A stretch of DNA of 64,000 nt from Paludibacteraceae bacterium (GTDB lineage Bacteria; Bacteroidota; Bacteroidia; Bacteroidales; Paludibacteraceae), in contig JAKSLA010000001.1 of assembly GCA_024401455.1 (NCBI GenBank), positions 44,262 to 108,261 on the forward strand, in the 5' to 3' direction. How positions within the stretch are numbered: position 1 is the stretch's first letter; every line of letters begins with the position of its first letter. The position numbers and the translations under genes were made by a program. Below, piece by piece: positions 1-64,000 of the stretch. The notes beneath the pieces were generated by a model. It was not told where the DNA came from, made no database searches, and saw only the letters and a list, made by a program, of their open reading frames with translations.

Positions 1-1333
1 ATTAGGCATAATGGCCGCCTCTTTCAACACTTCGGAGGAAGAGACTTACGACATTGCTGGAGAATACAGACTCGGCGACGTGGACGGAAGCAACACGGCA
101 ACCACCAACCTCAGCGACGGAATAGGAAGATACCAAGAGCACGCCCGCAACTACTTGGACGTCACGGTGACGAACATCACCCAACTCGGAAGCATCAACT
201 TCCTCTCCAACACGTTGAAATGGGGATTGACTTATCAAAGAGAAGTGATGAGCGACAAAGTAAACGAGTGGGAAATAAGAGACTCGGCAGGATACTCCGT
301 ACCAACCCACCCCGACTATTTGGCACTTTATTACAACACCAATGCTGACTACGACTTGACATCCAACCGTTTCTTAGGCTATCTCCAAGACACCTACGAG
401 AAAAGGACGGACATCGGTAAAATTTCGCTCACGGGTGGTGTACGCGCCAACTACTGGGATTTCAACAAGGAGTTGTTGATCAGCCCTCGCGCCTCCGTTA
501 CTTGGTTTCCAAACTGGGAGAAAAACTTCGGATTCCGCCTTGCCACTGGTATCTACTACCAGGCCCCCTTCTTTAAGGAAATTCGAGATACGGTAACGAC
601 GGCCAACGGCAACACGGAGATCCAACTCAACAACAAACTAAAGGCACAACGCTCTTATCAAGTATTACTCGGAGGCGACTACTATTTCCGTTCATGGAAT
701 AGGCCCTTCAAGTTCACCACCGAAATTTACTACAAATACTTGGACCGCATCAACCCATACAGCGTTGACAACGTGAAGATTGTTTATGCTGGCGAAAACT
801 GCGCCGACGGCTATGCGGCAGGTATCGACATGAAATTGTTCGGCGAATTCGTTCCCGGCACAGACTCGTGGATTTCCCTTTCTGTAATGCAGACCCAAGA
901 GGACATCTACGGCGACGGTAAAGGCAAAATAGCCCGTCCAACCGACCAACGATACAACATTTCGTTCTTCTTCCAAGACTACATTCCAGGCTATCAGAAA
1001 CTCAAGTTCAACCTCAAGTTAGCTTGGGCAGACGGACTTCCTTTCGCACCACCGCACAGCCAACGTGGTGATTACGAATTCAGGACACCCGACTATCGAC
1101 GTGTTGACATAGGAGCCATCTATGCTCTTGAAAAGGGGAAAGACAAAATCTTCGAGAAGAAGGTCTTCGCTTGGGCGAAACGACTTTCGTTCAATGCCGA
1201 AGTCTTCAACTTGCTTGACATCCGCAACGTCAACTCCTACTATTGGGTGACCGATGTTTCAAACATGCAATATGCAGTCCCCAACTATCTGACAGGAAGA
1301 CGATTAAATTTCAAAATACAATTAGACTTTTAA
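1..1333 (+). CDS. TonB-dependent outer-membrane receptor, C-terminal part (5' end outside window)
   Basis: The reading frame is open from the window edge, so the first in-frame ATG (position 11) is internal and only the last ~440 residues of the beta-barrel are visible. The protein is rich in alternating aromatic/polar strands, contains barrel segments such as NAEVFNLLDIRNVNSYYWV, and ends in ...NFKIQLDF with a terminal Phe, the usual BAM recognition signal of outer-membrane barrels. The segment NxEVFNLxDxxN is typical of TonB-dependent receptors close to their C-terminus. It is followed after 28 bp by a sugar permease and then a sugar kinase on the same strand, so import of a sugar or oligosaccharide across the outer membrane is the likely role. 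The substrate cannot be read from the sequence, and the plug domain and TonB box lie outside the window. Confidence 0.85.
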   Translation, partial: LGIMAASFNTSEEETYDIAGEYRLGDVDGSNTATTNLSDGIGRYQEHARNYLDVTVTNITQLGSINFLSNTLKWGLTYQREVMSDKVNEWEIRDSAGYSVPTHPDYLALYYNTNADYDLTSNRFLGYLQDTYEKRTDIGKISLTGGVRANYWDFNKELLISPRASVTWFPNWEKNFGFRLATGIYYQAPFFKEIRDTVTTANGNTEIQLNNKLKAQRSYQVLLGGDYYFRSWNRPFKFTTEIYYKYLDRINPYSVDNVKIVYAGENCADGYAAGIDMKLFGEFVPGTDSWISLSVMQTQEDIYGDGKGKIARPTDQRYNISFFFQDYIPGYQKLKFNLKLAWADGLPFAPPHSQRGDYEFRTPDYRRVDIGAIYALEKGKDKIFEKKVFAWAKRLSFNAEVFNLLDIRNVNSYYWVTDVSNMQYAVPNYLTGRRLNFKIQLDF

Positions 1334-1361
1334 AGACAACAAGATTAAATAACATAAAATT

Positions 1362-2747
1362 ATGAGAGAGAATAATAAAGTGAACTATTTAGTTCCATTG
1401 GCCACGCTGACCACCCTATTCTTCATGTGGGGATTCATCACTTGCATGAACGACATTCTGATTCCTTATTTGAAAGGAGTATTCCAGCTTTCGCACTTTC
1501 AATCCAACTTGGTGCAGTTTGCCTTCTTTGCGGCTTACTTCATCATCTCATTGATTTATTTCTGCATTTCAGCAACCGTAGGCGACCCGATTCGGAAAAT
1601 AGGCTACAAGAACATGATTGGTAGCGGTTTGATGATTTCCGCCACCGCTTGCTTCCTCTTCTTTGTCGAGGCAAAATCAGAAGAGCCTGAGTTCCTAATT
1701 TTCCTCTCGGCCCTCTTCCTTTTGGGCACAGGATTCACCTTCTTGCAGATTGCAGCCAACCCGTTGGTTGCTCAATTAGGATCAGCAGAGACATCATCCA
1801 GTCGTCTTAACTTATCACAAGCATTCAACTCATTGGGAACGACATTGGCCCCTGTTGTCGGCGGTTATTTCGTATTCAAATATTTCGGTGAGAATGCTCA
1901 AGGCGCGTCTGCCGTACAAATACCTTACCTCATCTTGGCAAGTGTTCTTTTCATCTTGGCAGGTATCATCTTTTTTGCCGAGATCCCTAACATCGAAACG
2001 GAGGGAAACGACTCGGACAATGATCCTATCGGAGCATTGAAACATCCTAATCTCATATTCGGAATGTTCGGTATCTTCTGCTATGTAGGTGGCGAGGTGA
2101 CCATCGGAAGCAACTTGGTGTCGCTCATGAAGGAGGTTCATGGCATGGCAGAGCTCCAAGCAAGTTCGCTTCTATCCTTCTATTGGGGAGGTGCGATGAT
2201 TGGCCGATTCATGGGTTCCATCTCCATGAGCGGACTTGAGAAGACAACGAAATATGGATTAATGCTATTAACCGGAGCCGCAGCTTTTGCCCTCATTTAC
2301 AACATTACAGGCGTTGAGTTCAAAGACACCATCTATTTCATTCTCTTCTTAACACTCAATTTCGTAGTGTTCATCATGGCAAAATCCATTCCATCCAGAA
2401 CATTGGGAATGTTTGCCATCGTAAACATGGCGTTGATTCTCATCATGCTCAACACGCAAGGAGCTGCTTCACTTTGGACAATTCTTTCCGTAGGTCTATT
2501 CAACTCCATCATGTTCTCTAACGTATTTACATTAGGCATCCGCAATTTAGGAAGATATACTTCTCAAGGCTCTTCCCTATTAGTCATGATGATTTTAGGA
2601 GGAGCGGTAGTTCCTCCATTGCAAGGTCTATTGGCAGACGTATTGAATCCACAATTGGCATTTGCGGTGCCTTTGGCTTGCTACGCATATTTGGCATGGT
2701 ACGGATTCATCGGATGTAAGACAAAGAAAAACGAACAACAGAATTAA
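1362..2747 (+). CDS. Sugar:proton symporter, MFS, FucP/GluP (glucose/galactose) family
   Basis: A 461-residue integral membrane protein with about twelve hydrophobic segments. The N-terminal stretch TTLFFMWGFITCMNDILIPYLKG (shown from its central residues MWGFITCMNDILIPYLKG) is the hallmark of the FucP/GluP branch of the major facilitator superfamily, which imports fucose, glucose or galactose with protons across the inner membrane. Length is normal for the family. It lies 28 bp after the TonB-dependent receptor and 18 bp before a ROK kinase, so the three genes form a transport-and-phosphorylation unit: outer-membrane import, inner-membrane symport, cytoplasmic phosphorylation. Glucose is the most likely substrate because of the kinase, but galactose or mannose are possible. 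Confidence 0.9.
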   Translation: MRENNKVNYLVPLATLTTLFFMWGFITCMNDILIPYLKGVFQLSHFQSNLVQFAFFAAYFIISLIYFCISATVGDPIRKIGYKNMIGSGLMISATACFLFFVEAKSEEPEFLIFLSALFLLGTGFTFLQIAANPLVAQLGSAETSSSRLNLSQAFNSLGTTLAPVVGGYFVFKYFGENAQGASAVQIPYLILASVLFILAGIIFFAEIPNIETEGNDSDNDPIGALKHPNLIFGMFGIFCYVGGEVTIGSNLVSLMKEVHGMAELQASSLLSFYWGGAMIGRFMGSISMSGLEKTTKYGLMLLTGAAAFALIYNITGVEFKDTIYFILFLTLNFVVFIMAKSIPSRTLGMFAIVNMALILIMLNTQGAASLWTILSVGLFNSIMFSNVFTLGIRNLGRYTSQGSSLLVMMILGGAVVPPLQGLLADVLNPQLAFAVPLACYAYLAWYGFIGCKTKKNEQQN

Positions 2748-2765
2748 TAATTAAAATAGAATTTT

Positions 2766-3734
2766 ATGAAAAACGAAATGAAACCCAATGTAGTGGGAAT
2801 CGACATCGGTGGAACAAACACCGTTTTCGGAATCGTTGACCAAAAAGGTACGGTTTTGGCTTCTAACTCAATCAAAACGCAAGCATACCAAGAGTTAGAC
2901 AACTATATGAACGCACTTTGCGACGGTATCGCAAAATTGGTGGCAGACACTTGTGGCATGGATAAAATCCAAGGTATCGGTGTTGGTGCACCAAACGCCA
3001 ACTTCTATACTGGAAACATCGAACACGCACCTAACCTTCCATGGAAGGGCATCGTTCCATTCGCCAAGATGATGTCTGAGAAGTTGGGTGTGCCAGTAGC
3101 ATTGACCAACGATGCCAACGCTGCAGCTATCGGCGAGATGAAGTACGGTGTAGCTCAAGGCATGAAGGATTTCATCATGATCACTTTGGGTACAGGGGTT
3201 GGTAGTGGTGTCATCGCCAACGGACAACTCATCTACGGTCATGACGGATTTGCAGGCGAGTTGGGCCACGTTATTGTGGAGCGCAACGGCCGTCCTTGCG
3301 GATGTGGCAACAAGGGTTGTTTGGAGACCTACACATCAGCAACTGGTGTAGCACGCACAGCAAGAGAATTCTTGGAGAAGAGAGCCAACGAAGACTCTTT
3401 GTTGCGTAAGATTCCAGCAGACCAAATCACATCAAAAGATGTATTTGACGCCGCTAAGGCAGGCGATGCCATTGCAAAGGACATCTTCGCATTCACAGGC
3501 GAGGTATTGGGTGCTGCATTGGCAGACTTCATCAAGTTCAGCAGTCCTGAGGCAATCGTATTGTTCGGTGGTTTGGCAAAATCAGGCGACCTTCTTCTCG
3601 TGCCTTTGAAGAAAGCCATGGAAGACAATCTAATGCCAATCTTCAAGAACAAGGTGAAAGTATTGTTCTCAGGCATGAAAGATGCAGACGCAGCCGTTTT
3701 GGGTGCATCAGCATTGGGTTGGGATGCTAAATAA
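2766..3734 (+). CDS. ROK-family sugar kinase, probable glucokinase
   Basis: A 322-residue cytoplasmic kinase. The N-terminal phosphate-binding motif GIDIGGTNTVFGIVD (residues ~10-24) and the ROK signature with its zinc-binding cluster GELGHVIVERNGRPCGCGNKGCLETYTS (key residues GxxGH..CxCGxxGCxE at ~160-185) are both intact. ROK kinases phosphorylate glucose, fructose, mannose or N-acetyl sugars with ATP. The position directly after a FucP/GluP-type permease supports glucose 6-phosphate formation on entry. The gene ends 27 bp before a strong intrinsic terminator, so it closes the operon. ROK repressors carry an N-terminal HTH, which is absent here, so this is an enzyme and not a regulator. Confidence 0.9.
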   Translation: MKNEMKPNVVGIDIGGTNTVFGIVDQKGTVLASNSIKTQAYQELDNYMNALCDGIAKLVADTCGMDKIQGIGVGAPNANFYTGNIEHAPNLPWKGIVPFAKMMSEKLGVPVALTNDANAAAIGEMKYGVAQGMKDFIMITLGTGVGSGVIANGQLIYGHDGFAGELGHVIVERNGRPCGCGNKGCLETYTSATGVARTAREFLEKRANEDSLLRKIPADQITSKDVFDAAKAGDAIAKDIFAFTGEVLGAALADFIKFSSPEAIVLFGGLAKSGDLLLVPLKKAMEDNLMPIFKNKVKVLFSGMKDADAAVLGASALGWDAK

Positions 3735-3761
3735 TCATTAGCAAAATTTTCCAAACATAGC

Positions 3762-3797
3762 AAGGAGTGTGCTGATTGGCACACTCCTTCTTTTTTT
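3762..3797 (+). terminator. Intrinsic terminator of the sugar-uptake operon
   Basis: Stem AAGGAGTGTGC / GCACACTCCTT with a short loop, followed by a run of seven T residues. It lies directly after the ROK kinase stop codon. Confidence 0.9.
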
Positions 3798-3800
3798 AAG

Positions 3801-3990
3801 GCCGCCCGAGGTGCCGCTTCACTTGCCTTGGGCTCTATGGACATTGCCCTTCCAGGCCGTCCTGCCGCCTAAAGCGATGGACATCTTCGCCCTGAAAGGG
3901 CAACCCAAAGGCTCATAGCCCAACGGCAAGCGTAGCGACGCCTTGGGATCAAGAGCATCCACAGACCTACGCCCTGAAAGGGCAAAAGCA
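3801..3990. repeat. Dispersed palindromic repeat cluster (GCCCTGAAAGGGC type)
   Basis: The stretch carries two copies of the near-palindrome GCCCTGAAAGGGC (around 3890 and 3972) and the segment GGCAAGCGTAGCGACGCCTT (3926-3945). A related block in opposite orientation lies at 4871-4975 (CCAAGGCGTCGCTTCGCTTG), so the two flank the truncated Rpn-like gene. Such GC-rich repeats with mirrored CTTCGC/GCGTAGC arms occur as dispersed non-coding repeats in Bacteroidales genomes. There is no supported gene in this interval. Confidence 0.6.
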
Positions 3991-4010
3991 CACTCGACAA
4001 CGGAGACGAT

Positions 4011-4691
4011 GTGATTGTCGAAATGCAAAATTATGGCCACCGATTTTTCCTTACGAGAGCAAATTATTACCTTTACAATCTGATGGACAAACACATTGGC
4101 AAGGGAGCGGTTTGGAGCGAAAGGGAACATGACATTCCTCATCTAATCGGCGTTTTCATCCTCGGCGTACCCATGAATGAATTGACCGACGTAATCACTC
4201 AAACAGCGGAATGCAACCTCGCCACCGGGAAGATTATTTGGGACAGAATGCGAAAATACTTCATTTCACTTCCCAACTTCAACTTTGACGAAAAGGAGAA
4301 CCCATCAGACAAAGAGATTTGGATACAGACAATCAAAAACATTGGCAACATGGTAAGCTTTGACCCAAAACTTTACGACCGCGCAGACGACGAGCTCAAG
4401 GCGCTCATCGACAAAGCACGCATCTCCGCCCTTTCCGACGAGGAGTATGCCCGATACGAAGCGGAACTCAAAATCCTTTCCGACGAGGGCACCGCCGAAC
4501 GATACGGATACGACCGAGGCATAAAAGAAGGCATCGAAATTGGAGACAAACGGGGAATAAAACGGGGAATAAAACAGGGCATCGAAATTGGCATCATCCA
4601 GACGGCCAAAAACATGAAGGAAGAGGGATTCGATGCGGAGACCATTGCAAAAATAACGAAATTGCCGATCTCGCAAATAGAGTCGCTGTAA
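4011..4691 (+). pseudogene. 5'-truncated Rpn-family (PD-(D/E)XK nuclease / putative transposase) protein
   Basis: The frame from 4011 gives 226 residues that match only the later part of the Rpn/PDDEXK_2 family. Residues 2-5 (IVEM) followed by Q align with the nuclease motif FIVEMQ found at about residue 73 of the intact homologue in this window (25178-26032), so about 70 N-terminal residues including the first catalytic Asp are gone. The missing part has been replaced by dispersed repeat sequence. The C-terminus keeps the family's charged Gly-Ile/Arg-rich tail (EGIEIGDKRGIKRGIKQGIE) and the terminal ITKLPISQIESL motif. The family is linked to recombination-promoting nucleases; this copy is expected to be inactive. 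The start codon is only the first ATG after the truncation. Confidence 0.75.
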
Positions 4692-4765
4692 CAAACAACG
4701 ACGCATTTTTCCATTCCCCTTACGGGAAAAATTGTTTACACGCTTTGCGGACGAGTTATAAAAGC

Positions 4766-4802
4766 AAAAAAAGGCGAGGATGCCACTGATGCTCCTCGCC
4801 TA
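4766..4802 (-). terminator. Intrinsic terminator downstream of the BRCT-LRR gene
   Basis: Stem AGGCGAGGA / TCCTCGCCT around a 12-nt loop; on the minus strand it is followed by seven T residues. It would end a minus-strand transcript coming from the BRCT-LRR gene, leaving a 3' region of ~320 nt that contains the repeat block at 4871-4975. Confidence 0.75.
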
Positions 4803-5124
4803 ATTTGAATTCGGATTTTCAAAATTCTATCTTCGTTTCTTCCCTCTTTGTCACATCTCGTTTACAATTTCCGAGGTCCCAAGGCGTCGCTTCGCTTGCC
4901 TTGGGCTTTAGGCAAATTGGCCTTTCAGGCCGTACTGCATCTTCGCATTAAAAGGCCAACCGAAAGGATCGTAGATGGAGCACCAAAGTAGATAATGCTC
5001 TTGTTCACGTCATTGCCACCTTGCGTCTGTTCTTGTGTTTCTATATTTTTGTTATCCACAACCTTTTTGTTTTTCTTGAAAATTGCACAAATTAAATTTA
5101 CCAACAATTTCGAGAGAGCCAAAT
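4803..5124. repeat. Non-coding interval with second dispersed repeat block (4871-4975)
   Basis: The block has CCAAGGCGTCGCTTCGCTTG followed by a hairpin GGCCTTTCAGGCC-like segment, related in inverted orientation to the block at 3801-3990. A 65-codon minus-strand frame here (4925-5122) overlaps the repeat and has no recognisable features, so it is not called as a gene. Confidence 0.55.
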
Positions 5125-6777
5125 TTACTCGCGAATGATTTCTATCCCCTCACCAAACACATCATCATCCACCTCTAAATCCTTGGATATCTTTACGGTT
5201 TTGAGGTTTTCACAATCGTCAAAAGCACCACACCAAATGTCCACATCCGAGCCAAGAATCGTGACACTTTCTAAGGAGGCACAATCAGAAAATGCACAAT
5301 TACCAATCTCCGTCACCGAGGCGGGGATGGTTACGCTCGTTAGGTTTTCGCAATCCGCAAATGCGTACGCCCCAATCTCCGTCACCGAGGCGGGGATGGT
5401 TACGCTCGTTAGTTCGCAACCACAAAATGCTCCTTCGCCTATTGCCGTCACCGAGTCGGGGATGGTCACGCTTATACATTGATCTATATCCCCTATCCAC
5501 CCATAGCATTGGGTGCCATTGGCATATATTAATAAACCAGGGATTTTGAGTTTTTCACCATGAATCGTGATACTATCTAAGCCACAATTAAAAAATGCAT
5601 GATATCCAATATAATCCATATCTGCAGGAATAACAATGTTCTTAAGTGATCTGCATCCAGAAAATGTAAAACGACTAATTTCAGTAAGCATATCAGGCAA
5701 TGAGACATCTTCCAAAGAACGACAATCTTCAAATGCATTCTCTTCTATTTTGACCACCGAGTTTGGAATAGAAAGACTCTTTAAAGAGAGACAACGATCA
5801 AATGCAAGTTCTCCAATTTCGAGCACTGAGTCAGGAATCGTAACGCTTTCAAGGGAAACACAATGGGAAAATGCCGCATCTCCAATGCGCTCCACGGAAT
5901 TTGGGATACTAATGCTTACAAGGGAGCGACAAGCCTTAAAAGTAAACGAATCTATCATCGTTATCGAATCAGGGATTGCGACCTTCATTAATGAAACACA
6001 ACCTTTAAACGCACCACGTTGTATCTCTGTCACCGAAGCGGGGATAGAAACACATTCAAGGGAACTACAACATTCAAATGCGCCTGCATCTATCACTGTC
6101 ACCGAGTCGGGGATGGTCACGCCCGTTAGGTTATCGCAACAAGAAAATGCGTCCTCGCCTATCACACTCACCGAATCAGGGATTATGACATCTATACACT
6201 TTGACTTATCCCCTACCCAGCCATAACATTTGGTACCGTTGGCATATAACAATAAACCAGGGGACAATGGACAACCACCAAATGCACTTTCCCCAATCTC
6301 CGACACCGAATCGGGGATGGTTACGCTCGTTAGGTTTTCGCATTCCTTAAATGCTCTTTTCCCAATCACCGTCACCTTATAAACCTTCCCTTCTATCTCC
6401 ATTGTGGATGGGATCTCTATGTTTGTCGCTTTTTTATCCGCGATTCCGACACAAACGCAACCTTCTCCTGATGGCAAAATTTCCACCTCCAGGGAGGCAG
6501 TTTTTTTCTCTGTATCAATTCCTTCCAATCCATGGACCATTTGAAAGAATTCTTCCTGCGGAACGATTCTAACACCCAGTTCCTGCGCCTTCGTGAGTTT
6601 CGTGGCTCCCACCTTGTCGCCCGTCACCAACATCGTGGTCTTCTTCGTCACGGACGAAACGCAGGTTGCACCATTACTTTCCACCAAGGAGGTCATCTCC
6701 TCTTGCGTGTAGCCTTCAAACTTACCGCTCACACATACGATTTCCCCTGCCAAGGGGGCTTTTGTCTGCTCACTCAT
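5125..6777 (-). CDS. BRCT domain fused to BspA-like leucine-rich repeats
   Basis: A 550-residue protein without signal peptide. Residues ~8-85 form a BRCT domain of the DNA-ligase type: GEIVCVSGKFEGYTQEEM, then TKKTTMLVTGD and KAQELGVRIVPQEEFFQMV. Residues ~125-545 consist of about 17 tandem LRR_5 (BspA-like) units with the consensus LTSVTIPDSVTEIGxxAFxxC, interrupted twice by the insertion GLLxYANGTxCYGWxGD (around residues 175 and 405). LRR_5 proteins are usually secreted or membrane-attached, whereas BRCT domains bind phosphoproteins or DNA ends inside cells; the absence of an export signal favours a cytoplasmic protein. The fusion is unusual and its role is unknown. A terminator for the transcript lies at 4766-4802. 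Confidence 0.85.
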   Translation of the reverse strand: MSEQTKAPLAGEIVCVSGKFEGYTQEEMTSLVESNGATCVSSVTKKTTMLVTGDKVGATKLTKAQELGVRIVPQEEFFQMVHGLEGIDTEKKTASLEVEILPSGEGCVCVGIADKKATNIEIPSTMEIEGKVYKVTVIGKRAFKECENLTSVTIPDSVSEIGESAFGGCPLSPGLLLYANGTKCYGWVGDKSKCIDVIIPDSVSVIGEDAFSCCDNLTGVTIPDSVTVIDAGAFECCSSLECVSIPASVTEIQRGAFKGCVSLMKVAIPDSITMIDSFTFKACRSLVSISIPNSVERIGDAAFSHCVSLESVTIPDSVLEIGELAFDRCLSLKSLSIPNSVVKIEENAFEDCRSLEDVSLPDMLTEISRFTFSGCRSLKNIVIPADMDYIGYHAFFNCGLDSITIHGEKLKIPGLLIYANGTQCYGWIGDIDQCISVTIPDSVTAIGEGAFCGCELTSVTIPASVTEIGAYAFADCENLTSVTIPASVTEIGNCAFSDCASLESVTILGSDVDIWCGAFDDCENLKTVKISKDLEVDDDVFGEGIEIIRE

Positions 6778-7068
6778 ATAGAATTAGTTTTTTGTAATTA
6801 ATATCAACCTTATTCTTGCCCAATCAATTATAACGGGGATTTCACAAATTAGAACCTAATAAGTGACTTTTTTCAGCAAAATGTTCGTTACTAACCTCTA
6901 TAAATTCACTTTACAGAATCGTTTAGGCAATTCTTATATACCAAAGGTCTAAAATTTTGTTTAAATTTAATTCAAAACTAATTTGAGAGATCTGAAAAAA
7001 CTCTCTAAAATACATTTAAATATTGATTATCAGTTTAATAAACGGATAAAAAATTCGTAACTTTTAAG
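6778..7068. other. Intergenic, AT-rich, no gene seen
   Basis: The interval separates the divergent BRCT-LRR gene and the transposase fragment. It is very AT-rich (6890-7060). No convincing TTTG/TAnnTTTG promoter or open frame was found; TAAGGTTG on the minus strand near 6812 is at best a weak -7 box for the BRCT-LRR gene. Confidence 0.4.
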
Positions 7069-7419
7069 GTGCCAATCAATAAAGGGATGAACAATTATCC
7101 AACAAATCTCACCGATAATCAGTGGCAAGTTATAGAAAAGTTTTTAGATGTGCAAGAGCGAAAGCGCAAGTACCCTCTCAGAAACATTGTAAACGCAATC
7201 AATTACCTTCTCAAAACAGGATGTCAGTGGAGGATGCTCCCAAAGGATTTCCCTCCTTACAACCTTGCTTATTACTATTTCTCCAAATGGAAGAACGAAG
7301 GTGTTTTTGAGGATTTGTTCATCAAACTACACATCTGGTTACGCATCATATTGGGACGAGAGGAGTGCGGAATCCGCAGTGGCTATGATTCAATTAGCCT
7401 TCTGTTTTCTGATGTTTAA
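7069..7419 (+). pseudogene. IS5-family transposase fragment (N-terminal DUF4096-like part)
   Basis: The frame opens with NYPTNLTDNQWQVIEKFLD, then YPLRNIVNAINYLLKTGCQW, RMLPKDFPPYNLAYYYFSKW and FEDLFIKLHIWLRIILGRE, the classic N-terminal half of IS5/IS1031-type transposases. It stops shortly after a region aligning with the first catalytic Asp (GYDSIS), so the rest of the DDE domain is missing. The likely start is the ATG at 7087; the GTG at 7069 is only an in-frame alternative. No terminal inverted repeats were identified. It is a dead remnant just upstream of purL. Confidence 0.75.
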
Positions 7420-7545
7420 CAAAATATTTTAGAAAAATTCAAACAGCTTCTAGGATTTTCTCGCCACAAAACAAGGAAGTCGACGCCCAAAATTTTCTTT
7501 CTTAACTCTCCCCACAAAAAATTACCCCATTTTAGATTTATTATT

Positions 7546-7553
7546 TATCTTTG
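7546..7553 (+). promoter_or_regulatory. -7 promoter element for purL
   Basis: TATCTTTG matches the Bacteroidetes -7 consensus TAnnTTTG and lies 73 bp before the purL start codon. A clear TTTG box ~20 bp upstream is not visible (the region reads TTTTAG), so the promoter call is moderate. Confidence 0.55.
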
Positions 7554-7626
7554 CAAAAGATAGATTGGGCTTGGCGTAAATATGCCCGTCCAAAGCAAAT
7601 CAGGAAATACTAATTAATCATACAAT

Positions 7627-10600
7627 ATGATTCTATTCTTCAAAAAAGAGGATGCAGGCATAATCGCAGTCGATTCAAAGTCTGCACTTAACGCTCAGGA
7701 CATCGAGAAGTTGACTTGGTTGTTCAGCGGAGCAAAATTCACAGAGGAAAAAGAGATTAATGGATGGTTTATCGGTCCGCGCCGCGAAATGATAACCCCA
7801 TGGAGTACTAACGCAGTCGAAATCACCCAAAACATGGGCTTGAACGGATTGCTAAGAATCGAGGAGTACTTTGCAGCCAAAGGTGCTGATTCAGAGCACG
7901 ATCCTATGCTTCAACGCATCTATCCGAAGTTGGACCAAAACATCTTCACGATAGACAAACAACCGGATGCCATCGTACACATCGAAGATATTGAAGAATA
8001 CAACAAGAAGGAAGGTTTGGCACTCAACCCTGACGAAATCGCTTACTTGAACGGCATCAGCGAGAAGATCGGCAGAAAGTTGACCGACAGCGAAGTGTTC
8101 GGTTTCTCTCAAGTAAACTCAGAGCACTGCCGCCACAAAATCTTCAACGGACTTTACGTCATCGACGGAAAAGAGATGGAGAGTTCCCTCTTCAAACTCA
8201 TCAAGAAGACATCAGAAACCAACCCTAACAAATTGGTTTCAGCATACAAGGACAACGTTGCCTTCAACGAAGGTCCTGAAATCGAACAATTTGCGCCTGC
8301 AAGCGGCGACAAACCAGATTTCTTCGAGGTGAAGAAGATCAAATCTGTCATCTCCCTAAAAGCAGAGACTCACAACTTCCCTACTACCGTAGAGCCATTC
8401 AACGGGGCTGCTACCGGTTCGGGTGGTGAAATCCGTGACCGCCTCGGCGGAGGTAAGGCCAGTTTGCCAATGGCAGGTACTGCCGTCTATATGACTTCTT
8501 ACCCACGCACAGCAGAAGGCCGCGAATGGGAGAACGGCATGGACGAGCGTAAGTGGTTGTATCAAACACCAGAGCAAATCTTGATCAAGGCTTCTAACGG
8601 TGCCAGCGATTTCGGTAACAAATACGGACAACCGCTCATCTGCGGTTCGCTCCTTACTTTTGAGCACGCAGAGAACTACAAGAAGTTCGCTTACGACAAG
8701 GTCATCATGCTTGCCGGTGGTATCGGTTTCGCCAAGATGAAGGACAGCCTTAAGGGCGAGCCTGTCCCTGGTCAAAAAGTAATCGTCATGGGTGGTGACA
8801 ACTACCGCATCGGTATGGGTGGTGGCGCCGTTTCTTCCGTAGACACGGGCCAATACAACAACGCCATCGAGTTGAACGCCGTTCAACGTGCCAACCCTGA
8901 AATGCAAAAGCGTGTTTCCAATGTCATCAGAACATTGGCAGAATCAGACAACAACCCAATCGTCTCTATCCACGACCACGGCGCTGGTGGCCACTTGAAC
9001 TGTCTATCAGAGTTGGTGGAGAGCACAGGTGGAAAGATCGACATGGACAAGTTGCCTGTTGGAGACCCTACCCTTTCAGCAAAGGAGATCATCGGTAACG
9101 AGAGCCAGGAGCGCATGGGCTGCCTTGTTAACGAGAAAGATATCGACCTTATCAAGAGAATCGCAGATCGTGAGCGTGCACCTATGTATGTTGTGGGTGA
9201 AACAACTGGCGACATGCGTTTCGTATTCGAGAAGGCCAACGGCGAAAAGCCAATCGACTTGCGACTCGATTATATGATCGGTAAGCCACCTCGCACGGTC
9301 ATCACCGACAAGACAGTCGTTGAGAAGTACGAAGATGTCAAGACTGATGCCAGCAAGTTGAACGAATATTTGAACAACGTGCTTCAATTGGAGTCTGTAG
9401 CCTGCAAAGACTGGTTGACCAACAAGGTGGACCGTTCTATTACAGGTAAGATTGCTAAACAACAATGCGCCGGAGAGATTCAACTTCCGTTGAACGATTT
9501 GGGTGCCGTTGCTTTAGACTACAGATATAAGTCTGGTATCGCCACTTCTATCGGTCACGCTCCGATGGCAGCCATGATCAACCCCGCAACAAGTTCTGTC
9601 CTTGCCATTGCAGAGGCTTTGACCAACATCGTTTGGGCACCTATGAAGGACGGCATCAGCAGCGTTTCTTTGAGTGCCAACTGGATGTGGCCATGCAAGA
9701 ACGAGGGCGAAGACGCTCGTCTATACAAAGCCGTTGAAGCATGTAGCAAATTCGCTTGTGCTTTGGGCGTAAACATTCCAACAGGAAAAGACTCCCTCTC
9801 CATGACACAAAAATATGGAGCAGACAAGGTATATTCTCCAGGAACGGTCATCATCTCAGCAGGCGGTGAAGTTTCTGACGTTCGCAAGATCGTAAGCCCA
9901 GTCATCGAGAAAAAGATAGGCACAAGCATTTACCACATCGACTTCTCATTTGACGAACTTCAATTGGGCGGTTCGGCTTTGGCTCAAACGCTCAACAAAA
10001 TCGGAGCGAAAGCGCCAACAGTCAAGAACACAGAATATTTCGTGGACGCATTTGAGGCAATCCAAACGCTCATCAACAAGGAACTCATCCTCGCCGGCCA
10101 CGACATCTCTGCCGGTGGTTTGATTACAGCCCTTCTTGAAATGTGCTTCGCCAACAAGACTTGCGGTTTGAAGGTTAACTTGGACGAAATTCCGGAGAAG
10201 AACTTAGTCAAGGTTCTCTTCAGCGAAAACCCAGGTGTTCTCATCCAAGTGGAGAAAGAGGCAGAAGTTGAGAAGATTTTGAAGAAAGAAGGCATCGGAT
10301 ATGCTAAGATTGCAACGGTTGTTGAAGAGAGAAGCATCGAACTCGACAAAGACGGCAAGCACTATTCATTCGACATCGACGCATTGCGTGATGTTTGGTT
10401 CCGTTCTTCTTACTTGTTGGATAGAAAGCAAAGTGGCGAGCAATGTGCAAAAGAGCGTTACGAGAACTACAAGAACCAACCTCTTCAATACAACTTCCAA
10501 AACTTCGCAGGCAAGCTTTCCAAGTTAGGCATTTCTGCAGACAGAAAAGAGAAGAGCGGCATCAAGGCTGCCATCATCCGTGACAAGGGAACGAACGGCG

Positions 10601-11313
10601 ACCGTGAAATGGCCTACTCATTGTGGTTGGCAGGCTTCGACGTGAAGGACGTCCACATGACCGACTTGGCAACAGGAAGAGAGACACTGGAAGATGTCAA
10701 CATGATCGTATTCTGCGGTGGATTCTCCAACTCAGACGTATTGGGTTCTGCCAAAGGTTGGGCAGGAGGATTCCTCTTCAACGAAAAGGCAAAGCAAGCC
10801 CTCGACAAATTCTATGCTCGCAAAGACACGCTTAGTTTGGGTGTCTGCAACGGTTGTCAAGTCATGGCAGAACTCGGTTTGGTTTACCCAGAGCACGAGA
10901 AGAAGCACAAGATGTTGCACAACAACTCACATAAGTTTGAGTCTTGCTTCGTAGGTTTGGAGATACCAGCCAACAACTCCGTAATGTTCGGTTCATTGTC
11001 GGGCACGAAGTTGGGTATCTGGGTAGCCCACGGAGAAGGAAAGTTCGACTTCCCTTACGGAGAAAGCGAGTACAACATCATCGCAAAATACAACTACGAT
11101 GCCTATCCAGCCAACCCTAACGGCTCTCAATTCGGCGTTGCAGGTGTTTGCTCTAAGGACGGCCGTCACTTGGCCATGATGCCTCACTTGGAAAGAGCCA
11201 TCTTCCCTTGGCAATGGGCATACTACCCATCCGACCGTATCAAGAGCGACGAGGTCACTCCTTGGTTGGAGGCCTTCGTCAATGCAAGGAAGTGGATCGA
11301 GAAGAACAAGTAA
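7627..11313 (+). CDS. purL: Phosphoribosylformylglycinamidine synthase (large, single-chain form)
   Basis: A 1228-residue enzyme of de novo purine synthesis that converts FGAR to FGAM with glutamine and ATP. Length and layout fit the fused large type: N-terminal linker domain, two tandem AIRS-like synthase halves (motifs SVISLKAETHNFPTTVEPFNGAATGSGG... with key residues KxETHNxPTxxxPFxGAxTGxGG near residue 245; IHDHGAGGHLNCLSELVE near 445; GHDISAGGLITALLE near 823), and a C-terminal class I glutamine amidotransferase domain with catalytic Cys in LGVCNGCQVM (~residue 1075) and the His/Glu pair in MMPHLERAIFPWQW (~1187). The gene is monocistronic between a -7 box at 7546 and a terminator at 11333. 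It is a housekeeping gene in good condition. Confidence 0.97.
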   Translation: MILFFKKEDAGIIAVDSKSALNAQDIEKLTWLFSGAKFTEEKEINGWFIGPRREMITPWSTNAVEITQNMGLNGLLRIEEYFAAKGADSEHDPMLQRIYPKLDQNIFTIDKQPDAIVHIEDIEEYNKKEGLALNPDEIAYLNGISEKIGRKLTDSEVFGFSQVNSEHCRHKIFNGLYVIDGKEMESSLFKLIKKTSETNPNKLVSAYKDNVAFNEGPEIEQFAPASGDKPDFFEVKKIKSVISLKAETHNFPTTVEPFNGAATGSGGEIRDRLGGGKASLPMAGTAVYMTSYPRTAEGREWENGMDERKWLYQTPEQILIKASNGASDFGNKYGQPLICGSLLTFEHAENYKKFAYDKVIMLAGGIGFAKMKDSLKGEPVPGQKVIVMGGDNYRIGMGGGAVSSVDTGQYNNAIELNAVQRANPEMQKRVSNVIRTLAESDNNPIVSIHDHGAGGHLNCLSELVESTGGKIDMDKLPVGDPTLSAKEIIGNESQERMGCLVNEKDIDLIKRIADRERAPMYVVGETTGDMRFVFEKANGEKPIDLRLDYMIGKPPRTVITDKTVVEKYEDVKTDASKLNEYLNNVLQLESVACKDWLTNKVDRSITGKIAKQQCAGEIQLPLNDLGAVALDYRYKSGIATSIGHAPMAAMINPATSSVLAIAEALTNIVWAPMKDGISSVSLSANWMWPCKNEGEDARLYKAVEACSKFACALGVNIPTGKDSLSMTQKYGADKVYSPGTVIISAGGEVSDVRKIVSPVIEKKIGTSIYHIDFSFDELQLGGSALAQTLNKIGAKAPTVKNTEYFVDAFEAIQTLINKELILAGHDISAGGLITALLEMCFANKTCGLKVNLDEIPEKNLVKVLFSENPGVLIQVEKEAEVEKILKKEGIGYAKIATVVEERSIELDKDGKHYSFDIDALRDVWFRSSYLLDRKQSGEQCAKERYENYKNQPLQYNFQNFAGKLSKLGISADRKEKSGIKAAIIRDKGTNGDREMAYSLWLAGFDVKDVHMTDLATGRETLEDVNMIVFCGGFSNSDVLGSAKGWAGGFLFNEKAKQALDKFYARKDTLSLGVCNGCQVMAELGLVYPEHEKKHKMLHNNSHKFESCFVGLEIPANNSVMFGSLSGTKLGIWVAHGEGKFDFPYGESEYNIIAKYNYDAYPANPNGSQFGVAGVCSKDGRHLAMMPHLERAIFPWQWAYYPSDRIKSDEVTPWLEAFVNARKWIEKNK

Positions 11314-11332
11314 TCATTCACATATCAGAAGA

Positions 11333-11365
11333 AAAGTGTGTTCGGCAACGGACACACTTTTTTTT
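11333..11365 (+). terminator. Intrinsic terminator of purL
   Basis: Stem AAAGTGTG / CACACTTT around TTCGGCAACGGA, followed by eight T residues, starting 20 bp after the stop codon. Confidence 0.9.
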
Positions 11366-11480
11366 AACCCATTGTTTACAAAAATGGCCATGTTCTTTCC
11401 CTAAAAGCACCATAAAACAGGGCCTGAGTCCTTCTACAAACGCCTTTTCGAACTTCAAATTAATAATTTAAATCAACTTT

Positions 11481-11512
11481 TTTGTTTTTTTTAAGAACTA
11501 TGATTAATTTTG
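11481..11512 (+). promoter_or_regulatory. Promoter of the T9SS cargo operon
   Basis: TTTG (11481-11484), 20-bp spacer, TAATTTTG (11505-11512): a full match to the Bacteroidetes TTTG / TAnnTTTG promoter. The predicted start near 11518 gives a ~190-nt 5' leader with small inverted repeats (ACAAAG/CTTTGT near 11545; CGCGTTTTCGCG near 11624), which could influence expression. No other feature was seen in the 395-bp gap after purL. Confidence 0.75.
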
Positions 11513-11708
11513 GGGGCTTGTAGTGGGAAAGTACGTTCCTTTACACAAAGCAAACTTTGTCATACAAAAGAGATGTTCCAGAGAACTAATTGATGACCGC
11601 AAGCAACTATTTACATAGTCGCGTTTTCGCGTTATGACAAAAACCTCTAAAAGAAGATAGATTTATGAGGTCTAAAGACTTGAAAAACATTAAATTTTAA
11701 ATACAGAA

Positions 11709-14700
11709 ATGAGAAACAAGCATTATCTCAGTTCGATTCATTTGTCCCAAGGACAAAAGACAGCAAAAAAAAGTTTCGTTAAGCTTTCAACATTGTTTGT
11801 CTCAACATTGATGTCCCTCTTCTCTGTAGGAGCAGAGGCACAAACAGTATCCGTTGACGGAAATTCAAACGTATCTGTATTTTCCAAAGACTATGATGAC
11901 TGTTCGACCATCCTCGAGGTTTCATTGTCACCATCCAACGAATACTATTTCGAGTTTGTCATCAAAGAAAACGGCGTGAAATTAAGTTCGAGCGACGTTT
12001 CTCTATTAGGCGACGCTTCAACATTCCGATTCAACGAAAACAACAATATCGTATTCAATTCCGGAGCCTATAGTGGTCCTTCGACTTTCTATCTGAACAC
12101 CAGAAACGGAAAGCCTTACCAATTCTCATCTGAGGCACCGTCTTTAAGCGAGGCATTCTTAAAAATCGACGGAAAAACAACTCTTTCCGAAGGTGAGAGC
12201 GTGACGTTGAAGGGAATTGCATGTCCAACTTCCACCTCATACACCTACCAATGGTATGAGAACGACAAGGCAATTGCAGGAGCGACTGACGCCGACCTTG
12301 CCAACCATACGCCAGAGACGCCATACTCTACCTTTAAATTAGAAATGAAGGAGGATGGCACTCTTGTGAAAAGTGCGACCACCAAAATTCGCACATTAGG
12401 TACCAAGCAAAGATTCAGCATCACCCCATGGTATGGGCTCGGCACCTACAAAGTAACGGAATTAGCAGGCTACTGCAATACCGTCTATATGGTTGAGATG
12501 ACATTCAACGGCAACGACCCTCAATTCACCATCAACGATATGAGATTGATCCTCGGTCCTAGCGACATTGACAACAACACATCCTTTTCAATGGCAGAGC
12601 AGAAGGGCGACACCGGCATTTCTGGTTGGAGAATCACGAACAAAGATGTGAACGGGAAAAGTGCAACCTTCTATATCGATGCAAGAACCACTCCTATAAG
12701 TTTGGTGGATAACATTGAAGACAAAGAATTTATCGCATCTTCCATCACTCAGACCAAAGGTTCGAACCAGATAGAAAGAGGAGAGGCAACGTCATTCAGT
12801 GCGGACGTTTGTGCAAACTCTTCTTCTGCAATCACTTACCAATGGCAAAGCAGTACAGACAACGGTAAGACTTGGGAGGACATCGAAGGGGCTACAAATA
12901 GCACATTGGAGGATTTCGTAGCAACAATAGATAGCACGAACATCAGAATCGTTGCCACAAGTGGTAGCATTTCCAGCAATTCCAACTCCATTCTATTGTA
13001 CTTTGAGCCTTCTAAAATCATCACTGAAATAGAATATGCTCAAAAAATCAACGACGTTGAATATGAGATTCCTTTCCACGATTCTGTCAAGTTGACGATT
13101 CTCACAGAACGAATCAAGGATCCCGTATTCTCTGTTCAGGTAAAAGATTTCTCTTCCTCAACATGGAGAGACACCGTATTGGGAACTGGCGACATTTGGA
13201 CATTCGAGCCTAAAGAAAACTTTGTTTACAAAGTTCAAGCAACAGGTATTCTCAACACGACAAATGAGATAGGCACTATTTCCAGTGAATTCATCATTCG
13301 CGTCATCCACCGTTGCGACGAGAGCGCAACTACCGACACTTTGTGGTTTGACGACTTCGGCCACTTTGGCGATGCGAACACTTACATCACTAAAGATGTG
13401 GATGGTGTCGAGCAAACTCACACTACATCCATCACGGACGAAGGCGGCAACGAGTGCGAAATCAGCAACTACATGGCCGCAGACCCTAACTTCTTCGTCA
13501 AACGACACGAATTCGCCTCTTTGAACCCTCTATTCGGTCCTTTCGGCGGCGATTGCGGCGCGGACAATTACAAACACTATGCTTGTTGGGAAGGTTGTAA
13601 TGGTATTCGTGTTGAAGATGGATACTACGCCATCTTGACCAATCCGAACATCAGTAACTGCGGTATGTCAGACCGCGACTATTGGGACGGAGTTGACCAC
13701 ACCGGCAACAAAAACGGTGGTATGCTTTTCGTAAACTGTAGCGATGACAGTAAGAACACCATCATCTACGAACGCGAACTTACGCTAAGTAATGATTGCG
13801 ACAACGTACAACTTTTGTTCTCTGCATATATCAGTAATGCATCTATCAAAGAGGGACAAAAACCGGTAAACGTTCGTTTGGATATCCGAGACGAGGACTC
13901 TACGCTTGTTCACTCCGTTGCTTCTGGAGATGTAATGCCTCGCAACTCGGGCGAGAGATGGTCGAACATGACCTTCCAATTCAAGTCAACCGGTAAGAAA
14001 AAGTACATCATCCAATTGACTAACAACAATGAAGGTGGTTCGGAGAACTATGGTAACGATATCTTGTTGGACGACATCTCCATCACCATCTGCTATCCTA
14101 ACGTAAACCTCATCACCGACCTCGCGAACAAATCAAAGGATACGGTTGAGACTTGCCAATTGGACACGACGATCAACTTGTACGCATTCAACGAGAATGG
14201 AATCGAGAATTACATCGACGAGCCAGTTTACCTCTTCCAATACAAGAAGGTTGACGAACTTGGCACTCAATGGAAAGATATCGAGACTGTGGGCGAAGGC
14301 ATTCACTTCTCAAGCGAAGACCACACAAGCATCAAGTTGGACAGCACTGACAATCGTTTCTTCGGCACAACAAAATTCAGAGCTATCGTTGCTTCCAGCA
14401 AGGAGATTTTGACTGATGTCATTCAAGAAGAAAACGAAAACGGCCGCATCATCACACCCGTTGACTGTGACCACGTTTATGCAATAGACTCTGCATTCGT
14501 CATAATTTTCCATTACAGCGGTCCTATGGGCCCTGCAATCGATACGGCTGGTTGTATTGGCGAGACCATGACCATTAAGGGTTTTGCGTCAGACAAGCCT
14601 GAATTCAAATGGGTAGATGCAGAGACAGACACGCTTATCTCTGAAAACAGCAAAGAGTTGACATTCCTCATCGACGGCAAGAAAGATGACTACTACTTCT

Positions 14701-17700
14701 GGTTTGTCGGCACAGAAAAGATGGGTTGTACAGACACTCAAAAAGTTCATGTCAGAAAGAAGGAGTTCGTCTGGTTTGATGCTCCAGAGGAGTTCATCGT
14801 CTGTGAATTCGATTCGGCATTGTCATTGACTAATGTCGTTCTTAAGAATTCAACCGCTACTCCTTCATTCACTTGGGAGTTGAACGGTACTGTCGATACA
14901 GAGCAAACCAGCAGCAAATTCAAAATCCCAGCCTCAGCGCCTTTGCAAGGAACCATCAAAGTGACGGGTTCTGCCGATGGCTTCTGTGATTCGACAAGAA
15001 CAATCAAGTATATCATCCACCAAAAGTACAGTTTGGCATTGGACACAGATGTTGAAGACGATATGTTATGCTTCAACTCCAACAACAACAAAATCACATT
15101 GACGGCAGTTGTTAGTCCGGCTACGGCTTTGCCAAGCAAGTTCTATTGGTACAACAACGGTGTATATGTAGGAGAAAGCAGCGAACCAACTTATAAAATC
15201 GAGATCACTGAGAACGGCAAGTATAAGTTCATAGTGAAATCGACAGATGACGTCTGCTACAAAGACTCAGCCGATGGACCAGTGGACACCGACACCATCT
15301 CGGCCAGCCGAACACTTGACATGACCATTACTACAAGTCCTGAAAACGCCATCATCTGCGAGGGCGAGAGCATTGCTGTCAACCTTGAAATTGGCAACGC
15401 ATTGGACGACAAGGTGGTCACTTGGGAATCAGAAGATTTGGAAGGCGGCAAGACCACAACTACGACGGCAACCTTCAAGAGCGGCATTACATTAACACCA
15501 ACCAAGAGCACAAAATTCACAGACAAACGAGTTTTGAAAGTTTCTGTCGTTGATGATATATGTAACAAGCCTATCACCGCCGACGTCAACTACGAGGTTC
15601 ATAACAACATTGAATTGAGCATTGACCCTATCAACACATTCTGCTTGAGCGACGGCGACAAGATAGCACTCAACGCAACTGTAGCGGCCGGAGAGCCTAC
15701 AAAATATGTTTGGTTGGAAGGTTCAACGAGATTGGACTCAACCGACACAAACAAGGCAAACTTGACCATCAAGGAGGGCACTAACAAATACTCAGTAATC
15801 GCCAGCGACGGTGTCTGCGAGAATAAAACTTCTGAAGTGATGACGACAGAGGCTCGCTTGCCAATCTCTATCGACATTGAGCCAAAGGATTCTGTATTCT
15901 GCGAAGGCACAACCATCACCTTCCGTGCTACGGTAAAGAACGCTTTGGACAAGATCAATGTGCCAGTTCTTTGGAGCGGAGATGACCTTGCCAAGGATTC
16001 AACTATCAAGGGCGAGAATTGCCAATTGGCAATCAAGCCTGTAAAGAGCAACAAAACGACAGAAAAGCGTTCGATCACCATCAGCACAGCCGATGATGTT
16101 TGTAGTGCAAGCGCACCAGTAAAGGCAACGACAGAATACACCATCCACAACAAGATGGATATTGCTATTCTTGCCGACAGAACAGACGGTCTCTTCTGTT
16201 TGACAAACGAAGAAGACAACAACATCAACTTGAAGGTTGATGTCAAAGCAGGTGAACCTACAAAGTACAATTGGTATAAAGACGATCAGGCATTAGGTTC
16301 ATCAACGAAGAAAGACACGACACTTGCAATCGGCGTAGGAACGAACCAATACAAAGTCATCGCAAGCGACGGCGTTTGTGCGGACACCAACTCTGTTGTA
16401 GTGCCTATCAAGGCAAGACACCAATTGGGATTGGATTTGAATCCTAAAAACGAAAACATCTGTGAGGGCGAGAGCATAAAACTCATAGCAACCGTAACCG
16501 ACCCATTGAATGAGGCAACAACAATCCTTTGGGAAGGCGATGACATTGCTGTTGGTTCCAAGACCATCGGAAGTCCTTCTTCTTATACAGTCAAGACGAC
16601 AAAGAGTGGAAAGACAATGCAAACTGCCTACGCAACTATCAAAGCAAACGATGCTGTTTGTCAACGCGATACGGTAGTTTCGGTCAACTACAATGTCTAT
16701 ATGAAGGTGAACATCGAATTGCTTTCTAACATTCCAAACAGCAAGATTTGTATGAATAACCCTTCAAACAGTGTGGCAACCTTGACAATCAATGTGAAGA
16801 AGGGTAATCCGAACCAATTCATCTGGAATGATGGAAGCATCGGAACCAGAAAAGACACGGTAAGAACGATCTCTTTGGAGGAAGGAACCAACACGTTCTC
16901 GGTAAGAGCAACGGATGATGTCTGCAACAAGATTGACGTTTCCGAGGCAACCGCCAACAACTCCATCGAAACAAGAGAGCCTGTTCAAGTTGACTTGTTC
17001 TTGGATCACAGTTTAGTCTGCATTGGCAACAAGATTAAGGCAACCGCCGATATCCGCAACACCCATCCAAGCTCTTCATCAATCATCCAATGGTCTAACG
17101 GAAATAGTAAAAGCAATGCTGCCAACGGACAATACTCGGAGACATACAAGCCATCCGTTGGTTCTCAAAGCATCTACGTCAACGTAGCAGATGCCAACTC
17201 AAGCATTTGCCCAGCCACAGAGGTCTCTGCAGTCATCTCTGCTCAAGATTCTCTCCGCTTGTACATCTCTCCAGACAAAGCAACTCTTTGTCAAAGAGAG
17301 GATACTGCTCAATACGTCAAGTTGACGGTAGGCATCAAATCTGGTTGGCCAAGTACAGTCATTTGGTCAACAGGGGATACGACAAGAATCGACACGACCA
17401 ACACGACTCATATTCTTGTGGCTCCTCACGAGGACGTTACCTACTGGGCTTATGGAACAGACGATGTCTGTAAAAATTCTGACAAGATCTACACCAAGGA
17501 GATCAAGGTTTCCAACAAACTAAAAGTTGAGTTGGAGATTGAAAAGCCAGAATTCCAAATGGGCGAAGAGGTTGTCTTGAAAGCAATCCTATCCAACAAC
17601 GAATACAATTCAATCCGCTGGTATAACACAGAGACTGGCGAATTGTTAGGTGAAACATCCGACAATGAGTTCCGCTATCAACTTGACGAAGATACTTACG

Positions 17701-18038
17701 GAACCTTTAAGCTTGGCGTCGTCGTTGACAACATGTACTGTGGCGACATCGAATCCGGAAAGAGAAAGATTACGGTGGCCGACTACACGGTTATCCCTAA
17801 TATCATCACTCCTTACAATGACAACGGAAAGAACGATGTATTCATGGGACCAAAGGACGGCAAACCAGGTTACCGCGTCGAGATCTACAACCGTTACCAA
17901 CAAATGGTATTTGAAGGTGACAATGGTTGGGATGGCATCTACAGAGGTCATTTGGCAGAGCCTGGCACCTACTTCTACAGAATATTCATGAAGGACGGAC
18001 GCGTATTCAAGGGTACACTTGAAGTTGCTAAATTCTAA
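11709..18038 (+). CDS. Giant secreted T9SS cargo with Ig-like repeats and type B (CHU_C/gliding-motility) C-terminal sorting domain
   Basis: A 2109-residue protein. A long basic N-terminus is followed by a signal peptide core (LSTLFVSTLMSLFSVGAEAQ, cleavage after ~residue 45). The central part is built of Ig/PKD-like domains with paired cysteines; a lectin-like MAM-type segment sits around residues 540-800. Residues ~1080-1900 are alternating repeats of two types: one with GEPTKYxW...GTNxYxVIASDGVC, the other with CEGExIxLxATVxxxL...LWEGDD. The last ~85 residues (VIPNIITPYNDNGKNDVF ... VEIYNRYQQMVFEG ... GWDGIYRG ... GTYFYRIF) are the type B sorting domain that directs passage through the type IX secretion system. 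OmpA-like and PorP/SprF-like genes follow at 35 and 17 bp, the usual partners. A surface adhesin role is inferred. Confidence 0.92.
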   Translation: MRNKHYLSSIHLSQGQKTAKKSFVKLSTLFVSTLMSLFSVGAEAQTVSVDGNSNVSVFSKDYDDCSTILEVSLSPSNEYYFEFVIKENGVKLSSSDVSLLGDASTFRFNENNNIVFNSGAYSGPSTFYLNTRNGKPYQFSSEAPSLSEAFLKIDGKTTLSEGESVTLKGIACPTSTSYTYQWYENDKAIAGATDADLANHTPETPYSTFKLEMKEDGTLVKSATTKIRTLGTKQRFSITPWYGLGTYKVTELAGYCNTVYMVEMTFNGNDPQFTINDMRLILGPSDIDNNTSFSMAEQKGDTGISGWRITNKDVNGKSATFYIDARTTPISLVDNIEDKEFIASSITQTKGSNQIERGEATSFSADVCANSSSAITYQWQSSTDNGKTWEDIEGATNSTLEDFVATIDSTNIRIVATSGSISSNSNSILLYFEPSKIITEIEYAQKINDVEYEIPFHDSVKLTILTERIKDPVFSVQVKDFSSSTWRDTVLGTGDIWTFEPKENFVYKVQATGILNTTNEIGTISSEFIIRVIHRCDESATTDTLWFDDFGHFGDANTYITKDVDGVEQTHTTSITDEGGNECEISNYMAADPNFFVKRHEFASLNPLFGPFGGDCGADNYKHYACWEGCNGIRVEDGYYAILTNPNISNCGMSDRDYWDGVDHTGNKNGGMLFVNCSDDSKNTIIYERELTLSNDCDNVQLLFSAYISNASIKEGQKPVNVRLDIRDEDSTLVHSVASGDVMPRNSGERWSNMTFQFKSTGKKKYIIQLTNNNEGGSENYGNDILLDDISITICYPNVNLITDLANKSKDTVETCQLDTTINLYAFNENGIENYIDEPVYLFQYKKVDELGTQWKDIETVGEGIHFSSEDHTSIKLDSTDNRFFGTTKFRAIVASSKEILTDVIQEENENGRIITPVDCDHVYAIDSAFVIIFHYSGPMGPAIDTAGCIGETMTIKGFASDKPEFKWVDAETDTLISENSKELTFLIDGKKDDYYFWFVGTEKMGCTDTQKVHVRKKEFVWFDAPEEFIVCEFDSALSLTNVVLKNSTATPSFTWELNGTVDTEQTSSKFKIPASAPLQGTIKVTGSADGFCDSTRTIKYIIHQKYSLALDTDVEDDMLCFNSNNNKITLTAVVSPATALPSKFYWYNNGVYVGESSEPTYKIEITENGKYKFIVKSTDDVCYKDSADGPVDTDTISASRTLDMTITTSPENAIICEGESIAVNLEIGNALDDKVVTWESEDLEGGKTTTTTATFKSGITLTPTKSTKFTDKRVLKVSVVDDICNKPITADVNYEVHNNIELSIDPINTFCLSDGDKIALNATVAAGEPTKYVWLEGSTRLDSTDTNKANLTIKEGTNKYSVIASDGVCENKTSEVMTTEARLPISIDIEPKDSVFCEGTTITFRATVKNALDKINVPVLWSGDDLAKDSTIKGENCQLAIKPVKSNKTTEKRSITISTADDVCSASAPVKATTEYTIHNKMDIAILADRTDGLFCLTNEEDNNINLKVDVKAGEPTKYNWYKDDQALGSSTKKDTTLAIGVGTNQYKVIASDGVCADTNSVVVPIKARHQLGLDLNPKNENICEGESIKLIATVTDPLNEATTILWEGDDIAVGSKTIGSPSSYTVKTTKSGKTMQTAYATIKANDAVCQRDTVVSVNYNVYMKVNIELLSNIPNSKICMNNPSNSVATLTINVKKGNPNQFIWNDGSIGTRKDTVRTISLEEGTNTFSVRATDDVCNKIDVSEATANNSIETREPVQVDLFLDHSLVCIGNKIKATADIRNTHPSSSSIIQWSNGNSKSNAANGQYSETYKPSVGSQSIYVNVADANSSICPATEVSAVISAQDSLRLYISPDKATLCQREDTAQYVKLTVGIKSGWPSTVIWSTGDTTRIDTTNTTHILVAPHEDVTYWAYGTDDVCKNSDKIYTKEIKVSNKLKVELEIEKPEFQMGEEVVLKAILSNNEYNSIRWYNTETGELLGETSDNEFRYQLDEDTYGTFKLGVVVDNMYCGDIESGKRKITVADYTVIPNIITPYNDNGKNDVFMGPKDGKPGYRVEIYNRYQQMVFEGDNGWDGIYRGHLAEPGTYFYRIFMKDGRVFKGTLEVAKF

Positions 18039-18073
18039 GAAAGTAAAAAAGAATCCATGTAAATAAAAAGCAC

Positions 18074-19366
18074 ATGAGAAAGTTAATTTATATCGTGATG
18101 ATGATAGCACTGGTACACAATATCAGTGCCGCCGAAGACAAATTCAGCGAAGGAAAGTACGAGTTCATATCATCCAACAAGAACACAAAGGCAGAAGAGT
18201 GCCCGATGTCCCCTTACATGAAGGGCTCAACCGTATTCTTCAGAAACGATACTGCCTACATGTTTTATCCGAGAATGGATTTGGAGTTGGACACTCCTAT
18301 CGTCTGCCACGAATTGATGGGTTTAGAGATTCAAGGCACATTCGCATACGACAAGAACGCGAACAAGATCTATTTCTCAAAAAATGACGGAGCCGGCAAT
18401 GCCGAGTTGTATGAGGCGAGTTATATGGGTGAGAGATGGACGGATATAAAGAAATTGAAAATAAAGGGTGTAATGCCAAGCAAAGCAGTCATCAAAGGTT
18501 CATCACTTGCTGCCGGCCGTTGGAACCATACGGTAAAAGGAACAACTGGTTTCTTCAACCCATCGTTAGGAAGAGGCGGTAGAAGAATCTACTTCTCAGG
18601 TACGTTCTTAGCAGGAAAAGGAAACAGAGACCTTTGGTACATCGACTATGACGGAGACGATTTATGGAGCCGTCCGAAAAGCATCGGTGACTCCATCAAC
18701 ACGGCAGGCAAAGAGGATTTTGCTTATGTGGTAGGTGATACTGCCCTCTACTTCGCATCAACAAGAGAAGGCGGTTTTGGTGACATGGACATCTGGGTTT
18801 CCCACAAAGGACGCAAAGATACAACTTGGGGGGCACCTGTAAACTTAGGAGACCACATCAACTCATCAGCGGCCGACTATAACGTGGCCTTCAACAAGGT
18901 ATCAGCATACTTCATCTCCAACAGAGCAAGCGGCAAAGGCAAAGCCGACATTTACCGTCCTATTTGGATTAACCCTGCAAGAGAGAAGGAGTTGATGGCT
19001 CACAGCACGTTAGAGGAGCCTAAGGGATTCAATTGGGTGCTCTTCTTCTTCGACTTCAACATGACATCCATGAAGCCTGAATACGAGGCTCAATTGGACG
19101 AGTTGCTTTCTGCCATGAAGGAGTTCCCCGACGGAAAATTCGAGATCAGCGGACATACCGACTCCCGTGGTTCTGCCGAGTACAACTTGAAACTTTCACA
19201 AAAACGTGCAGAGTACATCAAAGACCTGTTGGTTAAGAAAGGCATAGACCCATCAAACTTAGTTGCCGTAGGCCGTGGTATGACGGAGCCTGTTATTCCT
19301 GATGCTCAAGAAGAGGCTGAGCACGAGCAGAACAGACGTGTGGACATCAAGATTATTAACGAATAA
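18074..19366 (+). CDS. OmpA-family lipoprotein-like protein with PD40 beta-propeller, T9SS-associated
   Basis: A 430-residue exported protein (signal peptide in residues 1-20, MRKLIYIVMMIALVHNISAA). Residues ~50-310 contain PD40/WD40-like propeller blades (GRRIYFSGTFLAGKGNRDLW, TALYFASTREGGFGDMDIWV). Residues ~320-430 form an OmpA C-terminal peptidoglycan-binding domain: FDFNMTSMKPEYEAQLDEL, ISGHTDSRGSAEYNLKLSQK and NRRVDIKI, with the Asp and Arg that bind diaminopimelate. The domain order resembles PorE and related proteins that anchor T9SS or gliding components to peptidoglycan. It sits between the giant cargo and the PorP/SprF homologue, so it probably tethers that export module to the cell wall. 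Confidence 0.9.
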   Translation: MRKLIYIVMMIALVHNISAAEDKFSEGKYEFISSNKNTKAEECPMSPYMKGSTVFFRNDTAYMFYPRMDLELDTPIVCHELMGLEIQGTFAYDKNANKIYFSKNDGAGNAELYEASYMGERWTDIKKLKIKGVMPSKAVIKGSSLAAGRWNHTVKGTTGFFNPSLGRGGRRIYFSGTFLAGKGNRDLWYIDYDGDDLWSRPKSIGDSINTAGKEDFAYVVGDTALYFASTREGGFGDMDIWVSHKGRKDTTWGAPVNLGDHINSSAADYNVAFNKVSAYFISNRASGKGKADIYRPIWINPAREKELMAHSTLEEPKGFNWVLFFFDFNMTSMKPEYEAQLDELLSAMKEFPDGKFEISGHTDSRGSAEYNLKLSQKRAEYIKDLLVKKGIDPSNLVAVGRGMTEPVIPDAQEEAEHEQNRRVDIKIINE

Positions 19367-19383
19367 TTAGAGGAGACTGCATA

Positions 19384-20307
19384 ATGAAAAAAGTATTGGC
19401 ACTCATTTGCCTAATGATGACTGGTGTTGCCGCTCAAGCGCAACAAGATTTGCTTTTGTCTCAACAATTCTATTCCCGTATCAACAAAAACCCTGCGGGA
19501 ACTGGTAACGTACCCGACTACGATTTCTTCTTGTTGGGCCACTACCAATATATCGATGTAAAAGATGCTCCTAAGTCGCTCGTATTCAATGCTCAAACAT
19601 TTATGGAGCAATACAACTCCGGAGTCGGCTTCTCTTTGTCGTATGACAATATGGGTGTTGCCAAAAGCACTACAAATGCAAAACTCGTTTACGCCTACAG
19701 CATGAAATTGAACGAGACGGCCCTACTCTCTTTCGGTTTGTCAGCCGGCGTTCAATACGGCTATTTCAACGCAGCCGAGTACACCTACGAGGATTATTCC
19801 GAGGTGGAGGACGGTGAAGCACCCGCAGAAAAGGAGACGAAACTCAATCCGGACTTTGACTTCGGTCTTGAATTTTCAACACCAAGATTCTTGCTCGGTA
19901 TGTCTATTACCCACTTGACAAATAACGAGTCAAGCACATTGACGGCAGGACGCCACTTTTATGCTTATGGACGCTATATGTTCACTTTGAACGAGACTTG
20001 GGACATCGCTCCTGCCCTCGTATATATGCACAAAGATTTGATTGATGTGACAGAGTTGAGTGCAACGGCATTTTACAACCGCTTTATCTGGGGAGGCCTT
20101 ACTTACCACCCAGACATCAACCAAAGTTTCGAGACTAACCCTTTAGCCATCACATTGGGCGTAGAATACAGATCATTCCGTATCGGCTACACATTTGACT
20201 ACGCCTTTGGTAAGGTATCTCGCCTCTCAGGCTCTTCTCACGAGTTGATGTTCTCTTACTCTATGGAGAACAAGAAGAAGTCTGCTGTTTACGAGAAATT
20301 CGAATAA
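19384..20307 (+). CDS. PorP/SprF-family T9SS outer-membrane protein
   Basis: A 307-residue beta-barrel with a signal peptide (MKKVLALICLMMTGVAAQAQ). The start of the mature protein, QDLLLSQQFYSRINKNPAGTG, is the family hallmark (xxxSQxxxxxxxxNPAxxG), and the rest has alternating barrel strands with GVEYRSFRIGYTFDYAFGK near the end. SprF helps secrete the SprB adhesin in Flavobacterium, and PorP/SprF homologues are commonly encoded beside cargo with type B sorting domains, acting as a cargo-specific partner. Here the pairing with the 2109-residue cargo is direct. A strong terminator follows. Confidence 0.93.
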   Translation: MKKVLALICLMMTGVAAQAQQDLLLSQQFYSRINKNPAGTGNVPDYDFFLLGHYQYIDVKDAPKSLVFNAQTFMEQYNSGVGFSLSYDNMGVAKSTTNAKLVYAYSMKLNETALLSFGLSAGVQYGYFNAAEYTYEDYSEVEDGEAPAEKETKLNPDFDFGLEFSTPRFLLGMSITHLTNNESSTLTAGRHFYAYGRYMFTLNETWDIAPALVYMHKDLIDVTELSATAFYNRFIWGGLTYHPDINQSFETNPLAITLGVEYRSFRIGYTFDYAFGKVSRLSGSSHELMFSYSMENKKKSAVYEKFE

Positions 20308-20330
20308 AAAGCGATATTGACTAATAGAAG

Positions 20331-20367
20331 AAGCGGATACATTCAAAGATAATGTTTCCGCTTTTTT
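20331..20367 (+). terminator. Intrinsic terminator of the T9SS cargo operon
   Basis: Stem AAGCGGAtACAT / ATGTtTCCGCTT with a short AT-rich loop and six T residues, 24 bp after the PorP/SprF stop. Confidence 0.9.
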
Positions 20368-20408
20368 CATATACGAAGGATAAGAACATTTACGGGCAAA
20401 AACTAATT

Positions 20409-20888
20409 ATGATTGTCATTCGAGAAATACAAGCAACCGACAACCGAGAGTTGGCAAATTTGGTTCGTTCGGTTTTCGAAGAATTGCAATTGCCACTCAC
20501 ACATTCGGTGTACGACGATCCACAAACCAATCGTCTGTACGAAGTGTTCCGAACAAGAAAATCAGGTTATTTCGTGGCAGAAGAAGACGGGGTTTTGTTA
20601 GGAGGATGTGGTTACTACCCTACCGAAGGATTACCAGACGGGTGCGCCGAGTTAGTAAAATACTATTTCAAGCCTATGGCCCGAGGCAAAGGGTTAGGAA
20701 GCATTTTGCTGAAAAAGGTAATAGATAAAGCAAAAACGGAAGGCTACACCCACCTCTATATCGAAAGCTTTCCTCAGTGTGGAAATGCTGTTGCCATTTA
20801 CGAGAAATATGGATTTACCCATTTATCTACTCGGTTGGGAAACTCAGGGCACACGGCAACCACCATACACATGATTAAAGAACTTTAG
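20409..20888 (+). CDS. GNAT-family N-acetyltransferase
   Basis: Starting at the ATG at 20409 gives 159 residues; an upstream in-frame ATG at 20352 lies inside the preceding terminator and is rejected. The start MIVIREIQATDNRELANLVR is typical of GNAT enzymes, and the acetyl-CoA binding motif MARGKGLGSILLKKVIDKAK (residues ~95-114) has the expected R/QxxGxG/A core, followed by LYIESFPQCGNAVAIYEKYGFT. It would transfer an acetyl group to an unknown amine. It is close to putative acetyltransferases of the PhnO/RimI type. It appears to stand alone between a terminator and the next promoter at ~20951. Confidence 0.88.
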   Translation: MIVIREIQATDNRELANLVRSVFEELQLPLTHSVYDDPQTNRLYEVFRTRKSGYFVAEEDGVLLGGCGYYPTEGLPDGCAELVKYYFKPMARGKGLGSILLKKVIDKAKTEGYTHLYIESFPQCGNAVAIYEKYGFTHLSTRLGNSGHTATTIHMIKEL

Positions 20889-20950
20889 GAAAAATCGGAC
20901 AAAATAAAAATGACAGAGTCCGATCAAAAAAAGCAAAACCTAAAAACAGG

Positions 20951-20981
20951 TTTACATTTCAATAAAAAAGCAGTAGTTTTG
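20951..20981 (+). promoter_or_regulatory. Promoter for the UDG-like/small-protein pair
   Basis: TTTA (20951-20954) and TAGTTTTG (20974-20981) separated by 19 bp, 30 bp before the next start codon. The -7 box matches TAnnTTTG exactly. Confidence 0.65.
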
Positions 20982-21010
20982 TAAACAAATAAAAAAATAT
21001 AGCACCACCT

Positions 21011-22147
21011 ATGAACTTGGACAACTGGGCAAAACAAACCCTACAATTTTATTTGGGTATAGTGAAAGAAGTAGGAGAAGCAAATGCCGTTTCTTTCTAC
21101 AACCAAAGCAAACTATATGAAGGGTTTAATCCTTCTTTATTAGTTATTGGCTATAATCCTGGAGCAGGTTGCTATTTCAAGAATTGGGAATTAAAGGATA
21201 GACTTAATGACGATTACCTCTTAAAAGGCAACGTTTCCTATTGGTCATTGAATGATGAGGACTGGCTACAAATGTACAAGTCAAATTGGGACATCTGGAA
21301 GAAGACACACAAGATGCTATCCTATGCAGGCAAAGGCGCGTTCCTTGAGGACTTAAAGAATTTCGCTTTCACAAACATGGTATTCTTCGGCACAGAGACC
21401 GAAGCAGAAATACCCCAAGCAATTAGCCAGTACGCGGCCGACTGTGCTCGTTGGACGCTTAAACTCGTTCCTTTGCTAAAACCCAAAGTAATCCTTCTTA
21501 ATGGTTGCGGGAAACTCTACGAAAAGGCCACAGGCAATAAACTCTCTGACCTCGTAGCAGGCAGCATCTCTTATTATACAGAAGCGGGATCGCTCTATCT
21601 CGCCATAAAACATACAGCCTTCAAATACACCAACGAAGAGATGAAGCTGATAGGAAAAGTCATAGGCTATTCACTTAACGACAACCCCATTGTTTCTCCA
21701 GAAATCATCAATCAATTATATAATAAAGATGTCGAGGCATACGTCCGCAGAGTATCAGAACAAAAAGCAAAATTCCTCAGCGACAAAGCGTATAGGCAGC
21801 AGCGCGCCAAAGAGATAATGACACTTTTCGAAAAAAATTATACTTATAGCGAGTCGCCCGAAGGAGAAGGCAGGAAACCCCGCAATCGAGGACTTTATCT
21901 CTTTGAGAAGCAAGTAGAGGTCTATACCAATGACACGAAAGACGAACTACTTCAGTTCTTTTTTGATCCCGAAAGGATAGACATAAGTGGAGATGTCTTT
22001 AAATCGGCCCATAGTGAAATAAAAAAAGCATATCAATGCAAAGTCGAGGGTTCAAAACTCTCTATAGGAGTTGGAAAATCAGAACTCTCCATTGATGCTG
22101 TCATTAATATCATGCGAATTATAAAAGGAATAGTAACCCAAGAGTAA
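21011..22147 (+). CDS. Protein with N-terminal uracil-DNA-glycosylase-like fold and unknown C-terminal domain
   Basis: A 378-residue soluble protein. Residues ~1-225 show the pattern of UDG superfamily members: LLVIGYNPGAGC (~43-54; compare the GxNPG loop of that superfamily), FAFTNMVFFGTE (~120-131), KPKVILLNGCGKLYEK (~156-171) and a late His segment LYLAIKHTAFKY (~195-206). The catalytic details differ from classical UDGs, so activity on uracil is uncertain. Residues ~230-378 are charged and helical with no recognised domain. A small gene follows after 4 bp and is probably co-translated. The fold call is an inference from motifs only; an alternative is an unrelated Rossmann-like protein. 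Confidence 0.55.
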   Translation: MNLDNWAKQTLQFYLGIVKEVGEANAVSFYNQSKLYEGFNPSLLVIGYNPGAGCYFKNWELKDRLNDDYLLKGNVSYWSLNDEDWLQMYKSNWDIWKKTHKMLSYAGKGAFLEDLKNFAFTNMVFFGTETEAEIPQAISQYAADCARWTLKLVPLLKPKVILLNGCGKLYEKATGNKLSDLVAGSISYYTEAGSLYLAIKHTAFKYTNEEMKLIGKVIGYSLNDNPIVSPEIINQLYNKDVEAYVRRVSEQKAKFLSDKAYRQQRAKEIMTLFEKNYTYSESPEGEGRKPRNRGLYLFEKQVEVYTNDTKDELLQFFFDPERIDISGDVFKSAHSEIKKAYQCKVEGSKLSIGVGKSELSIDAVINIMRIIKGIVTQE

Positions 22148-22151
22148 TAAA

Positions 22152-22403
22152 ATGACAAGAGAACAACTCTGCGAAATCATTTCATCTCTCGCAACGAATG
22201 AAGACAATTTTTCACAATACGCATATCAGCATATCAAAGAATCATTAAATGAATGGGATGACAATATTGGTTTCGACAAACATTTAGGGGGTTTATCAAT
22301 GGAAGATGAGAATATCGCCATCAACTATGATGCCTACTGGCTTTTCAAATGCAAAGACGAGCCGGAAGTAAAATCCTTGCTCAAGATGTGGTATGATAAG
22401 TAA
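22152..22403 (+). CDS. Small acidic hypothetical protein, partner of the UDG-like gene
   Basis: 83 residues, rich in Glu/Asp, with a helical N-terminus (REQLCEIISSLATNEDN) and the segment NYDAYWLFKCKDEPEVKSLL. No family is recognised. The start lies 4 bp after the stop of the UDG-like gene, so the two are almost certainly expressed together and may act together, for example as enzyme and inhibitor or as a two-subunit protein. Confidence 0.6.
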   Translation: MTREQLCEIISSLATNEDNFSQYAYQHIKESLNEWDDNIGFDKHLGGLSMEDENIAINYDAYWLFKCKDEPEVKSLLKMWYDK

Positions 22404-22660
22404 TTTTAAAAATAATGAGTCAATCAATCCGTCACTCCACAAGGCAATGTCGCCACTTTATGGGAATATCTGGAGAGGCCCTATGCATAGAAATGCCATA
22501 TCGTCACATATATAGTACAAGCAACATTCCCAAGGCATCCGAAACAAGAAATATGGTTATCCATTAAACAGCACTAAAAATCAAATTTGACATTTACATA
22601 ACATTCAGGAAATAGTTCATATTTCGATTATAATTTCCAAGTAAACTTCCCCCTTTCCAA
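22404..22660. other. Intergenic, no gene seen
   Basis: Between the small acidic protein gene and the first sRNA regulatory region. No open frame of interest, clear terminator or promoter was found. Confidence 0.4.
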
Positions 22661-22672
22661 CGACGTTTTCAC

Positions 22673-22692
22673 TGAACATTTCACTGAACATT
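22673..22692 (+). promoter_or_regulatory. Paired direct repeats upstream of sRNA copy A
   Basis: TGAACATT at 22673-22680 and 22685-22692 (12-bp period). The second repeat starts 73 bp before the -7 box, the same geometry as in copies B and C. Hexamers with 12-bp period resemble binding sites of OmpR/PhoB-type response regulators. Confidence 0.55.
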
Positions 22693-22770
22693 TTGCAAAA
22701 AAAGTTAGATGCGAACCATTTCGGTAGGAATGTGAATTAAAATGGCGAAGGAAGAGATAACTTTGTATCA

Positions 22771-22904
22771 AAGAAAAGAACAAAGGACAACTGCAAAAGT
22801 TGGTTGGTCACTATAGGTATAAATGTTTTTATAAGATAGCCGTTAGGGCTATCTGAGAGTAAAGGAGGCAATGTCTGTAAAGACAAAGTCTCCTTCTTCT
22901 TTTA
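22771..22904 (+). ncRNA. Small RNA, tandem family copy A
   Basis: Promoter: GTGAATT (22732-22738), 19 bp, TAACTTTG (22758-22765). The predicted RNA starts near 22771. It has a 5' hairpin CAACT/AGTTG (22788-22792/22798-22802), the shared core GGTCACTAT (22806-22814) and TATAAATG (22818-22825), a second hairpin AGATAGCC/GGCTATCT (22834-22841/22847-22854), and a terminator hairpin AAGGAG...CTCCTT (22862-22895) ending in a pyrimidine-rich tail. No open frame is present. Same architecture as copies B and C, with different stem sequences that keep base pairing. Confidence 0.8.
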
Positions 22905-23033
22905 TAGGCATTTCACGCCATATTGAGGTCGTTTCAAGCACGAAAACAAAAAAGTCCCATATAGAGTCTTTCCCGATGCTTTACAAACAAACTATAATCG
23001 TTTGCCTTTCCGCCCAAAATCGAAGGAGAAGAA

Positions 23034-23053
23034 TGAACATTTGATTGAACATT
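23034..23053 (+). promoter_or_regulatory. Paired direct repeats upstream of sRNA copy B
   Basis: TGAACATT at 23034-23041 and 23046-23053 (12-bp period), 74 bp before the -7 box of copy B. Confidence 0.55.
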
Positions 23054-23132
23054 TTATAGAAAAACGACGGATGCTAATCCTTTCTCACTTTATGTGAAAC
23101 TAAAAAAACTTCTTTCACATAATTTTGTATCA

Positions 23133-23263
23133 AAGAAAAGAATAAAGGACAACGGCTAAGTTGTTGGTCACTATAAAGTATAAATGTCATTATGGAAATC
23201 CCATTGAATTCTATCTGAAGAAGAAGGGGGCGTGCTCAAAAGGCAACGTCCCCTTCTTCTTTG
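23133..23263 (+). ncRNA. Small RNA, tandem family copy B
   Basis: Promoter: GTGAAAC (23094-23100), 19 bp, TAATTTTG (23120-23127). Predicted start ~23133. 5' hairpin CAAC/GTTG (23150-23153/23160-23163), core GGTCACTAT (23166-23174) and TATAAATG, weak second hairpin ATGG/CCAT near 23192-23204, and a very strong terminator GAAGAAGGGG...CCCCTTCTTC (23217-23260) followed by TTT. The first 20 nt of the RNA are nearly identical to copy A. Confidence 0.8.
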
Positions 23264-23297
23264 CCGCGATGTTTGCTCCAGGGTGGGAAAGGCACCA

Positions 23298-23322
23298 GGC
23301 GGGCACAAGGCACCGCCCCTAC
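23298..23322. repeat. 25-bp dispersed repeat, copy 1
   Basis: The 25 bp here (core GGGCACAAGGCACCGCCCC) are identical to 44387-44411. The core can fold as GGGCGGTGCC-type hairpin. Found in intergenic DNA in both places. Confidence 0.7.
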
Positions 23323-23396
23323 GCATCCGTTTCTTGTTCGCATTTTTCTATTTTTTGTCAAAAGTGTCTTTCTTCGATGAAAAGGGCAAAAATCAC

Positions 23397-23416
23397 TTAA
23401 CATCAGGCTTAACATT
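23397..23416 (+). promoter_or_regulatory. Paired direct repeats upstream of sRNA copy C
   Basis: TTAACAT at 23397-23403 and TTAACATT at 23409-23416 (12-bp period), 73 bp before the -7 box of copy C. This version is identical in hexamer to the TTAACA half-sites of PhoP-type response-regulator boxes. Confidence 0.55.
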
Positions 23417-23494
23417 AATCCAAATCAAGTCTATGTTAAGCATTCATCTAAAGATGTGAATTATGGGCACGAAAGATTTCATAGTTTTGCAATG

Positions 23495-23641
23495 AAAGAA
23501 GAACGATGGTATAATCGTTGTTCGGTCACTATTCAAATATAAGTGTTTTATGGTTCAAACATCTATCGGAAATCGATCTAATTAACCCAAACCTAAACAA
23601 GGATCTATTTAAGGGGGGCCGATGGTCCCCTTTTTCTTTTC
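23495..23641 (+). ncRNA. Small RNA, tandem family copy C
   Basis: Promoter: GTGAATT (23456-23462), 19 bp, TAGTTTTG (23482-23489). Predicted start ~23495. 5' hairpin AACGAT/ATCGTT (23502-23507/23514-23519), core GGTCACTAT (23524-23532) and TATAAGTG, second hairpin ATCG/CGAT (~23563-23576), terminator AAGGGG/CCCCTT (23611-23632) and a T-rich tail. The 5' stem shares no sequence with copies A and B but pairs perfectly. It ends ~45 bp before the promoter of the AraC-type gene. Confidence 0.75.
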
Positions 23642-23686
23642 TGAAAAAATATAGTCAACCCTACAAAAAAATCGGACAACTTAATT

Positions 23687-23694
23687 TATATTTG
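23687..23694 (+). promoter_or_regulatory. -7 element for the AraC-type regulator
   Basis: TATATTTG matches TAnnTTTG and lies 25 bp before the ATG at 23719. It supports that start over the longer in-frame reading from 23518, which would run through the sRNA terminator. Confidence 0.6.
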
Positions 23695-23718
23695 CATAGA
23701 AGAAGAAATTGCAAAATA

Positions 23719-24825
23719 ATGTCAACTAATAAAACACTATATATCATACTCATATCATTACCTATCGCTATCGTTGCGATAGCCTACTGCATCATGAGAA
23801 AGCCCACCATTAACGTTCTGGACGATGAAGTGTACCAGTTGGAGATGTGGGACCTTCCTATGGCAAAAGGATTGGCTACGACCAACCTCACTTGTCATGA
23901 TAAGGGCGTAACATTTAACTTCACGCTTTCCGACCAAATTCCCCAACCTTACGCAGGGCTCAGCGTGGCCAACAAGCAATCGGCGCTTTTCTCCCTACTC
24001 GATTACGAAATCATATTGAAAGTCCACAGCGAAGAGAATGTACCGCTCATTTTCCGTGTCAACAAATTCATAAAGGACTATACCCAAGAAGGGCAATGGG
24101 ACACTTACCTACTCTGTTCCAAGACCGAGAGCGTAACCAAAGGCGAAAACACAATCACGTTGAAGACCAAAGACATCAACGAAACGCCGAATTGGTGGTA
24201 TGCCATCAATAAGGCATGGGAGAAAAAAGCGGAAAAGCACGCAGAAAAAGCAGACGTCAACGAACTGACGCTCATATTTGAAAACGGATGTCCTGTCGGC
24301 AAAGAGATTTCCATAGACATACAAGAGTTCAAACTCGTCTATGATTCTTGGGGATTTCTCAAGTACATGTGGATAGTCATCCTCTACTACATTGCATTAG
24401 CCACATTCATCTTCATTCAAAAGATAAAGAAAAAGAACGAAGTCAAATATGTCGTCGTTCCGATCAAGGAGACTGAAAAGCAAGCCGCCCAAACGGCGAC
24501 ACAAGATGTGGACATCGTATCCTTCATCGGCGAGAACTACCCGAATCCGGACTTTAAAGTGAGTGATGTGGCCAACCACTTCAAACTGACAGAAAACGAA
24601 GTTTCGGACATTCTAAAGGCTTATTGCGACAAATCGTTCCGTCAATACCTCAACCAGATTCGTATGGAAGAGGCAAAGCGTCTATTGAAAGACAGCAAGC
24701 AACAAATTTCGAGCATCGCCTTCTCCGTTGGCTACAACAACGTGCAACACTTCAACCGCGTGTTCAAAGAATATACAGGCGTATCCCCTACCGTATTCAA
24801 GAGTGAAGACAAAGGATGCGAATAA
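23719..24825 (+). CDS. Membrane-spanning AraC-type transcriptional regulator with periplasmic sensor domain
   Basis: From the ATG at 23719 the protein has 368 residues. Residues ~6-26 are a transmembrane helix, ~30-225 an extracytoplasmic all-beta-looking domain of unknown ligand, ~226-250 a second membrane helix (MWIVILYYIALATFIFIQ), and ~285-365 a cytoplasmic AraC HTH domain with both helix-turn-helix units: FKVSDVANHFKLTENEVSD and ISSIAFSVGYNNVQHFNRVF. It is therefore a one-component sensor that couples a periplasmic signal to DNA binding, without histidine kinase or receiver domains. It is encoded directly after the three small RNA genes and before a small repeat protein, both of which are candidate targets. 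The longer upstream frame is rejected because it crosses sRNA copy C. Confidence 0.85.
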   Translation: MSTNKTLYIILISLPIAIVAIAYCIMRKPTINVLDDEVYQLEMWDLPMAKGLATTNLTCHDKGVTFNFTLSDQIPQPYAGLSVANKQSALFSLLDYEIILKVHSEENVPLIFRVNKFIKDYTQEGQWDTYLLCSKTESVTKGENTITLKTKDINETPNWWYAINKAWEKKAEKHAEKADVNELTLIFENGCPVGKEISIDIQEFKLVYDSWGFLKYMWIVILYYIALATFIFIQKIKKKNEVKYVVVPIKETEKQAAQTATQDVDIVSFIGENYPNPDFKVSDVANHFKLTENEVSDILKAYCDKSFRQYLNQIRMEEAKRLLKDSKQQISSIAFSVGYNNVQHFNRVFKEYTGVSPTVFKSEDKGCE

Positions 24826-24856
24826 TTTAATTCATCATTAAAAATTAATAAACACT

Positions 24857-25096
24857 ATGCGTAAAGAAGATTTATCAAAGTTCAAAGGGAAGAAGGTCAC
24901 TTTTAAGAAAGTATCTTCATTTCCAGACATCAAAATTCAATTCGTGACTTCATTCCCAGACTACAAGATCAAAGCAGCCGACAGCAAGTCGTTTGCCGTT
25001 TCTGATGTCATCAAATACCAAGAAGTGACTTCATTCCCTGATGTCAAGTTGCAAAAAGTAACCAGTTTTGAAGACATTCAAATCTATTTTGAATAG
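24857..25096 (+). CDS. Small protein of tandem SFPD repeats
   Basis: 79 residues made almost entirely of a ~10-12 residue unit with consensus hxxVTSFPDhKhx (VSSFPDIKIQF, VTSFPDYKIKA, VTSFPDVKLQK, VTSFEDIQIYF, plus a degenerate DSKSFAVSDV). Alternating hydrophobics suggest a tiny beta-solenoid or beta-stack. It resembles small Bacteroidetes repeat proteins of unknown function such as DUF6150, but this is a guess. There is no signal peptide. It follows the AraC-type gene by 31 bp and ends at a terminator, so it is probably co-transcribed with it. Confidence 0.75.
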   Translation: MRKEDLSKFKGKKVTFKKVSSFPDIKIQFVTSFPDYKIKAADSKSFAVSDVIKYQEVTSFPDVKLQKVTSFEDIQIYFE

Positions 25097-25123
25097 GTAA
25101 TCATATGCGTACGGTATAATCAT

Positions 25124-25155
25124 AAAAGCATCGTCAAGATTGGCGATGCTTTTCA
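25124..25155. terminator. Bidirectional intrinsic terminator
   Basis: AAAAGCATCG / CGATGCTTTT with a 10-nt loop. It has T-runs on both strands and separates the SFPD-repeat gene (plus) from the Rpn-family gene (minus). Confidence 0.85.
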
Positions 25156-25177
25156 ATTTATACTATAGTGTTGCTAT

Positions 25178-26032
25178 TTATAATCTTTCAATTTCACTAA
25201 TAGACAAACCTGTAACCTTCGATATAATTAACGAATCAACACCCAGTTTTTTCATCTCAATAGCATTTTCGACGTTTGCCTCAGCACGTCCTTCCTCCCG
25301 GCCTTCTGCTCGGCCTTCAACCTTAGCACTTTCTATTGTAGCATAGTAGTCCCTACTACGACGTAAGGCTGAATCGTATAGTTTGCGATCCTCAGGGTCC
25401 ATAGCATAGTAGTCTGAAAGAGTTTCCAGGTATGCAAAAATGTTGTTCTTGTCTTTAAAAGGCATTACTGTCATATCTTCCATGTTTTTAATGTTGTAAA
25501 TCCATTGGTCTAATGTTGTTTCGCAATTAGACTGTAATTTGTTGAATGCGTGCATGTCTATGGTGATTGCCCTTACCTTGTCGGTGAATGGCTTAGCATT
25601 AACGCCTTCTTTTAGTTGGGCCTTCGAATACAAAGATATATCGTCAATTATATGATCGTCGTTTGCGATGCTGAAATTCATAAAATAGACTCCATAAACA
25701 GGCATTAACTTGTAATTCCAATCATCACCTCTCATGCCTTGGCCTGCAATTGCTCTCGACATATAGTACAATATTCTGTCGCGGAAATACAATTGGCTAC
25801 GGCACTGCATCTCTACTATGAATTCATGCCCAGCATCTGTCTTGCAGAACAAATCGTAAATAATGTTGCGCTCATCGCCCGGTAAAGCCTCCTGTTCTTT
25901 GTCGAGATATTCCAAATCTCTGATGACGAACTCACCTTCGAACAAAGAATTCAGGAAACTAAGCATAATCTGCTTGTCTCCAAAAATACGTTTGAAACCA
26001 ACATCGGTTAAAGGATTAATAAACTTTGCCAT
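25178..26032 (-). CDS. Rpn-family PD-(D/E)XK nuclease / putative transposase, intact copy
   Basis: A 284-residue protein with the standard start MAKFINPLTDVGFKRIFGDK and LLSFLN-like segment, the PD-(D/E)XK core (IYDLFCKTDAGHEFIVEMQ, residues ~58-76, with Asp and Glu-x-Gln), and the family's tail of charged Gly-rich repeats (EGRAEGREEGRAEAN) ending in ITGLSISEIERL-like sequence. Members are widespread in Bacteroidetes; E. coli Rpn proteins promote RecA-independent recombination. A -7 box TATGTTTG lies on the minus strand at 26050-26057, ~20 bp upstream of the ATG, so it appears to be transcribed alone. It serves as the reference for the truncated relative at 4011-4691. Confidence 0.88.
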   Translation of the reverse strand: MAKFINPLTDVGFKRIFGDKQIMLSFLNSLFEGEFVIRDLEYLDKEQEALPGDERNIIYDLFCKTDAGHEFIVEMQCRSQLYFRDRILYYMSRAIAGQGMRGDDWNYKLMPVYGVYFMNFSIANDDHIIDDISLYSKAQLKEGVNAKPFTDKVRAITIDMHAFNKLQSNCETTLDQWIYNIKNMEDMTVMPFKDKNNIFAYLETLSDYYAMDPEDRKLYDSALRRSRDYYATIESAKVEGRAEGREEGRAEANVENAIEMKKLGVDSLIISKVTGLSISEIERL

Positions 26033-26183
26033 AACAGATTCATTTTATGCAAACATAATCATTTTTAGCGAGATAATAAAATTCCGCTTGCGACTTTTCC
26101 TTTTCTGTTTTTATTGCAAACTTAACTATCTTATTAAATGCCTCCTTTTCGTTGAATTGCCAGTTCCATAAATTCTTATTCGA

Positions 26184-26229
26184 CAAAAAAAGCCTATACT
26201 CAAAAGGTTGTACCATTTGAGCATAGGCT
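26184..26229 (-). terminator. Intrinsic terminator of the dcw operon
   Basis: Minus-strand stem AGCCTATGCTCAAA / TTTGAGTATAGGCT (one mismatch) followed by seven T residues. A smaller hairpin GTCGGA/TCCGAC lies just upstream at ~26269-26287. It ends the long minus-strand dcw transcript after the YqeY-like gene. Confidence 0.9.
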
Positions 26230-26308
26230 AAAACAATACGGATGCTTACCTATCCGCTGCGAGTATTAGTCGGAGTAGTGATCCGACACTACATCAATTC
26301 AAAATTCT

Positions 26309-26758
26309 TCAGGCGAGCAATGACTTCACCTTCTCTGAAATCGCCTTACCATCTGCACGGCCAGCCAACTTCTTAGAAGCAACACCCATCACTTTGCCCA
26401 TCTCTTTGGCAGACGTTGCGCCCACTTCAGCAATAATAGCCTTCACCTCAGCCGTAAGTTCCTCGTCGGACATTTGCTTAGGCAAATACTTCTCGATGAC
26501 AGCCAACTCAGCCAACTCATTTTCGGCCAAATCCGCACGATTTTGCTGCGTAAAGATATCGGCAGAATCCTTACGTTGTTTGCACATCTTTTGGATGATT
26601 TTAATGGCTTGCTCGTCCGATAGTTCACCATCGTTTCCTTTCGCCGTTTTAGCCTCAAGGAACTCCTTTTTAACGCCACGCAAGGCCTCCAATCTCACCT
26701 TGTCCTTAGCAAGCATTGCTTGCTTAATATCCTCACTTATTTGATCAAATAATGCCAT
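26309..26758 (-). CDS. GatB/YqeY domain protein
   Basis: A 149-residue soluble helical protein of the YqeY family: MALFDQISEDIKQAMLAKDK, then ALRGVKKEFLEAK and the C-terminal AKEMGKVMGVASKKLAGRADGKAISEKVKSLL, which matches the tRNA-binding tail domain of GatB. YqeY proteins are thought to assist tRNA-dependent amidation, but the exact role is unknown. It is the last gene of the dcw transcript, 24 bp after ftsZ, an arrangement typical of Bacteroidetes. Confidence 0.92.
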   Translation of the reverse strand: MALFDQISEDIKQAMLAKDKVRLEALRGVKKEFLEAKTAKGNDGELSDEQAIKIIQKMCKQRKDSADIFTQQNRADLAENELAELAVIEKYLPKQMSDEELTAEVKAIIAEVGATSAKEMGKVMGVASKKLAGRADGKAISEKVKSLLA

Positions 26759-26782
26759 AACACACTAATTTAGAAAACACAA

Positions 26783-28147
26783 TCAATCTACTTGATTATG
26801 GATAAAACTATTCGTATCCTTGATTTCGATAGAACCGCCATCACTGCTCAAAGAGAAAGTTGAGACTTCGCCACCGTCATAGATGCTCTTCTCTGGTGCC
26901 CTCTTACGCATATAGGCAGGTTGGGACTCTATTCTGTCACACATATCGTCCGATCCATCCAAAGAAATCGTACGGACGATTGGCTTCTCCTCCACAACTA
27001 CAGATGGAGCAGCCACGTTGGCTACAGATTGAGGAGTCGGTTTCGCGTTCTGACTTCTACCATAATAATCCTCGATGTTGACAATTGGCACTTGAGGGAT
27101 TACCGGTTGCTCCACCACCATTGGTTTGGGTTTAGCCTCCGCACACTTAGCCGATTCACGTCCATAACGCTCCTCGTCTGAAAGGTTGAAACCGGTAGCG
27201 ACGATGGTAACATTTACGGCATCGCCCAACGTATCGTCGTAAGTAATACCCCAGATTGTTTCCGTCTCGTCAGTATCAATTTGCTCCTCTATAAAGTTAG
27301 TGATAGACTGAAGCTCACTCACACCCAACTTATACTCTCTACTATAAGATATATTCAACAAAATGTTGCGAGCACCCTCAAGGTTAGTCCTTTGAAGGAG
27401 AGGTGAGTTCAAAGCTTCCTTGATGGCATCCACCGCACGATGGTCGCCACTGCAACGAGCAGCACCCATCACCGCATCGCCACTATCTTTCATCACCGTC
27501 TTCACGTCCTCCAAATCCACATTGATCGTTCCGTGAATAGTAATCAACTCGGCAATACCTTTTGCGGCAACCGCCAAAACATCATTAGCCTTATTGAATG
27601 CCATTTCAAGGTCCATATCAGCGTAAAGGTCGTTGATACGCTCCGTGTTGACCACCAAGATAGCATCCACATGCTTGCGCATCTCCTCTACGCCTTGAAT
27701 GGCCTTTCTGACACGTTTCTTGCCTTCAAAAAGGAATGGAATGGTAACAATACCAATGGTCAAAATGCCCATATCCTTTGCTGCCTGTGCAATGATTGGA
27801 GCAGCGCCCGTACCGGTTCCTCCTCCCATTCCTGCCGTGATGAAAACCATCTCGGTAGAGTCTTGCAAAACAGCTTGAATGTCAGCCAACGATTCAGTAG
27901 CAGCAATTGCGCCTACCTCCGGTTTATTTCCTGCACCAAGTCCCTTCTCGCCCAATTGTACCTTAATGGGAATAGGAGAAGCCTCCAATGCTTGCTTATC
28001 CGTGTTGCAAATAACGAAATCCACATCACAAATACCCTTATCGTACATGTGATTCACAGCGTTACCGCCTCCGCCTCCAACACCAATTACTTTAATAATC
28101 GGCTTTTGTTCTGAAAGGCCACTTAACTCGACATTTACACTTGCCAT
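26783..28147 (-). CDS. ftsZ: Cell division GTPase FtsZ
   Basis: A 454-residue tubulin homologue that polymerises into the cytokinetic ring. The N-terminal nucleotide-binding part has [17 protein letters not shown] (residues ~18-34), the tubulin signature [10 protein letters not shown] (~107-116) and the synergy-loop region. After ~residue 325 a long variable linker rich in Pro and Glu leads to a short conserved C-terminal segment for FtsA binding. It is followed by the YqeY gene and preceded by ftsA at 30 bp. Length is normal for Bacteroidetes, whose linkers are long. Confidence 0.98.
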
Positions 28148-28177
28148 ACTTATTCTATTTTATTTTTTTATTTCTTT

Positions 28178-29551
28178 TCAATCATTTCCTCCTTCATCGG
28201 CAAAAACCTTATCAGCAAATTTACTAGCCTTTTCTTTCAAATTGCCGAAGAGCGAGAATTGACCTTGCTTCTCCTTATTTACTTTCTTCACATCCGGTTT
28301 TGAAGGCTTAGGTTTTGGCCTTTCTTCGATTTCATCTTGGTTCACCACATAGCACTCGTCCGCTTTGGCTATTTCCAAAAGTCCTATGATTTGGGATAGT
28401 TCAACCTGCTGTTTCACCTTATCCTCCATAATGACATTCGTATAATTAGGCAAACCGAAACGGACATCCACGCCTGTGAGCAACGTCACCTTCTCCGCCA
28501 AATTTTGAAGTTGGGAGCCACAACCCGTCAAGACAATTTCATTGATATGACGGAAGGAATGGTTACTCTCCAAAATTTTCAAAATGGAAAATAAAATCTC
28601 GTCCACCCTCGATTCTATCACCTCCGCCAAAAAGCGAGTATTGAGCAGTTGATTATTACCCAGACTCAGATTGACCTCTTCCGTTTTCTGTAGAAGCGTA
28701 GAACCGAACTTAACCTTTACCATTTCCGATCTGCTCTCGGTCAACTTCAACGAAGCAATGTCTTTTGTAATGACATTTCCGCCATAAGGGGCCACCAAGA
28801 CATCACGAAGTATGCCATTGCCATAAACTGCCACCGAAGTAGTTCCCGCACCGAAATCTAAAACGGCGCAACCGGACTTCTTCTCTTCTTCCGAAAGGAC
28901 GGACTTTGAAATTGCATCAACGGCCAACGGAGAATCAGCCAACTCATACCCTGCCCTCTGAAGGCAAAGCACCAAATTATTGCGCAAATTCTTTTCTCCA
29001 TAAACAATCTTATATCGACCCGAAATGCGAGTGGCCATACATCCTTCCGGATTCAATTCATCCTCATCATCAATCAAGAACTCTTGCGGAACAACCTTGA
29101 GGATTTCTGCCTCATCGCCCACCTTGACGCTACTTGCCTCTTGAAACAAAGAATCCATCATCTCCTTGGTAACCATCACTTGACTGGAACCCAAAGTACG
29201 ATGTGCAGGATTTTCCTTCGTCATGATGGAGCGGCCATTCAATCCAACGCAAACTTTCTTAATCTTGACCTTAAGTCGGTTTTCATCCTCTCGACCTTCG
29301 TTACAAAGTTTGTTCAATTGGTTTTCCAACCCCTGGAGAAGTTTCTTGACCACACAAGCTGATGACATCACATTATATACGGCACCTCGCTTAACTCCTT
29401 GACCCTTCTCGTAATTAACGCACAAGAGTTCGACACAATCCTCGCCTGCCTCATCTTTGCAACGAACACCAGCAGCCGCTCTGAATTGGGAGGTACCCAT
29501 ATCCAAAACCACCACCAAGTCGTCGGCCGATATTTCTTTCAAATCCGTCAT
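28178..29551 (-). CDS. ftsA: Cell division protein FtsA
   Basis: A 457-residue actin-like ATPase that links FtsZ filaments to the membrane. Visible motifs: phosphate loop VVLDMGTSQFRAAAGV (residues ~12-27), SHC/1C insertion between, second phosphate motif CAVLDFGAGTTSVAVYGNG (~228-246) and the adenosine motif IVLTGCGSQLQNL (~348-360). The C-terminal ~50 residues form a linker followed by a basic amphipathic stretch (FSLFGNLKEKASKFADKVF) suited to membrane targeting. It lies between ftsQ and ftsZ. Confidence 0.96.
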   Translation of the reverse strand: MTDLKEISADDLVVVLDMGTSQFRAAAGVRCKDEAGEDCVELLCVNYEKGQGVKRGAVYNVMSSACVVKKLLQGLENQLNKLCNEGREDENRLKVKIKKVCVGLNGRSIMTKENPAHRTLGSSQVMVTKEMMDSLFQEASSVKVGDEAEILKVVPQEFLIDDEDELNPEGCMATRISGRYKIVYGEKNLRNNLVLCLQRAGYELADSPLAVDAISKSVLSEEEKKSGCAVLDFGAGTTSVAVYGNGILRDVLVAPYGGNVITKDIASLKLTESRSEMVKVKFGSTLLQKTEEVNLSLGNNQLLNTRFLAEVIESRVDEILFSILKILESNHSFRHINEIVLTGCGSQLQNLAEKVTLLTGVDVRFGLPNYTNVIMEDKVKQQVELSQIIGLLEIAKADECYVVNQDEIEERPKPKPSKPDVKKVNKEKQGQFSLFGNLKEKASKFADKVFADEGGND

Positions 29552-29575
29552 ATATAATATCCTTTTTATTTCCTT

Positions 29576-30307
29576 CTACTTTTTTGTACAAACCACCTGA
29601 TTGTCAAACTTCAGATTGACCATCCGGTACTTATTCCAACCCGTCCTGCTAAACCCATTCTTATAAACGGAAAGCAGTTTTTCGAGTTTGTACTCATAAT
29701 TTTCCAACGAGCCTAACAAGATAACCTGGTCGCCTACCCTCGGGACCAACTCTATCTCGCCGTTGGCTTCCACATAAATCTGCTCCACCTGTGCGTTCCA
29801 GAATTTATGCTTGCGGAGAAACATAGCAAAATCATACAACTCGTTCTTCGCCAAAGTCTCTGAAACATGTCCAGAAGCGACTGGCACATAAGCCGTAAAA
29901 CCATGCGACTCCGGCATCACGGCTCCTTCACTATCGACATAGTAACTTCGCCCGCCACTGATCACCCGTAATACGGGCTCGCGCTGTAAGATGACAATAC
30001 CGACGTTTCCGTTGGGAGTCTTAAAACACTCTGCGCGCTTGATTCGGGGTTGCTTTTTCAGCATCAACTCCAACTTGTCAAGTTTAACGTCCTTCATCGT
30101 ACTTCCGACGGGGCTCATCTCCTCTCGCTCAAGCAGACGAATTACCTCTCGCTCGGTGATAAAACGAAGCATTGAACTATCACGAATCTCCACGAATACG
30201 GAGCGGCACACCTGCTCTGTCGATCTGAATGTAAACATCCAAACCGCAAAGACCATGTAGCCCAAGATAGCCACCAACGCTACTATTTTACCCCACTCCT
30301 TACGCAT
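29576..30307 (-). CDS. ftsQ: Cell division protein FtsQ
   Basis: A 243-residue bitopic membrane protein: short cytoplasmic N-terminus, one transmembrane helix (IVALVAILGYMVFAVWMF, residues ~8-25), then a POTRA-like domain (MLRFITEREVIRLLER ... LDKLELMLKKQPRIKRAECFK) and a beta domain. It recruits later divisome proteins. The start codon overlaps the last 8 nt of murC, indicating translational coupling. Sequence conservation of FtsQ is low, so the call rests on topology, POTRA pattern and position between murC and ftsA. Confidence 0.92.
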   Translation of the reverse strand: MRKEWGKIVALVAILGYMVFAVWMFTFRSTEQVCRSVFVEIRDSSMLRFITEREVIRLLEREEMSPVGSTMKDVKLDKLELMLKKQPRIKRAECFKTPNGNVGIVILQREPVLRVISGGRSYYVDSEGAVMPESHGFTAYVPVASGHVSETLAKNELYDFAMFLRKHKFWNAQVEQIYVEANGEIELVPRVGDQVILLGSLENYEYKLEKLLSVYKNGFSRTGWNKYRMVNLKFDNQVVCTKK

Positions 30308-31673
30308 TCACCGCTTCCAACAACACTTGTTTCAAATCTGGAATCATCAAATCAATGTCACCCGCGCCGATTGTCAAAAAGACCTCCTGCTTATGAGTTC
30401 GGAGATAATCCAACAAACCTGGCTTGCTACAGATACGCTTATTCGGAGTCGTAATCTTGTCGAGCAACATTTGAGAAGTAACGCCTTCTATCGGAAGTTC
30501 GCGGGCTGGATAAATATCCAACAAAATCACCTCATCCAACATAGAAAGGCTACGCGCAAAATCATCTGCGAAATCACGCGTACGAGTATATAGATGTGGT
30601 TGGAAAACGCCACAAATACGTTTATCAGCATACAACGCACGGACTGACTCTATGCACGACTTCACCTCCATGGGGTGGTGGGCATAATCGTCCATAAAGA
30701 CAAGGTTGTCTTGCTTGATGTGGAAATCAAAGCGACGCTTGACACCTGCGAAAGAGGCCATAGCCGCACGCATCTCTTCTGCCGTAACTCCGTTCAAATG
30801 AGCCATTGCCATAGCTGCCACGGCATTTTCCACATTGATCATTACGGGCACCCCCAACTTCACATCCTTAACCACAGCATCGGGTGCTACGAAATCGAAA
30901 ATCAGGTCGCCATTGCCCACACGGATATTCGCTGCGTGAAAATCGCCTTCCGAAGAAGAGTAAGAAAACACCCGCACGGAAGAAGAACATTTCGGAGTAA
31001 TGGGCAACCCTTTTTTCACCAAAAGGACGCCACCATCACGAACCAACGACGTGAACGACTCGAATCCTGCCCTATACTCCTTCTCCGTACCGTAAATATC
31101 GAGGTGGTCAGCATCGACCGCAGTCACTACCGCCATATAAGGGGTAAGCGTCAAGAAGGAACGGTCATACTCGTCTGCCTCAATAACCACCAAGTCACTC
31201 TTGTCAGAAAGGAGCAAATTCTGCTTGAAGTTTTTGGAGATGCCGCCCAAAAACGCATTACAATCAAGGTGCGAATTACGCAAAAGGTGAGCCGTCATTG
31301 TTGACGTAGTTGTTTTTCCGTGCGTGCCGGAGATACAGATGCCACGCTGCATCCTTGTTATCTCACCCAAAACTTGCGCACGTTTCATCAACGCGAACCC
31401 ACTCTCCTTGAAATAAGAAAGTTCTTTGTTTGTCAATGGAATAGCAGGCGTCACGACCACCATCGTCGTCGCCTTATCTTTGAACGAATCCGGTATAAGC
31501 GAACAATCGTCCTCATAATGAATGGCGATGCCTTCAGCCTGCAACTCTTTGGTCAATGCAGAAGCCGTACGGTCATATCCAGCCACCTGGAAGCCCTTGG
31601 CATTGAAATAACGAGCCAAGGCACTCATACCGATGCCACCGATACCTATGAAATATATATTCTTCTTCTCCAT
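30300..31673 (-). CDS. murC: UDP-N-acetylmuramate--L-alanine ligase
   Basis: A 457-residue ligase that adds L-Ala to UDP-MurNAc in the cytoplasm. It shows the N-terminal dinucleotide-like motif FIGIGGIGMSALAR (residues ~8-21), the ATP-binding loop ISGTHGKTTTSTM (~113-125) and the conserved DDYAHHPMEV segment (~330-339), all diagnostic of MurC. It is flanked by murG (6-bp gap) and ftsQ (8-nt overlap). Confidence 0.98.
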   Translation of the reverse strand: MEKKNIYFIGIGGIGMSALARYFNAKGFQVAGYDRTASALTKELQAEGIAIHYEDDCSLIPDSFKDKATTMVVVTPAIPLTNKELSYFKESGFALMKRAQVLGEITRMQRGICISGTHGKTTTSTMTAHLLRNSHLDCNAFLGGISKNFKQNLLLSDKSDLVVIEADEYDRSFLTLTPYMAVVTAVDADHLDIYGTEKEYRAGFESFTSLVRDGGVLLVKKGLPITPKCSSSVRVFSYSSSEGDFHAANIRVGNGDLIFDFVAPDAVVKDVKLGVPVMINVENAVAAMAMAHLNGVTAEEMRAAMASFAGVKRRFDFHIKQDNLVFMDDYAHHPMEVKSCIESVRALYADKRICGVFQPHLYTRTRDFADDFARSLSMLDEVILLDIYPARELPIEGVTSQMLLDKITTPNKRICSKPGLLDYLRTHKQEVFLTIGAGDIDLMIPDLKQVLLEAVNA

Positions 31674-31679
31674 TTAAAA

Positions 31680-32789
31680 TCACTCTTTATAACCAATCAA
31701 AGCAAGAATCTCCGACGCAATACGGTCGGCAGAATTCAACTGAGCCATTGCCAGCGCATTCTTTGATATTTCGGACAAACGACCATCGTCTGCAATCAAC
31801 GACAAAGCCGCATCGACCATCTTCTCCGGAGCCTCGGCATCTGAAATCATCACCGCAGCATTACGATTGGCCAACGCCATCGCATTCTTGGTCTGGTGAT
31901 CTTCAGCCACATTAGGAGAAGGCACCAAAACGGATGGCTTACCCAATAGACACAACTCCGAAATGGAACTTGCGCCTGCCCTTGAAATGACCAAATCGGC
32001 TATGGAATAAGCATAATCCATTCGTTTCACGAAGTCGGTCACCAAAAGAGAATCGGAAGCAAAGGCAGCCGACTCTTTCTTCATATCCTCAAAATAATAT
32101 TTACCGGTCTGCCAAAGCACTTGAATGCCAGCATCCTTCAACTTTTGCAAGCCAAGCAAAACACTCTTATTGACCGTTCTTGCGCCCAAACTACCACCGA
32201 TAATCAAAAGCGTCCTTTTCTCAGGTGAGAAATTAAAGAACTTGTAAGCCTCCTCTGCTTTAGCGGGCACTTCCAAGAAATCCTGACGAACGGGGTTACC
32301 CGTCAAAAGGATGGTCTCCTTCGGAAAGAACTTTTCCATTCCTTCATAGGCCACACATATTTTAGCCGCCTTCTTTGCCAAAAGTTTGTTGGTCACACCC
32401 GCATAAGAGTTTTGCTCCTGCAAAACGGTTGGAATGCCCAATTTATTGGCAGCATACAAAGTCGGGCCACTGGCATATCCGCCAACACCCACCACTGCAT
32501 TAGGCTTAAACTCTTTTACTATACGCTTAGCCATGAACAAACTCTTAACCAAACAGAACAAAACCTTGATGTTTTTGAACATGTTTTTACGGTCAAATCC
32601 AAAAACAGGAAGTCCCTTTATCGTATAGCCGGCAGCAGGAACCTTTTCCATTTCCATGCGTCCTTCGGCTCCGACAAAGAGGAACTCTGCACTTGGAACA
32701 CGCTTTTTGAGTGCGTTCGCTATTGATATTGCTGGGAAGATATGGCCACCCGTGCCACCTCCACTAATTATGAATTTCAAATTACTCAT
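31680..32789 (-). CDS. murG: UDP-GlcNAc:undecaprenyl-PP-MurNAc-pentapeptide GlcNAc transferase (lipid II synthase)
   Basis: The chosen start at 32789 (MSNLKFIISGGGTGGHIFPA) gives 369 residues; an upstream in-frame ATG at 32834 would add 15 basic residues lying inside ftsW and is unlikely. The glycine-rich loop SGGGTGGHIFPAISIA, the GGYASGPT and EQNSYAGVTNK motifs, and IIGGSLGART / ISRAGASSISEL in the donor domain are all present. MurG converts lipid I to lipid II on the inner face of the membrane. It overlaps the end of ftsW by 8 nt. Confidence 0.97.
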   Translation of the reverse strand: MSNLKFIISGGGTGGHIFPAISIANALKKRVPSAEFLFVGAEGRMEMEKVPAAGYTIKGLPVFGFDRKNMFKNIKVLFCLVKSLFMAKRIVKEFKPNAVVGVGGYASGPTLYAANKLGIPTVLQEQNSYAGVTNKLLAKKAAKICVAYEGMEKFFPKETILLTGNPVRQDFLEVPAKAEEAYKFFNFSPEKRTLLIIGGSLGARTVNKSVLLGLQKLKDAGIQVLWQTGKYYFEDMKKESAAFASDSLLVTDFVKRMDYAYSIADLVISRAGASSISELCLLGKPSVLVPSPNVAEDHQTKNAMALANRNAAVMISDAEAPEKMVDAALSLIADDGRLSEISKNALAMAQLNSADRIASEILALIGYKE

Positions 32790-33972
32790 CTTTTTTCTTC
32801 TCCTTTTTAACAGCAACCGTGGCTTTCTTGTCATTCATCCTACTCACACCTAACATTATGCCGAAGTAGGCACAAGTAATGATGATGGATGTACCTCCCC
32901 TACTAATGAGCGGAAGAGGCTGACCCGTAATCGGAATGATGCCGACCGCCACAGCCATATTGATAAAGGCCTGTAAGACTATCATGGTCGCCAGACCAAG
33001 AACCAACAAGGCCGAATAAACACTTTCCGATGCCTGGGCTATTTTCGCCGCCCGATAGAGGACTATCAGATAGAGCAGCACCACTAAAACACCACCCGCT
33101 ATACCCAACTCCTCAATAATGATGGAGTAGATAAAATCGGCGAAAGCCAACGGCAAAATATCTCGTTCTATACTATTGCCAATCCCACGTCCAACAAAAT
33201 TGCTGTTGGAGAGCGCGATTTTAGCATGGACCGCCTGAAAATTCTTATCGTCCACCTTAAACTTGTCCTCTTCCTGCGTCTTGCTTGAAAAATCCTCTAT
33301 ACGCTGCACCCAGACCTTTGCACGGTGGGTAACCGGATTAGACGGCAAGACCATCGCCACGAGAAAGAAAAGCGCCACAGCCACAACCAAAGAACCCATC
33401 ACGCCTGCCAGCCACTTCAATGGAATCCGGCCACAAAACATCATGGTCATTGCCGTAATAAAAGACAAAAACGCAGTGGAAAAGTTTTCGGTGAAGATCA
33501 ATCCGACCACTAAGAACGTCAGGCCTATAGAGACCCAAAATGTCGTCTTCTTCGTGAAAAACAGTTCATGATTATAAAACTGCAAAAGAATCGCCAAGTT
33601 GAGGACTAAAGCCAATTTTCCCAGTTCCGAGGGTTGGAAATTCAGGCCCATGAAGGTGGTCCATCGGTTGGCTCCGTTGACGGCATGGCCAGACAACAAT
33701 GTTATCAGCAAAAAGACCAACGCGAATAGCAAAATACAAGGCGATGCGTACATCACCAGATTTCGTGGCAAAATGTGCGTTATGTAGGCCACTAAAAATC
33801 CCACACAGAGGAATACGATATGACTCCAAACGGGAGAAAAATAGTTGGCATGCTTAAAGGCAAGAGTACTGGAGGCACTATACATCTCCACCGAAGAAAA
33901 GGCAAGCAATGCTACGAAAACGATCCATAGCACCCTGTCTCCCTTGAATGTATTTACCAAGAACTCCTTCAT
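32782..33972 (-). CDS. ftsW: SEDS peptidoglycan glycosyltransferase FtsW
   Basis: A 396-residue polytopic membrane protein with about ten helices. Family motifs: WTTFMGLNFQPSELGKLALVL (residues ~100-120), GRGIGNSIERDILPLAFADFIY (~255-276) and GQPLPLISRGGTSI near the C-terminus (~355-368). FtsW polymerises lipid II at the septum with its partner transpeptidase, here the FtsI-type protein of the same operon. A Lys-rich cytoplasmic tail ends the protein. Confidence 0.96.
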   Translation of the reverse strand: MKEFLVNTFKGDRVLWIVFVALLAFSSVEMYSASSTLAFKHANYFSPVWSHIVFLCVGFLVAYITHILPRNLVMYASPCILLFALVFLLITLLSGHAVNGANRWTTFMGLNFQPSELGKLALVLNLAILLQFYNHELFFTKKTTFWVSIGLTFLVVGLIFTENFSTAFLSFITAMTMMFCGRIPLKWLAGVMGSLVVAVALFFLVAMVLPSNPVTHRAKVWVQRIEDFSSKTQEEDKFKVDDKNFQAVHAKIALSNSNFVGRGIGNSIERDILPLAFADFIYSIIIEELGIAGGVLVVLLYLIVLYRAAKIAQASESVYSALLVLGLATMIVLQAFINMAVAVGIIPITGQPLPLISRGGTSIIITCAYFGIMLGVSRMNDKKATVAVKKEKKKDE

Positions 33973-34008
33973 AACGTGACTTTCGACCTATGCCTATTAT
34001 TTTCTTAA

Positions 34009-35340
34009 TTACAAATTCTTTACTTGCTCCTTGAATTGGCGACCTCTATCCTCGTAACTTTGGAACAAGTCGAAACTTGCGCAGCATGGAGAGAGCAATA
34101 CGGTATCGCCTTTCTGAGCATACGCAAAACACTTATCCACGGCCTCTTTCATTGAGGTGGCGTCTGAGATAGCAGGTACCTTGCCGTCGAAGAAAGCATG
34201 AAGTTTGGCATTGTCAACACCCAAGCAAACGATAGCACGAACCTTCTCCTTCACCAAATCCTCGATTTCAGAATAATCGTTACCCTTGTCCGTACCACCC
34301 AAGATCAACACGACTGGTGTCTTCATACATTGCAAAGCATACCAGCAAGAATTTACGTTAGTAGCCTTCGAATCATTAACGAACAAGACATTACGAACCT
34401 TTGCCACTGGCTCAAGACGGTGCTCAACACCACGGAAGTCGCTCAACGACTCGCGTATGCTTGACTTGTTAATCTCCGAGATGCAAGCCGTAATACCAGC
34501 CGCCATAGAGTTATACACATTGTGTTGTCCCTTCAATGCCAATTTATTTAGTTCCATATCAAAATTGCTATCTTTTACTGTTATTTTTAATAATTCATCT
34601 TCAATGTAGGCTACCAAACCTTCTTTCTTGTCCAATGCAAGCGGGCACTTAGTAGCCTTTATGTCACGCTTTGCCAACTCCTGTTGAATGATCGGATCAT
34701 CGTTCCAATAGATGAAGTAGTCATTCTCCGTCATATTCTGCACAATGCGGAATTTGGAGTCTATATAGTTTTGGAACTTATATTCGTATCTGTCCAAATG
34801 GTCAGGCGTGATGTTCATCAAAATCGCAATGTCAGCCTTGAACTTGTACATTCCGTCCAATTGGAAACTACTCAACTCGATGACATAATAGTCGTGCGGG
34901 TCAAGGGCCACTTGTCTTGCCAAACTGAAACCTACATTTCCAGCCAAACTTGCATCCAAGCCCGCCTTGGTCAAGATGTGATGGATCAAAGTCGTCGTTG
35001 TCGTCTTGCCATTGCTACCCGTGATGCAAATCATCTTTGAGTTGGTGTAACGACCAGCGAACTCAATCTCAGAAATAATCGGCGTACCCTTCTCTCTCAA
35101 CATCTTGATGACAGGAGCCTTCTCAGGGATACCTGGACTTTTGATGACCTCGTCGGCATCGAGAATGCGTGCTTCGGTATGTTGCTTTTCCTCCCACTCA
35201 ATACCATGCTCAGTCAACTCCTTCTTGTACTTCTCCTTTATCTCCGACTTGTCAGAGACAAAGACTTCAAACCCTTTTACCTTAGCAAGTACAGCGGAAC
35301 CTACACCACTTTCGCCTGCTCCCAATACAACTATCTTCAT
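34009..35340 (-). CDS. murD: UDP-N-acetylmuramoyl-L-alanine--D-glutamate ligase
   Basis: From the ATG at 35340 (MKIVVLGAGESGVGSAVLAK) the protein has 443 residues; a longer frame from 35361 adds MNKSIID and is also possible. Motifs: N-terminal VLGAGESGVG, ATP loop ITGSNGKTTTTTLI (~residue 107), NITPDHLDRY (~176) and the late VNDSKATN (~317), all typical of MurD, which adds D-Glu to UDP-MurNAc-L-Ala. It sits between mraY and ftsW. The 36-bp gap to ftsW shows no terminator. Confidence 0.97.
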   Translation of the reverse strand: MKIVVLGAGESGVGSAVLAKVKGFEVFVSDKSEIKEKYKKELTEHGIEWEEKQHTEARILDADEVIKSPGIPEKAPVIKMLREKGTPIISEIEFAGRYTNSKMICITGSNGKTTTTTLIHHILTKAGLDASLAGNVGFSLARQVALDPHDYYVIELSSFQLDGMYKFKADIAILMNITPDHLDRYEYKFQNYIDSKFRIVQNMTENDYFIYWNDDPIIQQELAKRDIKATKCPLALDKKEGLVAYIEDELLKITVKDSNFDMELNKLALKGQHNVYNSMAAGITACISEINKSSIRESLSDFRGVEHRLEPVAKVRNVLFVNDSKATNVNSCWYALQCMKTPVVLILGGTDKGNDYSEIEDLVKEKVRAIVCLGVDNAKLHAFFDGKVPAISDATSMKEAVDKCFAYAQKGDTVLLSPCCASFDLFQSYEDRGRQFKEQVKNL

Positions 35341-35367
35341 ATCTATGATACTTTTATTCAAAAACGA

Positions 35368-36582
35368 TTAACGCATCTTCAACGTCACGATGGTAAGCAT
35401 TGCCAAAAGGACGCCTACAATCCAAAAGCGAGATACGATCTTCGCCTCTGGCATTCCCAACTTTTGGAAATGGTGGTGAAGCGGAGCCATGCGGAAGATG
35501 CGTCTTCCCTCTCCATATTTCTTCTTCGTATATTTGAAATAATAGACTTGAATCATCACCGAGAGGTTCTCCACCAAGAAGATTCCGCATAAAATTGGAA
35601 TCAACAACTCTTTGTGGATAATGATGGCGAAGACGGCTATCACACCACCCAACGTAAGGCTACCCGTGTCGCCCATAAAAACCTGAGCAGGATATGAGTT
35701 GTACCACAAGAATCCAATCGTAGCACCCACAAATGCGCAGATGAATATCACCATCTCCTCCGAATGCGGGATATACATGATGTTCAAGTAACTTGCATAT
35801 TCGACGTGGCTCGACAAGTAGGCCAGCACACCGAGCGTTGTTCCTATGATTGCCGAAGTTCCCGTTGCCAAACCATCCAATCCGTCCGTCAAATTAGCAC
35901 CGTTGGAAACGGCTGTAACGATGAAGATGGTCACCAACACGAAGAAAACCCAACCGCAAGTCTGAGCATGCTTGCCGGCGAACTTGAAAAGGTCCGCATA
36001 GTCAAGGTTGTTGTTCTTGACAAATGGGATGGTTGTCTTGGTTGACTTCTCGCTGGCCGGACTATACTGCACGACTTGCTCTGACTTAACGATGGTCTTC
36101 GTATTTTCACGCATCACAACGCTGTCGCTAAAATACAAAGTCAGACCCACGATAAGGCCAAGACCTACTTGACCAACGATTTTAAAGCGTCCATGCAAAC
36201 CTTCCTTGTCCTTTTTGAATACTTTTATATAATCGTCCAAGAATCCAATACAACCCAACCACACCGTTGAGACCAGCAAAAGAATCATATAAACATTGTC
36301 CAACTTACCGACCAAAAGGCAAGGAATCAGAATGGAGATAATGATAATGACACCACCCATCGTCGGGGTTCCTTTCTTACTCATCTGACCCTCCAAATCC
36401 AAATCACGGATAATCTCTCCGATTTGACGTTTTTGCAACATTCGGATAATCTTCTTACCAATTATCGTCGCCACAAGCAACGAAATGATAAAGGCTAAAG
36501 CCGAACGGAACGAAACATAATTGAAGAGTCCCGCACCCGAAACATTCAGTTTGGCCAAATACTGAAACAAATCGTACAACAT
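35368..36582 (-). CDS. mraY: Phospho-N-acetylmuramoyl-pentapeptide transferase
   Basis: A 404-residue polytopic membrane enzyme that makes lipid I. Motifs: [12 protein letters not shown] (~residue 74), the catalytic DDYIKV (~116), [10 protein letters not shown] (~230) and [12 protein letters not shown] (~310), then [11 protein letters not shown] near the end. It has a longer periplasmic insertion after the DDYIK region (about residues 155-205) than E. coli MraY, a feature of Bacteroidetes homologues. It lies 22 bp after murE and is followed by murD. Confidence 0.97.
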
Positions 36583-36604
36583 ATATTCTTCTCTTTTTAC
36601 TTTT

Positions 36605-38059
36605 TTACATCGACATCACTTCGGCAAGTACCTCTTTATCATCAAAATGATGCTTGACACCATTTATCTCCTGATAGTTTTCGTGACCCTTGCCCGCCAC
36701 CAAAACCACATCGCCCGGTTGAGCCAACATACAAGCCGTCTTAATGGCTTGATAACGGTCTTCCACCTCCAAGACACGACGCTTATCTGAAACCTCCACA
36801 CCTGCCATCATATCGTCAAGGATTGCCTTAGGCTCTTCCGTACGAGGATTGTCGGAAGTCAGAATCACCTGGTCGCTTCCTGCCAAGGCTTCCTTGGCCA
36901 TCATCGGACGCTTGCCCTTGTCTCTATCGCCGCCACAACCGACCACCGTAATCAATCGGCCTGCGCCTCGACGTATTTCATTAATCGTATTAATCACATT
37001 CATCAACGCATCTGGCGTATGCGCATAGTCAACAATGGCACGGATACCATCGGCCGACTTCACTACCTCAAAACGGCCAGAAACGGAACGTAGCGCACTC
37101 AAATGCACCAATACCTCATCTTCGGGTTTGCCTAACAAAACTGCCGTTCCAAAGACAGCCAGCAAATTAGAGGCGTTGAATCGCCCGATAAAAGGGACGA
37201 CCACCTCGCGACCATTCATTTCCAGGAGCATTCCATCGAAGTTATCCTCCAAGACCTTCGCTCTGAAATTAGCCATTGAACGAGTCGAGTACGTATGCTT
37301 AGAAGCCTTCGTATTCTGCAACATTATCATACCATTCTTATCGTCAAGGTTGGTCAATGCGAACGCATCATCGGGCAGTTCATCGAAGAAACGCTTCTTC
37401 ACGGCCAAATAATTGGCGAAAGTCTTATGATAATCCAAATGGTCTCGCGTGATATTCGAGAAGATTCCCCCCTTGAATTCAAGGCCCGCAATACGGCGCT
37501 GGTCTATCGAGTGCGAACTAACCTCCATAAAGGCATATTCGCAACCAGCCTCAACCATATCAGCCAACAAGGCGTTCAACGAGAGAGGATCAGGCGTCGT
37601 ATGCGTTGACGGACGCGCTTCGTCAAGCACATAATTGCAGACAGTCGAAAGCAATCCACAACGATGACCGAAACGGCCAAAAAGTTGATAAAGCAACGTA
37701 GCAGTCGTCGTCTTTCCATTCGTACCCGTCACACCGACAAGGCAAAGATGAGACGACGGATAGTCGTACCACGCAGAAGCCAAACGGCCCAAAGCCTCAT
37801 TGGCATCTTCCACCTGAACATATACAACATTTTCAACACACTGCTCCGGCATTTTCTCGCAGACAATAGCAGTTGCGCCCTTCTCAATCACCGAAGGGAC
37901 GAAGTCGTGTCCATCCACCTTGGTTCCCACCGTGGCAACAAAAAGGTCACCCTTCTCCACCTTACGCGAATCAGAGCGAACAGCAGCCACCTCGACATCA
38001 GCGGAACCGATGCACGAAATCACTTTCAATGTGCGTAATATTTCTTTTAATATCTTCAT
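36605..38059 (-). CDS. murE: UDP-MurNAc-tripeptide ligase (meso-diaminopimelate type)
   Basis: A 484-residue ligase adding the third amino acid of the stem peptide. ATP loop [15 protein letters not shown] (~residue 108), [11 protein letters not shown] (~208), [13 protein letters not shown] (~344) and the substrate-discriminating motif SDNPRTEEP (~402). The DNPR tetrapeptide is the known indicator for meso-diaminopimelate as substrate, so the cell wall is of the DAP type, consistent with a Gram-negative. It lies 12 bp after the ftsI stop. Confidence 0.97.
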
Positions 38060-38071
38060 TTCTTATTCTAT

Positions 38072-40207
38072 TTACTTCAACTCAATAGTAACCACCTCAT
38101 TAGCGTCAAAACGATCACCCGGTGCTTTCGACTGGGCAGCCACACGACCTCTACCAACAAGATTCACCCTCAAGCCCATATTCTCCAAGACATAAATGGC
38201 GTCCTTGGCGCCCATTCCCTTCACGTCGGGCATATAGTTGCCGTTTATCTTATGCGGTTTCAGAAGCACATCGTTTCTCCGTCCTTCCGAGAAAGCCCAT
38301 CGGCAAGGCTTTTTCTTGTCCGCATCACTCTGCGTATAAGCGATAGAGAGTTCATCCATCACCAAACGAAGACTATTAAGGTCTCCGTCCTTCGTTATCG
38401 GAATCTTAACCTCGTTCGCATCCGCCAAGAACGGATCCGTATGGATGAGCGGACTTTGAGCATAGACACGCTCTGCGATCGTCTTAAAGACACTGCCCGA
38501 TATGGCACCTGCCGAAGGATAACCTATATTAGGGCTCCAAACCACGACAATCATCGAATATTTCGGATTGTCGGCCGGAAAATAACCGCAAAAAGTAAGT
38601 TGGTGAGATTTCCTGACACCACGCTTACCGTAATCCACCTGTGCCGTACCCGTCTTTCCCGCAATGAGGAAATGGTCTGAGTGAACATTTTTTGCCGTAC
38701 CAGACTCGACCACGCCAATCAACATCTCATTTACCTTCTTCAAGGTTTTCTGGCTACAGATGGAAGGGTTTATCACACTGGTCGAGAAGGTTTTCCATTC
38801 AGAACCATTCTTATTAATGGACTTCACGAAAAACGGCTTTATCATCTTACCCTTGTTGGCTATCGCATTATAGAAAGTCAACATATAAATGGGCGGAATC
38901 TGCGTCTCATAACCAAACGACATCCACGCCAAAGAAGTTCCCGACCAATCGGACGCCGAAGGGTCCTTAATCCTAGGCTTGGCTGCACCCGGTATCTCCA
39001 AATCCATCGGTTCGTTCATCTTCATATCATAAAGTCGATGAATGAATCGGCTTGGATTCTCGCTATAATATTTGTCAATGACCTTTGCCACACCGATATT
39101 GGAAGAGTAAGCAATCGCCTGCTTCACCGATATCTTGCCGTAACCACCTTTATTCCAGTTGTGGTCTTTCACACTAACACTTCCCTTATATGGCCAAATA
39201 CCATTTCCGGTATCCACTATATAAGAAGTATCAATCACACCATCTTCAAGGGCCACCATAATGGAGGCCGTCTTGAAGGTTGAGCCAGGCTCCGTAAGGC
39301 TACCTACTGCAAAGTTCTGGCTCTCTTCGTAAACGCCCAACGAACGACGTTGGAGATTACTGATGGCCTTAACCTCGCCCGATTCAGTCTCCATCACGAT
39401 GGCACATCCACGGTCAGCATCCACTTGCACCAACTTGTTAAGCAAAGCCGACTCCGTAATGTCCTGGATGTTGACATCAATCGTAGTTTGCACATCACAG
39501 CCATCTTCCGGGTCAACGATATTGACCGCACGGAAACGGCCGGCAATCTTCAAACTGCATTTAACGCCGCACTTGCCTCGCAGATAGGAGTCGTATTGCT
39601 TCTCCAAACCACTACTACCACCCTTGTCCAACTCAGCGTAAATCTGTCCGACGGTTCGCGAAGCCAATGTACCCAACGGCTTCTTTCTCGAAACCTGTTC
39701 CACGAAGTTGTATCCCGACACATTCGGTCCCTTGCGAAAGAAAGGAAACTGAGCAATCTCTTTCTTCTCATTATAGGTCAACTTCTTGTTATTCACCTTA
39801 TAATATCTTGATTGAGATTTAAATCCTTTCAAGATATGGTTCTTCAACTCGCTCGAGGTCTTATCCGTATATATCCGCGAGAGACTTATGGAGAGCGAAT
39901 CAATGTATTTCAGCAACGTATCCTTCTCCATACCATCGGCCTTGAAGTCCATATATAAGGTATAAGAAGGAATCGTACTGGCCATCATTTTCCCGTCACA
40001 TGCCAAAATATTTCCACGATTCGGGTTGATCACCAAACTGTCGCGTTTGTAAGAAGAGCCAACCTTTCGCCATTGTTCGCCCTCCTTTGCTATCAAACGG
40101 ATAGCAGACCCTATGACCAGCAATGCTCCGATACAAGCCAAGGCATAGACGAAAAAAAAGCGGACTATTATCTCTTTCTTTAACGACACGACTATTATCT
40201 CTTTCAA
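38072..40207 (-). CDS. ftsI: Division-specific class B penicillin-binding protein with C-terminal PASTA domain
   Basis: A 711-residue transpeptidase that cross-links septal peptidoglycan. One N-terminal transmembrane helix (residues ~15-37), a dimerisation domain (RGNILACDGKMMAS onwards), and the transpeptidase domain with SxxK in GSTFKTAS (~residue 312), SxN in AYSSNIGVAK (~372) and KTG in IAGKTGTAQV (~503). A PASTA domain (residues ~655-711, MPDVKGMGAKDAIYVLENMG) closes the protein, as in Bacteroidetes FtsI. The N-terminus contains an in-frame micro-duplication: the same 15-bp segment occurs at 40164 and 40191, giving KEIIV twice in the first 16 residues. It lies between the FtsL-like gene and murE. 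Confidence 0.96.
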   Translation of the reverse strand: MKEIIVVSLKKEIIVRFFFVYALACIGALLVIGSAIRLIAKEGEQWRKVGSSYKRDSLVINPNRGNILACDGKMMASTIPSYTLYMDFKADGMEKDTLLKYIDSLSISLSRIYTDKTSSELKNHILKGFKSQSRYYKVNNKKLTYNEKKEIAQFPFFRKGPNVSGYNFVEQVSRKKPLGTLASRTVGQIYAELDKGGSSGLEKQYDSYLRGKCGVKCSLKIAGRFRAVNIVDPEDGCDVQTTIDVNIQDITESALLNKLVQVDADRGCAIVMETESGEVKAISNLQRRSLGVYEESQNFAVGSLTEPGSTFKTASIMVALEDGVIDTSYIVDTGNGIWPYKGSVSVKDHNWNKGGYGKISVKQAIAYSSNIGVAKVIDKYYSENPSRFIHRLYDMKMNEPMDLEIPGAAKPRIKDPSASDWSGTSLAWMSFGYETQIPPIYMLTFYNAIANKGKMIKPFFVKSINKNGSEWKTFSTSVINPSICSQKTLKKVNEMLIGVVESGTAKNVHSDHFLIAGKTGTAQVDYGKRGVRKSHQLTFCGYFPADNPKYSMIVVVWSPNIGYPSAGAISGSVFKTIAERVYAQSPLIHTDPFLADANEVKIPITKDGDLNSLRLVMDELSIAYTQSDADKKKPCRWAFSEGRRNDVLLKPHKINGNYMPDVKGMGAKDAIYVLENMGLRVNLVGRGRVAAQSKAPGDRFDANEVVTIELK

Positions 40208-40241
40208 AAGCCAAGGCAGGCGAACCTTACCTCAGCGGTTA

Positions 40242-40601
40242 TTATTCAATTCGGAACGGAGGCGTGGTTGACTCGGTCAAATCCACACCATGCGCCTTAA
40301 TGATATTCTTCACCTTCGACTGGCGGCTGATCATCATCAACTCCGACGTACGGGTCAATGCGTCCAACTTCACGTCAAGCAACTGGTTCTGCAAGCGGTC
40401 TATCTCAATAAGTTTCTGCTGGCAAGCATAACGGTTGCCGACATAGAGGAAAAGCATGGCCAAAATCAACAGAATAAGCCAAACTTGACGCAAGAAGAAA
40501 TCCTTTTTGAAGACATTTCCCGCAAACAAGTCACGAACAGAGACACCCTTCATATCGGTGAACTCCTTCATGTCGCTCAATGTTTTCTTCGACCACAACA
40601 T
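40242..40601 (-). CDS. ftsL: FtsL-like small bitopic division protein
   Basis: A 119-residue protein with one transmembrane helix (WLILLILAMLFLYVGNRY, residues ~41-58), followed by a periplasmic coiled coil (KLIEIDRLQNQLLDVKLDALTR). FtsL sequences are poorly conserved; the call rests on topology, size and the invariant position between rsmH and ftsI. It would complex with an FtsB-like protein and FtsQ to activate FtsW/FtsI. Confidence 0.85.
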   Translation of the reverse strand: MLWSKKTLSDMKEFTDMKGVSVRDLFAGNVFKKDFFLRQVWLILLILAMLFLYVGNRYACQQKLIEIDRLQNQLLDVKLDALTRTSELMMISRQSKVKNIIKAHGVDLTESTTPPFRIE

Positions 40602-40613
40602 ACGCCTACCCCT

Positions 40614-41534
40614 TTAGATAAGTTCTGCCGCACGCAATTTAGCGCTGCGAGACCTTGGATTGCGAGCAATCTCGTCGTCGTCAGGCACAATCACCTTGTT
40701 GTTCACTAAACGGAAGGGGGCAAGCCTGTTTCCAAAGAAATCCTGCTCCACCTTACCTTCGAAGTTGCCGGCACGGAAAAAGTTCTTCACCAAACGATCT
40801 TCCAACGAATGGTAAGTCAAGATGACCAATCGCCCACCTGGCTTTAGCGATTTTTTCGCCTGTTCCAAGAATCGTTTGAGCACATCCATTTCATGGTTCA
40901 CCTCAATGCGAATAGCCTGAAACACCTTTGCCATATCCTTCTTCTGCTTATCACGAGAGAAGAACGGATCCAACACGGCAAGCAAATCGGAGATGCGCTC
41001 AAGTTGCTTAGAAGAACGCGCCTTCACGATAGCCGAGGCCAATTTGCGAGCGTTGGACAACTCACCATAAAGGTAAAAGACATCAGCCAACTGCTCCTCC
41101 GTGTAAGTGTTGAGCAAGTCGGCCGCCGTCATCGACGCCTTCTGATTCATACGCATATCCAACTTACCGTCGAAACGGAAAGAGAAGCCACGCTCCGGAT
41201 CATCAAAATGGTGGAACGAAACGCCTAAATCGGCCAAAATGCCATCCACCTTCTCTTCTCCGTAATATTTCAAGAAGTTGGAAAGGTAACAGAAGTTGCT
41301 ACGGACAAACGTGAAACGCTTGTCGTCCAACGCATTCCGCATCGCATCCTCATCCTGATCAAAGCCGAACAAGTGACCATTTTCACCCAAACGGCTCATA
41401 ATCTCGCGAGAATGTCCACCCCCGCCAAATGTAACATCCACATAGACGCCATCCGGTTTAATGTCCAGATGCTCCATGCAAGGCTCCAAAAGAGCGGGAA
41501 CGTGATATACAACCTTTACTTCTTCCATACCCAT
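40614..41534 (-). CDS. rsmH: 16S rRNA (cytosine1402-N4)-methyltransferase RsmH
   Basis: A 306-residue SAM-dependent enzyme. Motifs: HVPALLEPCMEHL, the SAM loop YVDVTFGGGGHSREIM (residues ~30-45), GILADLGVSFHHFDDPERGFSFR (key residues DLGxSxxxxDxxxRGFSF, ~103) and LVILTYHSLEDRLVKNFFR near residue 235. The start codon overlaps the mraZ stop in a TAATG arrangement, so translation is coupled. It is the second gene of the dcw operon. Confidence 0.97.
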   Translation of the reverse strand: MGMEEVKVVYHVPALLEPCMEHLDIKPDGVYVDVTFGGGGHSREIMSRLGENGHLFGFDQDEDAMRNALDDKRFTFVRSNFCYLSNFLKYYGEEKVDGILADLGVSFHHFDDPERGFSFRFDGKLDMRMNQKASMTAADLLNTYTEEQLADVFYLYGELSNARKLASAIVKARSSKQLERISDLLAVLDPFFSRDKQKKDMAKVFQAIRIEVNHEMDVLKRFLEQAKKSLKPGGRLVILTYHSLEDRLVKNFFRAGNFEGKVEQDFFGNRLAPFRLVNNKVIVPDDDEIARNPRSRSAKLRAAELI

Positions 41535-42004
41535 TATTCTAATGTAGGAGCCTTGTTGCCCATCTTACTCTGCATAGCGGCAGCGAAATCATCCATATCA
41601 CACAAACTCGCCTCGAAGGTATCCTTGTTCCACACCTCAAAGTAGTTGCCGATTCCGACGAAAAGCGCATCCGTCTCCACACCAATCATCTCCATGTGTT
41701 TCTTGGTGATCAAGATACGGCCATTGCTATCCAACTCGACGGGCTCAACGCTTGCCGTGAACTGGCGATAAAGCGCCAAATCCTTTCGGTCCCACAAGTT
41801 CAAATTGGCTTGAAACTCTGCATCCATCTTCTCCCAAACCGACTCGGGATAAAGTTTCACGCATTTGTTTATCGGGTCTGCTTGCAATATGAGGGATGCT
41901 TCGCCGGATTTTTCCAGCGACTTTCGGTAGAGCGCAGGGACGAACAAGCGTCCTTTGCTATCTGCCTTAGCTTCAATATTTCCCAAAAATTTAAGCATAC
42001 CCAT
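41534..42004 (-). CDS. mraZ: Transcriptional regulator MraZ
   Basis: A 156-residue protein with two SpoVT-AbrB-like repeats: FLGNIEAKADSKGRLFVPALYR at the start and ASVEPVELDSNGRILITKKH in the middle. MraZ binds DNA repeats upstream of its own operon and tunes dcw expression. It is the first gene of the operon, 17 bp or so after the predicted transcription start. Confidence 0.96.
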   Translation of the reverse strand: MGMLKFLGNIEAKADSKGRLFVPALYRKSLEKSGEASLILQADPINKCVKLYPESVWEKMDAEFQANLNLWDRKDLALYRQFTASVEPVELDSNGRILITKKHMEMIGVETDALFVGIGNYFEVWNKDTFEASLCDMDDFAAAMQSKMGNKAPTLE

Positions 42005-42026
42005 TTGGTGCCAATATTCAATGTGT

Positions 42027-42058
42027 CAAAGGTAGTAATTATTTTTCTTCCCCCACAA
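42027..42058 (-). promoter_or_regulatory. Promoter of the dcw operon
   Basis: On the minus strand TTGTG (42058-42054), 19-bp spacer and TACCTTTG (42034-42027), the Bacteroidetes promoter pattern, 23 bp before the mraZ start codon. MraZ-type operator repeats were not clearly recognised in the region. Confidence 0.7.
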
Positions 42059-42456
42059 TCCCCCACCATCATTTTTTTCACACCCCTTCAACTTGTTATT
42101 AACAGGTTATCAACAAAAACCATTCCACAATTTTTCCACAAGCCAAAACATAACAACATAATAATCTTATACTTAACAAAAACATTCAGAAAAATGGGGC
42201 GAAGTGGAGCAAGAAAACAGTCAACAATCGTCAAACAGCAGTTTTTCAAACTTCAAAACACCAGTTTTAAGCCTCAACAAAGCACATTTCAAGCCCTTCA
42301 AACAGCATAAACAGTAACTCTTCTACCTACAAAATCATTCTTCAGCCCCCTTTTTTCTGCGCCCAAACAGAGGCATCCTCTATCTTTTCGGCACATTAAC
42401 ATATACGAGAACACCCTTTTTTCGGGGAAAATTAGTTTTGATTGACAAAAAAGATA
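42059..42456. other. Intergenic region with a DnaA-box-like array
   Basis: Four 9-mers similar to the DnaA box TTATCCACA lie in one orientation: TTATTAACA (42096-42104), TTATCAACA (42107-42115), CATTCCACA (42121-42129), TTTTCCACA (42132-42140), at 11-14-11 bp spacing. None is a perfect box. The rest (42150-42430) has no gene or terminator that can be supported. Open frames here are short shadows. Confidence 0.4.
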
Positions 42457-42464
42457 TAAATTTG
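42457..42464 (+). promoter_or_regulatory. -7 element for the glycine-lipid operon
   Basis: TAAATTTG matches TAnnTTTG, 27 bp before the start codon. A TTTG (42437-42440) lies 16 bp upstream, a shorter spacer than the usual 19-21. Confidence 0.55.
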
Positions 42465-42490
42465 AAGTCATTATTAGAAATTGACATAAA

Positions 42491-43321
42491 ATGTCCGAAA
42501 ACGTAGCAAATACAAGCAAAAAGAAGGTTGACATCGACGCAATTCTCGAAAGCAAGGCTCCCGCTTTGAAGAAGAAATTGCCCAATTTTGTCATATCGTA
42601 TTTGAAAAAAACGATACATCAAGACGAGTTGAATGAAATATTCACGACGGACAAGGACAAGTTGGGAAACGAGTTCACCGGTTCGAATATGAAGCGATTC
42701 AATTGGACCCTCAAAATCGAAGGGGAAGAGAACTTGCCCGAAGACGGACGTGTCATTTTCGCCTCCAACCACCCATTGGGCGGTGCCGACGGCGTTGTAC
42801 TTTTGGACTTCCTCAGCAGAAGGTACAAAGAGGTGAAAGCCCCTGTAAACGACTTGCTTATGCACGTTGAAAACATGAGGAACTTCTTCATTCCCATCAA
42901 CAAGTTGGGCAGCCAGACAAAAGAGGCATCCATCGAAATCAACCACGCTTACGAATCGGACACCACCATCCTTTACTTCCCAGCAGGAATGTGTTCCCGC
43001 CGCCAACCCAACGGCGAGATAAAGGATATGGACTGGAAAAAGGCGTTCATCGTAAACGCCGTAAAACACCAACGCGACATCGTTCCGTTGCATTTCATCG
43101 GACACAACTCCAAATTCTTCTACAACCTCGCTTATTACCGTACGAAATTAGGCATCAAGGCAAACATCGAGATGCTTTACCTCGTCGACGAGTTGTTCAA
43201 GAGCAAGAACACCACGTTTACCGCAAGAATCGGGAAACCGATTCCTTGGCAGACGTTTACACAAGAGAAGACTCCCCTTCAATGGGCCGCTTATATAAAA
43301 GACATCGTTTATAATTTATAA
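42491..43321 (+). CDS. glsA: PlsC-like acyltransferase, probable glycine-lipid O-acyltransferase
   Basis: A 276-residue membrane-associated acyltransferase. The catalytic motif NHxxxxD appears in SNHPLGGADGVVLLDFL (residues ~96-112) and the substrate loop in YFPAGMCSRR (~164-173). On its own it could be a 1-acylglycerol-3-phosphate acyltransferase, but 13 bp downstream lies a hemolysin-type GNAT acyltransferase. That pair corresponds to GlsA/GlsB of Bacteroides thetaiotaomicron, where GlsB N-acylates glycine with a 3-hydroxy fatty acid and GlsA adds the second acyl chain to form glycine lipids of the envelope. The assignment is by motif and gene pairing. Confidence 0.8.
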   Translation: MSENVANTSKKKVDIDAILESKAPALKKKLPNFVISYLKKTIHQDELNEIFTTDKDKLGNEFTGSNMKRFNWTLKIEGEENLPEDGRVIFASNHPLGGADGVVLLDFLSRRYKEVKAPVNDLLMHVENMRNFFIPINKLGSQTKEASIEINHAYESDTTILYFPAGMCSRRQPNGEIKDMDWKKAFIVNAVKHQRDIVPLHFIGHNSKFFYNLAYYRTKLGIKANIEMLYLVDELFKSKNTTFTARIGKPIPWQTFTQEKTPLQWAAYIKDIVYNL

Positions 43322-43334
43322 CGAACAGATCGAA

Positions 43335-44309
43335 ATGGAGAATATCATAGATCCAATAGACAAGAAACTGCTTGAAGCCGAATTGACGCCCGAGCGTCGT
43401 CTAAGAAAGACGAACAAAGGCAACAACGAAATATTTGTGGTCAACCACCACAACGCACCCAACGTGCTCAGGGAGATTGGCCGTCTCAGGGAAATCTCCT
43501 TCCGCAGTTCGGGCGGCGGCTCAGGATTGGCTTGCGACATTGACATATACGATACAATGGACGTTCCTTACGAGCAACTAATCGTTTGGAATCCAGAAGA
43601 GAGAGAAATCATCGGAGGCTACCGCTATATCCACGGCTCCAACGTGTCGTTTGACAACAATGGGAAACCGATGCTCACCTCGTCTCACTTGTTCGACTAT
43701 TCGGAGGAGTTCATCAAAGATTACCTTCCTCGCACCATTGAGTTAGGACGTTCCTTCGTTCGCCCAGAATACCAATCAACGAAGATGGGGGCAAAGAGCC
43801 TCTTCGCATTGGACAACATTTGGGACGGATTGGGAGCCCTCATCGTAACGATTCCGGAGACTTACTACTTCTTTGGAAAGGCTACGATGTATCCGACATT
43901 TGGAATCGAGGCAAGGAACATGATTCTCTACTTCATGAAGAAATATTTTCCAGACCGTGACCATCTTGTTTTCCCTTACAAGCCAATGCCTGTTGACTAC
44001 AACGAGAAAGAGATGGAGCAACTCTTCTGCGGAAAGACCTACAAAGAGGATTATGCCATACTAAAGGACCAAGTCAGGAAGTTCGGCAGAAACATACCTC
44101 CACTCATCAACGCCTACATGTCCCTCTCCCCTTCTATGAGGACATTCGGCACTTGCATCAACGACGAATTCGGCGACGTAGAAGAGACCGGACTGATGAT
44201 TACCATCCAGGAGATCTTCGAGGAAAAGCGCATCCGCCACGTACAAAGTTACTTGGAAGAGTGCGTAACCAAAGGCAAGAACGAAACAGGGTACGGAAAG
44301 ATTTGCTAA
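43335..44309 (+). CDS. glsB: OlsB/hemolysin-like GNAT N-acyltransferase, probable glycine N-acyltransferase
   Basis: A 324-residue protein of the ornithine-lipid/hemolysin-like acyltransferase group. Visible conserved segments: REIGRLREISFRSSGGGSG (residues ~36-54), DIDIYDTMDVPYEQLIVWN (~58-76), IIGGYRYIHG (~82) and ELGRSFVRPEYQSTKMGAKSLFALDNIW (key residues ELGRSxVxPxY, ~135). These enzymes transfer a 3-hydroxyacyl chain from acyl-ACP to an amino group. In Bacteroidales the homologue GlsB makes N-acylglycine, the first step of glycine-lipid synthesis. It follows the PlsC-like gene by 13 bp in one operon. Confidence 0.85.
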   Translation: MENIIDPIDKKLLEAELTPERRLRKTNKGNNEIFVVNHHNAPNVLREIGRLREISFRSSGGGSGLACDIDIYDTMDVPYEQLIVWNPEEREIIGGYRYIHGSNVSFDNNGKPMLTSSHLFDYSEEFIKDYLPRTIELGRSFVRPEYQSTKMGAKSLFALDNIWDGLGALIVTIPETYYFFGKATMYPTFGIEARNMILYFMKKYFPDRDHLVFPYKPMPVDYNEKEMEQLFCGKTYKEDYAILKDQVRKFGRNIPPLINAYMSLSPSMRTFGTCINDEFGDVEETGLMITIQEIFEEKRIRHVQSYLEECVTKGKNETGYGKIC

Positions 44310-44847
44310 ACGGGGGATTTCCCATGCGGCAAGAACGAAACGAGGCATTGGACGGCGCGCAAGGCATTGGGTGGCACAAGGCATTGGGCGGGCACAAGGC
44401 ACCGCCCCTACACGGATAACTGCCAATCACCTCAACAATGTAAAAATCTTCAATGCATTGAAGAAATTTACGTAAAAACCTTCAACGGACTGAAGATTTT
44501 TACGTCATCCCATAGAAAAACGCAGGGGCCAACACCAACAACTGGCAGGCAACGTCTGAAAGACGTTATTTCTATAACCCTGTACATACACTGAACAAAG
44601 TGAAGTGGATGTACAGGGTAAAGTGTATATACAGGGTGACAATGGTGCGTCTGTAAGACGCTATCTCTGTAGTGCGTACTATATCGTCTTACGGACGAGT
44701 GCCCAAGTCTTGTTGTCCGCACACGTCACTTCGCTCCATGTACGGGGTTATGGGAATAGCGTCTTAACAGACGCACAAGAAGCGTAGCGATGCCTTGAGC
44801 GCACATCACCTTTCAGGTATAATATCAGACAATCATAATGATTCAAT
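44310..44847. repeat. Repeat-rich non-coding region with fold-back structure
   Basis: No gene is supported. 44340-44411 contains degenerate GGCATTGGGNGGCACAAGG units and ends in the 25-bp repeat identical to 23298-23322. 44440-44503 is a fold-back: GTAAAAATCTTCA (44440-44452) and TGAAGATTTTTAC (44491-44503), enclosing the 16-bp palindrome CTTCAATGCATTGAAG (44449-44464). 44552-44790 has further short inverted repeats (AACGTCTGAAAGACGTT, GCGTCTGTAAGACGC) and a GAAGCGTAGCGATGCCTTG segment like the repeats at 3926 and 4876. Confidence 0.6.
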
Positions 44848-45810
44848 TCATATTGCTTTCAGACTAAACGCTTCAGAAAATGGTATTCTGGCATGAGTTT
44901 CATGATATTTCTTCCATGCCGGTTCATTATGACTGATCTCTGAGATTTCGCGAGAAGTAGAATTCTTGAACCTTTCGCATACAATATGTATTATATTCTT
45001 TTCTGCTTCTGTAAGCACATTATCATCGGGAGTGCTCTCAGCAATCAACACATTGCCCTCACATTCACCTATAAGCCGTGGCTCCTGATGTATTTCATCA
45101 AATTCGCTATACACTTTATCCCACCTGTCCGGAACAGGACCGTAATCAAATGCACGATACGCAAGCCCTGTAATTGCCATTCCTCGCTGTTGGTACGAAA
45201 GGAAATCTATATAGAACAGAAGTTTGTTCATTTTTGTACAGAACACTTCTCCACATTCATTAAGCACCATGAGTATAACAGTTTTCAGGCGAGAAAGAGA
45301 CAAGGGTGAGTATCCATTTTCTTGCCCACGGACAGTTCTAAATATTCTTTTGCGCTCGTAATTATCAGTGTGGTATTCTTTGGCTTGAGAAATCACTGTT
45401 TTCACTTTTTCCGAAATCGACATATACTCTTTATCTGACAACACCTGCCGTGCAGACTCTACAAGGTCGAGAAAAACCTTAGGATTCATTATAGAACGAA
45501 TCATTCGTCCGTTGGACACACTAGGGACTTCCCCACTTTCATACAAACGCCACTGATTGGCGCCAATGCCCAGTATTGCAGACATCTTAGACGCCGACAC
45601 TCCGTATCGATTACGAATAGCAACAATCTCATCTGAGAAAGGGATTCCATACTTGACGCGATACTGGTTTGTCACTTGAAAGAATCCAGCATCATCACTT
45701 TCACATGTGGTAAACAATTCACCTGTGTCTTCGCACCTATATGATGTGTGGATGTATTCATATTCCTCACCGCGATAGTTCCATGTACGAGTTTCGTACA
45801 CAGTCTTCAT
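44848..45810 (-). CDS. HTH-Panacea (SocA-like/DUF4065) antitoxin-like protein
   Basis: A 320-residue soluble protein with three parts. Residues ~1-55 carry a YgiT/MqsA-like N-terminus (YRCEDTGELF, but without the usual pair of CxxC motifs). Residues ~60-120 are a helix-turn-helix (EIVAIRNRYGVSASKMSAILGIG, then WRLYESGEVPS). Residues ~175-320 match the Panacea domain (MNKLLFYIDFLSYQQRGMAITGLAYRAFDYGPVPDRWDKVY), known as the neutralising module of many toxin-antitoxin pairs and of the SocA proteolytic adaptor. Normally a toxin gene lies next to it; none is visible on either side (repeats downstream, non-coding DNA upstream), so it seems orphaned or acts with a distant partner. Confidence 0.82.
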   Translation of the reverse strand: MKTVYETRTWNYRGEEYEYIHTSYRCEDTGELFTTCESDDAGFFQVTNQYRVKYGIPFSDEIVAIRNRYGVSASKMSAILGIGANQWRLYESGEVPSVSNGRMIRSIMNPKVFLDLVESARQVLSDKEYMSISEKVKTVISQAKEYHTDNYERKRIFRTVRGQENGYSPLSLSRLKTVILMVLNECGEVFCTKMNKLLFYIDFLSYQQRGMAITGLAYRAFDYGPVPDRWDKVYSEFDEIHQEPRLIGECEGNVLIAESTPDDNVLTEAEKNIIHIVCERFKNSTSREISEISHNEPAWKKYHETHARIPFSEAFSLKAI

Positions 45811-46236
45811 TTCCTTGGGCTAATCATGGCTATTGTTCTTTGAATGGGTAAACTTTTTGTTTTATGCGGCAAAATCACAAAGAGATATTGATCTACCCAA
45901 ATTTTAAACGTTAAAGTTGAACTTTCGCAACTCCAATACACATATACGCAACTCCGCCACATCTTTCATTCCTCCTACAATTTCATATTCATGCATCTCA
46001 TGTCTCGCTACGTCCTTGGTTCAAACCATTCGGGACAATCACAGCATAGTCGATTCCCGAAATTGGTATTTCCATAACGGGAATAGGCAGCCCGTAGTGG
46101 TGCGGACTGCCTATTGGATGAGGACCGACAAGAGACTGTTCCATAATGCCTACAGTTGGCACAGTTCCTTTTTTATGTTTACTATGCTTTATCAAATGGG
46201 AAGGCTACAAAATCCTACATTGCCTTATTCTTAGCA
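45811..46236. other. Intergenic region with competing hairpins
   Basis: TCCCGAA (46055-46061) can pair with TTCGGGA upstream (46029-46035), or, as ATTCCCG (46053-46059), with CGGGAAT downstream (46078-46084). Next comes a strong hairpin AATAGGCAG/CTGCCTATT (46082-46090/46107-46115) and a small one TGCC/GGCA near 46148-46162 with T6 following. The pattern fits a structured RNA or recombination site, but no function is known. A 65-codon minus-strand frame (45998-46195) spans it and is not supported. Confidence 0.4.
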
Positions 46237-49200
46237 CTAAAACTTTATTCTATAAATCATATCTTTTACGACAATTGTAGTCTCGTTTGCCGAATTAACC
46301 ATAACAACAAAATTAGGTTTCAACACAACTTTACTACCCTCAACTTGGACATCAGCATCATCTTCGACCTCAATCTCACCTTTAGTTATAGTCACCAACT
46401 CCTTCCCATTTTCAGAGAACCATATTATTTTTTTTGAGGCTTTAATTTCAACAGAAATACCATCAATAATTCTGTCTTTATCCACTACTACTATGCGTGA
46501 ACCATCTTCCAATCCAACATCACTTTTGTGTATCTGTGGTCGGCGATATTCTCGAAGTTCACTTTGAGATTTATACACCTCATATTCTTTAGACTTATTT
46601 TGGAATATTTGGGAATCCATATTAGCATATCGATTCAAAGCCCTCATTTTAAAATAGTCAACCAATCTATATAGTTTAGTAAGCCGATCGTCGTGAATTA
46701 AACGGTCATACCGTTCCGCTATCTGATCTTTTTCCAACACCATCTCGAACGCATATCCCATTAGCTTCAAATGATACTCATCTATTCGATTTTCTCTCAA
46801 CAAACATTCTATTTCTGCATCAACCAACTTTACTAAGTTCTCTCGAATATTTTTCTTCGCTCTCACATCTAAGTCACCCAATTTAAGGTTGAACTCGTAT
46901 ATTTTCTCAGACAAAGGTTGAATAAATTTACGCATCGTCTCCTCGTTGAACGAGGAAGATTTAAGAGTTTTGTTGATAAAGAGGATGGTATTTTCTTTGT
47001 CTAATGTAGACATCATCAATGGCAAAGAAACATGATTTTCTTCAAGCTTAGCAATCCACGAAGAAAGCACAAAACGGCTTTCCGTTCGTAAAAGATTAAA
47101 TGCCATTCTAGCATTAACAAAATTCAAAGCATATACAGACTCCTTTAATTTATCATCCTTTTTATGCTTTTTCATATCCTCATACAATTTATTAACAGAT
47201 CCAAAATCAGGAATAGCCTTAGAAATTGTACCATCAACCTCTACGTTAACAAATGGAATTACCTTTTCAAAGAGCATACATAACAAGCGGAATTTATTCT
47301 CATCCGCTTCGTCTTTAATCTTCCTTAACTCTCCCAATGATTTTAGAACAAAATCGCGTGTATTATCCTTAATCTGATCGTATTCTCTAACATCAAATCC
47401 ACATGTTTGAAAATACTCATTCCGAGCAGATGATTTCGAAAAGTCATCTCTGAACAGATTTCCATCATTCAGACAATTCAATAACTCCTTCTCATATTGC
47501 TTCGCTCTGAGAAAATTGTATTTATCATCAAACAAACAATCCATTAAGCAAAAGAAACGACGTTTTTTCTCTTTTTGTTTTTCTGCCAATGTAGAATTGT
47601 CTGGTGTCATATCTTCACATACCACAAACGAAGATACTGCTTTTAGCAAACCATTCACATTATATTCATTTTTCAGCAACCTTAGATTATTACGATCTCG
47701 CAGCTTCAAAAAATCTTGCCACACATACTGAACTTCACCATTCACATTCAGGTATGTTCCTCTAAACATAGCATCAAAGGTATCTGAACTCCACGAATTC
47801 TCAAATAATTCCAAATCTCCATCCTTAACCTTTTGTTCTACCCACTCAGAATACAACTCTAAGTCAAAATTACGAAGAACGCAATAGAGTAAGAACTGCC
47901 ATTTGTCAGCATAATACAAACGTCTCATTCTATCCTCTTTGTCGTACGGATAATCGACAGCTTCCTTAAAACGATTAGAAGAAGATAGCAACAACGCAAA
48001 TATGATAGCTTTAGCACGATCGTCTAAATTATATAGCTGAACATCCTTAGGAGTAGAATACCTTTCCAATATATCTCTGTTCATATTTGCTTTCGACATC
48101 CAATAAATAGAATCGGACGTTTCCTGTGATATTTCAATCTTAGCCTTATAATAATCGATGTGCTCAATCTGTCTCAAAGCATCCCATTTCTTAACCGCTG
48201 CACTCCATTTTTTATTGCGGAAATATAGTTTTGCAATAACCTCATTTAGAAAAACGAATCCTCTTTCTACCAAAGTTTCAAAGAAATCACACACGGAAAA
48301 CAAATACTCCTCACTGACATTTTGGGCATCATCCTGCATTCGAAGTACTACCTTTTTCCAAACATCATCCTTATAGTAAATTTTCTCTCCAATACGATCA
48401 ATGGAAATTAATTCCACCAAACTCTTGGTCCCCATCATATATTGTGCTGCCAAAGAGTATTGTGCCTCGCTCTTTATCGAAAGTAGTTTTCTCCAACAAG
48501 CACCTTTCCAATATGCTTCCGTTGCCTGTTGGTAACGATTCAAAGCAGAGAACTTATCTCCGGATTGCTCATATTGACGCTCATAGAGCCATACATAAGC
48601 CTTTGCCAATTCTGCACTTTCATTAGACCCAGCCTCCTCGAAATAACCTACAGCTCTACGCATCTCCTTTGAATCCTGGCTCAACATTGCATCCTCAAAT
48701 ATACTTTGGGCAAGTTCCAGTGGATTAAAGTTCTCGTCCATGCGCTTCATGAATTCACCTTTGTCTCCCATGGCAATTCCGCCTACTTTTCCATTCCAAG
48801 ACTCATAATCCTGTCGGGATTTTAATAAATCAGTCACATATTCATTACCAATGAAATATTTCCAGAATTTATCAAAATTCTCTTTAGAATCAACAATGTA
48901 CAATATCTCTTTGGCACGAGATACTGCTATATATAACTTCGTAAAGAAATGAGACAAGTCATATTTCTCCGTCTCTCCTATTTGAGACCCATCCAATAGT
49001 CTTGAGAAAGAGGATGGCAAATGGTCAGCAAATTTATAGAGAATAACTGCCTTAAATTCCAAACCTTTCGAGGATATTGCAGTATACAACTTTGTCTTAT
49101 TCACAGTTTCCAACAAAGCATCAGATATTTGAGTGCTTTCGGCTGTCAGCTTATCGCTTTCCAATTCCTTTTCATACTCACCCTCGTCACCAGTGATGAT

Positions 49201-51114
49201 ACACTCTGTCTTCTCAAAACCTCTCCGTATGAAGTCTTTATCTTCCTCCGAATCAATAAAAAAGAATCCAGGTAGAGGATTCGCCTGAGGGTTCCACTGC
49301 TCTTGAGGCAACAAACTTTCATCAGACAAATAACACTTGCGTATGTACTGCAACGAGTTTGCAAACTCTACAATAGTACGCTTTGAACGATAATTATTAT
49401 TAAGGGTTTTATCCTTCAAACTAACAAATCCTCCAATCTGCTCCTCAAATGACTTACTGAATACATCTTTCAAACGTTTCCAACTAAATCCAGTTGGACT
49501 TACAGTTTGGTTAGGGTCTCCAGCATACGCAATAGGAATCTTCTTATATCCACTAAGATTATACTGGGAATAGGAGGACAACCGCAACACTAGTTTATTT
49601 TCAATCGGTGTAAAATCCTGAGCTTCATCACAATAAACGATGTCATACTTATCATAATTTGGCTCACGATCCATTTTTTGCAATACATAACGGACCAAGT
49701 CCAAATCGTCCCACTTCCCTTCTTCCATTAAAGGAGAATACCAATTCTTGAATATCTTGTATATCTTTTCATAGTCCGTCGTTAAAACCGTTCTATCATC
49801 ACGTTGAATAGACCTATAATCATTTATATCAAAATACTTCGTATAATCTCTACCCTTAATAAAACTTCGTATAACAGACCAGACAATCGTCTCAGAGTAA
49901 GAGTTAGCCTCAACCAACTTACACTCTTTATTATACAATTTTTGGAATCGTTCAAACGAGATGTGATTATCAGAAGAAAATCGTTCTATTTCCGCAGCCG
50001 TCGTCAAATAATTATTCTTTAGGAAATCTATGAACGGACTAAAGCACTCACTTAAGTCTCGTTCATCTTGCTCAGTTATATGAAACCCACTATACGATGG
50101 ATTTGTCTTAAGCAGGGCAAGTACAACCGACTGAGCTTTCTTTATCAACTTCTTCGAATAACTTAAGAATAATAGAGACTGTTTACGCACATTTCTATGA
50201 GCATAAGCATGAGCAAACAAATAGTATAAAATAGTAGACTTTCCACTACCCGCCAAGCCGTTCACAAAATACGGATATGGAGTCTTATTCAAGACATTAA
50301 TCTCTTCATCCGACAAGGCCAGATTTGCCTCATCATCATTTTCCAATTTAATCCAATCCTCAAAATCGCCATACATAATCCAATCCGGATATCCTTTTCT
50401 TGCCTTTTTCAAGAGGTCCTCATCGACCAAGTATTTCTGCGACAAAAAGTGTTTGTCTACATTTGACGAGATATCAAAAAGATAAAAATAAGTATGGTTT
50501 TCCAAGGTTGAAACTCTGAAAACAACAGACTTACTTGCTTGAAACTTCATTGTAATCCACCCTTTTTCATCTGCCTCGGCATAGTTTCTATCTACCACTA
50601 CCTGCTGTAACAAAGCATGGATACTTCTCCTATCATCAACAAATTCAGGGTTTTTAATATGACGAACCCACTCTTCCATCTCAAACACGTATGATGTTTC
50701 AATGTTAGAGAAATCTCGTTGACCCTCAATATCCATCATCTCCTGAGGAAGGTCTGGGAGTTCGTCTGGCTCTTTATATTTCCGGAACTCTTCATCAATC
50801 TCTTTATTTTCCTCATCAGAGAATTTTCCTTTCTTCACCATATCTTCTGTGGACAAGGTAAGGAAACGGTTATACTCCATGTGATCATGGAAGTATATAC
50901 GAGGGACATAAAAACACACGTCTTCTCTTACTATTTCCACGAACATTATTCGTGGATAACTTCCCGTATTAAATTTTTCAAAAAATACAGGAGAACTTTT
51001 GTACCTGTGAATAGAATTCACATCTGGATTTTCTAAAAACTCCTTTACATACTTAGGCCACTGGGCCTTATCAATCCGCTTAAATGCGGTTGTTTGAAAT
51101 ATTTGCTTTTGCAT
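46237..51114 (-). CDS. Very large superfamily 1 (UvrD/TRANK1-like) helicase with alpha-helical C-terminal half
   Basis: 1625 residues. An N-terminal region (~1-270) of unknown fold precedes the SF1 motor: Walker A in FVNGLAGSGKSTILYYLF (~283-300), Walker B DIVYCDEAQDFTPIE (~490), motif III AYAGDPNQTVSPTGFSWKR (~538), motif IV LNNNYRSKRTIVEFANSL (~570), motif V AISSKGLEFKAVIL (~690) and motif VI LYIAVSRAKEILYIV (~727). The remaining ~860 residues are helical, with TPR-like stretches (AKAYVWLYERQYEQSGDKFSALNRYQQATEAYWK), and a short beta-rich end. The layout resembles eukaryotic TRANK1 and bacterial large helicases found in defence islands. It is rich in A/T compared with the dcw genes. A small hydrophobic gene lies 163 bp upstream on the same strand. 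A defence role is inferred only. Confidence 0.85.
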   Translation of the reverse strand: MQKQIFQTTAFKRIDKAQWPKYVKEFLENPDVNSIHRYKSSPVFFEKFNTGSYPRIMFVEIVREDVCFYVPRIYFHDHMEYNRFLTLSTEDMVKKGKFSDEENKEIDEEFRKYKEPDELPDLPQEMMDIEGQRDFSNIETSYVFEMEEWVRHIKNPEFVDDRRSIHALLQQVVVDRNYAEADEKGWITMKFQASKSVVFRVSTLENHTYFYLFDISSNVDKHFLSQKYLVDEDLLKKARKGYPDWIMYGDFEDWIKLENDDEANLALSDEEINVLNKTPYPYFVNGLAGSGKSTILYYLFAHAYAHRNVRKQSLLFLSYSKKLIKKAQSVVLALLKTNPSYSGFHITEQDERDLSECFSPFIDFLKNNYLTTAAEIERFSSDNHISFERFQKLYNKECKLVEANSYSETIVWSVIRSFIKGRDYTKYFDINDYRSIQRDDRTVLTTDYEKIYKIFKNWYSPLMEEGKWDDLDLVRYVLQKMDREPNYDKYDIVYCDEAQDFTPIENKLVLRLSSYSQYNLSGYKKIPIAYAGDPNQTVSPTGFSWKRLKDVFSKSFEEQIGGFVSLKDKTLNNNYRSKRTIVEFANSLQYIRKCYLSDESLLPQEQWNPQANPLPGFFFIDSEEDKDFIRRGFEKTECIITGDEGEYEKELESDKLTAESTQISDALLETVNKTKLYTAISSKGLEFKAVILYKFADHLPSSFSRLLDGSQIGETEKYDLSHFFTKLYIAVSRAKEILYIVDSKENFDKFWKYFIGNEYVTDLLKSRQDYESWNGKVGGIAMGDKGEFMKRMDENFNPLELAQSIFEDAMLSQDSKEMRRAVGYFEEAGSNESAELAKAYVWLYERQYEQSGDKFSALNRYQQATEAYWKGACWRKLLSIKSEAQYSLAAQYMMGTKSLVELISIDRIGEKIYYKDDVWKKVVLRMQDDAQNVSEEYLFSVCDFFETLVERGFVFLNEVIAKLYFRNKKWSAAVKKWDALRQIEHIDYYKAKIEISQETSDSIYWMSKANMNRDILERYSTPKDVQLYNLDDRAKAIIFALLLSSSNRFKEAVDYPYDKEDRMRRLYYADKWQFLLYCVLRNFDLELYSEWVEQKVKDGDLELFENSWSSDTFDAMFRGTYLNVNGEVQYVWQDFLKLRDRNNLRLLKNEYNVNGLLKAVSSFVVCEDMTPDNSTLAEKQKEKKRRFFCLMDCLFDDKYNFLRAKQYEKELLNCLNDGNLFRDDFSKSSARNEYFQTCGFDVREYDQIKDNTRDFVLKSLGELRKIKDEADENKFRLLCMLFEKVIPFVNVEVDGTISKAIPDFGSVNKLYEDMKKHKKDDKLKESVYALNFVNARMAFNLLRTESRFVLSSWIAKLEENHVSLPLMMSTLDKENTILFINKTLKSSSFNEETMRKFIQPLSEKIYEFNLKLGDLDVRAKKNIRENLVKLVDAEIECLLRENRIDEYHLKLMGYAFEMVLEKDQIAERYDRLIHDDRLTKLYRLVDYFKMRALNRYANMDSQIFQNKSKEYEVYKSQSELREYRRPQIHKSDVGLEDGSRIVVVDKDRIIDGISVEIKASKKIIWFSENGKELVTITKGEIEVEDDADVQVEGSKVVLKPNFVVMVNSANETTIVVKDMIYRIKF

Positions 51115-51277
51115 GGTGCCTATTTTCTATATTTAGGTAAGCTTTTCTTTATTTCGAAATTTCGATCAAAAAAAACTTCGTTTCATTAATTAGACGCAGA
51201 TTTACTGCAGCTTTTGTTTTGAAACAATATACTATGAAGAGTAACATTAGATTCATTATCTATATCAATGAATAGGA

Positions 51278-51643
51278 TTACCCTCCAAATTTTCTATCCA
51301 TATCCGTTGCCAACGACCATCCTGCTGCCTCTAACATAGCTACGCTAACAGTCGGCGCAACCACTTGACCTAAACCAGGAACCAATTTTGATAATTCTTT
51401 TGCTATCGTCTTAATAGGTTGCTTTAACATCGTTCGCTTAATAGCAGTTATTGCCATTGACTTAGCAACCTCCTCTGCAATATTTCCTCCAAAAACAGAT
51501 GCTAGAGCCATTGCCATAGTCGTCATCGTTATTACATCAGTGGCTATTCCTACTCCTGGGACAGGAACCGCATTGCCTGCTGCTGCAGCAACAGCATGTC
51601 CATGGATAATCTTGGAGCATTTTGATTTTTGTTCTTCTGTCAT
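51278..51643 (-). CDS. Small hydrophobic glycine/alanine-rich protein, YcjF/DUF697-like
   Basis: 121 residues: a short charged start (MTEEQKSKCSKIIHGHAV), then hydrophobic segments AAAAGNAVPVPGVGIATDV and TTMAMALASVFGG, and a C-terminal half with ELSKLVPGLGQVVAPTVSVAMLEAAGW. The pattern PxPGxxxxxD...(G)xxxxxxxxxxPGxGxxxxxxxA is that of the membrane-associated DUF697/YcjF C-terminal domain, which in other proteins follows GTPase domains. Here it stands alone, upstream of the large helicase on the same strand, and could be its membrane partner or effector. Confidence 0.65.
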   Translation of the reverse strand: MTEEQKSKCSKIIHGHAVAAAAGNAVPVPGVGIATDVITMTTMAMALASVFGGNIAEEVAKSMAITAIKRTMLKQPIKTIAKELSKLVPGLGQVVAPTVSVAMLEAAGWSLATDMDRKFGG

Positions 51644-51757
51644 ATTACAAACTCATTTAGAGACCTCTCAAAAAAAGCTTTCTCCAATCACTTAGGCTAC
51701 AGAGGTCACATTTTACAGTCTAAGCAATTCTTATAAAATAAAAGTAACACGAGTCTT

Positions 51758-51979
51758 TCACCCCTCACTCTCCACATCCAGCCAAGCCATACCCAAACAC
51801 CCAGCCTTCTTGATGTCTAATCCATACATATGCATAAACGCATCGGCAACACTCTGCCCACCATTCGTACATACTGGATTACTAAATGATTGCGTCACTA
51901 CCTGCACCGTGAGTCCCGGCTCGACCAAGACGCCATTGACGTGTTTCTTGACCTTCGTTGTTATTCTAAAAATTGGCAT
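51758..51979 (-). CDS. Small conserved Bacteroidetes protein (DUF6140-like)
   Basis: 73 residues: MPIFRITTKVKKHVNGVLVE, then PGLTVQVVTQSFSNPVCTNG and DAFMHMYGLDIKKAGCLG. The length, the FRITxKxKKxxNGVxxEPG start and the ITxxYGxDxKKAG-like end recall the small DUF6140 family of Bacteroidetes, of unknown function. It has no signal peptide or membrane segment. It lies between the DUF697-like gene and the rod-shaped RNA. Confidence 0.6.
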   Translation of the reverse strand: MPIFRITTKVKKHVNGVLVEPGLTVQVVTQSFSNPVCTNGGQSVADAFMHMYGLDIKKAGCLGMAWLDVESEG

Positions 51980-52050
51980 ATTTTTTACACTGTTTTTGTT
52001 TCGTTTTTCCTTATAGTTTCAATTCCCCAGCACCCAAGCAGACCACACGC

Positions 52051-52267
52051 AAAAAAAACGTGGAGCCGGACTGGTTGCCCGTTCCACGATGTAAAGGCCT
52101 TCGCATTGCCCCGTTAGTCGGAACGAGCAACGCAGTCAGCCCCACAATACCAAGTCTCATCAAGACAGACCATTGGCTGTCCTGACACAAACATATCCTT
52201 GTTGGGGCGTCCCCGTTGCTTTGTTTTTGACTAACGATTGGAAGTTGCGAAGTTCTTACATCGTCAA
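52051..52267 (-). ncRNA. Rod-shaped structured RNA, candidate 6S RNA
   Basis: Read on the minus strand, an almost continuous rod forms from these paired arms: 52256-52264/52086-52094 (9 bp, ACGATGTAA/TTACATCGT), 52246-52252/52099-52105 (7 bp), 52229-52236/52112-52119 (8 bp, CGTTAGTC/GACTAACG), 52214-52220/52126-52132 (7 bp), 52203-52208/52139-52144 (6 bp), and an apical hairpin 52175-52185/52160-52171. Between the last two is a large bubble (15 and 14 nt); its 5' side contains TATGTTTG, a copy of the TAnnTTTG promoter element. A terminator (CGTGGA/TCCACG, 52059-52088, T8) follows directly. Upstream, TTGAC and TACGCTTTG with 20-bp spacing could be the promoter, placing the start at the foot of the rod. 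6S RNAs imitate an open promoter and bind RNA polymerase. The bubble is nearer the tip than in E. coli 6S, so identity is not certain. Rfam Bacteroidales-1 is another candidate. Confidence 0.7.
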
Positions 52268-52843
52268 AACCAAAGCGTACAGTTACGCCTTTTTATTTTG
52301 TCAATATCAATTAGTACCCCTTTAGTATCTAACCGACACTTAAGCAAATTTACTATTTTTATGACATTTCCAAAACAAAACCAACAAAATTTAATCGTGG
52401 AACGATTATCAAATCACAAATATTCTTTGTGGTTGCAATGATACATCTTCCATACCCTTCAAACAAACAAAACCAGCCTCTTCATCGACGTACAGTTTCC
52501 AATGCACATCGTTCGGTAAATAGATACTGAATACACAACAAAAAAAAACAAGGACCTTAGGAATCCAATGGTTTCGAAGCAAGCAGGAAGGTGGAAGACG
52601 TTAGTTTACCCATAGTTCATCCAATATAGTTCTTTTGCCAAGCAATCTTCGCAAGCCACCGAGAGCCCAAATTCTTTTAATTTCAAGCAACGTCAAGAGA
52701 CGCAATCTCCTCACGTTTGTCTATTACACATTGGCTTATTATGTTTTTATTTACGCCCATATTTTGTTCCGTACACAACACAAGATCGGCAGATTTTATT
52801 CAGCATAATGAACAAAATCCCTGTTTGCGATCTTCAAACACAC
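52268..52843. other. Intergenic, no gene seen
   Basis: Apart from the putative promoter of the rod RNA (52270-52305) there is only an inverted repeat near the right end (AAGATCG ... CGATCTT enclosing GATTTT ... AAAATC, ~52783-52836). No open frame is convincing. Confidence 0.4.
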
Positions 52844-52867
52844 AAAAAGGCGACTGAAGCCGCCTTT
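52844..52867 (-). terminator. Intrinsic terminator of the VapBC-like operon
   Basis: Stem AAAGGCG/CGCCTTT with an 8-nt loop, and five T residues on the minus strand, 5 bp after the toxin stop. Confidence 0.85.
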
Positions 52868-52872
52868 GATGG

Positions 52873-53292
52873 TTATCTTATCACCCAATTTTCTATTTCA
52901 ATGTTATTTAGGTTTCTAAAATCCGAAACATTGTCTGTCACTAACACATAATTATTTGCTATCGCTGTACTCCCTATTAGCAAATCGAAATTATCATCTG
53001 CTGGAGTTCCTAACAACTGCAACCGCGTTTTTTCCACGGCAAACACATTCAATGAGGATTCTATAGGAACAACCTCTATGGAATCAATGAAAGCATCAAG
53101 ATTTTGAGTTGGAAACTTTTTCCCTTTCTTCTGCATTAACTCTGCTCCGAATTTCAATTCTGCCACAGTAATGGCAGAAATACAACAATTTTCCAGCCCT
53201 ACACTATCTATTTTCTTATCTATATCGAACCTGCCTCGAAGTAAAAAAACGCAGATATTCGTATCTAAAAGATACTTCTTATTCATACGCAC
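52873..53292 (-). CDS. PIN-domain toxin, VapC family
   Basis: A 139-residue ribonuclease-type toxin. The PIN core is visible: KYLLDTNICVFLLRG (first Asp, residue ~9), SAITVAELKFGAE (conserved Glu, ~44), GTPADDNFDLLIGSTAIANN (Asp pair, ~92-97) and LVTDNVSDFRNL (final Asp, ~115). VapC toxins cut tRNA or rRNA to stop growth. Its frame overlaps the 3' end of the upstream antitoxin gene by 14 nt, typical of toxin-antitoxin pairs. The RNA target cannot be told. Confidence 0.92.
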   Translation of the reverse strand: MRMNKKYLLDTNICVFLLRGRFDIDKKIDSVGLENCCISAITVAELKFGAELMQKKGKKFPTQNLDAFIDSIEVVPIESSLNVFAVEKTRLQLLGTPADDNFDLLIGSTAIANNYVLVTDNVSDFRNLNNIEIENWVIR

Positions 53293-53536
53293 ATTCTATT
53301 TCATTCTTAAACTTCCTTGAAGATTTAAGTTCTTTCATAAATTCGTCATCTGATATAGAATCATCGTTCCATACGCCATAGAACTCTTTCGCACTACGTT
53401 TCTGTTTTGAGATGGACTTTAGTTTAATCAACATTTCAGAAAGGACACTAATGACAGACCCAGTTTTTATCGACAACGCTTCCGTATTAATATCCGCTAA
53501 TAATTTATTTCTCATATCTAATTCTAACGCATTCAT
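53279..53536 (-). CDS. VapB-like antitoxin
   Basis: The start at 53536 (MNALELDMRNKLLADINTEA) gives 85 residues and is preferred over the in-frame ATG at 53560, because the promoter at 53564-53594 puts the transcript start close to 53558. The N-terminal half is helical, and the C-terminal part is acidic with SKQKRSAKEFYGVWNDDSIS, the type of segment that wraps the partner PIN toxin. No DNA-binding fold is clearly recognisable. The overlap with the toxin gene and position upstream of it support the antitoxin role. Confidence 0.8.
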   Translation of the reverse strand: MNALELDMRNKLLADINTEALSIKTGSVISVLSEMLIKLKSISKQKRSAKEFYGVWNDDSISDDEFMKELKSSRKFKNEIECAYE

Positions 53537-53563
53537 ATACTTACATTTAACAACGTCCACTCA

Positions 53564-53594
53564 CAAAGTTAGCAATAAAATTCATAATAGCAAA
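53564..53594 (-). promoter_or_regulatory. Promoter of the VapBC-like operon
   Basis: Minus strand TTTG (53594-53591), 19-bp spacer, TAACTTTG (53571-53564): an exact match to the Bacteroidetes promoter consensus. It decides the antitoxin start in favour of 53536. Confidence 0.8.
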
Positions 53595-53609
53595 CATATA
53601 AACGCAAAG

Positions 53610-53810
53610 GGATCCAAGCTTCCTACGTTATCGTTTCTACGTTCTTTCTACCACAGTATCATATTTCTTTGTATAAACACCCATCGTTATAACGCAAAAT
53701 CCTTGATAAAAGGTTTTAATGCAGGTTTGCTCCCAATGCGACGGATTGCACGAATGAAGGTTGAAGAAGTTTTCACTTTAGATGGTCGTTCACGCTCGGC
53801 TACGAGTTTG
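53610..53810. repeat. Direct repeat, copy 1 (3' part of mini-gene)
   Basis: The segment starting CGTTATCGTTTCTACGTTC at 53626 recurs at 53931 and stays nearly identical for ~60 bp, then again over the RPSK...RRIG coding part. Confidence 0.75.
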
Positions 53811-53863
53811 AAATTCTTATCTCTTATCTGCATTTTCATATTTCCAAATTCTAAATTAATCAT
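53687..53863 (-). CDS. 58-residue hypothetical protein
   Basis: A short frame MINLEFGNMKMQIRDKNFKL ... RPSKVKTSSTFIRAIRRIGS ... PFIKDFAL. A -7 box TAGCTTTG lies just upstream on the minus strand (53879-53872). A degenerate copy with the conserved segment RPSKENTSSTFVHTIRRIG lies at ~53955-54060, so the segment has been under protein-level conservation since the duplication. Basic, no membrane segment; function unknown. It may belong to the neighbouring toxin-antitoxin context. Confidence 0.5.
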   Translation of the reverse strand: MINLEFGNMKMQIRDKNFKLVAERERPSKVKTSSTFIRAIRRIGSKPALKPFIKDFAL

Positions 53864-53919
53864 TCTCCATGCAAAGCTATAAAAAAACTTTTAAACTTGC
53901 AACCAAACAAAATTGTGCT

Positions 53920-54085
53920 TGGATCACTTTACGTTATCGTTTCTACGTTCTTTCTACCACAGTATCATATTTCTTTGTATAAACTCCCATCATCCTTGCC
54001 CCCAATGCGACGGATTGTATGAACGAAGGTTGAAGAAGTATTCTCTTTAGATGGACGCAAATCATTTCTGGAAATTTCAAGCTTT
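53920..54085. pseudogene. Direct repeat, copy 2: truncated duplicate of the mini-gene
   Basis: Relative to copy 1 about 40 bp are deleted after RRIG, shifting the frame into GGKDDGSLYKEI and a stop. The 5' part lies against the carB terminator and lacks its own promoter and start. Confidence 0.6.
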
Positions 54086-54103
54086 TTTCAACCTCGATTA
54101 GAA

Positions 54104-54136
54104 GCAAAAAATCCCGACTCTTTCGAATCGGGATTC
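54104..54136 (-). terminator. Intrinsic terminator of carB
   Basis: Minus-strand AATCCCGA / TCGGGATT with loop TTCGAAAG and six T residues, 46 bp after the carB stop. Confidence 0.9.
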
Positions 54137-54181
54137 TTGTTTTAGGTCCAACGTTACCGACGTTGGATATTATCAATCAGA

Positions 54182-57100
54182 TCAATACTCTTGCCAAGTC
54201 TTGATCTTGATGTCCTCCATACCTTTGTTGACCAATGCACGGATGTATGCGCTTGCAAGTCGTGCGTTTGTCATCAACGGAATATTGTGGTCGATGGCCG
54301 AACGACGGATTCTGTATCCGTTTGTCAACTCACGCTTTGTCTGATCCTTTGGCACGTTGATTACCAAGTCGATCTGGTGGTCAGCCATTAGTTTGGCGAT
54401 GTCTGCCTTACCACAGCACTTCTCGTCTGGCCAGCAAACAGCAGCAGCCTCAACTCCGTGCTCGCCCAAGAACTTCTGCGTGCCCTCTGTAGCGAAGATT
54501 TTGTAGCCCTTGCCTGCCAACATCTTGCATGCGTCAAGCAAATCGACCTTGCCACGGATGTCTCCCGACGATACCAAGATTCCCTTTGTAGGGATTGGAT
54601 AACCCACTGAGATCATTGATGTCAACAATGCCTCCTCGAAGTCGGCACCGATACATCCAACCTCTCCTGTTGACGACATATCTACACCAAGCACTGGATC
54701 TGCCTTGTGAAGACGTGCGAAAGAGAACTGTGATGCCTTGACTCCAACATAGTCGATATCGAATGTAGAAGAGTCTGGAGTCTCCACAGGAACGTCAAGC
54801 ATAATCTTTGTTGCCGTCTCGATGAAGTTTCTCTTCAATACCTTTGATACGAATGGGAAACTACGTGAAGCACGCAAGTTACACTCGATTACCTTAACCT
54901 CATTATTCTTAGCCAAGAACTGGATATTGAATGGTCCGCTGATGTTCAACTCTTCAGCAATCTTCTTACTGATCTTCTTTATTCTACGTGCCGTCTCCAA
55001 ATAGATATTTTGAGCGGGGAATACGATTGTTGCGTCACCCGAGTGAACGCCTGCGTACTCAACGTGCTCCGAGATAGCGTATTCAATAATCTGACCGTTC
55101 TTTGCAACCGCGTCAAACTCAATCTCCTTTGTCTCCTGCATGAACGACGATACGACTACAGGATACTCCTTAGAAACCTGTGCGGCTGCCTTCAAGAATG
55201 TATGCATCTGCTCCTTGTTGTAGCAAACGTTCATCGCTGCTCCAGAAAGCACGTATGACGGACGGATCAAAACTGGGAATCCAACCTCGTCGATGAAGGC
55301 GTCAATCTCGTCGAAGCTTGTAAGCTCCTTCCATCTTGGCTGATCGATGCCAAGCTGGTCAAGCATAGCAGAGAACTTATGACGGTTCTCAGCACGGTCG
55401 ATTGAGACTGGCGATGTACCAAGGATAGGCACATTCTGACGGTGCAACTTCATAGCCAAGTTGTTTGGAATCTGTCCACCCACTGATACAATAACACCCT
55501 TAGGAGTCTCCAAATCTAACACATCCAATACACGCTCGAAACTCAACTCATCGAAGTAAAGTCTGTCGCACATATCGTAGTCAGTAGAAACTGTCTCTGG
55601 GTTGTAGTTGATCATGATAGACTTGTAGCCCAACTTTCTTGCAGTCTGCACTGCGTTGACTGAACACCAGTCGAACTCAACAGATGAACCGATACGGTAA
55701 GCTCCCGAACCAAGCACAACGATTGACTTCTCATTCTTGTAATCGTAGTTGATTGAGTGCTCTGTCGCACCGTATGTCATATATAGATAGTTAGTCAACT
55801 CTGGATGCTCAGAAGCGACAGTGTTGATTCTTCTAACTGCAGGAAGGATATTGTTCTTCTTACGAGAAGCACGGACACGTAGGATCTCCTTCTCCAAGTT
55901 GCCAGATGGATTCTCACAGTAGCGAGCGATCTGGAAGTCGGAGAATCCAAGACGTTTAGCCTCACGCATCACGTCGGCAGGGATATCCTCGATTGTCTTA
56001 TATTTAGCGATTACCTTAGTGTAATCAACGATATTCTTCAACTTATTCAAGAACCAGATGTCGATCTTAGTCAACTCCTCGATTCTCTCTACAGTGTAGC
56101 CCTTCTCCAAAGCGGCTGCGATAGCGAAGATACGCAAGTCGGTAGGATGAGAAAGTTCCTTGTCTAGATCGTCAAACTCAAGATCCTTATTGCCAACGAA
56201 TCCGTGCATACCCTGTCCGATCATACGTAGACCCTTCTGGATAATCTCCTCGAAAGACTTACCGATAGACATGATCTCACCGACTGACTTCATTGAAGTA
56301 CCGATCTCACGGTCGACGCCGGCGAACTTAGTCAAATCCCAACGTGGGATCTTAACGATCATATAGTCGACGGAAGGAGCGACGTAAGCCGAGTTAGGAG
56401 TACCCATCTCACCAATCTGGTCAAGAGAGTAACCCAAAGCCAACTTAGCAGCAACGAAAGCCAATGGATAACCAGAAGCCTTAGAAGCCAAAGCAGATGA
56501 ACGGCTCAAACGAGCGTTGATCTCAATGATACGATAATCGTTTGTCTGGGCGTTGAAAGCGTACTGGATATTACACTCACCAACGATACCGATATGGCGG
56601 ACAACCTTCTTTGCAATCTCCTGAAGGAAAGTGATCTGCTCCTGAGTCAAAGAGATGATTGGAGCGACAACGATAGACTCACCTGTGTGGATACCAAGTG
56701 GATCGAAGTTTTCCATAGGCACTACAGTGAAGCAGTGGTCGTTCTTATCACGAATAACCTCAAACTCGATCTCCTTCCAACCCTTCAACGACTCCTCTAC
56801 AAGGATCTGCTTTGAGTGAGCCAACGCACTTTCACAAAGTTCACGAAACTCTGTCTCGTTCTGGCAAACACCCGAACCAAGACCACCAAGAGCGTAAGCC
56901 GAGCGAACCATGATAGGGAAACCGATCTCGTTTGCGACGCGAAGAGCATCCTCCATCGACTCAACAGCCTCCGACTTAGGAGTAAGAGCCTTGATCTCAT
57001 CAAGTTTCTTGACGAACAAGTCACGGTCCTCAGTGATCATGATAGCATCCACAGATGTACCAAGCACCTTGACACCATACTTCTCAAAAATACCCTTAGT

Positions 57101-57403
57101 GTAAAGCTCAGTACCGCAGTTAAGAGCAGTCTGACCACCAAAAGCAAGCAAAATACCGTCTGGTTTCTCCTTCTTGATTACCTCCTCCACGAAATATGGA
57201 GTGATTGGTAGGAAATAAACCTTATCAGCAACACCAGCGGAAGTCTGGATAGTTGCGATGTTTGGATTGATCAACACTGTGCTGATACCCTCCTCGCGCA
57301 TAGCCTTCAAAGCTTGCGAGCCTGAGTAGTCAAATTCTCCTGCTTGTCCGATTTTCAACGCACCAGAGCCAAGCAAAATGACTTTTTTAATGCCTTCTAT
57401 CAT
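54182..57403 (-). CDS. carB: Carbamoyl-phosphate synthase large subunit
   Basis: A 1073-residue enzyme making carbamoyl phosphate from ammonia (from glutamine), bicarbonate and ATP, the precursor of pyrimidines and arginine. Start MIEGIKKVILLGSGALKIGQ; the first ATP-grasp half (SAYALGGLGSG ~170; NIQYAFNAQTNDYRIIEINARLSRSSALASKA, key residues ExNxRxSRSSALASKATG, ~300) and the second half (VVLGSGAYRIGSSVEFDWC ~558; RPSYVLSGAAMNVC ~712; VIECNLRASRSFPFVSKV ~845) are complete, and an MGS-like allosteric domain ends the chain (GYKIFATEGTQKFLGEHGV). No carA is next to it. Upstream lies a leader with peptide and terminator that suggests attenuation. Confidence 0.97.
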   Translation of the reverse strand: MIEGIKKVILLGSGALKIGQAGEFDYSGSQALKAMREEGISTVLINPNIATIQTSAGVADKVYFLPITPYFVEEVIKKEKPDGILLAFGGQTALNCGTELYTKGIFEKYGVKVLGTSVDAIMITEDRDLFVKKLDEIKALTPKSEAVESMEDALRVANEIGFPIMVRSAYALGGLGSGVCQNETEFRELCESALAHSKQILVEESLKGWKEIEFEVIRDKNDHCFTVVPMENFDPLGIHTGESIVVAPIISLTQEQITFLQEIAKKVVRHIGIVGECNIQYAFNAQTNDYRIIEINARLSRSSALASKASGYPLAFVAAKLALGYSLDQIGEMGTPNSAYVAPSVDYMIVKIPRWDLTKFAGVDREIGTSMKSVGEIMSIGKSFEEIIQKGLRMIGQGMHGFVGNKDLEFDDLDKELSHPTDLRIFAIAAALEKGYTVERIEELTKIDIWFLNKLKNIVDYTKVIAKYKTIEDIPADVMREAKRLGFSDFQIARYCENPSGNLEKEILRVRASRKKNNILPAVRRINTVASEHPELTNYLYMTYGATEHSINYDYKNEKSIVVLGSGAYRIGSSVEFDWCSVNAVQTARKLGYKSIMINYNPETVSTDYDMCDRLYFDELSFERVLDVLDLETPKGVIVSVGGQIPNNLAMKLHRQNVPILGTSPVSIDRAENRHKFSAMLDQLGIDQPRWKELTSFDEIDAFIDEVGFPVLIRPSYVLSGAAMNVCYNKEQMHTFLKAAAQVSKEYPVVVSSFMQETKEIEFDAVAKNGQIIEYAISEHVEYAGVHSGDATIVFPAQNIYLETARRIKKISKKIAEELNISGPFNIQFLAKNNEVKVIECNLRASRSFPFVSKVLKRNFIETATKIMLDVPVETPDSSTFDIDYVGVKASQFSFARLHKADPVLGVDMSSTGEVGCIGADFEEALLTSMISVGYPIPTKGILVSSGDIRGKVDLLDACKMLAGKGYKIFATEGTQKFLGEHGVEAAAVCWPDEKCCGKADIAKLMADHQIDLVINVPKDQTKRELTNGYRIRRSAIDHNIPLMTNARLASAYIRALVNKGMEDIKIKTWQEY

Positions 57404-57446
57404 ATTCTACTATAAGTTTATATTTTTACTCTCTACTCTCTAACAA

Positions 57447-57478
57447 ACAAAAAAAAAGCGTTGGCAAAAGCTCAACGC
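57447..57478 (-). terminator. Attenuator-like terminator in the carB leader
   Basis: Minus-strand stem GCGTTG/CAACGC (57478-57473/57463-57458) with an inner GC pair, followed by ten T residues. It lies only ~45 nt upstream of the carB start codon and 2 nt after the stop of a 25-codon leader frame. There is no promoter between it and carB, so transcription of carB has to read through it. Confidence 0.75.
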
Positions 57479-57480
57479 AA

Positions 57481-57558
57481 TCAAAAAGAAAAAGTAAGGT
57501 GACGTGCGGATGTATTGTCCGCAACAGCGAATTGCTTATGTCCGTAGTCCATCGTCAT
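57481..57558 (-). CDS. Putative 25-residue carB leader peptide
   Basis: MTMDYGHKQFAVADNTSARH followed by LTFSF, preceded by a purine-rich AAAGAGAAAGG that could serve as ribosome binding site. The last codons lie in the U-rich tract CUUACUUUUUCUUUUUGA, and the stop codon is 2 nt before the terminator stem. This is the layout of pyrBI leader attenuation: when UTP is scarce RNA polymerase pauses in the U tract, the ribosome catches up and blocks the hairpin. There is no homology claim for the peptide itself. Confidence 0.5.
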   Translation of the reverse strand: MTMDYGHKQFAVADNTSARHLTFSF

Positions 57559-57582
57559 ACCTTTCTCTTTATTAGAATCATA

Positions 57583-57615
57583 CAAAATTACATAAAAATA
57601 TTCTTGCATTCCAAA
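57583..57615 (-). promoter_or_regulatory. Promoter of the carB leader
   Basis: Minus strand TTTG (57615-57612), 21-bp spacer, TAATTTTG (57590-57583). The predicted start near 57577 gives a ~170-nt leader in front of carB. Confidence 0.75.
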
Positions 57616-57932
57616 TTTTAGCGGAAGATTTGGGATGGGATTTATTAACAAACAGAGGACGAGATTCCATCCGTCCTTCGCCATCGCCCTCATCTTACCC
57701 AAGAAAACGAGCAGCGAAAGTTGGTCACCCCCATTCTCTTCCTCACAACACACATACACACCAAAACCACCAACATTCCCAACCATATCATACGTTTCCC
57801 GAAGAGAGCACAATACAACTGACGGAATTTAGCCAAATTCATTCAATGCAACTGAAGAAATCTAGGAAACCACACAAAATAATCATAATTAAAACCTATG
57901 TTTGCAGACAAATCAAACAAGGAAGGAGCAAC
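57616..57932. other. Intergenic, no gene supported
   Basis: Both strands carry a long open frame here (plus from 57630; minus to 57813), but both look like low-complexity shadows: Pro/Ser/His-rich on the plus strand, and the minus one crosses the carB promoter. Confidence 0.4.
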
Positions 57933-58238
57933 ATGGGAATAGCCAGAGAACTTAAAAAACAAATCACCGACAGATTAAAGCCTCAAAAGGTCATGCTTAT
58001 CTACGGAGCAGACACAGTACGTATGATTGCAGACAAATCCATAAGCAACTACAAACGACTATTTGACGGATTGGAATTGTTGGCTATTGACGAGGCTCAA
58101 CACATTCCTGAAATTGGAATGAAGCTTAAACTTATGGTTGATGAAATACCAGGATTGTCTATAATCGCCACTGGTTCATCTTCGTTCGATTTACAAAATC
58201 AGGCAGGAGAGCCATTAGTTGGGCGATGCACACGTTAA
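57933..58238 (+). pseudogene. AAA_14/DUF4143 ATPase, fragment 1
   Basis: From the ATG at 57933 (MGIARELKKQITDRLKPQKV) the frame follows the start of AAA_14 ATPases, but VMLIYG jumps directly to ADTVRMIADKSISNYKRLFD, so the Walker A segment (usually GPRxxGKT) and ~30 residues are deleted. Walker B (LLAIDEAQHIPEIG) and sensor ATGSSSFDL remain. The frame stops after GEPLVGRCTR, where the next codons of the family continue in fragment 2 at 58768. Without Walker A the protein could not bind ATP. Family members are often in accessory regions of Bacteroidetes. Confidence 0.8.
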
Positions 58239-58283
58239 AGTATCAACAATAATCCCCAAGACAGCTAAATAGACAAAATAATC

Positions 58284-58751
58284 ATGTATACTTTACAAAT
58301 TATTGACGAAGGGATGTTCTCTTGTTTGAACTGTGTATGTCTTTTCACTGAAGAGGGAGGGCATTCCTTTGCAAGAGTTGAATACGATGGCATACCATTG
58401 AAATTTTCATATATGTCAGATTCAATTAAGCCCCAATTCATCGAAACAAATGATTCAATCGTTGTTGGGATAGACTTGGATATATGTATTTACAGTAAAA
58501 TAGCGCAATCCGTTGTATTAAATATTCGTACCGATTGGTATTTCATTGAGTTCTTTATCGAAAAGGATAAATTGGTTGCTTTTACCGAATTGGATGTTTA
58601 TATAATCGATCTCGTTACTTATGAGGTGTTGTATACACATTCATATTTTGATGTATATACAGATTATGAGTTTAATGACAATAAGTTGAAAATCCATTAT
58701 ATGGAAGGAGATGAAATAATTATTGATTTAGAAAAGTATTTTAATAATTAA
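58284..58751 (+). CDS. Hypothetical 155-residue protein in cassette 1 (immunity-protein-like)
   Basis: A compact, acidic protein rich in beta-type residues and aromatic amino acids (TDWYFIEFFIEKDKLVAFTE, YTDYEFNDNKLKIHYMEGDE). It lacks Cys motifs, signal peptide and membrane segments. It uses more T-ending codons than the dcw and purL genes, suggesting foreign origin. The gene lies in a ~530-bp insert that interrupts the AAA_14 gene. Size, acidity and context resemble immunity proteins of polymorphic toxin systems, but no family was recognised. Confidence 0.6.
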   Translation: MYTLQIIDEGMFSCLNCVCLFTEEGGHSFARVEYDGIPLKFSYMSDSIKPQFIETNDSIVVGIDLDICIYSKIAQSVVLNIRTDWYFIEFFIEKDKLVAFTELDVYIIDLVTYEVLYTHSYFDVYTDYEFNDNKLKIHYMEGDEIIIDLEKYFNN

Positions 58752-58767
58752 AGTAACCATTCAAATC

Positions 58768-58974
58768 ATGCTTACACCATTTTCAATAAGAGAATTAAGC
58801 AAACAGCAGACAACATTCGAGACTATCGCTAACATTGAGCAATATATAGTTTATGGCAGTTACCCAGAGTTAAGCAGTATAACAACTATATCTGAGCAAG
58901 CACACTATCTCACTGAAATTGTCGATTCATATTTGTTGAGAGATATTCTTGCAGTCGATGGAATAAAGAACGCC
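58768..58974 (+). pseudogene. AAA_14/DUF4143 ATPase, fragment 2
   Basis: LTPFSIRELSKQQTTFETIA, IVYGSYPELSSI and YLTEIVDSYLLRDILAVDGI are the lid and start of the DUF4143 domain that normally follow fragment 1 directly. The frame then runs without stop into unrelated sequence (fused tail from 58975). Confidence 0.75.
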
Positions 58975-59214
58975 GGATTAGGTATAGATTGTTCTTTGTC
59001 GGTTGATTTAAACATATCCCATTTTTCGGGCAAAAAAAATGAAGTAAGTATGAGAACTTATACGGGAGATTCGTATTTTTTTAATGCGGGTATTGGTCCT
59101 GTAGATTTTGGATATTCTCAATCTTTTGATGGAAGGTGGAAAACTGGTTCTGTAGGTCTGGGTATTGGTCCTTTGCCAGGTTCTGTGACTTTTGGATGTC
59201 AGCGTACGTATTAA
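58975..59214 (+). CDS. C-terminal fragment of an RHS/polymorphic-toxin-like protein, fused in frame to fragment 2
   Basis: About 79 Gly/Ser/aromatic-rich residues (SYFFNAGIGPVDFGYSQSFD, GSVGLGIGPLPGSVTFGCQR) resembling the short beta-rich tails that end some Bacteroidetes RHS or secreted toxin proteins. No start of its own; it is the leftover 3' end of a gene whose 5' part is missing. Assignment is tentative. Confidence 0.4.
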   Translation, partial: GLGIDCSLSVDLNISHFSGKKNEVSMRTYTGDSYFFNAGIGPVDFGYSQSFDGRWKTGSVGLGIGPLPGSVTFGCQRTY

Positions 59215-59249
59215 AAGGTATTTTTGATGTTTATTAACACTAGACTATT

Positions 59250-59726
59250 ATGATATATTTTAATTACAAAGTGGAATATGTATCGGAGAAAGCTATACAA
59301 TTGAATGACGTCTTCGTAAGTGGAGATTGTGTGGTTTTGGGTGATCATGAATACGAGAAGATTGATAAACATGATTGTGTTTTCCTTCAAAGGAAAAGAA
59401 ATTTTGACAGGTCTGCTATGCCTAATGCTGTGTTTGGTATAAGGTTGTCAGAAGATGAAAAAAGAATGACTGTGTTCATACAAATAGGTGATTACCATAT
59501 CTTTTTTATCTTTCTTGTCCTCTTGTTTTTTATTTTAGTTACAGTTGTTTCTATTTTTAGCCGTACTTATGTTGGGATTTGTGCAGTGTCCTTTATGTCT
59601 TTACTCGCTTTGTTTTTTCTGAATTTGTTGTTTGATGGTGATAAACATACTATAGAGTCAGATTTGAAAAAGGAATTTCAGGTAAAAAAAATTTCGGAAA
59701 GAGGCGGCTATGAAATAATGATGTAA
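59250..59726 (+). CDS. Hypothetical 158-residue membrane protein in cassette 2 (immunity-protein-like)
   Basis: The N-terminal ~80 residues are polar (VEYVSEKAIQLNDVFVSGDC); then come two transmembrane helices (YHIFFIFLVLLFFILVTVVS, ~87-107; ICAVSFMSLLALFFLNLLF, ~117-135) and a short charged tail. Strongly AT-rich codon use. It follows the toxin-like tail by 35 bp, the position in which an immunity gene sits after a toxin C-terminus. Family unknown. Confidence 0.6.
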   Translation: MIYFNYKVEYVSEKAIQLNDVFVSGDCVVLGDHEYEKIDKHDCVFLQRKRNFDRSAMPNAVFGIRLSEDEKRMTVFIQIGDYHIFFIFLVLLFFILVTVVSIFSRTYVGICAVSFMSLLALFFLNLLFDGDKHTIESDLKKEFQVKKISERGGYEIMM

Positions 59727-59797
59727 ATGTATAGGTCAAATTGAAAATCTTTGTAGTGAGGACCTCCAGACGTTCCACGTAGATCTCATACTCCTCA

Positions 59798-60080
59798 TCC
59801 TATATATCTTGATTTACTGCAAAAAGTTTTTGTCTTATATAGATTGGGAGGTTATTCCAAGAACCTGCGCAAAGAAGTGACAAAATCATCCAAATGGTAC
59901 TTCATCGACAACGGAATCAGAAATGCAGTACTGAATGATTTCCGTCCGTTTGCCGACAGGTCGAGCGAAGAAAGAGGAGCGTTGTGGGAAAATTTCATAA
60001 TCAGCGAGCGTATGAAAATAAAACACAACGAAATGAAAAATGTCAATATGTATTTCTGGCGAACATACGACCAGCCTTAA
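59798..60080 (+). pseudogene. AAA_14/DUF4143 ATPase, fragment 3
   Basis: The frame from about 59801 (YLDLLQKVFVLYRLGGYSKN) continues with LRKEVTKSSKWYFIDNGIRN, RGALWENFIISERMKIKHNE and MYFWRTYDQP, the DUF4143 C-terminal domain. About 35 residues between fragments 2 and 3 are missing. It ends at a stop right after YDQ, where intact members continue with the nuclease-like QEIDW segment; another frame carries on to ~60162. Confidence 0.75.
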
Positions 60081-60198
60081 CCATAACACGTGCCAATGAG
60101 AAGACAATCGAAACAAATGGTTTGACGATAGGTAACCATCCAACACGAATTATTTTCAAGTAGGATGGTTACATTCCTTCTATGGGTAAGCCTCTTTA

Positions 60199-62493
60199 TC
60201 AATGATAAAAAGCTTTGCCTAATGCATATAAATAACAAAAAACGATAAGCGACAACACGACAATTATAACGACCGTGATTTCAACTGCCGTCAACAATGG
60301 GAAGAATATACTGAATAGACCGACTACTGCTGCTATTATCAAAATGCCTATCAGTGCAACCTTAACATTGCGAATCAATTTTCGGTGTCTGGTTGAAATG
60401 CTTTTTCCAAAAGCATCACGGTCAACTTTCACTTCTTTCCCAAACTTAGGCTTCCCCAAACTTGGACAACCTTCAAATACGTAGCCTTCTATGATTTTCA
60501 ATGAGGAAGGAATCTCTAAATGCTCCAAAGCCACACAATTGAGGAAGGCGCTCCAAGAAATCTTTTCCAGTCGGCTTGGCATTTCCACTTCCTTGAGATT
60601 TTTACAATAAGAGAAAAAACTATCCTCAACTGTTTTCAAGGACGACGGTAGTTTCACACGTCGCAATTGGGAGCAATGACTGAAAACGGAATGGGAAGTA
60701 GTTGTCACACTTTCTGGAAGTTCCACATCTATAAGGCCACAGCCATTAAACGCATTATCTCCAATTGTTGTCACACCCTCAGGAATATGGATAGCTGAAA
60801 GTCGCTCACATCCAAAAAATGCTTTTTCATTTATTATGGATGTCTTGTCCGATATCTTTACCCTAACGAGATTTTCACAACTTCTAAAACAATCTTTTGG
60901 AACAATAGAAATTCCTTCCGGAAGTGTGACCTCGGGAATCAGAGTTGATTCAAACGCTCCATCTCCTATTTTTTTGAGGTTCTTCGGCAAATTGATATGC
61001 TCAAGTTCTGTACAATTATAGAAAGCCGCTTCTCCGATTTCAATCAAACTCTCAGGCAAAACAACCTTCTTCAAACTATGACATCCGTTGAAAAAGTCTT
61101 TATCTATTGTTTTTATGCCTTCTGGCACAATTACTTTTATTATATCGTTGCGTTTGGTATAACCTTCTCTTGGCCATTCTGACAATGTAGGAGCCAAGAC
61201 AATTCCTGTATCTCGCTTTTCTTTAGGGTCTATATTGAAATAGCTGTCACTTTTTTTCACATGATCCAAATTAGGTAGTTTTAGCTTGAAGCAATCTTCA
61301 AACGCGTAGCTTTGGATCTCTTTTAGCGACTCTGGAAATACAACTGTTTTTAACGAGTAACAAGAATAGAAGGTGTTAAAACCTAAAGTTTCAATACCTT
61401 CTGGAATACGACAACTTTCAAGATTCTCACAACCAGAGAAGACTGTTTTGCCTAAAGTCGTCAAGTGTTGGGGTAGTTGTACGCTCTTCAACATACGGCA
61501 TCGTCTGAATGCACGGTCATTTATCACCTCACACCCGTCTTCCACAACGATGCTAGTGACATCTGGGTTACCCATAAAGGCTTCTGCGACAATTTCTTTG
61601 ACGTTAGAGATGTTCACGTCACCCTTGCATCCTTTCCCATCAACTAAAAAATCGCCAACAACAACCAATTTCCCCTCCTCTTGCTGTTTCTTGAGCCAAG
61701 GCGTATTTGTAAGTGCGTTTGGATAAAAGCACTGAATTGTTTTCGGGAAGACAATCTCATCCAACGACAGGCAATCACGGAACAGGTTTTCTGCTATGCC
61801 GGATTCAAATTTCAAGACAGCCTTTTTAAGGTTTCCGCATCCCTCAAATGCGGAATTCGAAACCAATTTTACAGTTCCGGGAATAGTGACAGATGTCAAC
61901 TGCTGATTGAAACGGAACGCACCTGCAGCCACCTCAACAATATTGTCGGGCACAACCACGTCGCCTTTACAATTAGAGCCATCAATCAAGATGCCGTTTA
62001 AAACAACCAGATCTTTATTCTTCCTTAAATTCTGCAAGTAGGGCGTTCCCTCAAATGCACAAAATCCCAATATTTTGAAAAATGACCCATCTACTGAGAC
62101 GTTCCTCAAATTAAGGCAATTGGCAAAAGCATATCTGTCAATACCACGCATTCCTTTAGGAAAACAAATTTCCTTAAGTGAATAGCAGTTTTCAAATGCC
62201 GATTTACCTATCAACTCAAATCCTTCTGGGAGAACCAACTTCTTTAGTTTCGTACAACCGCAGAATGCATTATCGCCTATAATCTTAAGATTTTTTGAAA
62301 AAGATACAGACTTCAAATTTGTCAAACGGCAGAACGCGTAATCTTCTATCTCCTCTACACTATCTGACATTATTACGCGTGTGACAGATTCTTGATAGGG
62401 GTAAATATCGGGACTTGATACCGTCTTAACTCCTTTCTTATAATATAGTGTATTAAAGAACAATACATATTCGTCGGTTCTGAGATATCCCAT
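60199..62493 (-). CDS. BspA-like leucine-rich-repeat protein with C-terminal membrane anchor
   Basis: 764 residues with about 25 LRR_5 units (consensus LKSVxFPxSLxxIGxxAFxxCxxL) in residues ~35-690, interrupted by two shorter linkers with VVGDFLVDGKGCKGDV-like sequence. There is no signal peptide; the end has a basic patch and two hydrophobic helices (VALIGILIIAAVVGLFSIFF, ~705-725; EITVVIIVVLSLIVFCYLYA, ~733-753). BspA-like proteins often mediate binding to host or other bacteria, but this one would be anchored by its C-terminus with repeats either inside or outside; topology cannot be decided. It shares the LRR type with the BRCT fusion at 5125-6777 and the gene at the window end. Confidence 0.85.
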   Translation of the reverse strand: MGYLRTDEYVLFFNTLYYKKGVKTVSSPDIYPYQESVTRVIMSDSVEEIEDYAFCRLTNLKSVSFSKNLKIIGDNAFCGCTKLKKLVLPEGFELIGKSAFENCYSLKEICFPKGMRGIDRYAFANCLNLRNVSVDGSFFKILGFCAFEGTPYLQNLRKNKDLVVLNGILIDGSNCKGDVVVPDNIVEVAAGAFRFNQQLTSVTIPGTVKLVSNSAFEGCGNLKKAVLKFESGIAENLFRDCLSLDEIVFPKTIQCFYPNALTNTPWLKKQQEEGKLVVVGDFLVDGKGCKGDVNISNVKEIVAEAFMGNPDVTSIVVEDGCEVINDRAFRRCRMLKSVQLPQHLTTLGKTVFSGCENLESCRIPEGIETLGFNTFYSCYSLKTVVFPESLKEIQSYAFEDCFKLKLPNLDHVKKSDSYFNIDPKEKRDTGIVLAPTLSEWPREGYTKRNDIIKVIVPEGIKTIDKDFFNGCHSLKKVVLPESLIEIGEAAFYNCTELEHINLPKNLKKIGDGAFESTLIPEVTLPEGISIVPKDCFRSCENLVRVKISDKTSIINEKAFFGCERLSAIHIPEGVTTIGDNAFNGCGLIDVELPESVTTTSHSVFSHCSQLRRVKLPSSLKTVEDSFFSYCKNLKEVEMPSRLEKISWSAFLNCVALEHLEIPSSLKIIEGYVFEGCPSLGKPKFGKEVKVDRDAFGKSISTRHRKLIRNVKVALIGILIIAAVVGLFSIFFPLLTAVEITVVIIVVLSLIVFCYLYALGKAFYH

Positions 62494-62662
62494 AGTGAAT
62501 TTCTATAAGTTTCGTAAACTTCTATTTTTTTATTTTATATACAAATATGTAAACATCCAATATGGAATTTTTCAAGATGGATGCTTACAGAATACCCATG
62601 AATTTCTTTAGTTTTGCCATTATCACTATCATTTGATCCGAAAGAAAAACTGTCGCACGTGC

Positions 62663-62998
62663 TTATTTATCAAATAAAAATTTTATTAGCCTTATTAAAC
62701 AATCAACAATTATCCATGACAATGGAGAAATTATTAGAAAGCAGCTCATGATCGGCAACGAACAGCTTGCGAAAATAGAAAATAAAATGATAATAACAAT
62801 AGTGCACAACAATGTTCTAATTATGAGAGATTTCGAATCATCTCTAAGACAAATTGAAGACAAAATAATTGAAACTACCGAACCAATTAAATATCCCCAC
62901 ACAGCACCTCCTCTGCCCAATAATGCAATCATCAAAGGAATAGTGATTATATTTATCAAAAATGAGAATATACAAAATAGAAAAAACTTTTTTATCAT
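62663..62998 (-). CDS. Small four-helix membrane protein
   Basis: 111 residues, nearly all in four transmembrane segments (FFLFCIFSFLINIITIPLMI; GGAVWGYLIGSVVSIILSSI; LIIRTLLCTIVIIILFSIFA; PIMSCFLIISPLSWIIVDCL) with a few charged loops. No family recognised. A promoter TTG-N19-TATATTTG is visible upstream at 63049-63078 on the minus strand, which supports that it is expressed. Confidence 0.6.
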   Translation of the reverse strand: MIKKFFLFCIFSFLINIITIPLMIALLGRGGAVWGYLIGSVVSIILSSICLRDDSKSLIIRTLLCTIVIIILFSIFASCSLPIMSCFLIISPLSWIIVDCLIRLIKFLFDK

Positions 62999-63048
62999 TT
63001 GTCTTGAACGTATTCTTTTGTAAACATCTATTTTATTAATTTATATTA

Positions 63049-63078
63049 CAAATATAGCCTAAAAACGCTATAAAACAA
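63049..63078 (-). promoter_or_regulatory. Promoter of the small membrane protein gene
   Basis: Minus strand TTG (63078-63076), 19-bp spacer, TATATTTG (63056-63049), ~50 bp before the start codon. Confidence 0.65.
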
Positions 63079-63081
63079 TAA

Positions 63082-63101
63082 AATCAGCCCGAAGGCTGAT
63101 T
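63082..63101 (-). terminator. Hairpin, possible terminator
   Basis: AATCAGCC/GGCTGATT with loop TTCG; followed on the minus strand by TTTATTG, a weak T-run. The stretch 63102-63341 holds no supported gene. Confidence 0.5.
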
Positions 63102-63341
63102 CTAAACCATTCTAAATCTCATTGATTCTGTCTGGCCTCCAAGACCTTGACGAAATAATTTGCTCATTTTCTTTTTGCTTGTCCTATTTTCTAAATTTTA
63201 TGTTCGCGACAAAGATAAGAGGCAAGCCAAGTTTTGCATTGGATGCTTACTGACGATAGAAGTTATACCTATTGGGGAATGGATATTGGAATGAATTTCT
63301 TACATGCAAGAAAGCAATCCACCAATAATCACGATTGACAA

Positions 63342-63385
63342 AATCCAAGAAAGAACGCATAAAATGGTGCGTCCTTTCTTGGATT
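63342..63385. terminator. Long hairpin downstream of the last LRR gene
   Basis: An 18-bp stem with one mismatch (AATCCAAGAAAG / CTTTCTTGGATT outer part, ACGCA/TGCGT inner part), loop of 8 nt. It lies 46 bp after the stop of the minus-strand LRR gene; T-rich sequence follows on both strands. Confidence 0.65.
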
Positions 63386-63430
63386 GCATTTTTCAATTTT
63401 AGCGTAAAAACAGCCAAACGTAAGATGACT

Positions 63431-64000
63431 TTAGAACGGCAACATACCTTCATCATCATCTTTCTTGCTATCGTATTTACTTATCAGTTGAGATCTATTA
63501 GTTAGATTTGGGCAGTCGTCGAAGGCGCTTGCGTCAATCTTCTCAACAGAGTCGGGAATGGAGATTTCAACCAAAGATGTACAACCCTTGAAGGCTTCAC
63601 TTTCTATCTCCTTTATTCCTTCTGGAATAGTCACATTTACCAGATTTTTGCAACCCTTGAACGTAGATGAACATATCCGTCCTAAACTACTTGGCAATAC
63701 AACATCTTCAAGGCTAATACATCCCTTGAACACACTATTGTCAAACCACCCGAATTCTACACCCTCTGGAATTCTAATGCTTTTCAGTCTCTCACAGCCC
63801 TTGAAGGCCTCAACTCGTATCTCTTTTACTCCCTTTGGAATGGTCACATTTACCAAACTTGAGCAACCCTCGAAGGCCTGAAATCCAATCTCTTTTATTC
63901 CTTCTGGAATAGTCACATTTACCAGACTTTTGCAACCCTTGAACATAGATGAACATATCCGTCCTAAACTACTTGGCAATACAACATCTTCAAGGCTAAT
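63431..64000 (-). CDS. BspA-like leucine-rich-repeat protein, C-terminal part (5' end outside window)
   Basis: The frame stays open to the window edge (ISLEDVVLPSSLGRICSS at 64000-63947), so the internal alternative start at 63979 is not the true one. About 190 residues with eight LRR_5 units are visible. A 94-residue super-repeat (282 bp) is present: the 40 bp from 63679 and from 63961 are identical, giving SLEDVVLPSSLGRICSSxFK twice. The chain ends in a charged tail (SKYDSKKDDDEGMLPF) without membrane anchor. Confidence 0.85.
   Translation of the reverse strand: MSLEDVVLPSSLGRICSSMFKGCKSLVNVTIPEGIKEIGFQAFEGCSSLVNVTIPKGVKEIRVEAFKGCERLKSIRIPEGVEFGWFDNSVFKGCISLEDVVLPSSLGRICSSTFKGCKNLVNVTIPEGIKEIESEAFKGCTSLVEISIPDSVEKIDASAFDDCPNLTNRSQLISKYDSKKDDDEGMLPF

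Follow-up and report, generated by a model that had tools for sequence, protein, structure and literature searches.

The 64,000-nt window analysed here, a stretch from the genome of an uncultured gut or rumen member of the Paludibacteraceae, carries three tandem non-coding units, u1, u2 and u3, which by their sequence are small-RNA genes with a common promoter layout, 5' stem, core and terminator. They belong to a family, called U below, whose products probably act as decoy (sponge) RNAs for a second family of small RNAs, S, which would in turn pair with the 5' leaders of cellulase mRNAs and most likely repress them. The first-pass annotation of the window had regarded the units as an apparently undescribed trans-acting small-RNA family, and this reading can be extended to an apparently undescribed genus-level decoy family that would oppose an older, cellulase-linked small-RNA family.

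The tandem arrangement and the shared layout of the three units were confirmed, with all of them on the + strand and the cores beginning at 22806, 23166 and 23524. Unit u1, a candidate decoy RNA of type A, was assigned to positions 22766–22903 from its sequence and folding. Its promoter (22732–22765, motif table) consists of GTGAA (22732–22736), a spacer of 21 nt and TAACTTTG (22758–22765), and a direct repeat TGAACATTT-N3-TGAACATTT identified upstream by a pattern search (22673–22693) may provide activator half-sites. The 5' stem CAACT/AGTTG (22788–22802, by script) is followed by the core GGTCACTAT (22806–22814), by GTATAAATGTTT (22817–22828), which is an exact copy of a 12-nt mRNA site, and by a hairpin at about 22835–22853 and a terminator at about 22862–22903, both predicted by folding. 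Unit u2, also a type A candidate decoy assigned from sequence and folding (23128–23262), has the same direct repeat TGAACATTT-N3-TGAACATTT upstream (23034–23054, pattern search), a promoter of GTGAA, N21 and TAATTTTG (23094–23127, motif table), the stem GACAAC/GTTGTT (23148–23165), the core (23166–23174), GTATAAATG (23178–23186) and terminator arms predicted at 23218–23233 and 23246–23261. Unit u3, a candidate decoy of type B (23490–23640, sequence and folding), is preceded by the direct repeat TTAACATCAGGCTTAACA (23397–23414, pattern search) and a promoter of GTGAA, N21 and TAGTTTTG (23456–23489, motif table), and comprises a stem (23501–23523), the core GGTCACTATTCAAATATAAGTG (23524–23545), a stretch nearly invariant in the type B alignment (about 23546–23593) and a terminator at about 23611–23640. 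A GC-rich dispersed repeat beginning with GGCACCAGGCGGGCACAAGGCACCGCCCCTACG was noticed after the u2 terminator (23278–23326), with 44 further matches in the same genome, and the space separating u2 from u3 is overlapped by two short reading frames, one of 79 aa (TTG start) and one of 75 aa (GTG start).

The minimum free energies of u1, u2 and u3 corresponded to z-scores of -4.26, -5.38 and -2.19, respectively (200 dinucleotide shuffles each), and an intrinsic terminator, as had been proposed for each unit, was borne out by folding. The proposed second hairpin turned out to be strong in u1 only, the folds at this place in u2 and u3 looking non-homologous. The promoter motif pair described at first was found again with a corrected spacing, N21 instead of N19, and the arrangement GTGNA-N21-TAnnTTTG was present in 10/10 U genes, with GTGAA as the 5' element in eight and GTGTA in two. 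The compensatory changes noted in the 5' stems proved real; the stem pairs, according to a script, in all ten members, in the versions CAACT/AGTTG, GACAAC/GTTGTT, GACAACG/CGTTGTT, CAACG/CGTTG, GACGAT/ATCGTC and GAACGATGGT/ATCGTTGTTC. For all ten sequences aligned over their full length, the consensus predicted by RNAalifold was weak (-1.66 kcal/mol, nine pairs, two of them with double changes), and because the stems are out of register in that alignment, the stem evidence is taken from the per-sequence table.

Homologues of the units, which had been anticipated, were detected in all four genomes of one uncultured Paludibacteraceae genus, where family U comprises ten members (three, two, two and three per genome) of two types, A (to which u1 and u2 belong) and B (to which u3 belongs). 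All four genomes are draft assemblies: the genome containing the window (G000) is a 3.27-Mb draft, 90.3% complete with 5.28% contamination, and the three congeners (G001–G003) are MAGs, with yak rumen, water buffalo reticulum and horse faeces as sources. In the 3.27 Mb of G000, the core pattern GGTCACTATN{3,8}TATAARTG gave four matches, three of which were u1–u3, against none for the reversed control. Across the genus it gave 15 sites, namely the ten U genes and five S genes read antisense, and it was absent from 57 other relatives searched, 33 of them from the same family. A search for the exact type-A pattern in one genome per species (84,980 species) returned eight stretches, six of them from the three congeners; the other two, outside the genus, lay inside long coding frames without a unit and were rejected as chance, and so was a single IMG/VR match in which no recognisable unit could be seen by eye. 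The claim that this structured RNA family is apparently undescribed agreed with the Rfam run, in which no small-RNA family was found at the gathering score for the window, the U loci or the S loci. The matches of U and S in Rfam were weak and sub-threshold, and the two considered were discarded: Spy1186876, the best one for the window at a permissive E-value (E 0.002, 26.1 bits, cut-off 208), which was a long gapped alignment, and BTnc231 for S (E 0.22, 20.2 bits, cut-off 80.4). A small peptide starting from an ATG or GTG after the core was also rejected, the frames differing between type A copies; in the extra type B copy of G003, a one-base insertion was seen by eye in the frame after the core.

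In all four genomes, the main U locus is flanked by a gene for an AraC-type regulator downstream and a PorP/SprF gene (type IX secretion) upstream, the latter directly adjoining the locus in G001 and G002 and separated from it by a few genes in G000 and G003. In the window, the AraC-family gene occupies 23719–24825 on the + strand, with the start taken as the ATG at 23719 (in the frame list it begins within u3, at TTG 23518), and its product has two hydrophobic, probably membrane, segments as judged by eye. After the AraC gene, a TonB receptor gene and the cellulase gene GH9b were found in G001, and the frame order was the same in G002, in which GH9b was confirmed by a family search. Further upstream in the window (11709–20307), type IX secretion-related genes were observed, with OmpA and PorP/SprF recognised by Pfam and a 2109-aa protein whose C-terminus looked gliding-type on visual inspection.

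The repeat T(T/G)AACAT..T(T/G)AACA was detected upstream of nine of the ten U genes, and a variant of it upstream of the tenth; common control of the U genes is likely. A single further match to the pattern in the window lies at 63940. The AraC-type protein may be named as the candidate regulator of U, which is a guess from its position. Of 12 S-bearing genomes outside the genus, one, G062, had its N-terminal half, and no U gene could be recognised next to it there. The location of u3 directly upstream of the AraC gene, together with the terminator at its end, would also suit a role of u1–u3 as 5' leaders or attenuators of that gene. We regard this explanation as very unlikely, as every unit shows its own promoter motif and terminator and a further promoter motif, TATATTTG, separates the AraC gene from the terminator of u3. 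The extra type B copy of G003 is placed on another contig, near its end, with the downstream gene out of view, and so favours neither reading.

The fourth match to the core pattern in G000 lay outside the window and hence beyond the view of the first-pass annotation, on another contig and the other strand, in a small RNA of family S with its own promoter motif and terminator. The S genes of this genome, apparently undescribed, form an array, S1–S4, on contig C43 (positions 6586–7852, minus strand, of the extracted locus L013). In all four genomes of the genus, S1–S4 stand in line upstream of an rlmL-like gene, a call based on Pfam domains and falling below the NCBIfam cut-off, and the far side of the array is occupied by queA in G000 and G001, by an ATP-grasp gene in G002 and by the contig end in G003, the last genome having one further S3-like copy. 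U and S genes were located on different contigs in 4/4 genomes, that is, not as cis-antisense pairs. The sequence ATTTCGTTCTCAG is shared by S1–S3, and AAACATTNNNACTTT is common to S1–S4. In S1 and S4 the complement of the U core is present as AAACATTTATACTTTAAATAGTGRCC, and their seed, 5'-AAACAUUUAUACUU-3', is complementary to the site in the cellulase leaders. In the minimum free energy structure of S1, a 5' hairpin is followed by the unpaired seed; in that of S4, part of the seed is weakly paired. Inspection by eye revealed repeated GAAAC elements (TGAAACAWTTTT / GAAACG) in the S1 and S3 promoters, unlike the TGAACATT half-sites of U, so that a different regulator is likely.

The distribution of S was assessed with a model (R1) built on sequence only because RNAalifold gave no pairs on S. 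Of 300 Paludibacteraceae genomes, sampled evenly from a larger set and screened with strict filters that lose weak matches, 24 gave a match, and these fell into 6 of 33 genera: four in this genus, 16 in genus g27, one each in g5 (E 1.9e-13) and g4 (E 1.3e-6), and two weak ones in G108 and G235, which were set aside as doubtful, one being without the core (by script) and the other looking like coding sequence by eye. The S sequences examined from g27, g5 and g4 have kept GGAAACATTTATACTTTA, one g27 locus having been missed by the script. The S family, apparently undescribed and present in several Paludibacteraceae genera, seems to be older than U. The S core TCAGGAAACATTTATACTT had no matches in IMG/VR. 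A diverged S-like RNA (R1 E 8.8e-5), which has an altered seed and contains a GATTTCGTTCTCA block, was noticed on contig C23 of G001.

Sites complementary to the seed were searched for in the four genomes of the genus and proved to be rare. The sequence GTATAAATGTTT had 20 exact sites, against four for the reversed control, of which eight belonged to S1/S4 genes, two to U genes and ten to 5' leaders of genes: GH9a (four), GH9b (two), SMP-30/gluconolactonase-like (three) and aldo-keto reductase (one). The site was present in the GH9a leader of 4/4 genomes and in the GH9b leader of both genomes in which this gene was seen. The 14-mer AAGTAYWAATGTTT had 19 sites against four in the reversed control, and with one mismatch allowed 33 against 23, weaker sites therefore being indistinguishable from noise. 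In genus g27 (16 genomes), AAGTATAAATGTTT was found at 30 sites against one in the control, 21 in S genes (one of these, labelled 'other' by the script, was counted through an overlapping S match, G126:C56:13821-13907) and nine in leaders. The latter preceded three genes for GH5 cellulases, five for LTD-CotH-type secreted proteins (CotH was found in four of these, the fifth locus being cut short) and one for GH9. Searches with the seed versions of S2 and S3 turned up no exact 14-nt target other than the S2/S3 genes themselves.

All 19 leader sites, from both genera, were in the sense orientation and began 15–51 nt before the predicted start, forming islands of identity within diverged leaders. 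By a rough estimate, about 2–3% of random sense positions would fall this near a start, so chance is very unlikely even with orthologues counted once. The GH9a site includes an ATG, which is in frame in G001 and G002, where the GH9a start could therefore lie within the site, and out of frame in G000 and G003, where coding thus does not explain it. In the U genes, the 12-nt site was exact in u1 and in the type A copy of G001 and mismatched in the other members; relative to the 14-nt site, u1 had one mismatch, and u2 and u3 two each. Such a short, AT-rich motif might be a DNA element, for instance a protein-binding site, and not an RNA site at all, an explanation that we can hardly credit: the motif lies downstream of the predicted promoter in both U and S, its sense relative to the gene is fixed in 19/19 leaders, and the 5' stem of U covaries.

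Because the U core has the sense of the leader sites and is complementary to S, S is its likeliest partner, and since the leaders share the sense of U, the core enables U to pair with S and not with those mRNAs. Hence, of the trans-acting small-RNA family first proposed, the paralogous structured family was retained and the conventional mRNA regulator acting through its core was not. U is complementary to the seed of a trans-encoded small RNA and shares its sense with the mRNA sites to which that RNA is complementary, so that on paper it would match the sponge class of RNAs. Pairing between U and S is symmetric, which would also suit the reverse assignment of U as the regulator and S as its sponge. 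That assignment is very unlikely, both because the shared sense of U and the leaders leaves S alone able to pair with the latter and because S is present in genera in which the exact U core was not found.

Duplex energies were in agreement with a decoy role of U directed at S1 and S4. Across the ten U RNAs, z-scores ranged from -3.6 to -7.3 with S1 and from -1.8 to -5.1 with S4, and were no lower than -1.6 with S2/S3. Throughout this test, the S4 RNAs of G000 and G003 lacked 16 nt at their 5' ends. S4 combined with the GH9a and GH9b leaders gave z-scores of -2.4 to -4.2 in 6/6 cases, against -0.8 or higher for the GH9c and GH9d control leaders (seven of eight scored, GH9d of G003 missing). The values for S1 and the leaders were mostly unremarkable (GH9a -0.8, -2.5, -2.2 and +1.1; GH9b -1.1 and -1.4), so this test favours S4 only. 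Similarly low values were obtained for S3 with GH9a of G001 (-2.7) and S2 with GH9b of G002 (-2.6), S2 and S3 being the two RNAs unpaired with U. The complementarity of U to S1/S4 additionally includes ATAGTGRCC and the S terminator arm; as the predicted pairing thus reaches GGTCACTAT and this arm beyond the mRNA site, U should be an effective competitor.

A covariance model built from U only was run over 29 chosen, partly overlapping loci (229 kb), which included the places that the model then found, and returned 30 rows at E <= 1. The first were the ten U genes, followed by the antisense of S1 and S4 in all four genomes (8/8, E 1e-4 to 0.024) and finally by 12 weak rows (E 0.07–0.52), ten of which corresponded to leader sites (eight places) and two to antisense S in two other genera. 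The S model in turn detected one place in the window, the antisense strand of u2 at 23164–23207, with a weak score (11.1 bits, E 0.015). Antisense alignments exceeded all 200 shuffles for S1 in nine and for S4 in eight of the ten U members. When S1 is read as its reverse complement, type A members align with it along the U-tail, the GGCT-loop terminator hairpin and on to the core, an indication that U originated by inverted copying of an S gene.

An alignment of this kind would also be expected if U RNAs were conventional trans-acting regulators with mRNA targets of their own, contacted through the core or the type B stretch, and the complementarity to S were a relic of the inverted duplication. 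The type B members lend this some weight, since about 48 nt after the core are nearly invariant, exceeding the promoter, stem and terminator in conservation, and are left unexplained by the decoy model, S giving no explanation for them. We nevertheless consider this reading unlikely, because the core is conserved while the loops, tails and terminators of U diverge, and its full antisense was found, in the four genomes, only in S and U genes.

In the decoy model, the seed of S1/S4 would pair with the site in the cellulase 5' leaders, just upstream of the start codon, and most likely repress translation initiation, by analogy with FopS in Bacteroides. U would be transcribed from its own promoters with TGAACATT/TTAACAT half-sites, to which the neighbouring AraC-type protein may bind, and would pair more extensively with S1/S4, freeing the cellulase mRNAs, with the several U copies setting the dose. 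As a tentative further step, which we put at somewhat less than probable, these elements may form a three-layer circuit of fibre digestion, in which the older S checks cellulases and an inverted, duplicated S, namely U, placed under separate control, lifts the check.

If true, a small RNA and its decoy would set cellulase output in uncultured fibre degraders of the rumen and hindgut, at a level of control invisible to ordinary annotation, and U would illustrate how a sponge can originate from the reverse complement of the very small RNA that it titrates. It would also be, to our knowledge, the first dedicated sponge gene family for a small RNA in Bacteroidota. The birth of the sponge by inverted duplication might be traceable between sister genera. 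The model provides exact, testable base pairs and a list of targets, comprising GH9, GH5, LTD-CotH-type, SMP-30-like and aldo-keto reductase genes. Searches of the open-licence literature returned no work joining Paludibacteraceae with small RNA, or Bacteroidota with small RNA, sponge and base-pairing, and no such system was described in the titles and abstract openings retrieved on RNA sponges in Bacteroides or on small RNAs, cellulase and the rumen.

The enterobacterial sponges SroC and AgvB titrate a small RNA, as is proposed for U, and the examples known to us derive from other transcripts or prophage regions, whereas U would be a dedicated multicopy gene family. A report on Caulobacter crescentus describes CrfA, a trans-encoded RNA found among Hfq-associated RNA pairs, linked to carbon starvation and reported, with experimental support, to inactivate four sibling small RNAs, SisA-D (PMC12559287). 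By this account, CrfA and U are alike in being trans-encoded and facing four sibling small RNAs, of which U fits two (S1 and S4); unlike CrfA, U has several copies, resembles a small-RNA gene that has been copied in inverted form and is known from sequence alone. On the side of S, a report on B. thetaiotaomicron describes FopS, multicopy small RNAs that pair near the starts of susC and some glycoside hydrolase mRNAs, with repression shown for susC, and states that FopS has been deposited in Rfam; it also describes GibS, whose targets are translation initiation regions, including that of the mRNA for a glucan-branching enzyme (PMC11697453). GibS, with its two seeds R1 and R2, and FopS were set beside S by description. 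The layout of the FopS/GibS family, an unstructured 5' seed stretch followed by the terminator, differs from that of U, with a 5' stem in 10/10 members, and from that of S1, with its 5' hairpin. S resembles FopS in its proposed function and in a mostly single-stranded seed before the terminator, and the two differ in the antagonist, which for FopS is described as the protein RbpB (PMC11697453) and for S would be an RNA decoy, U.
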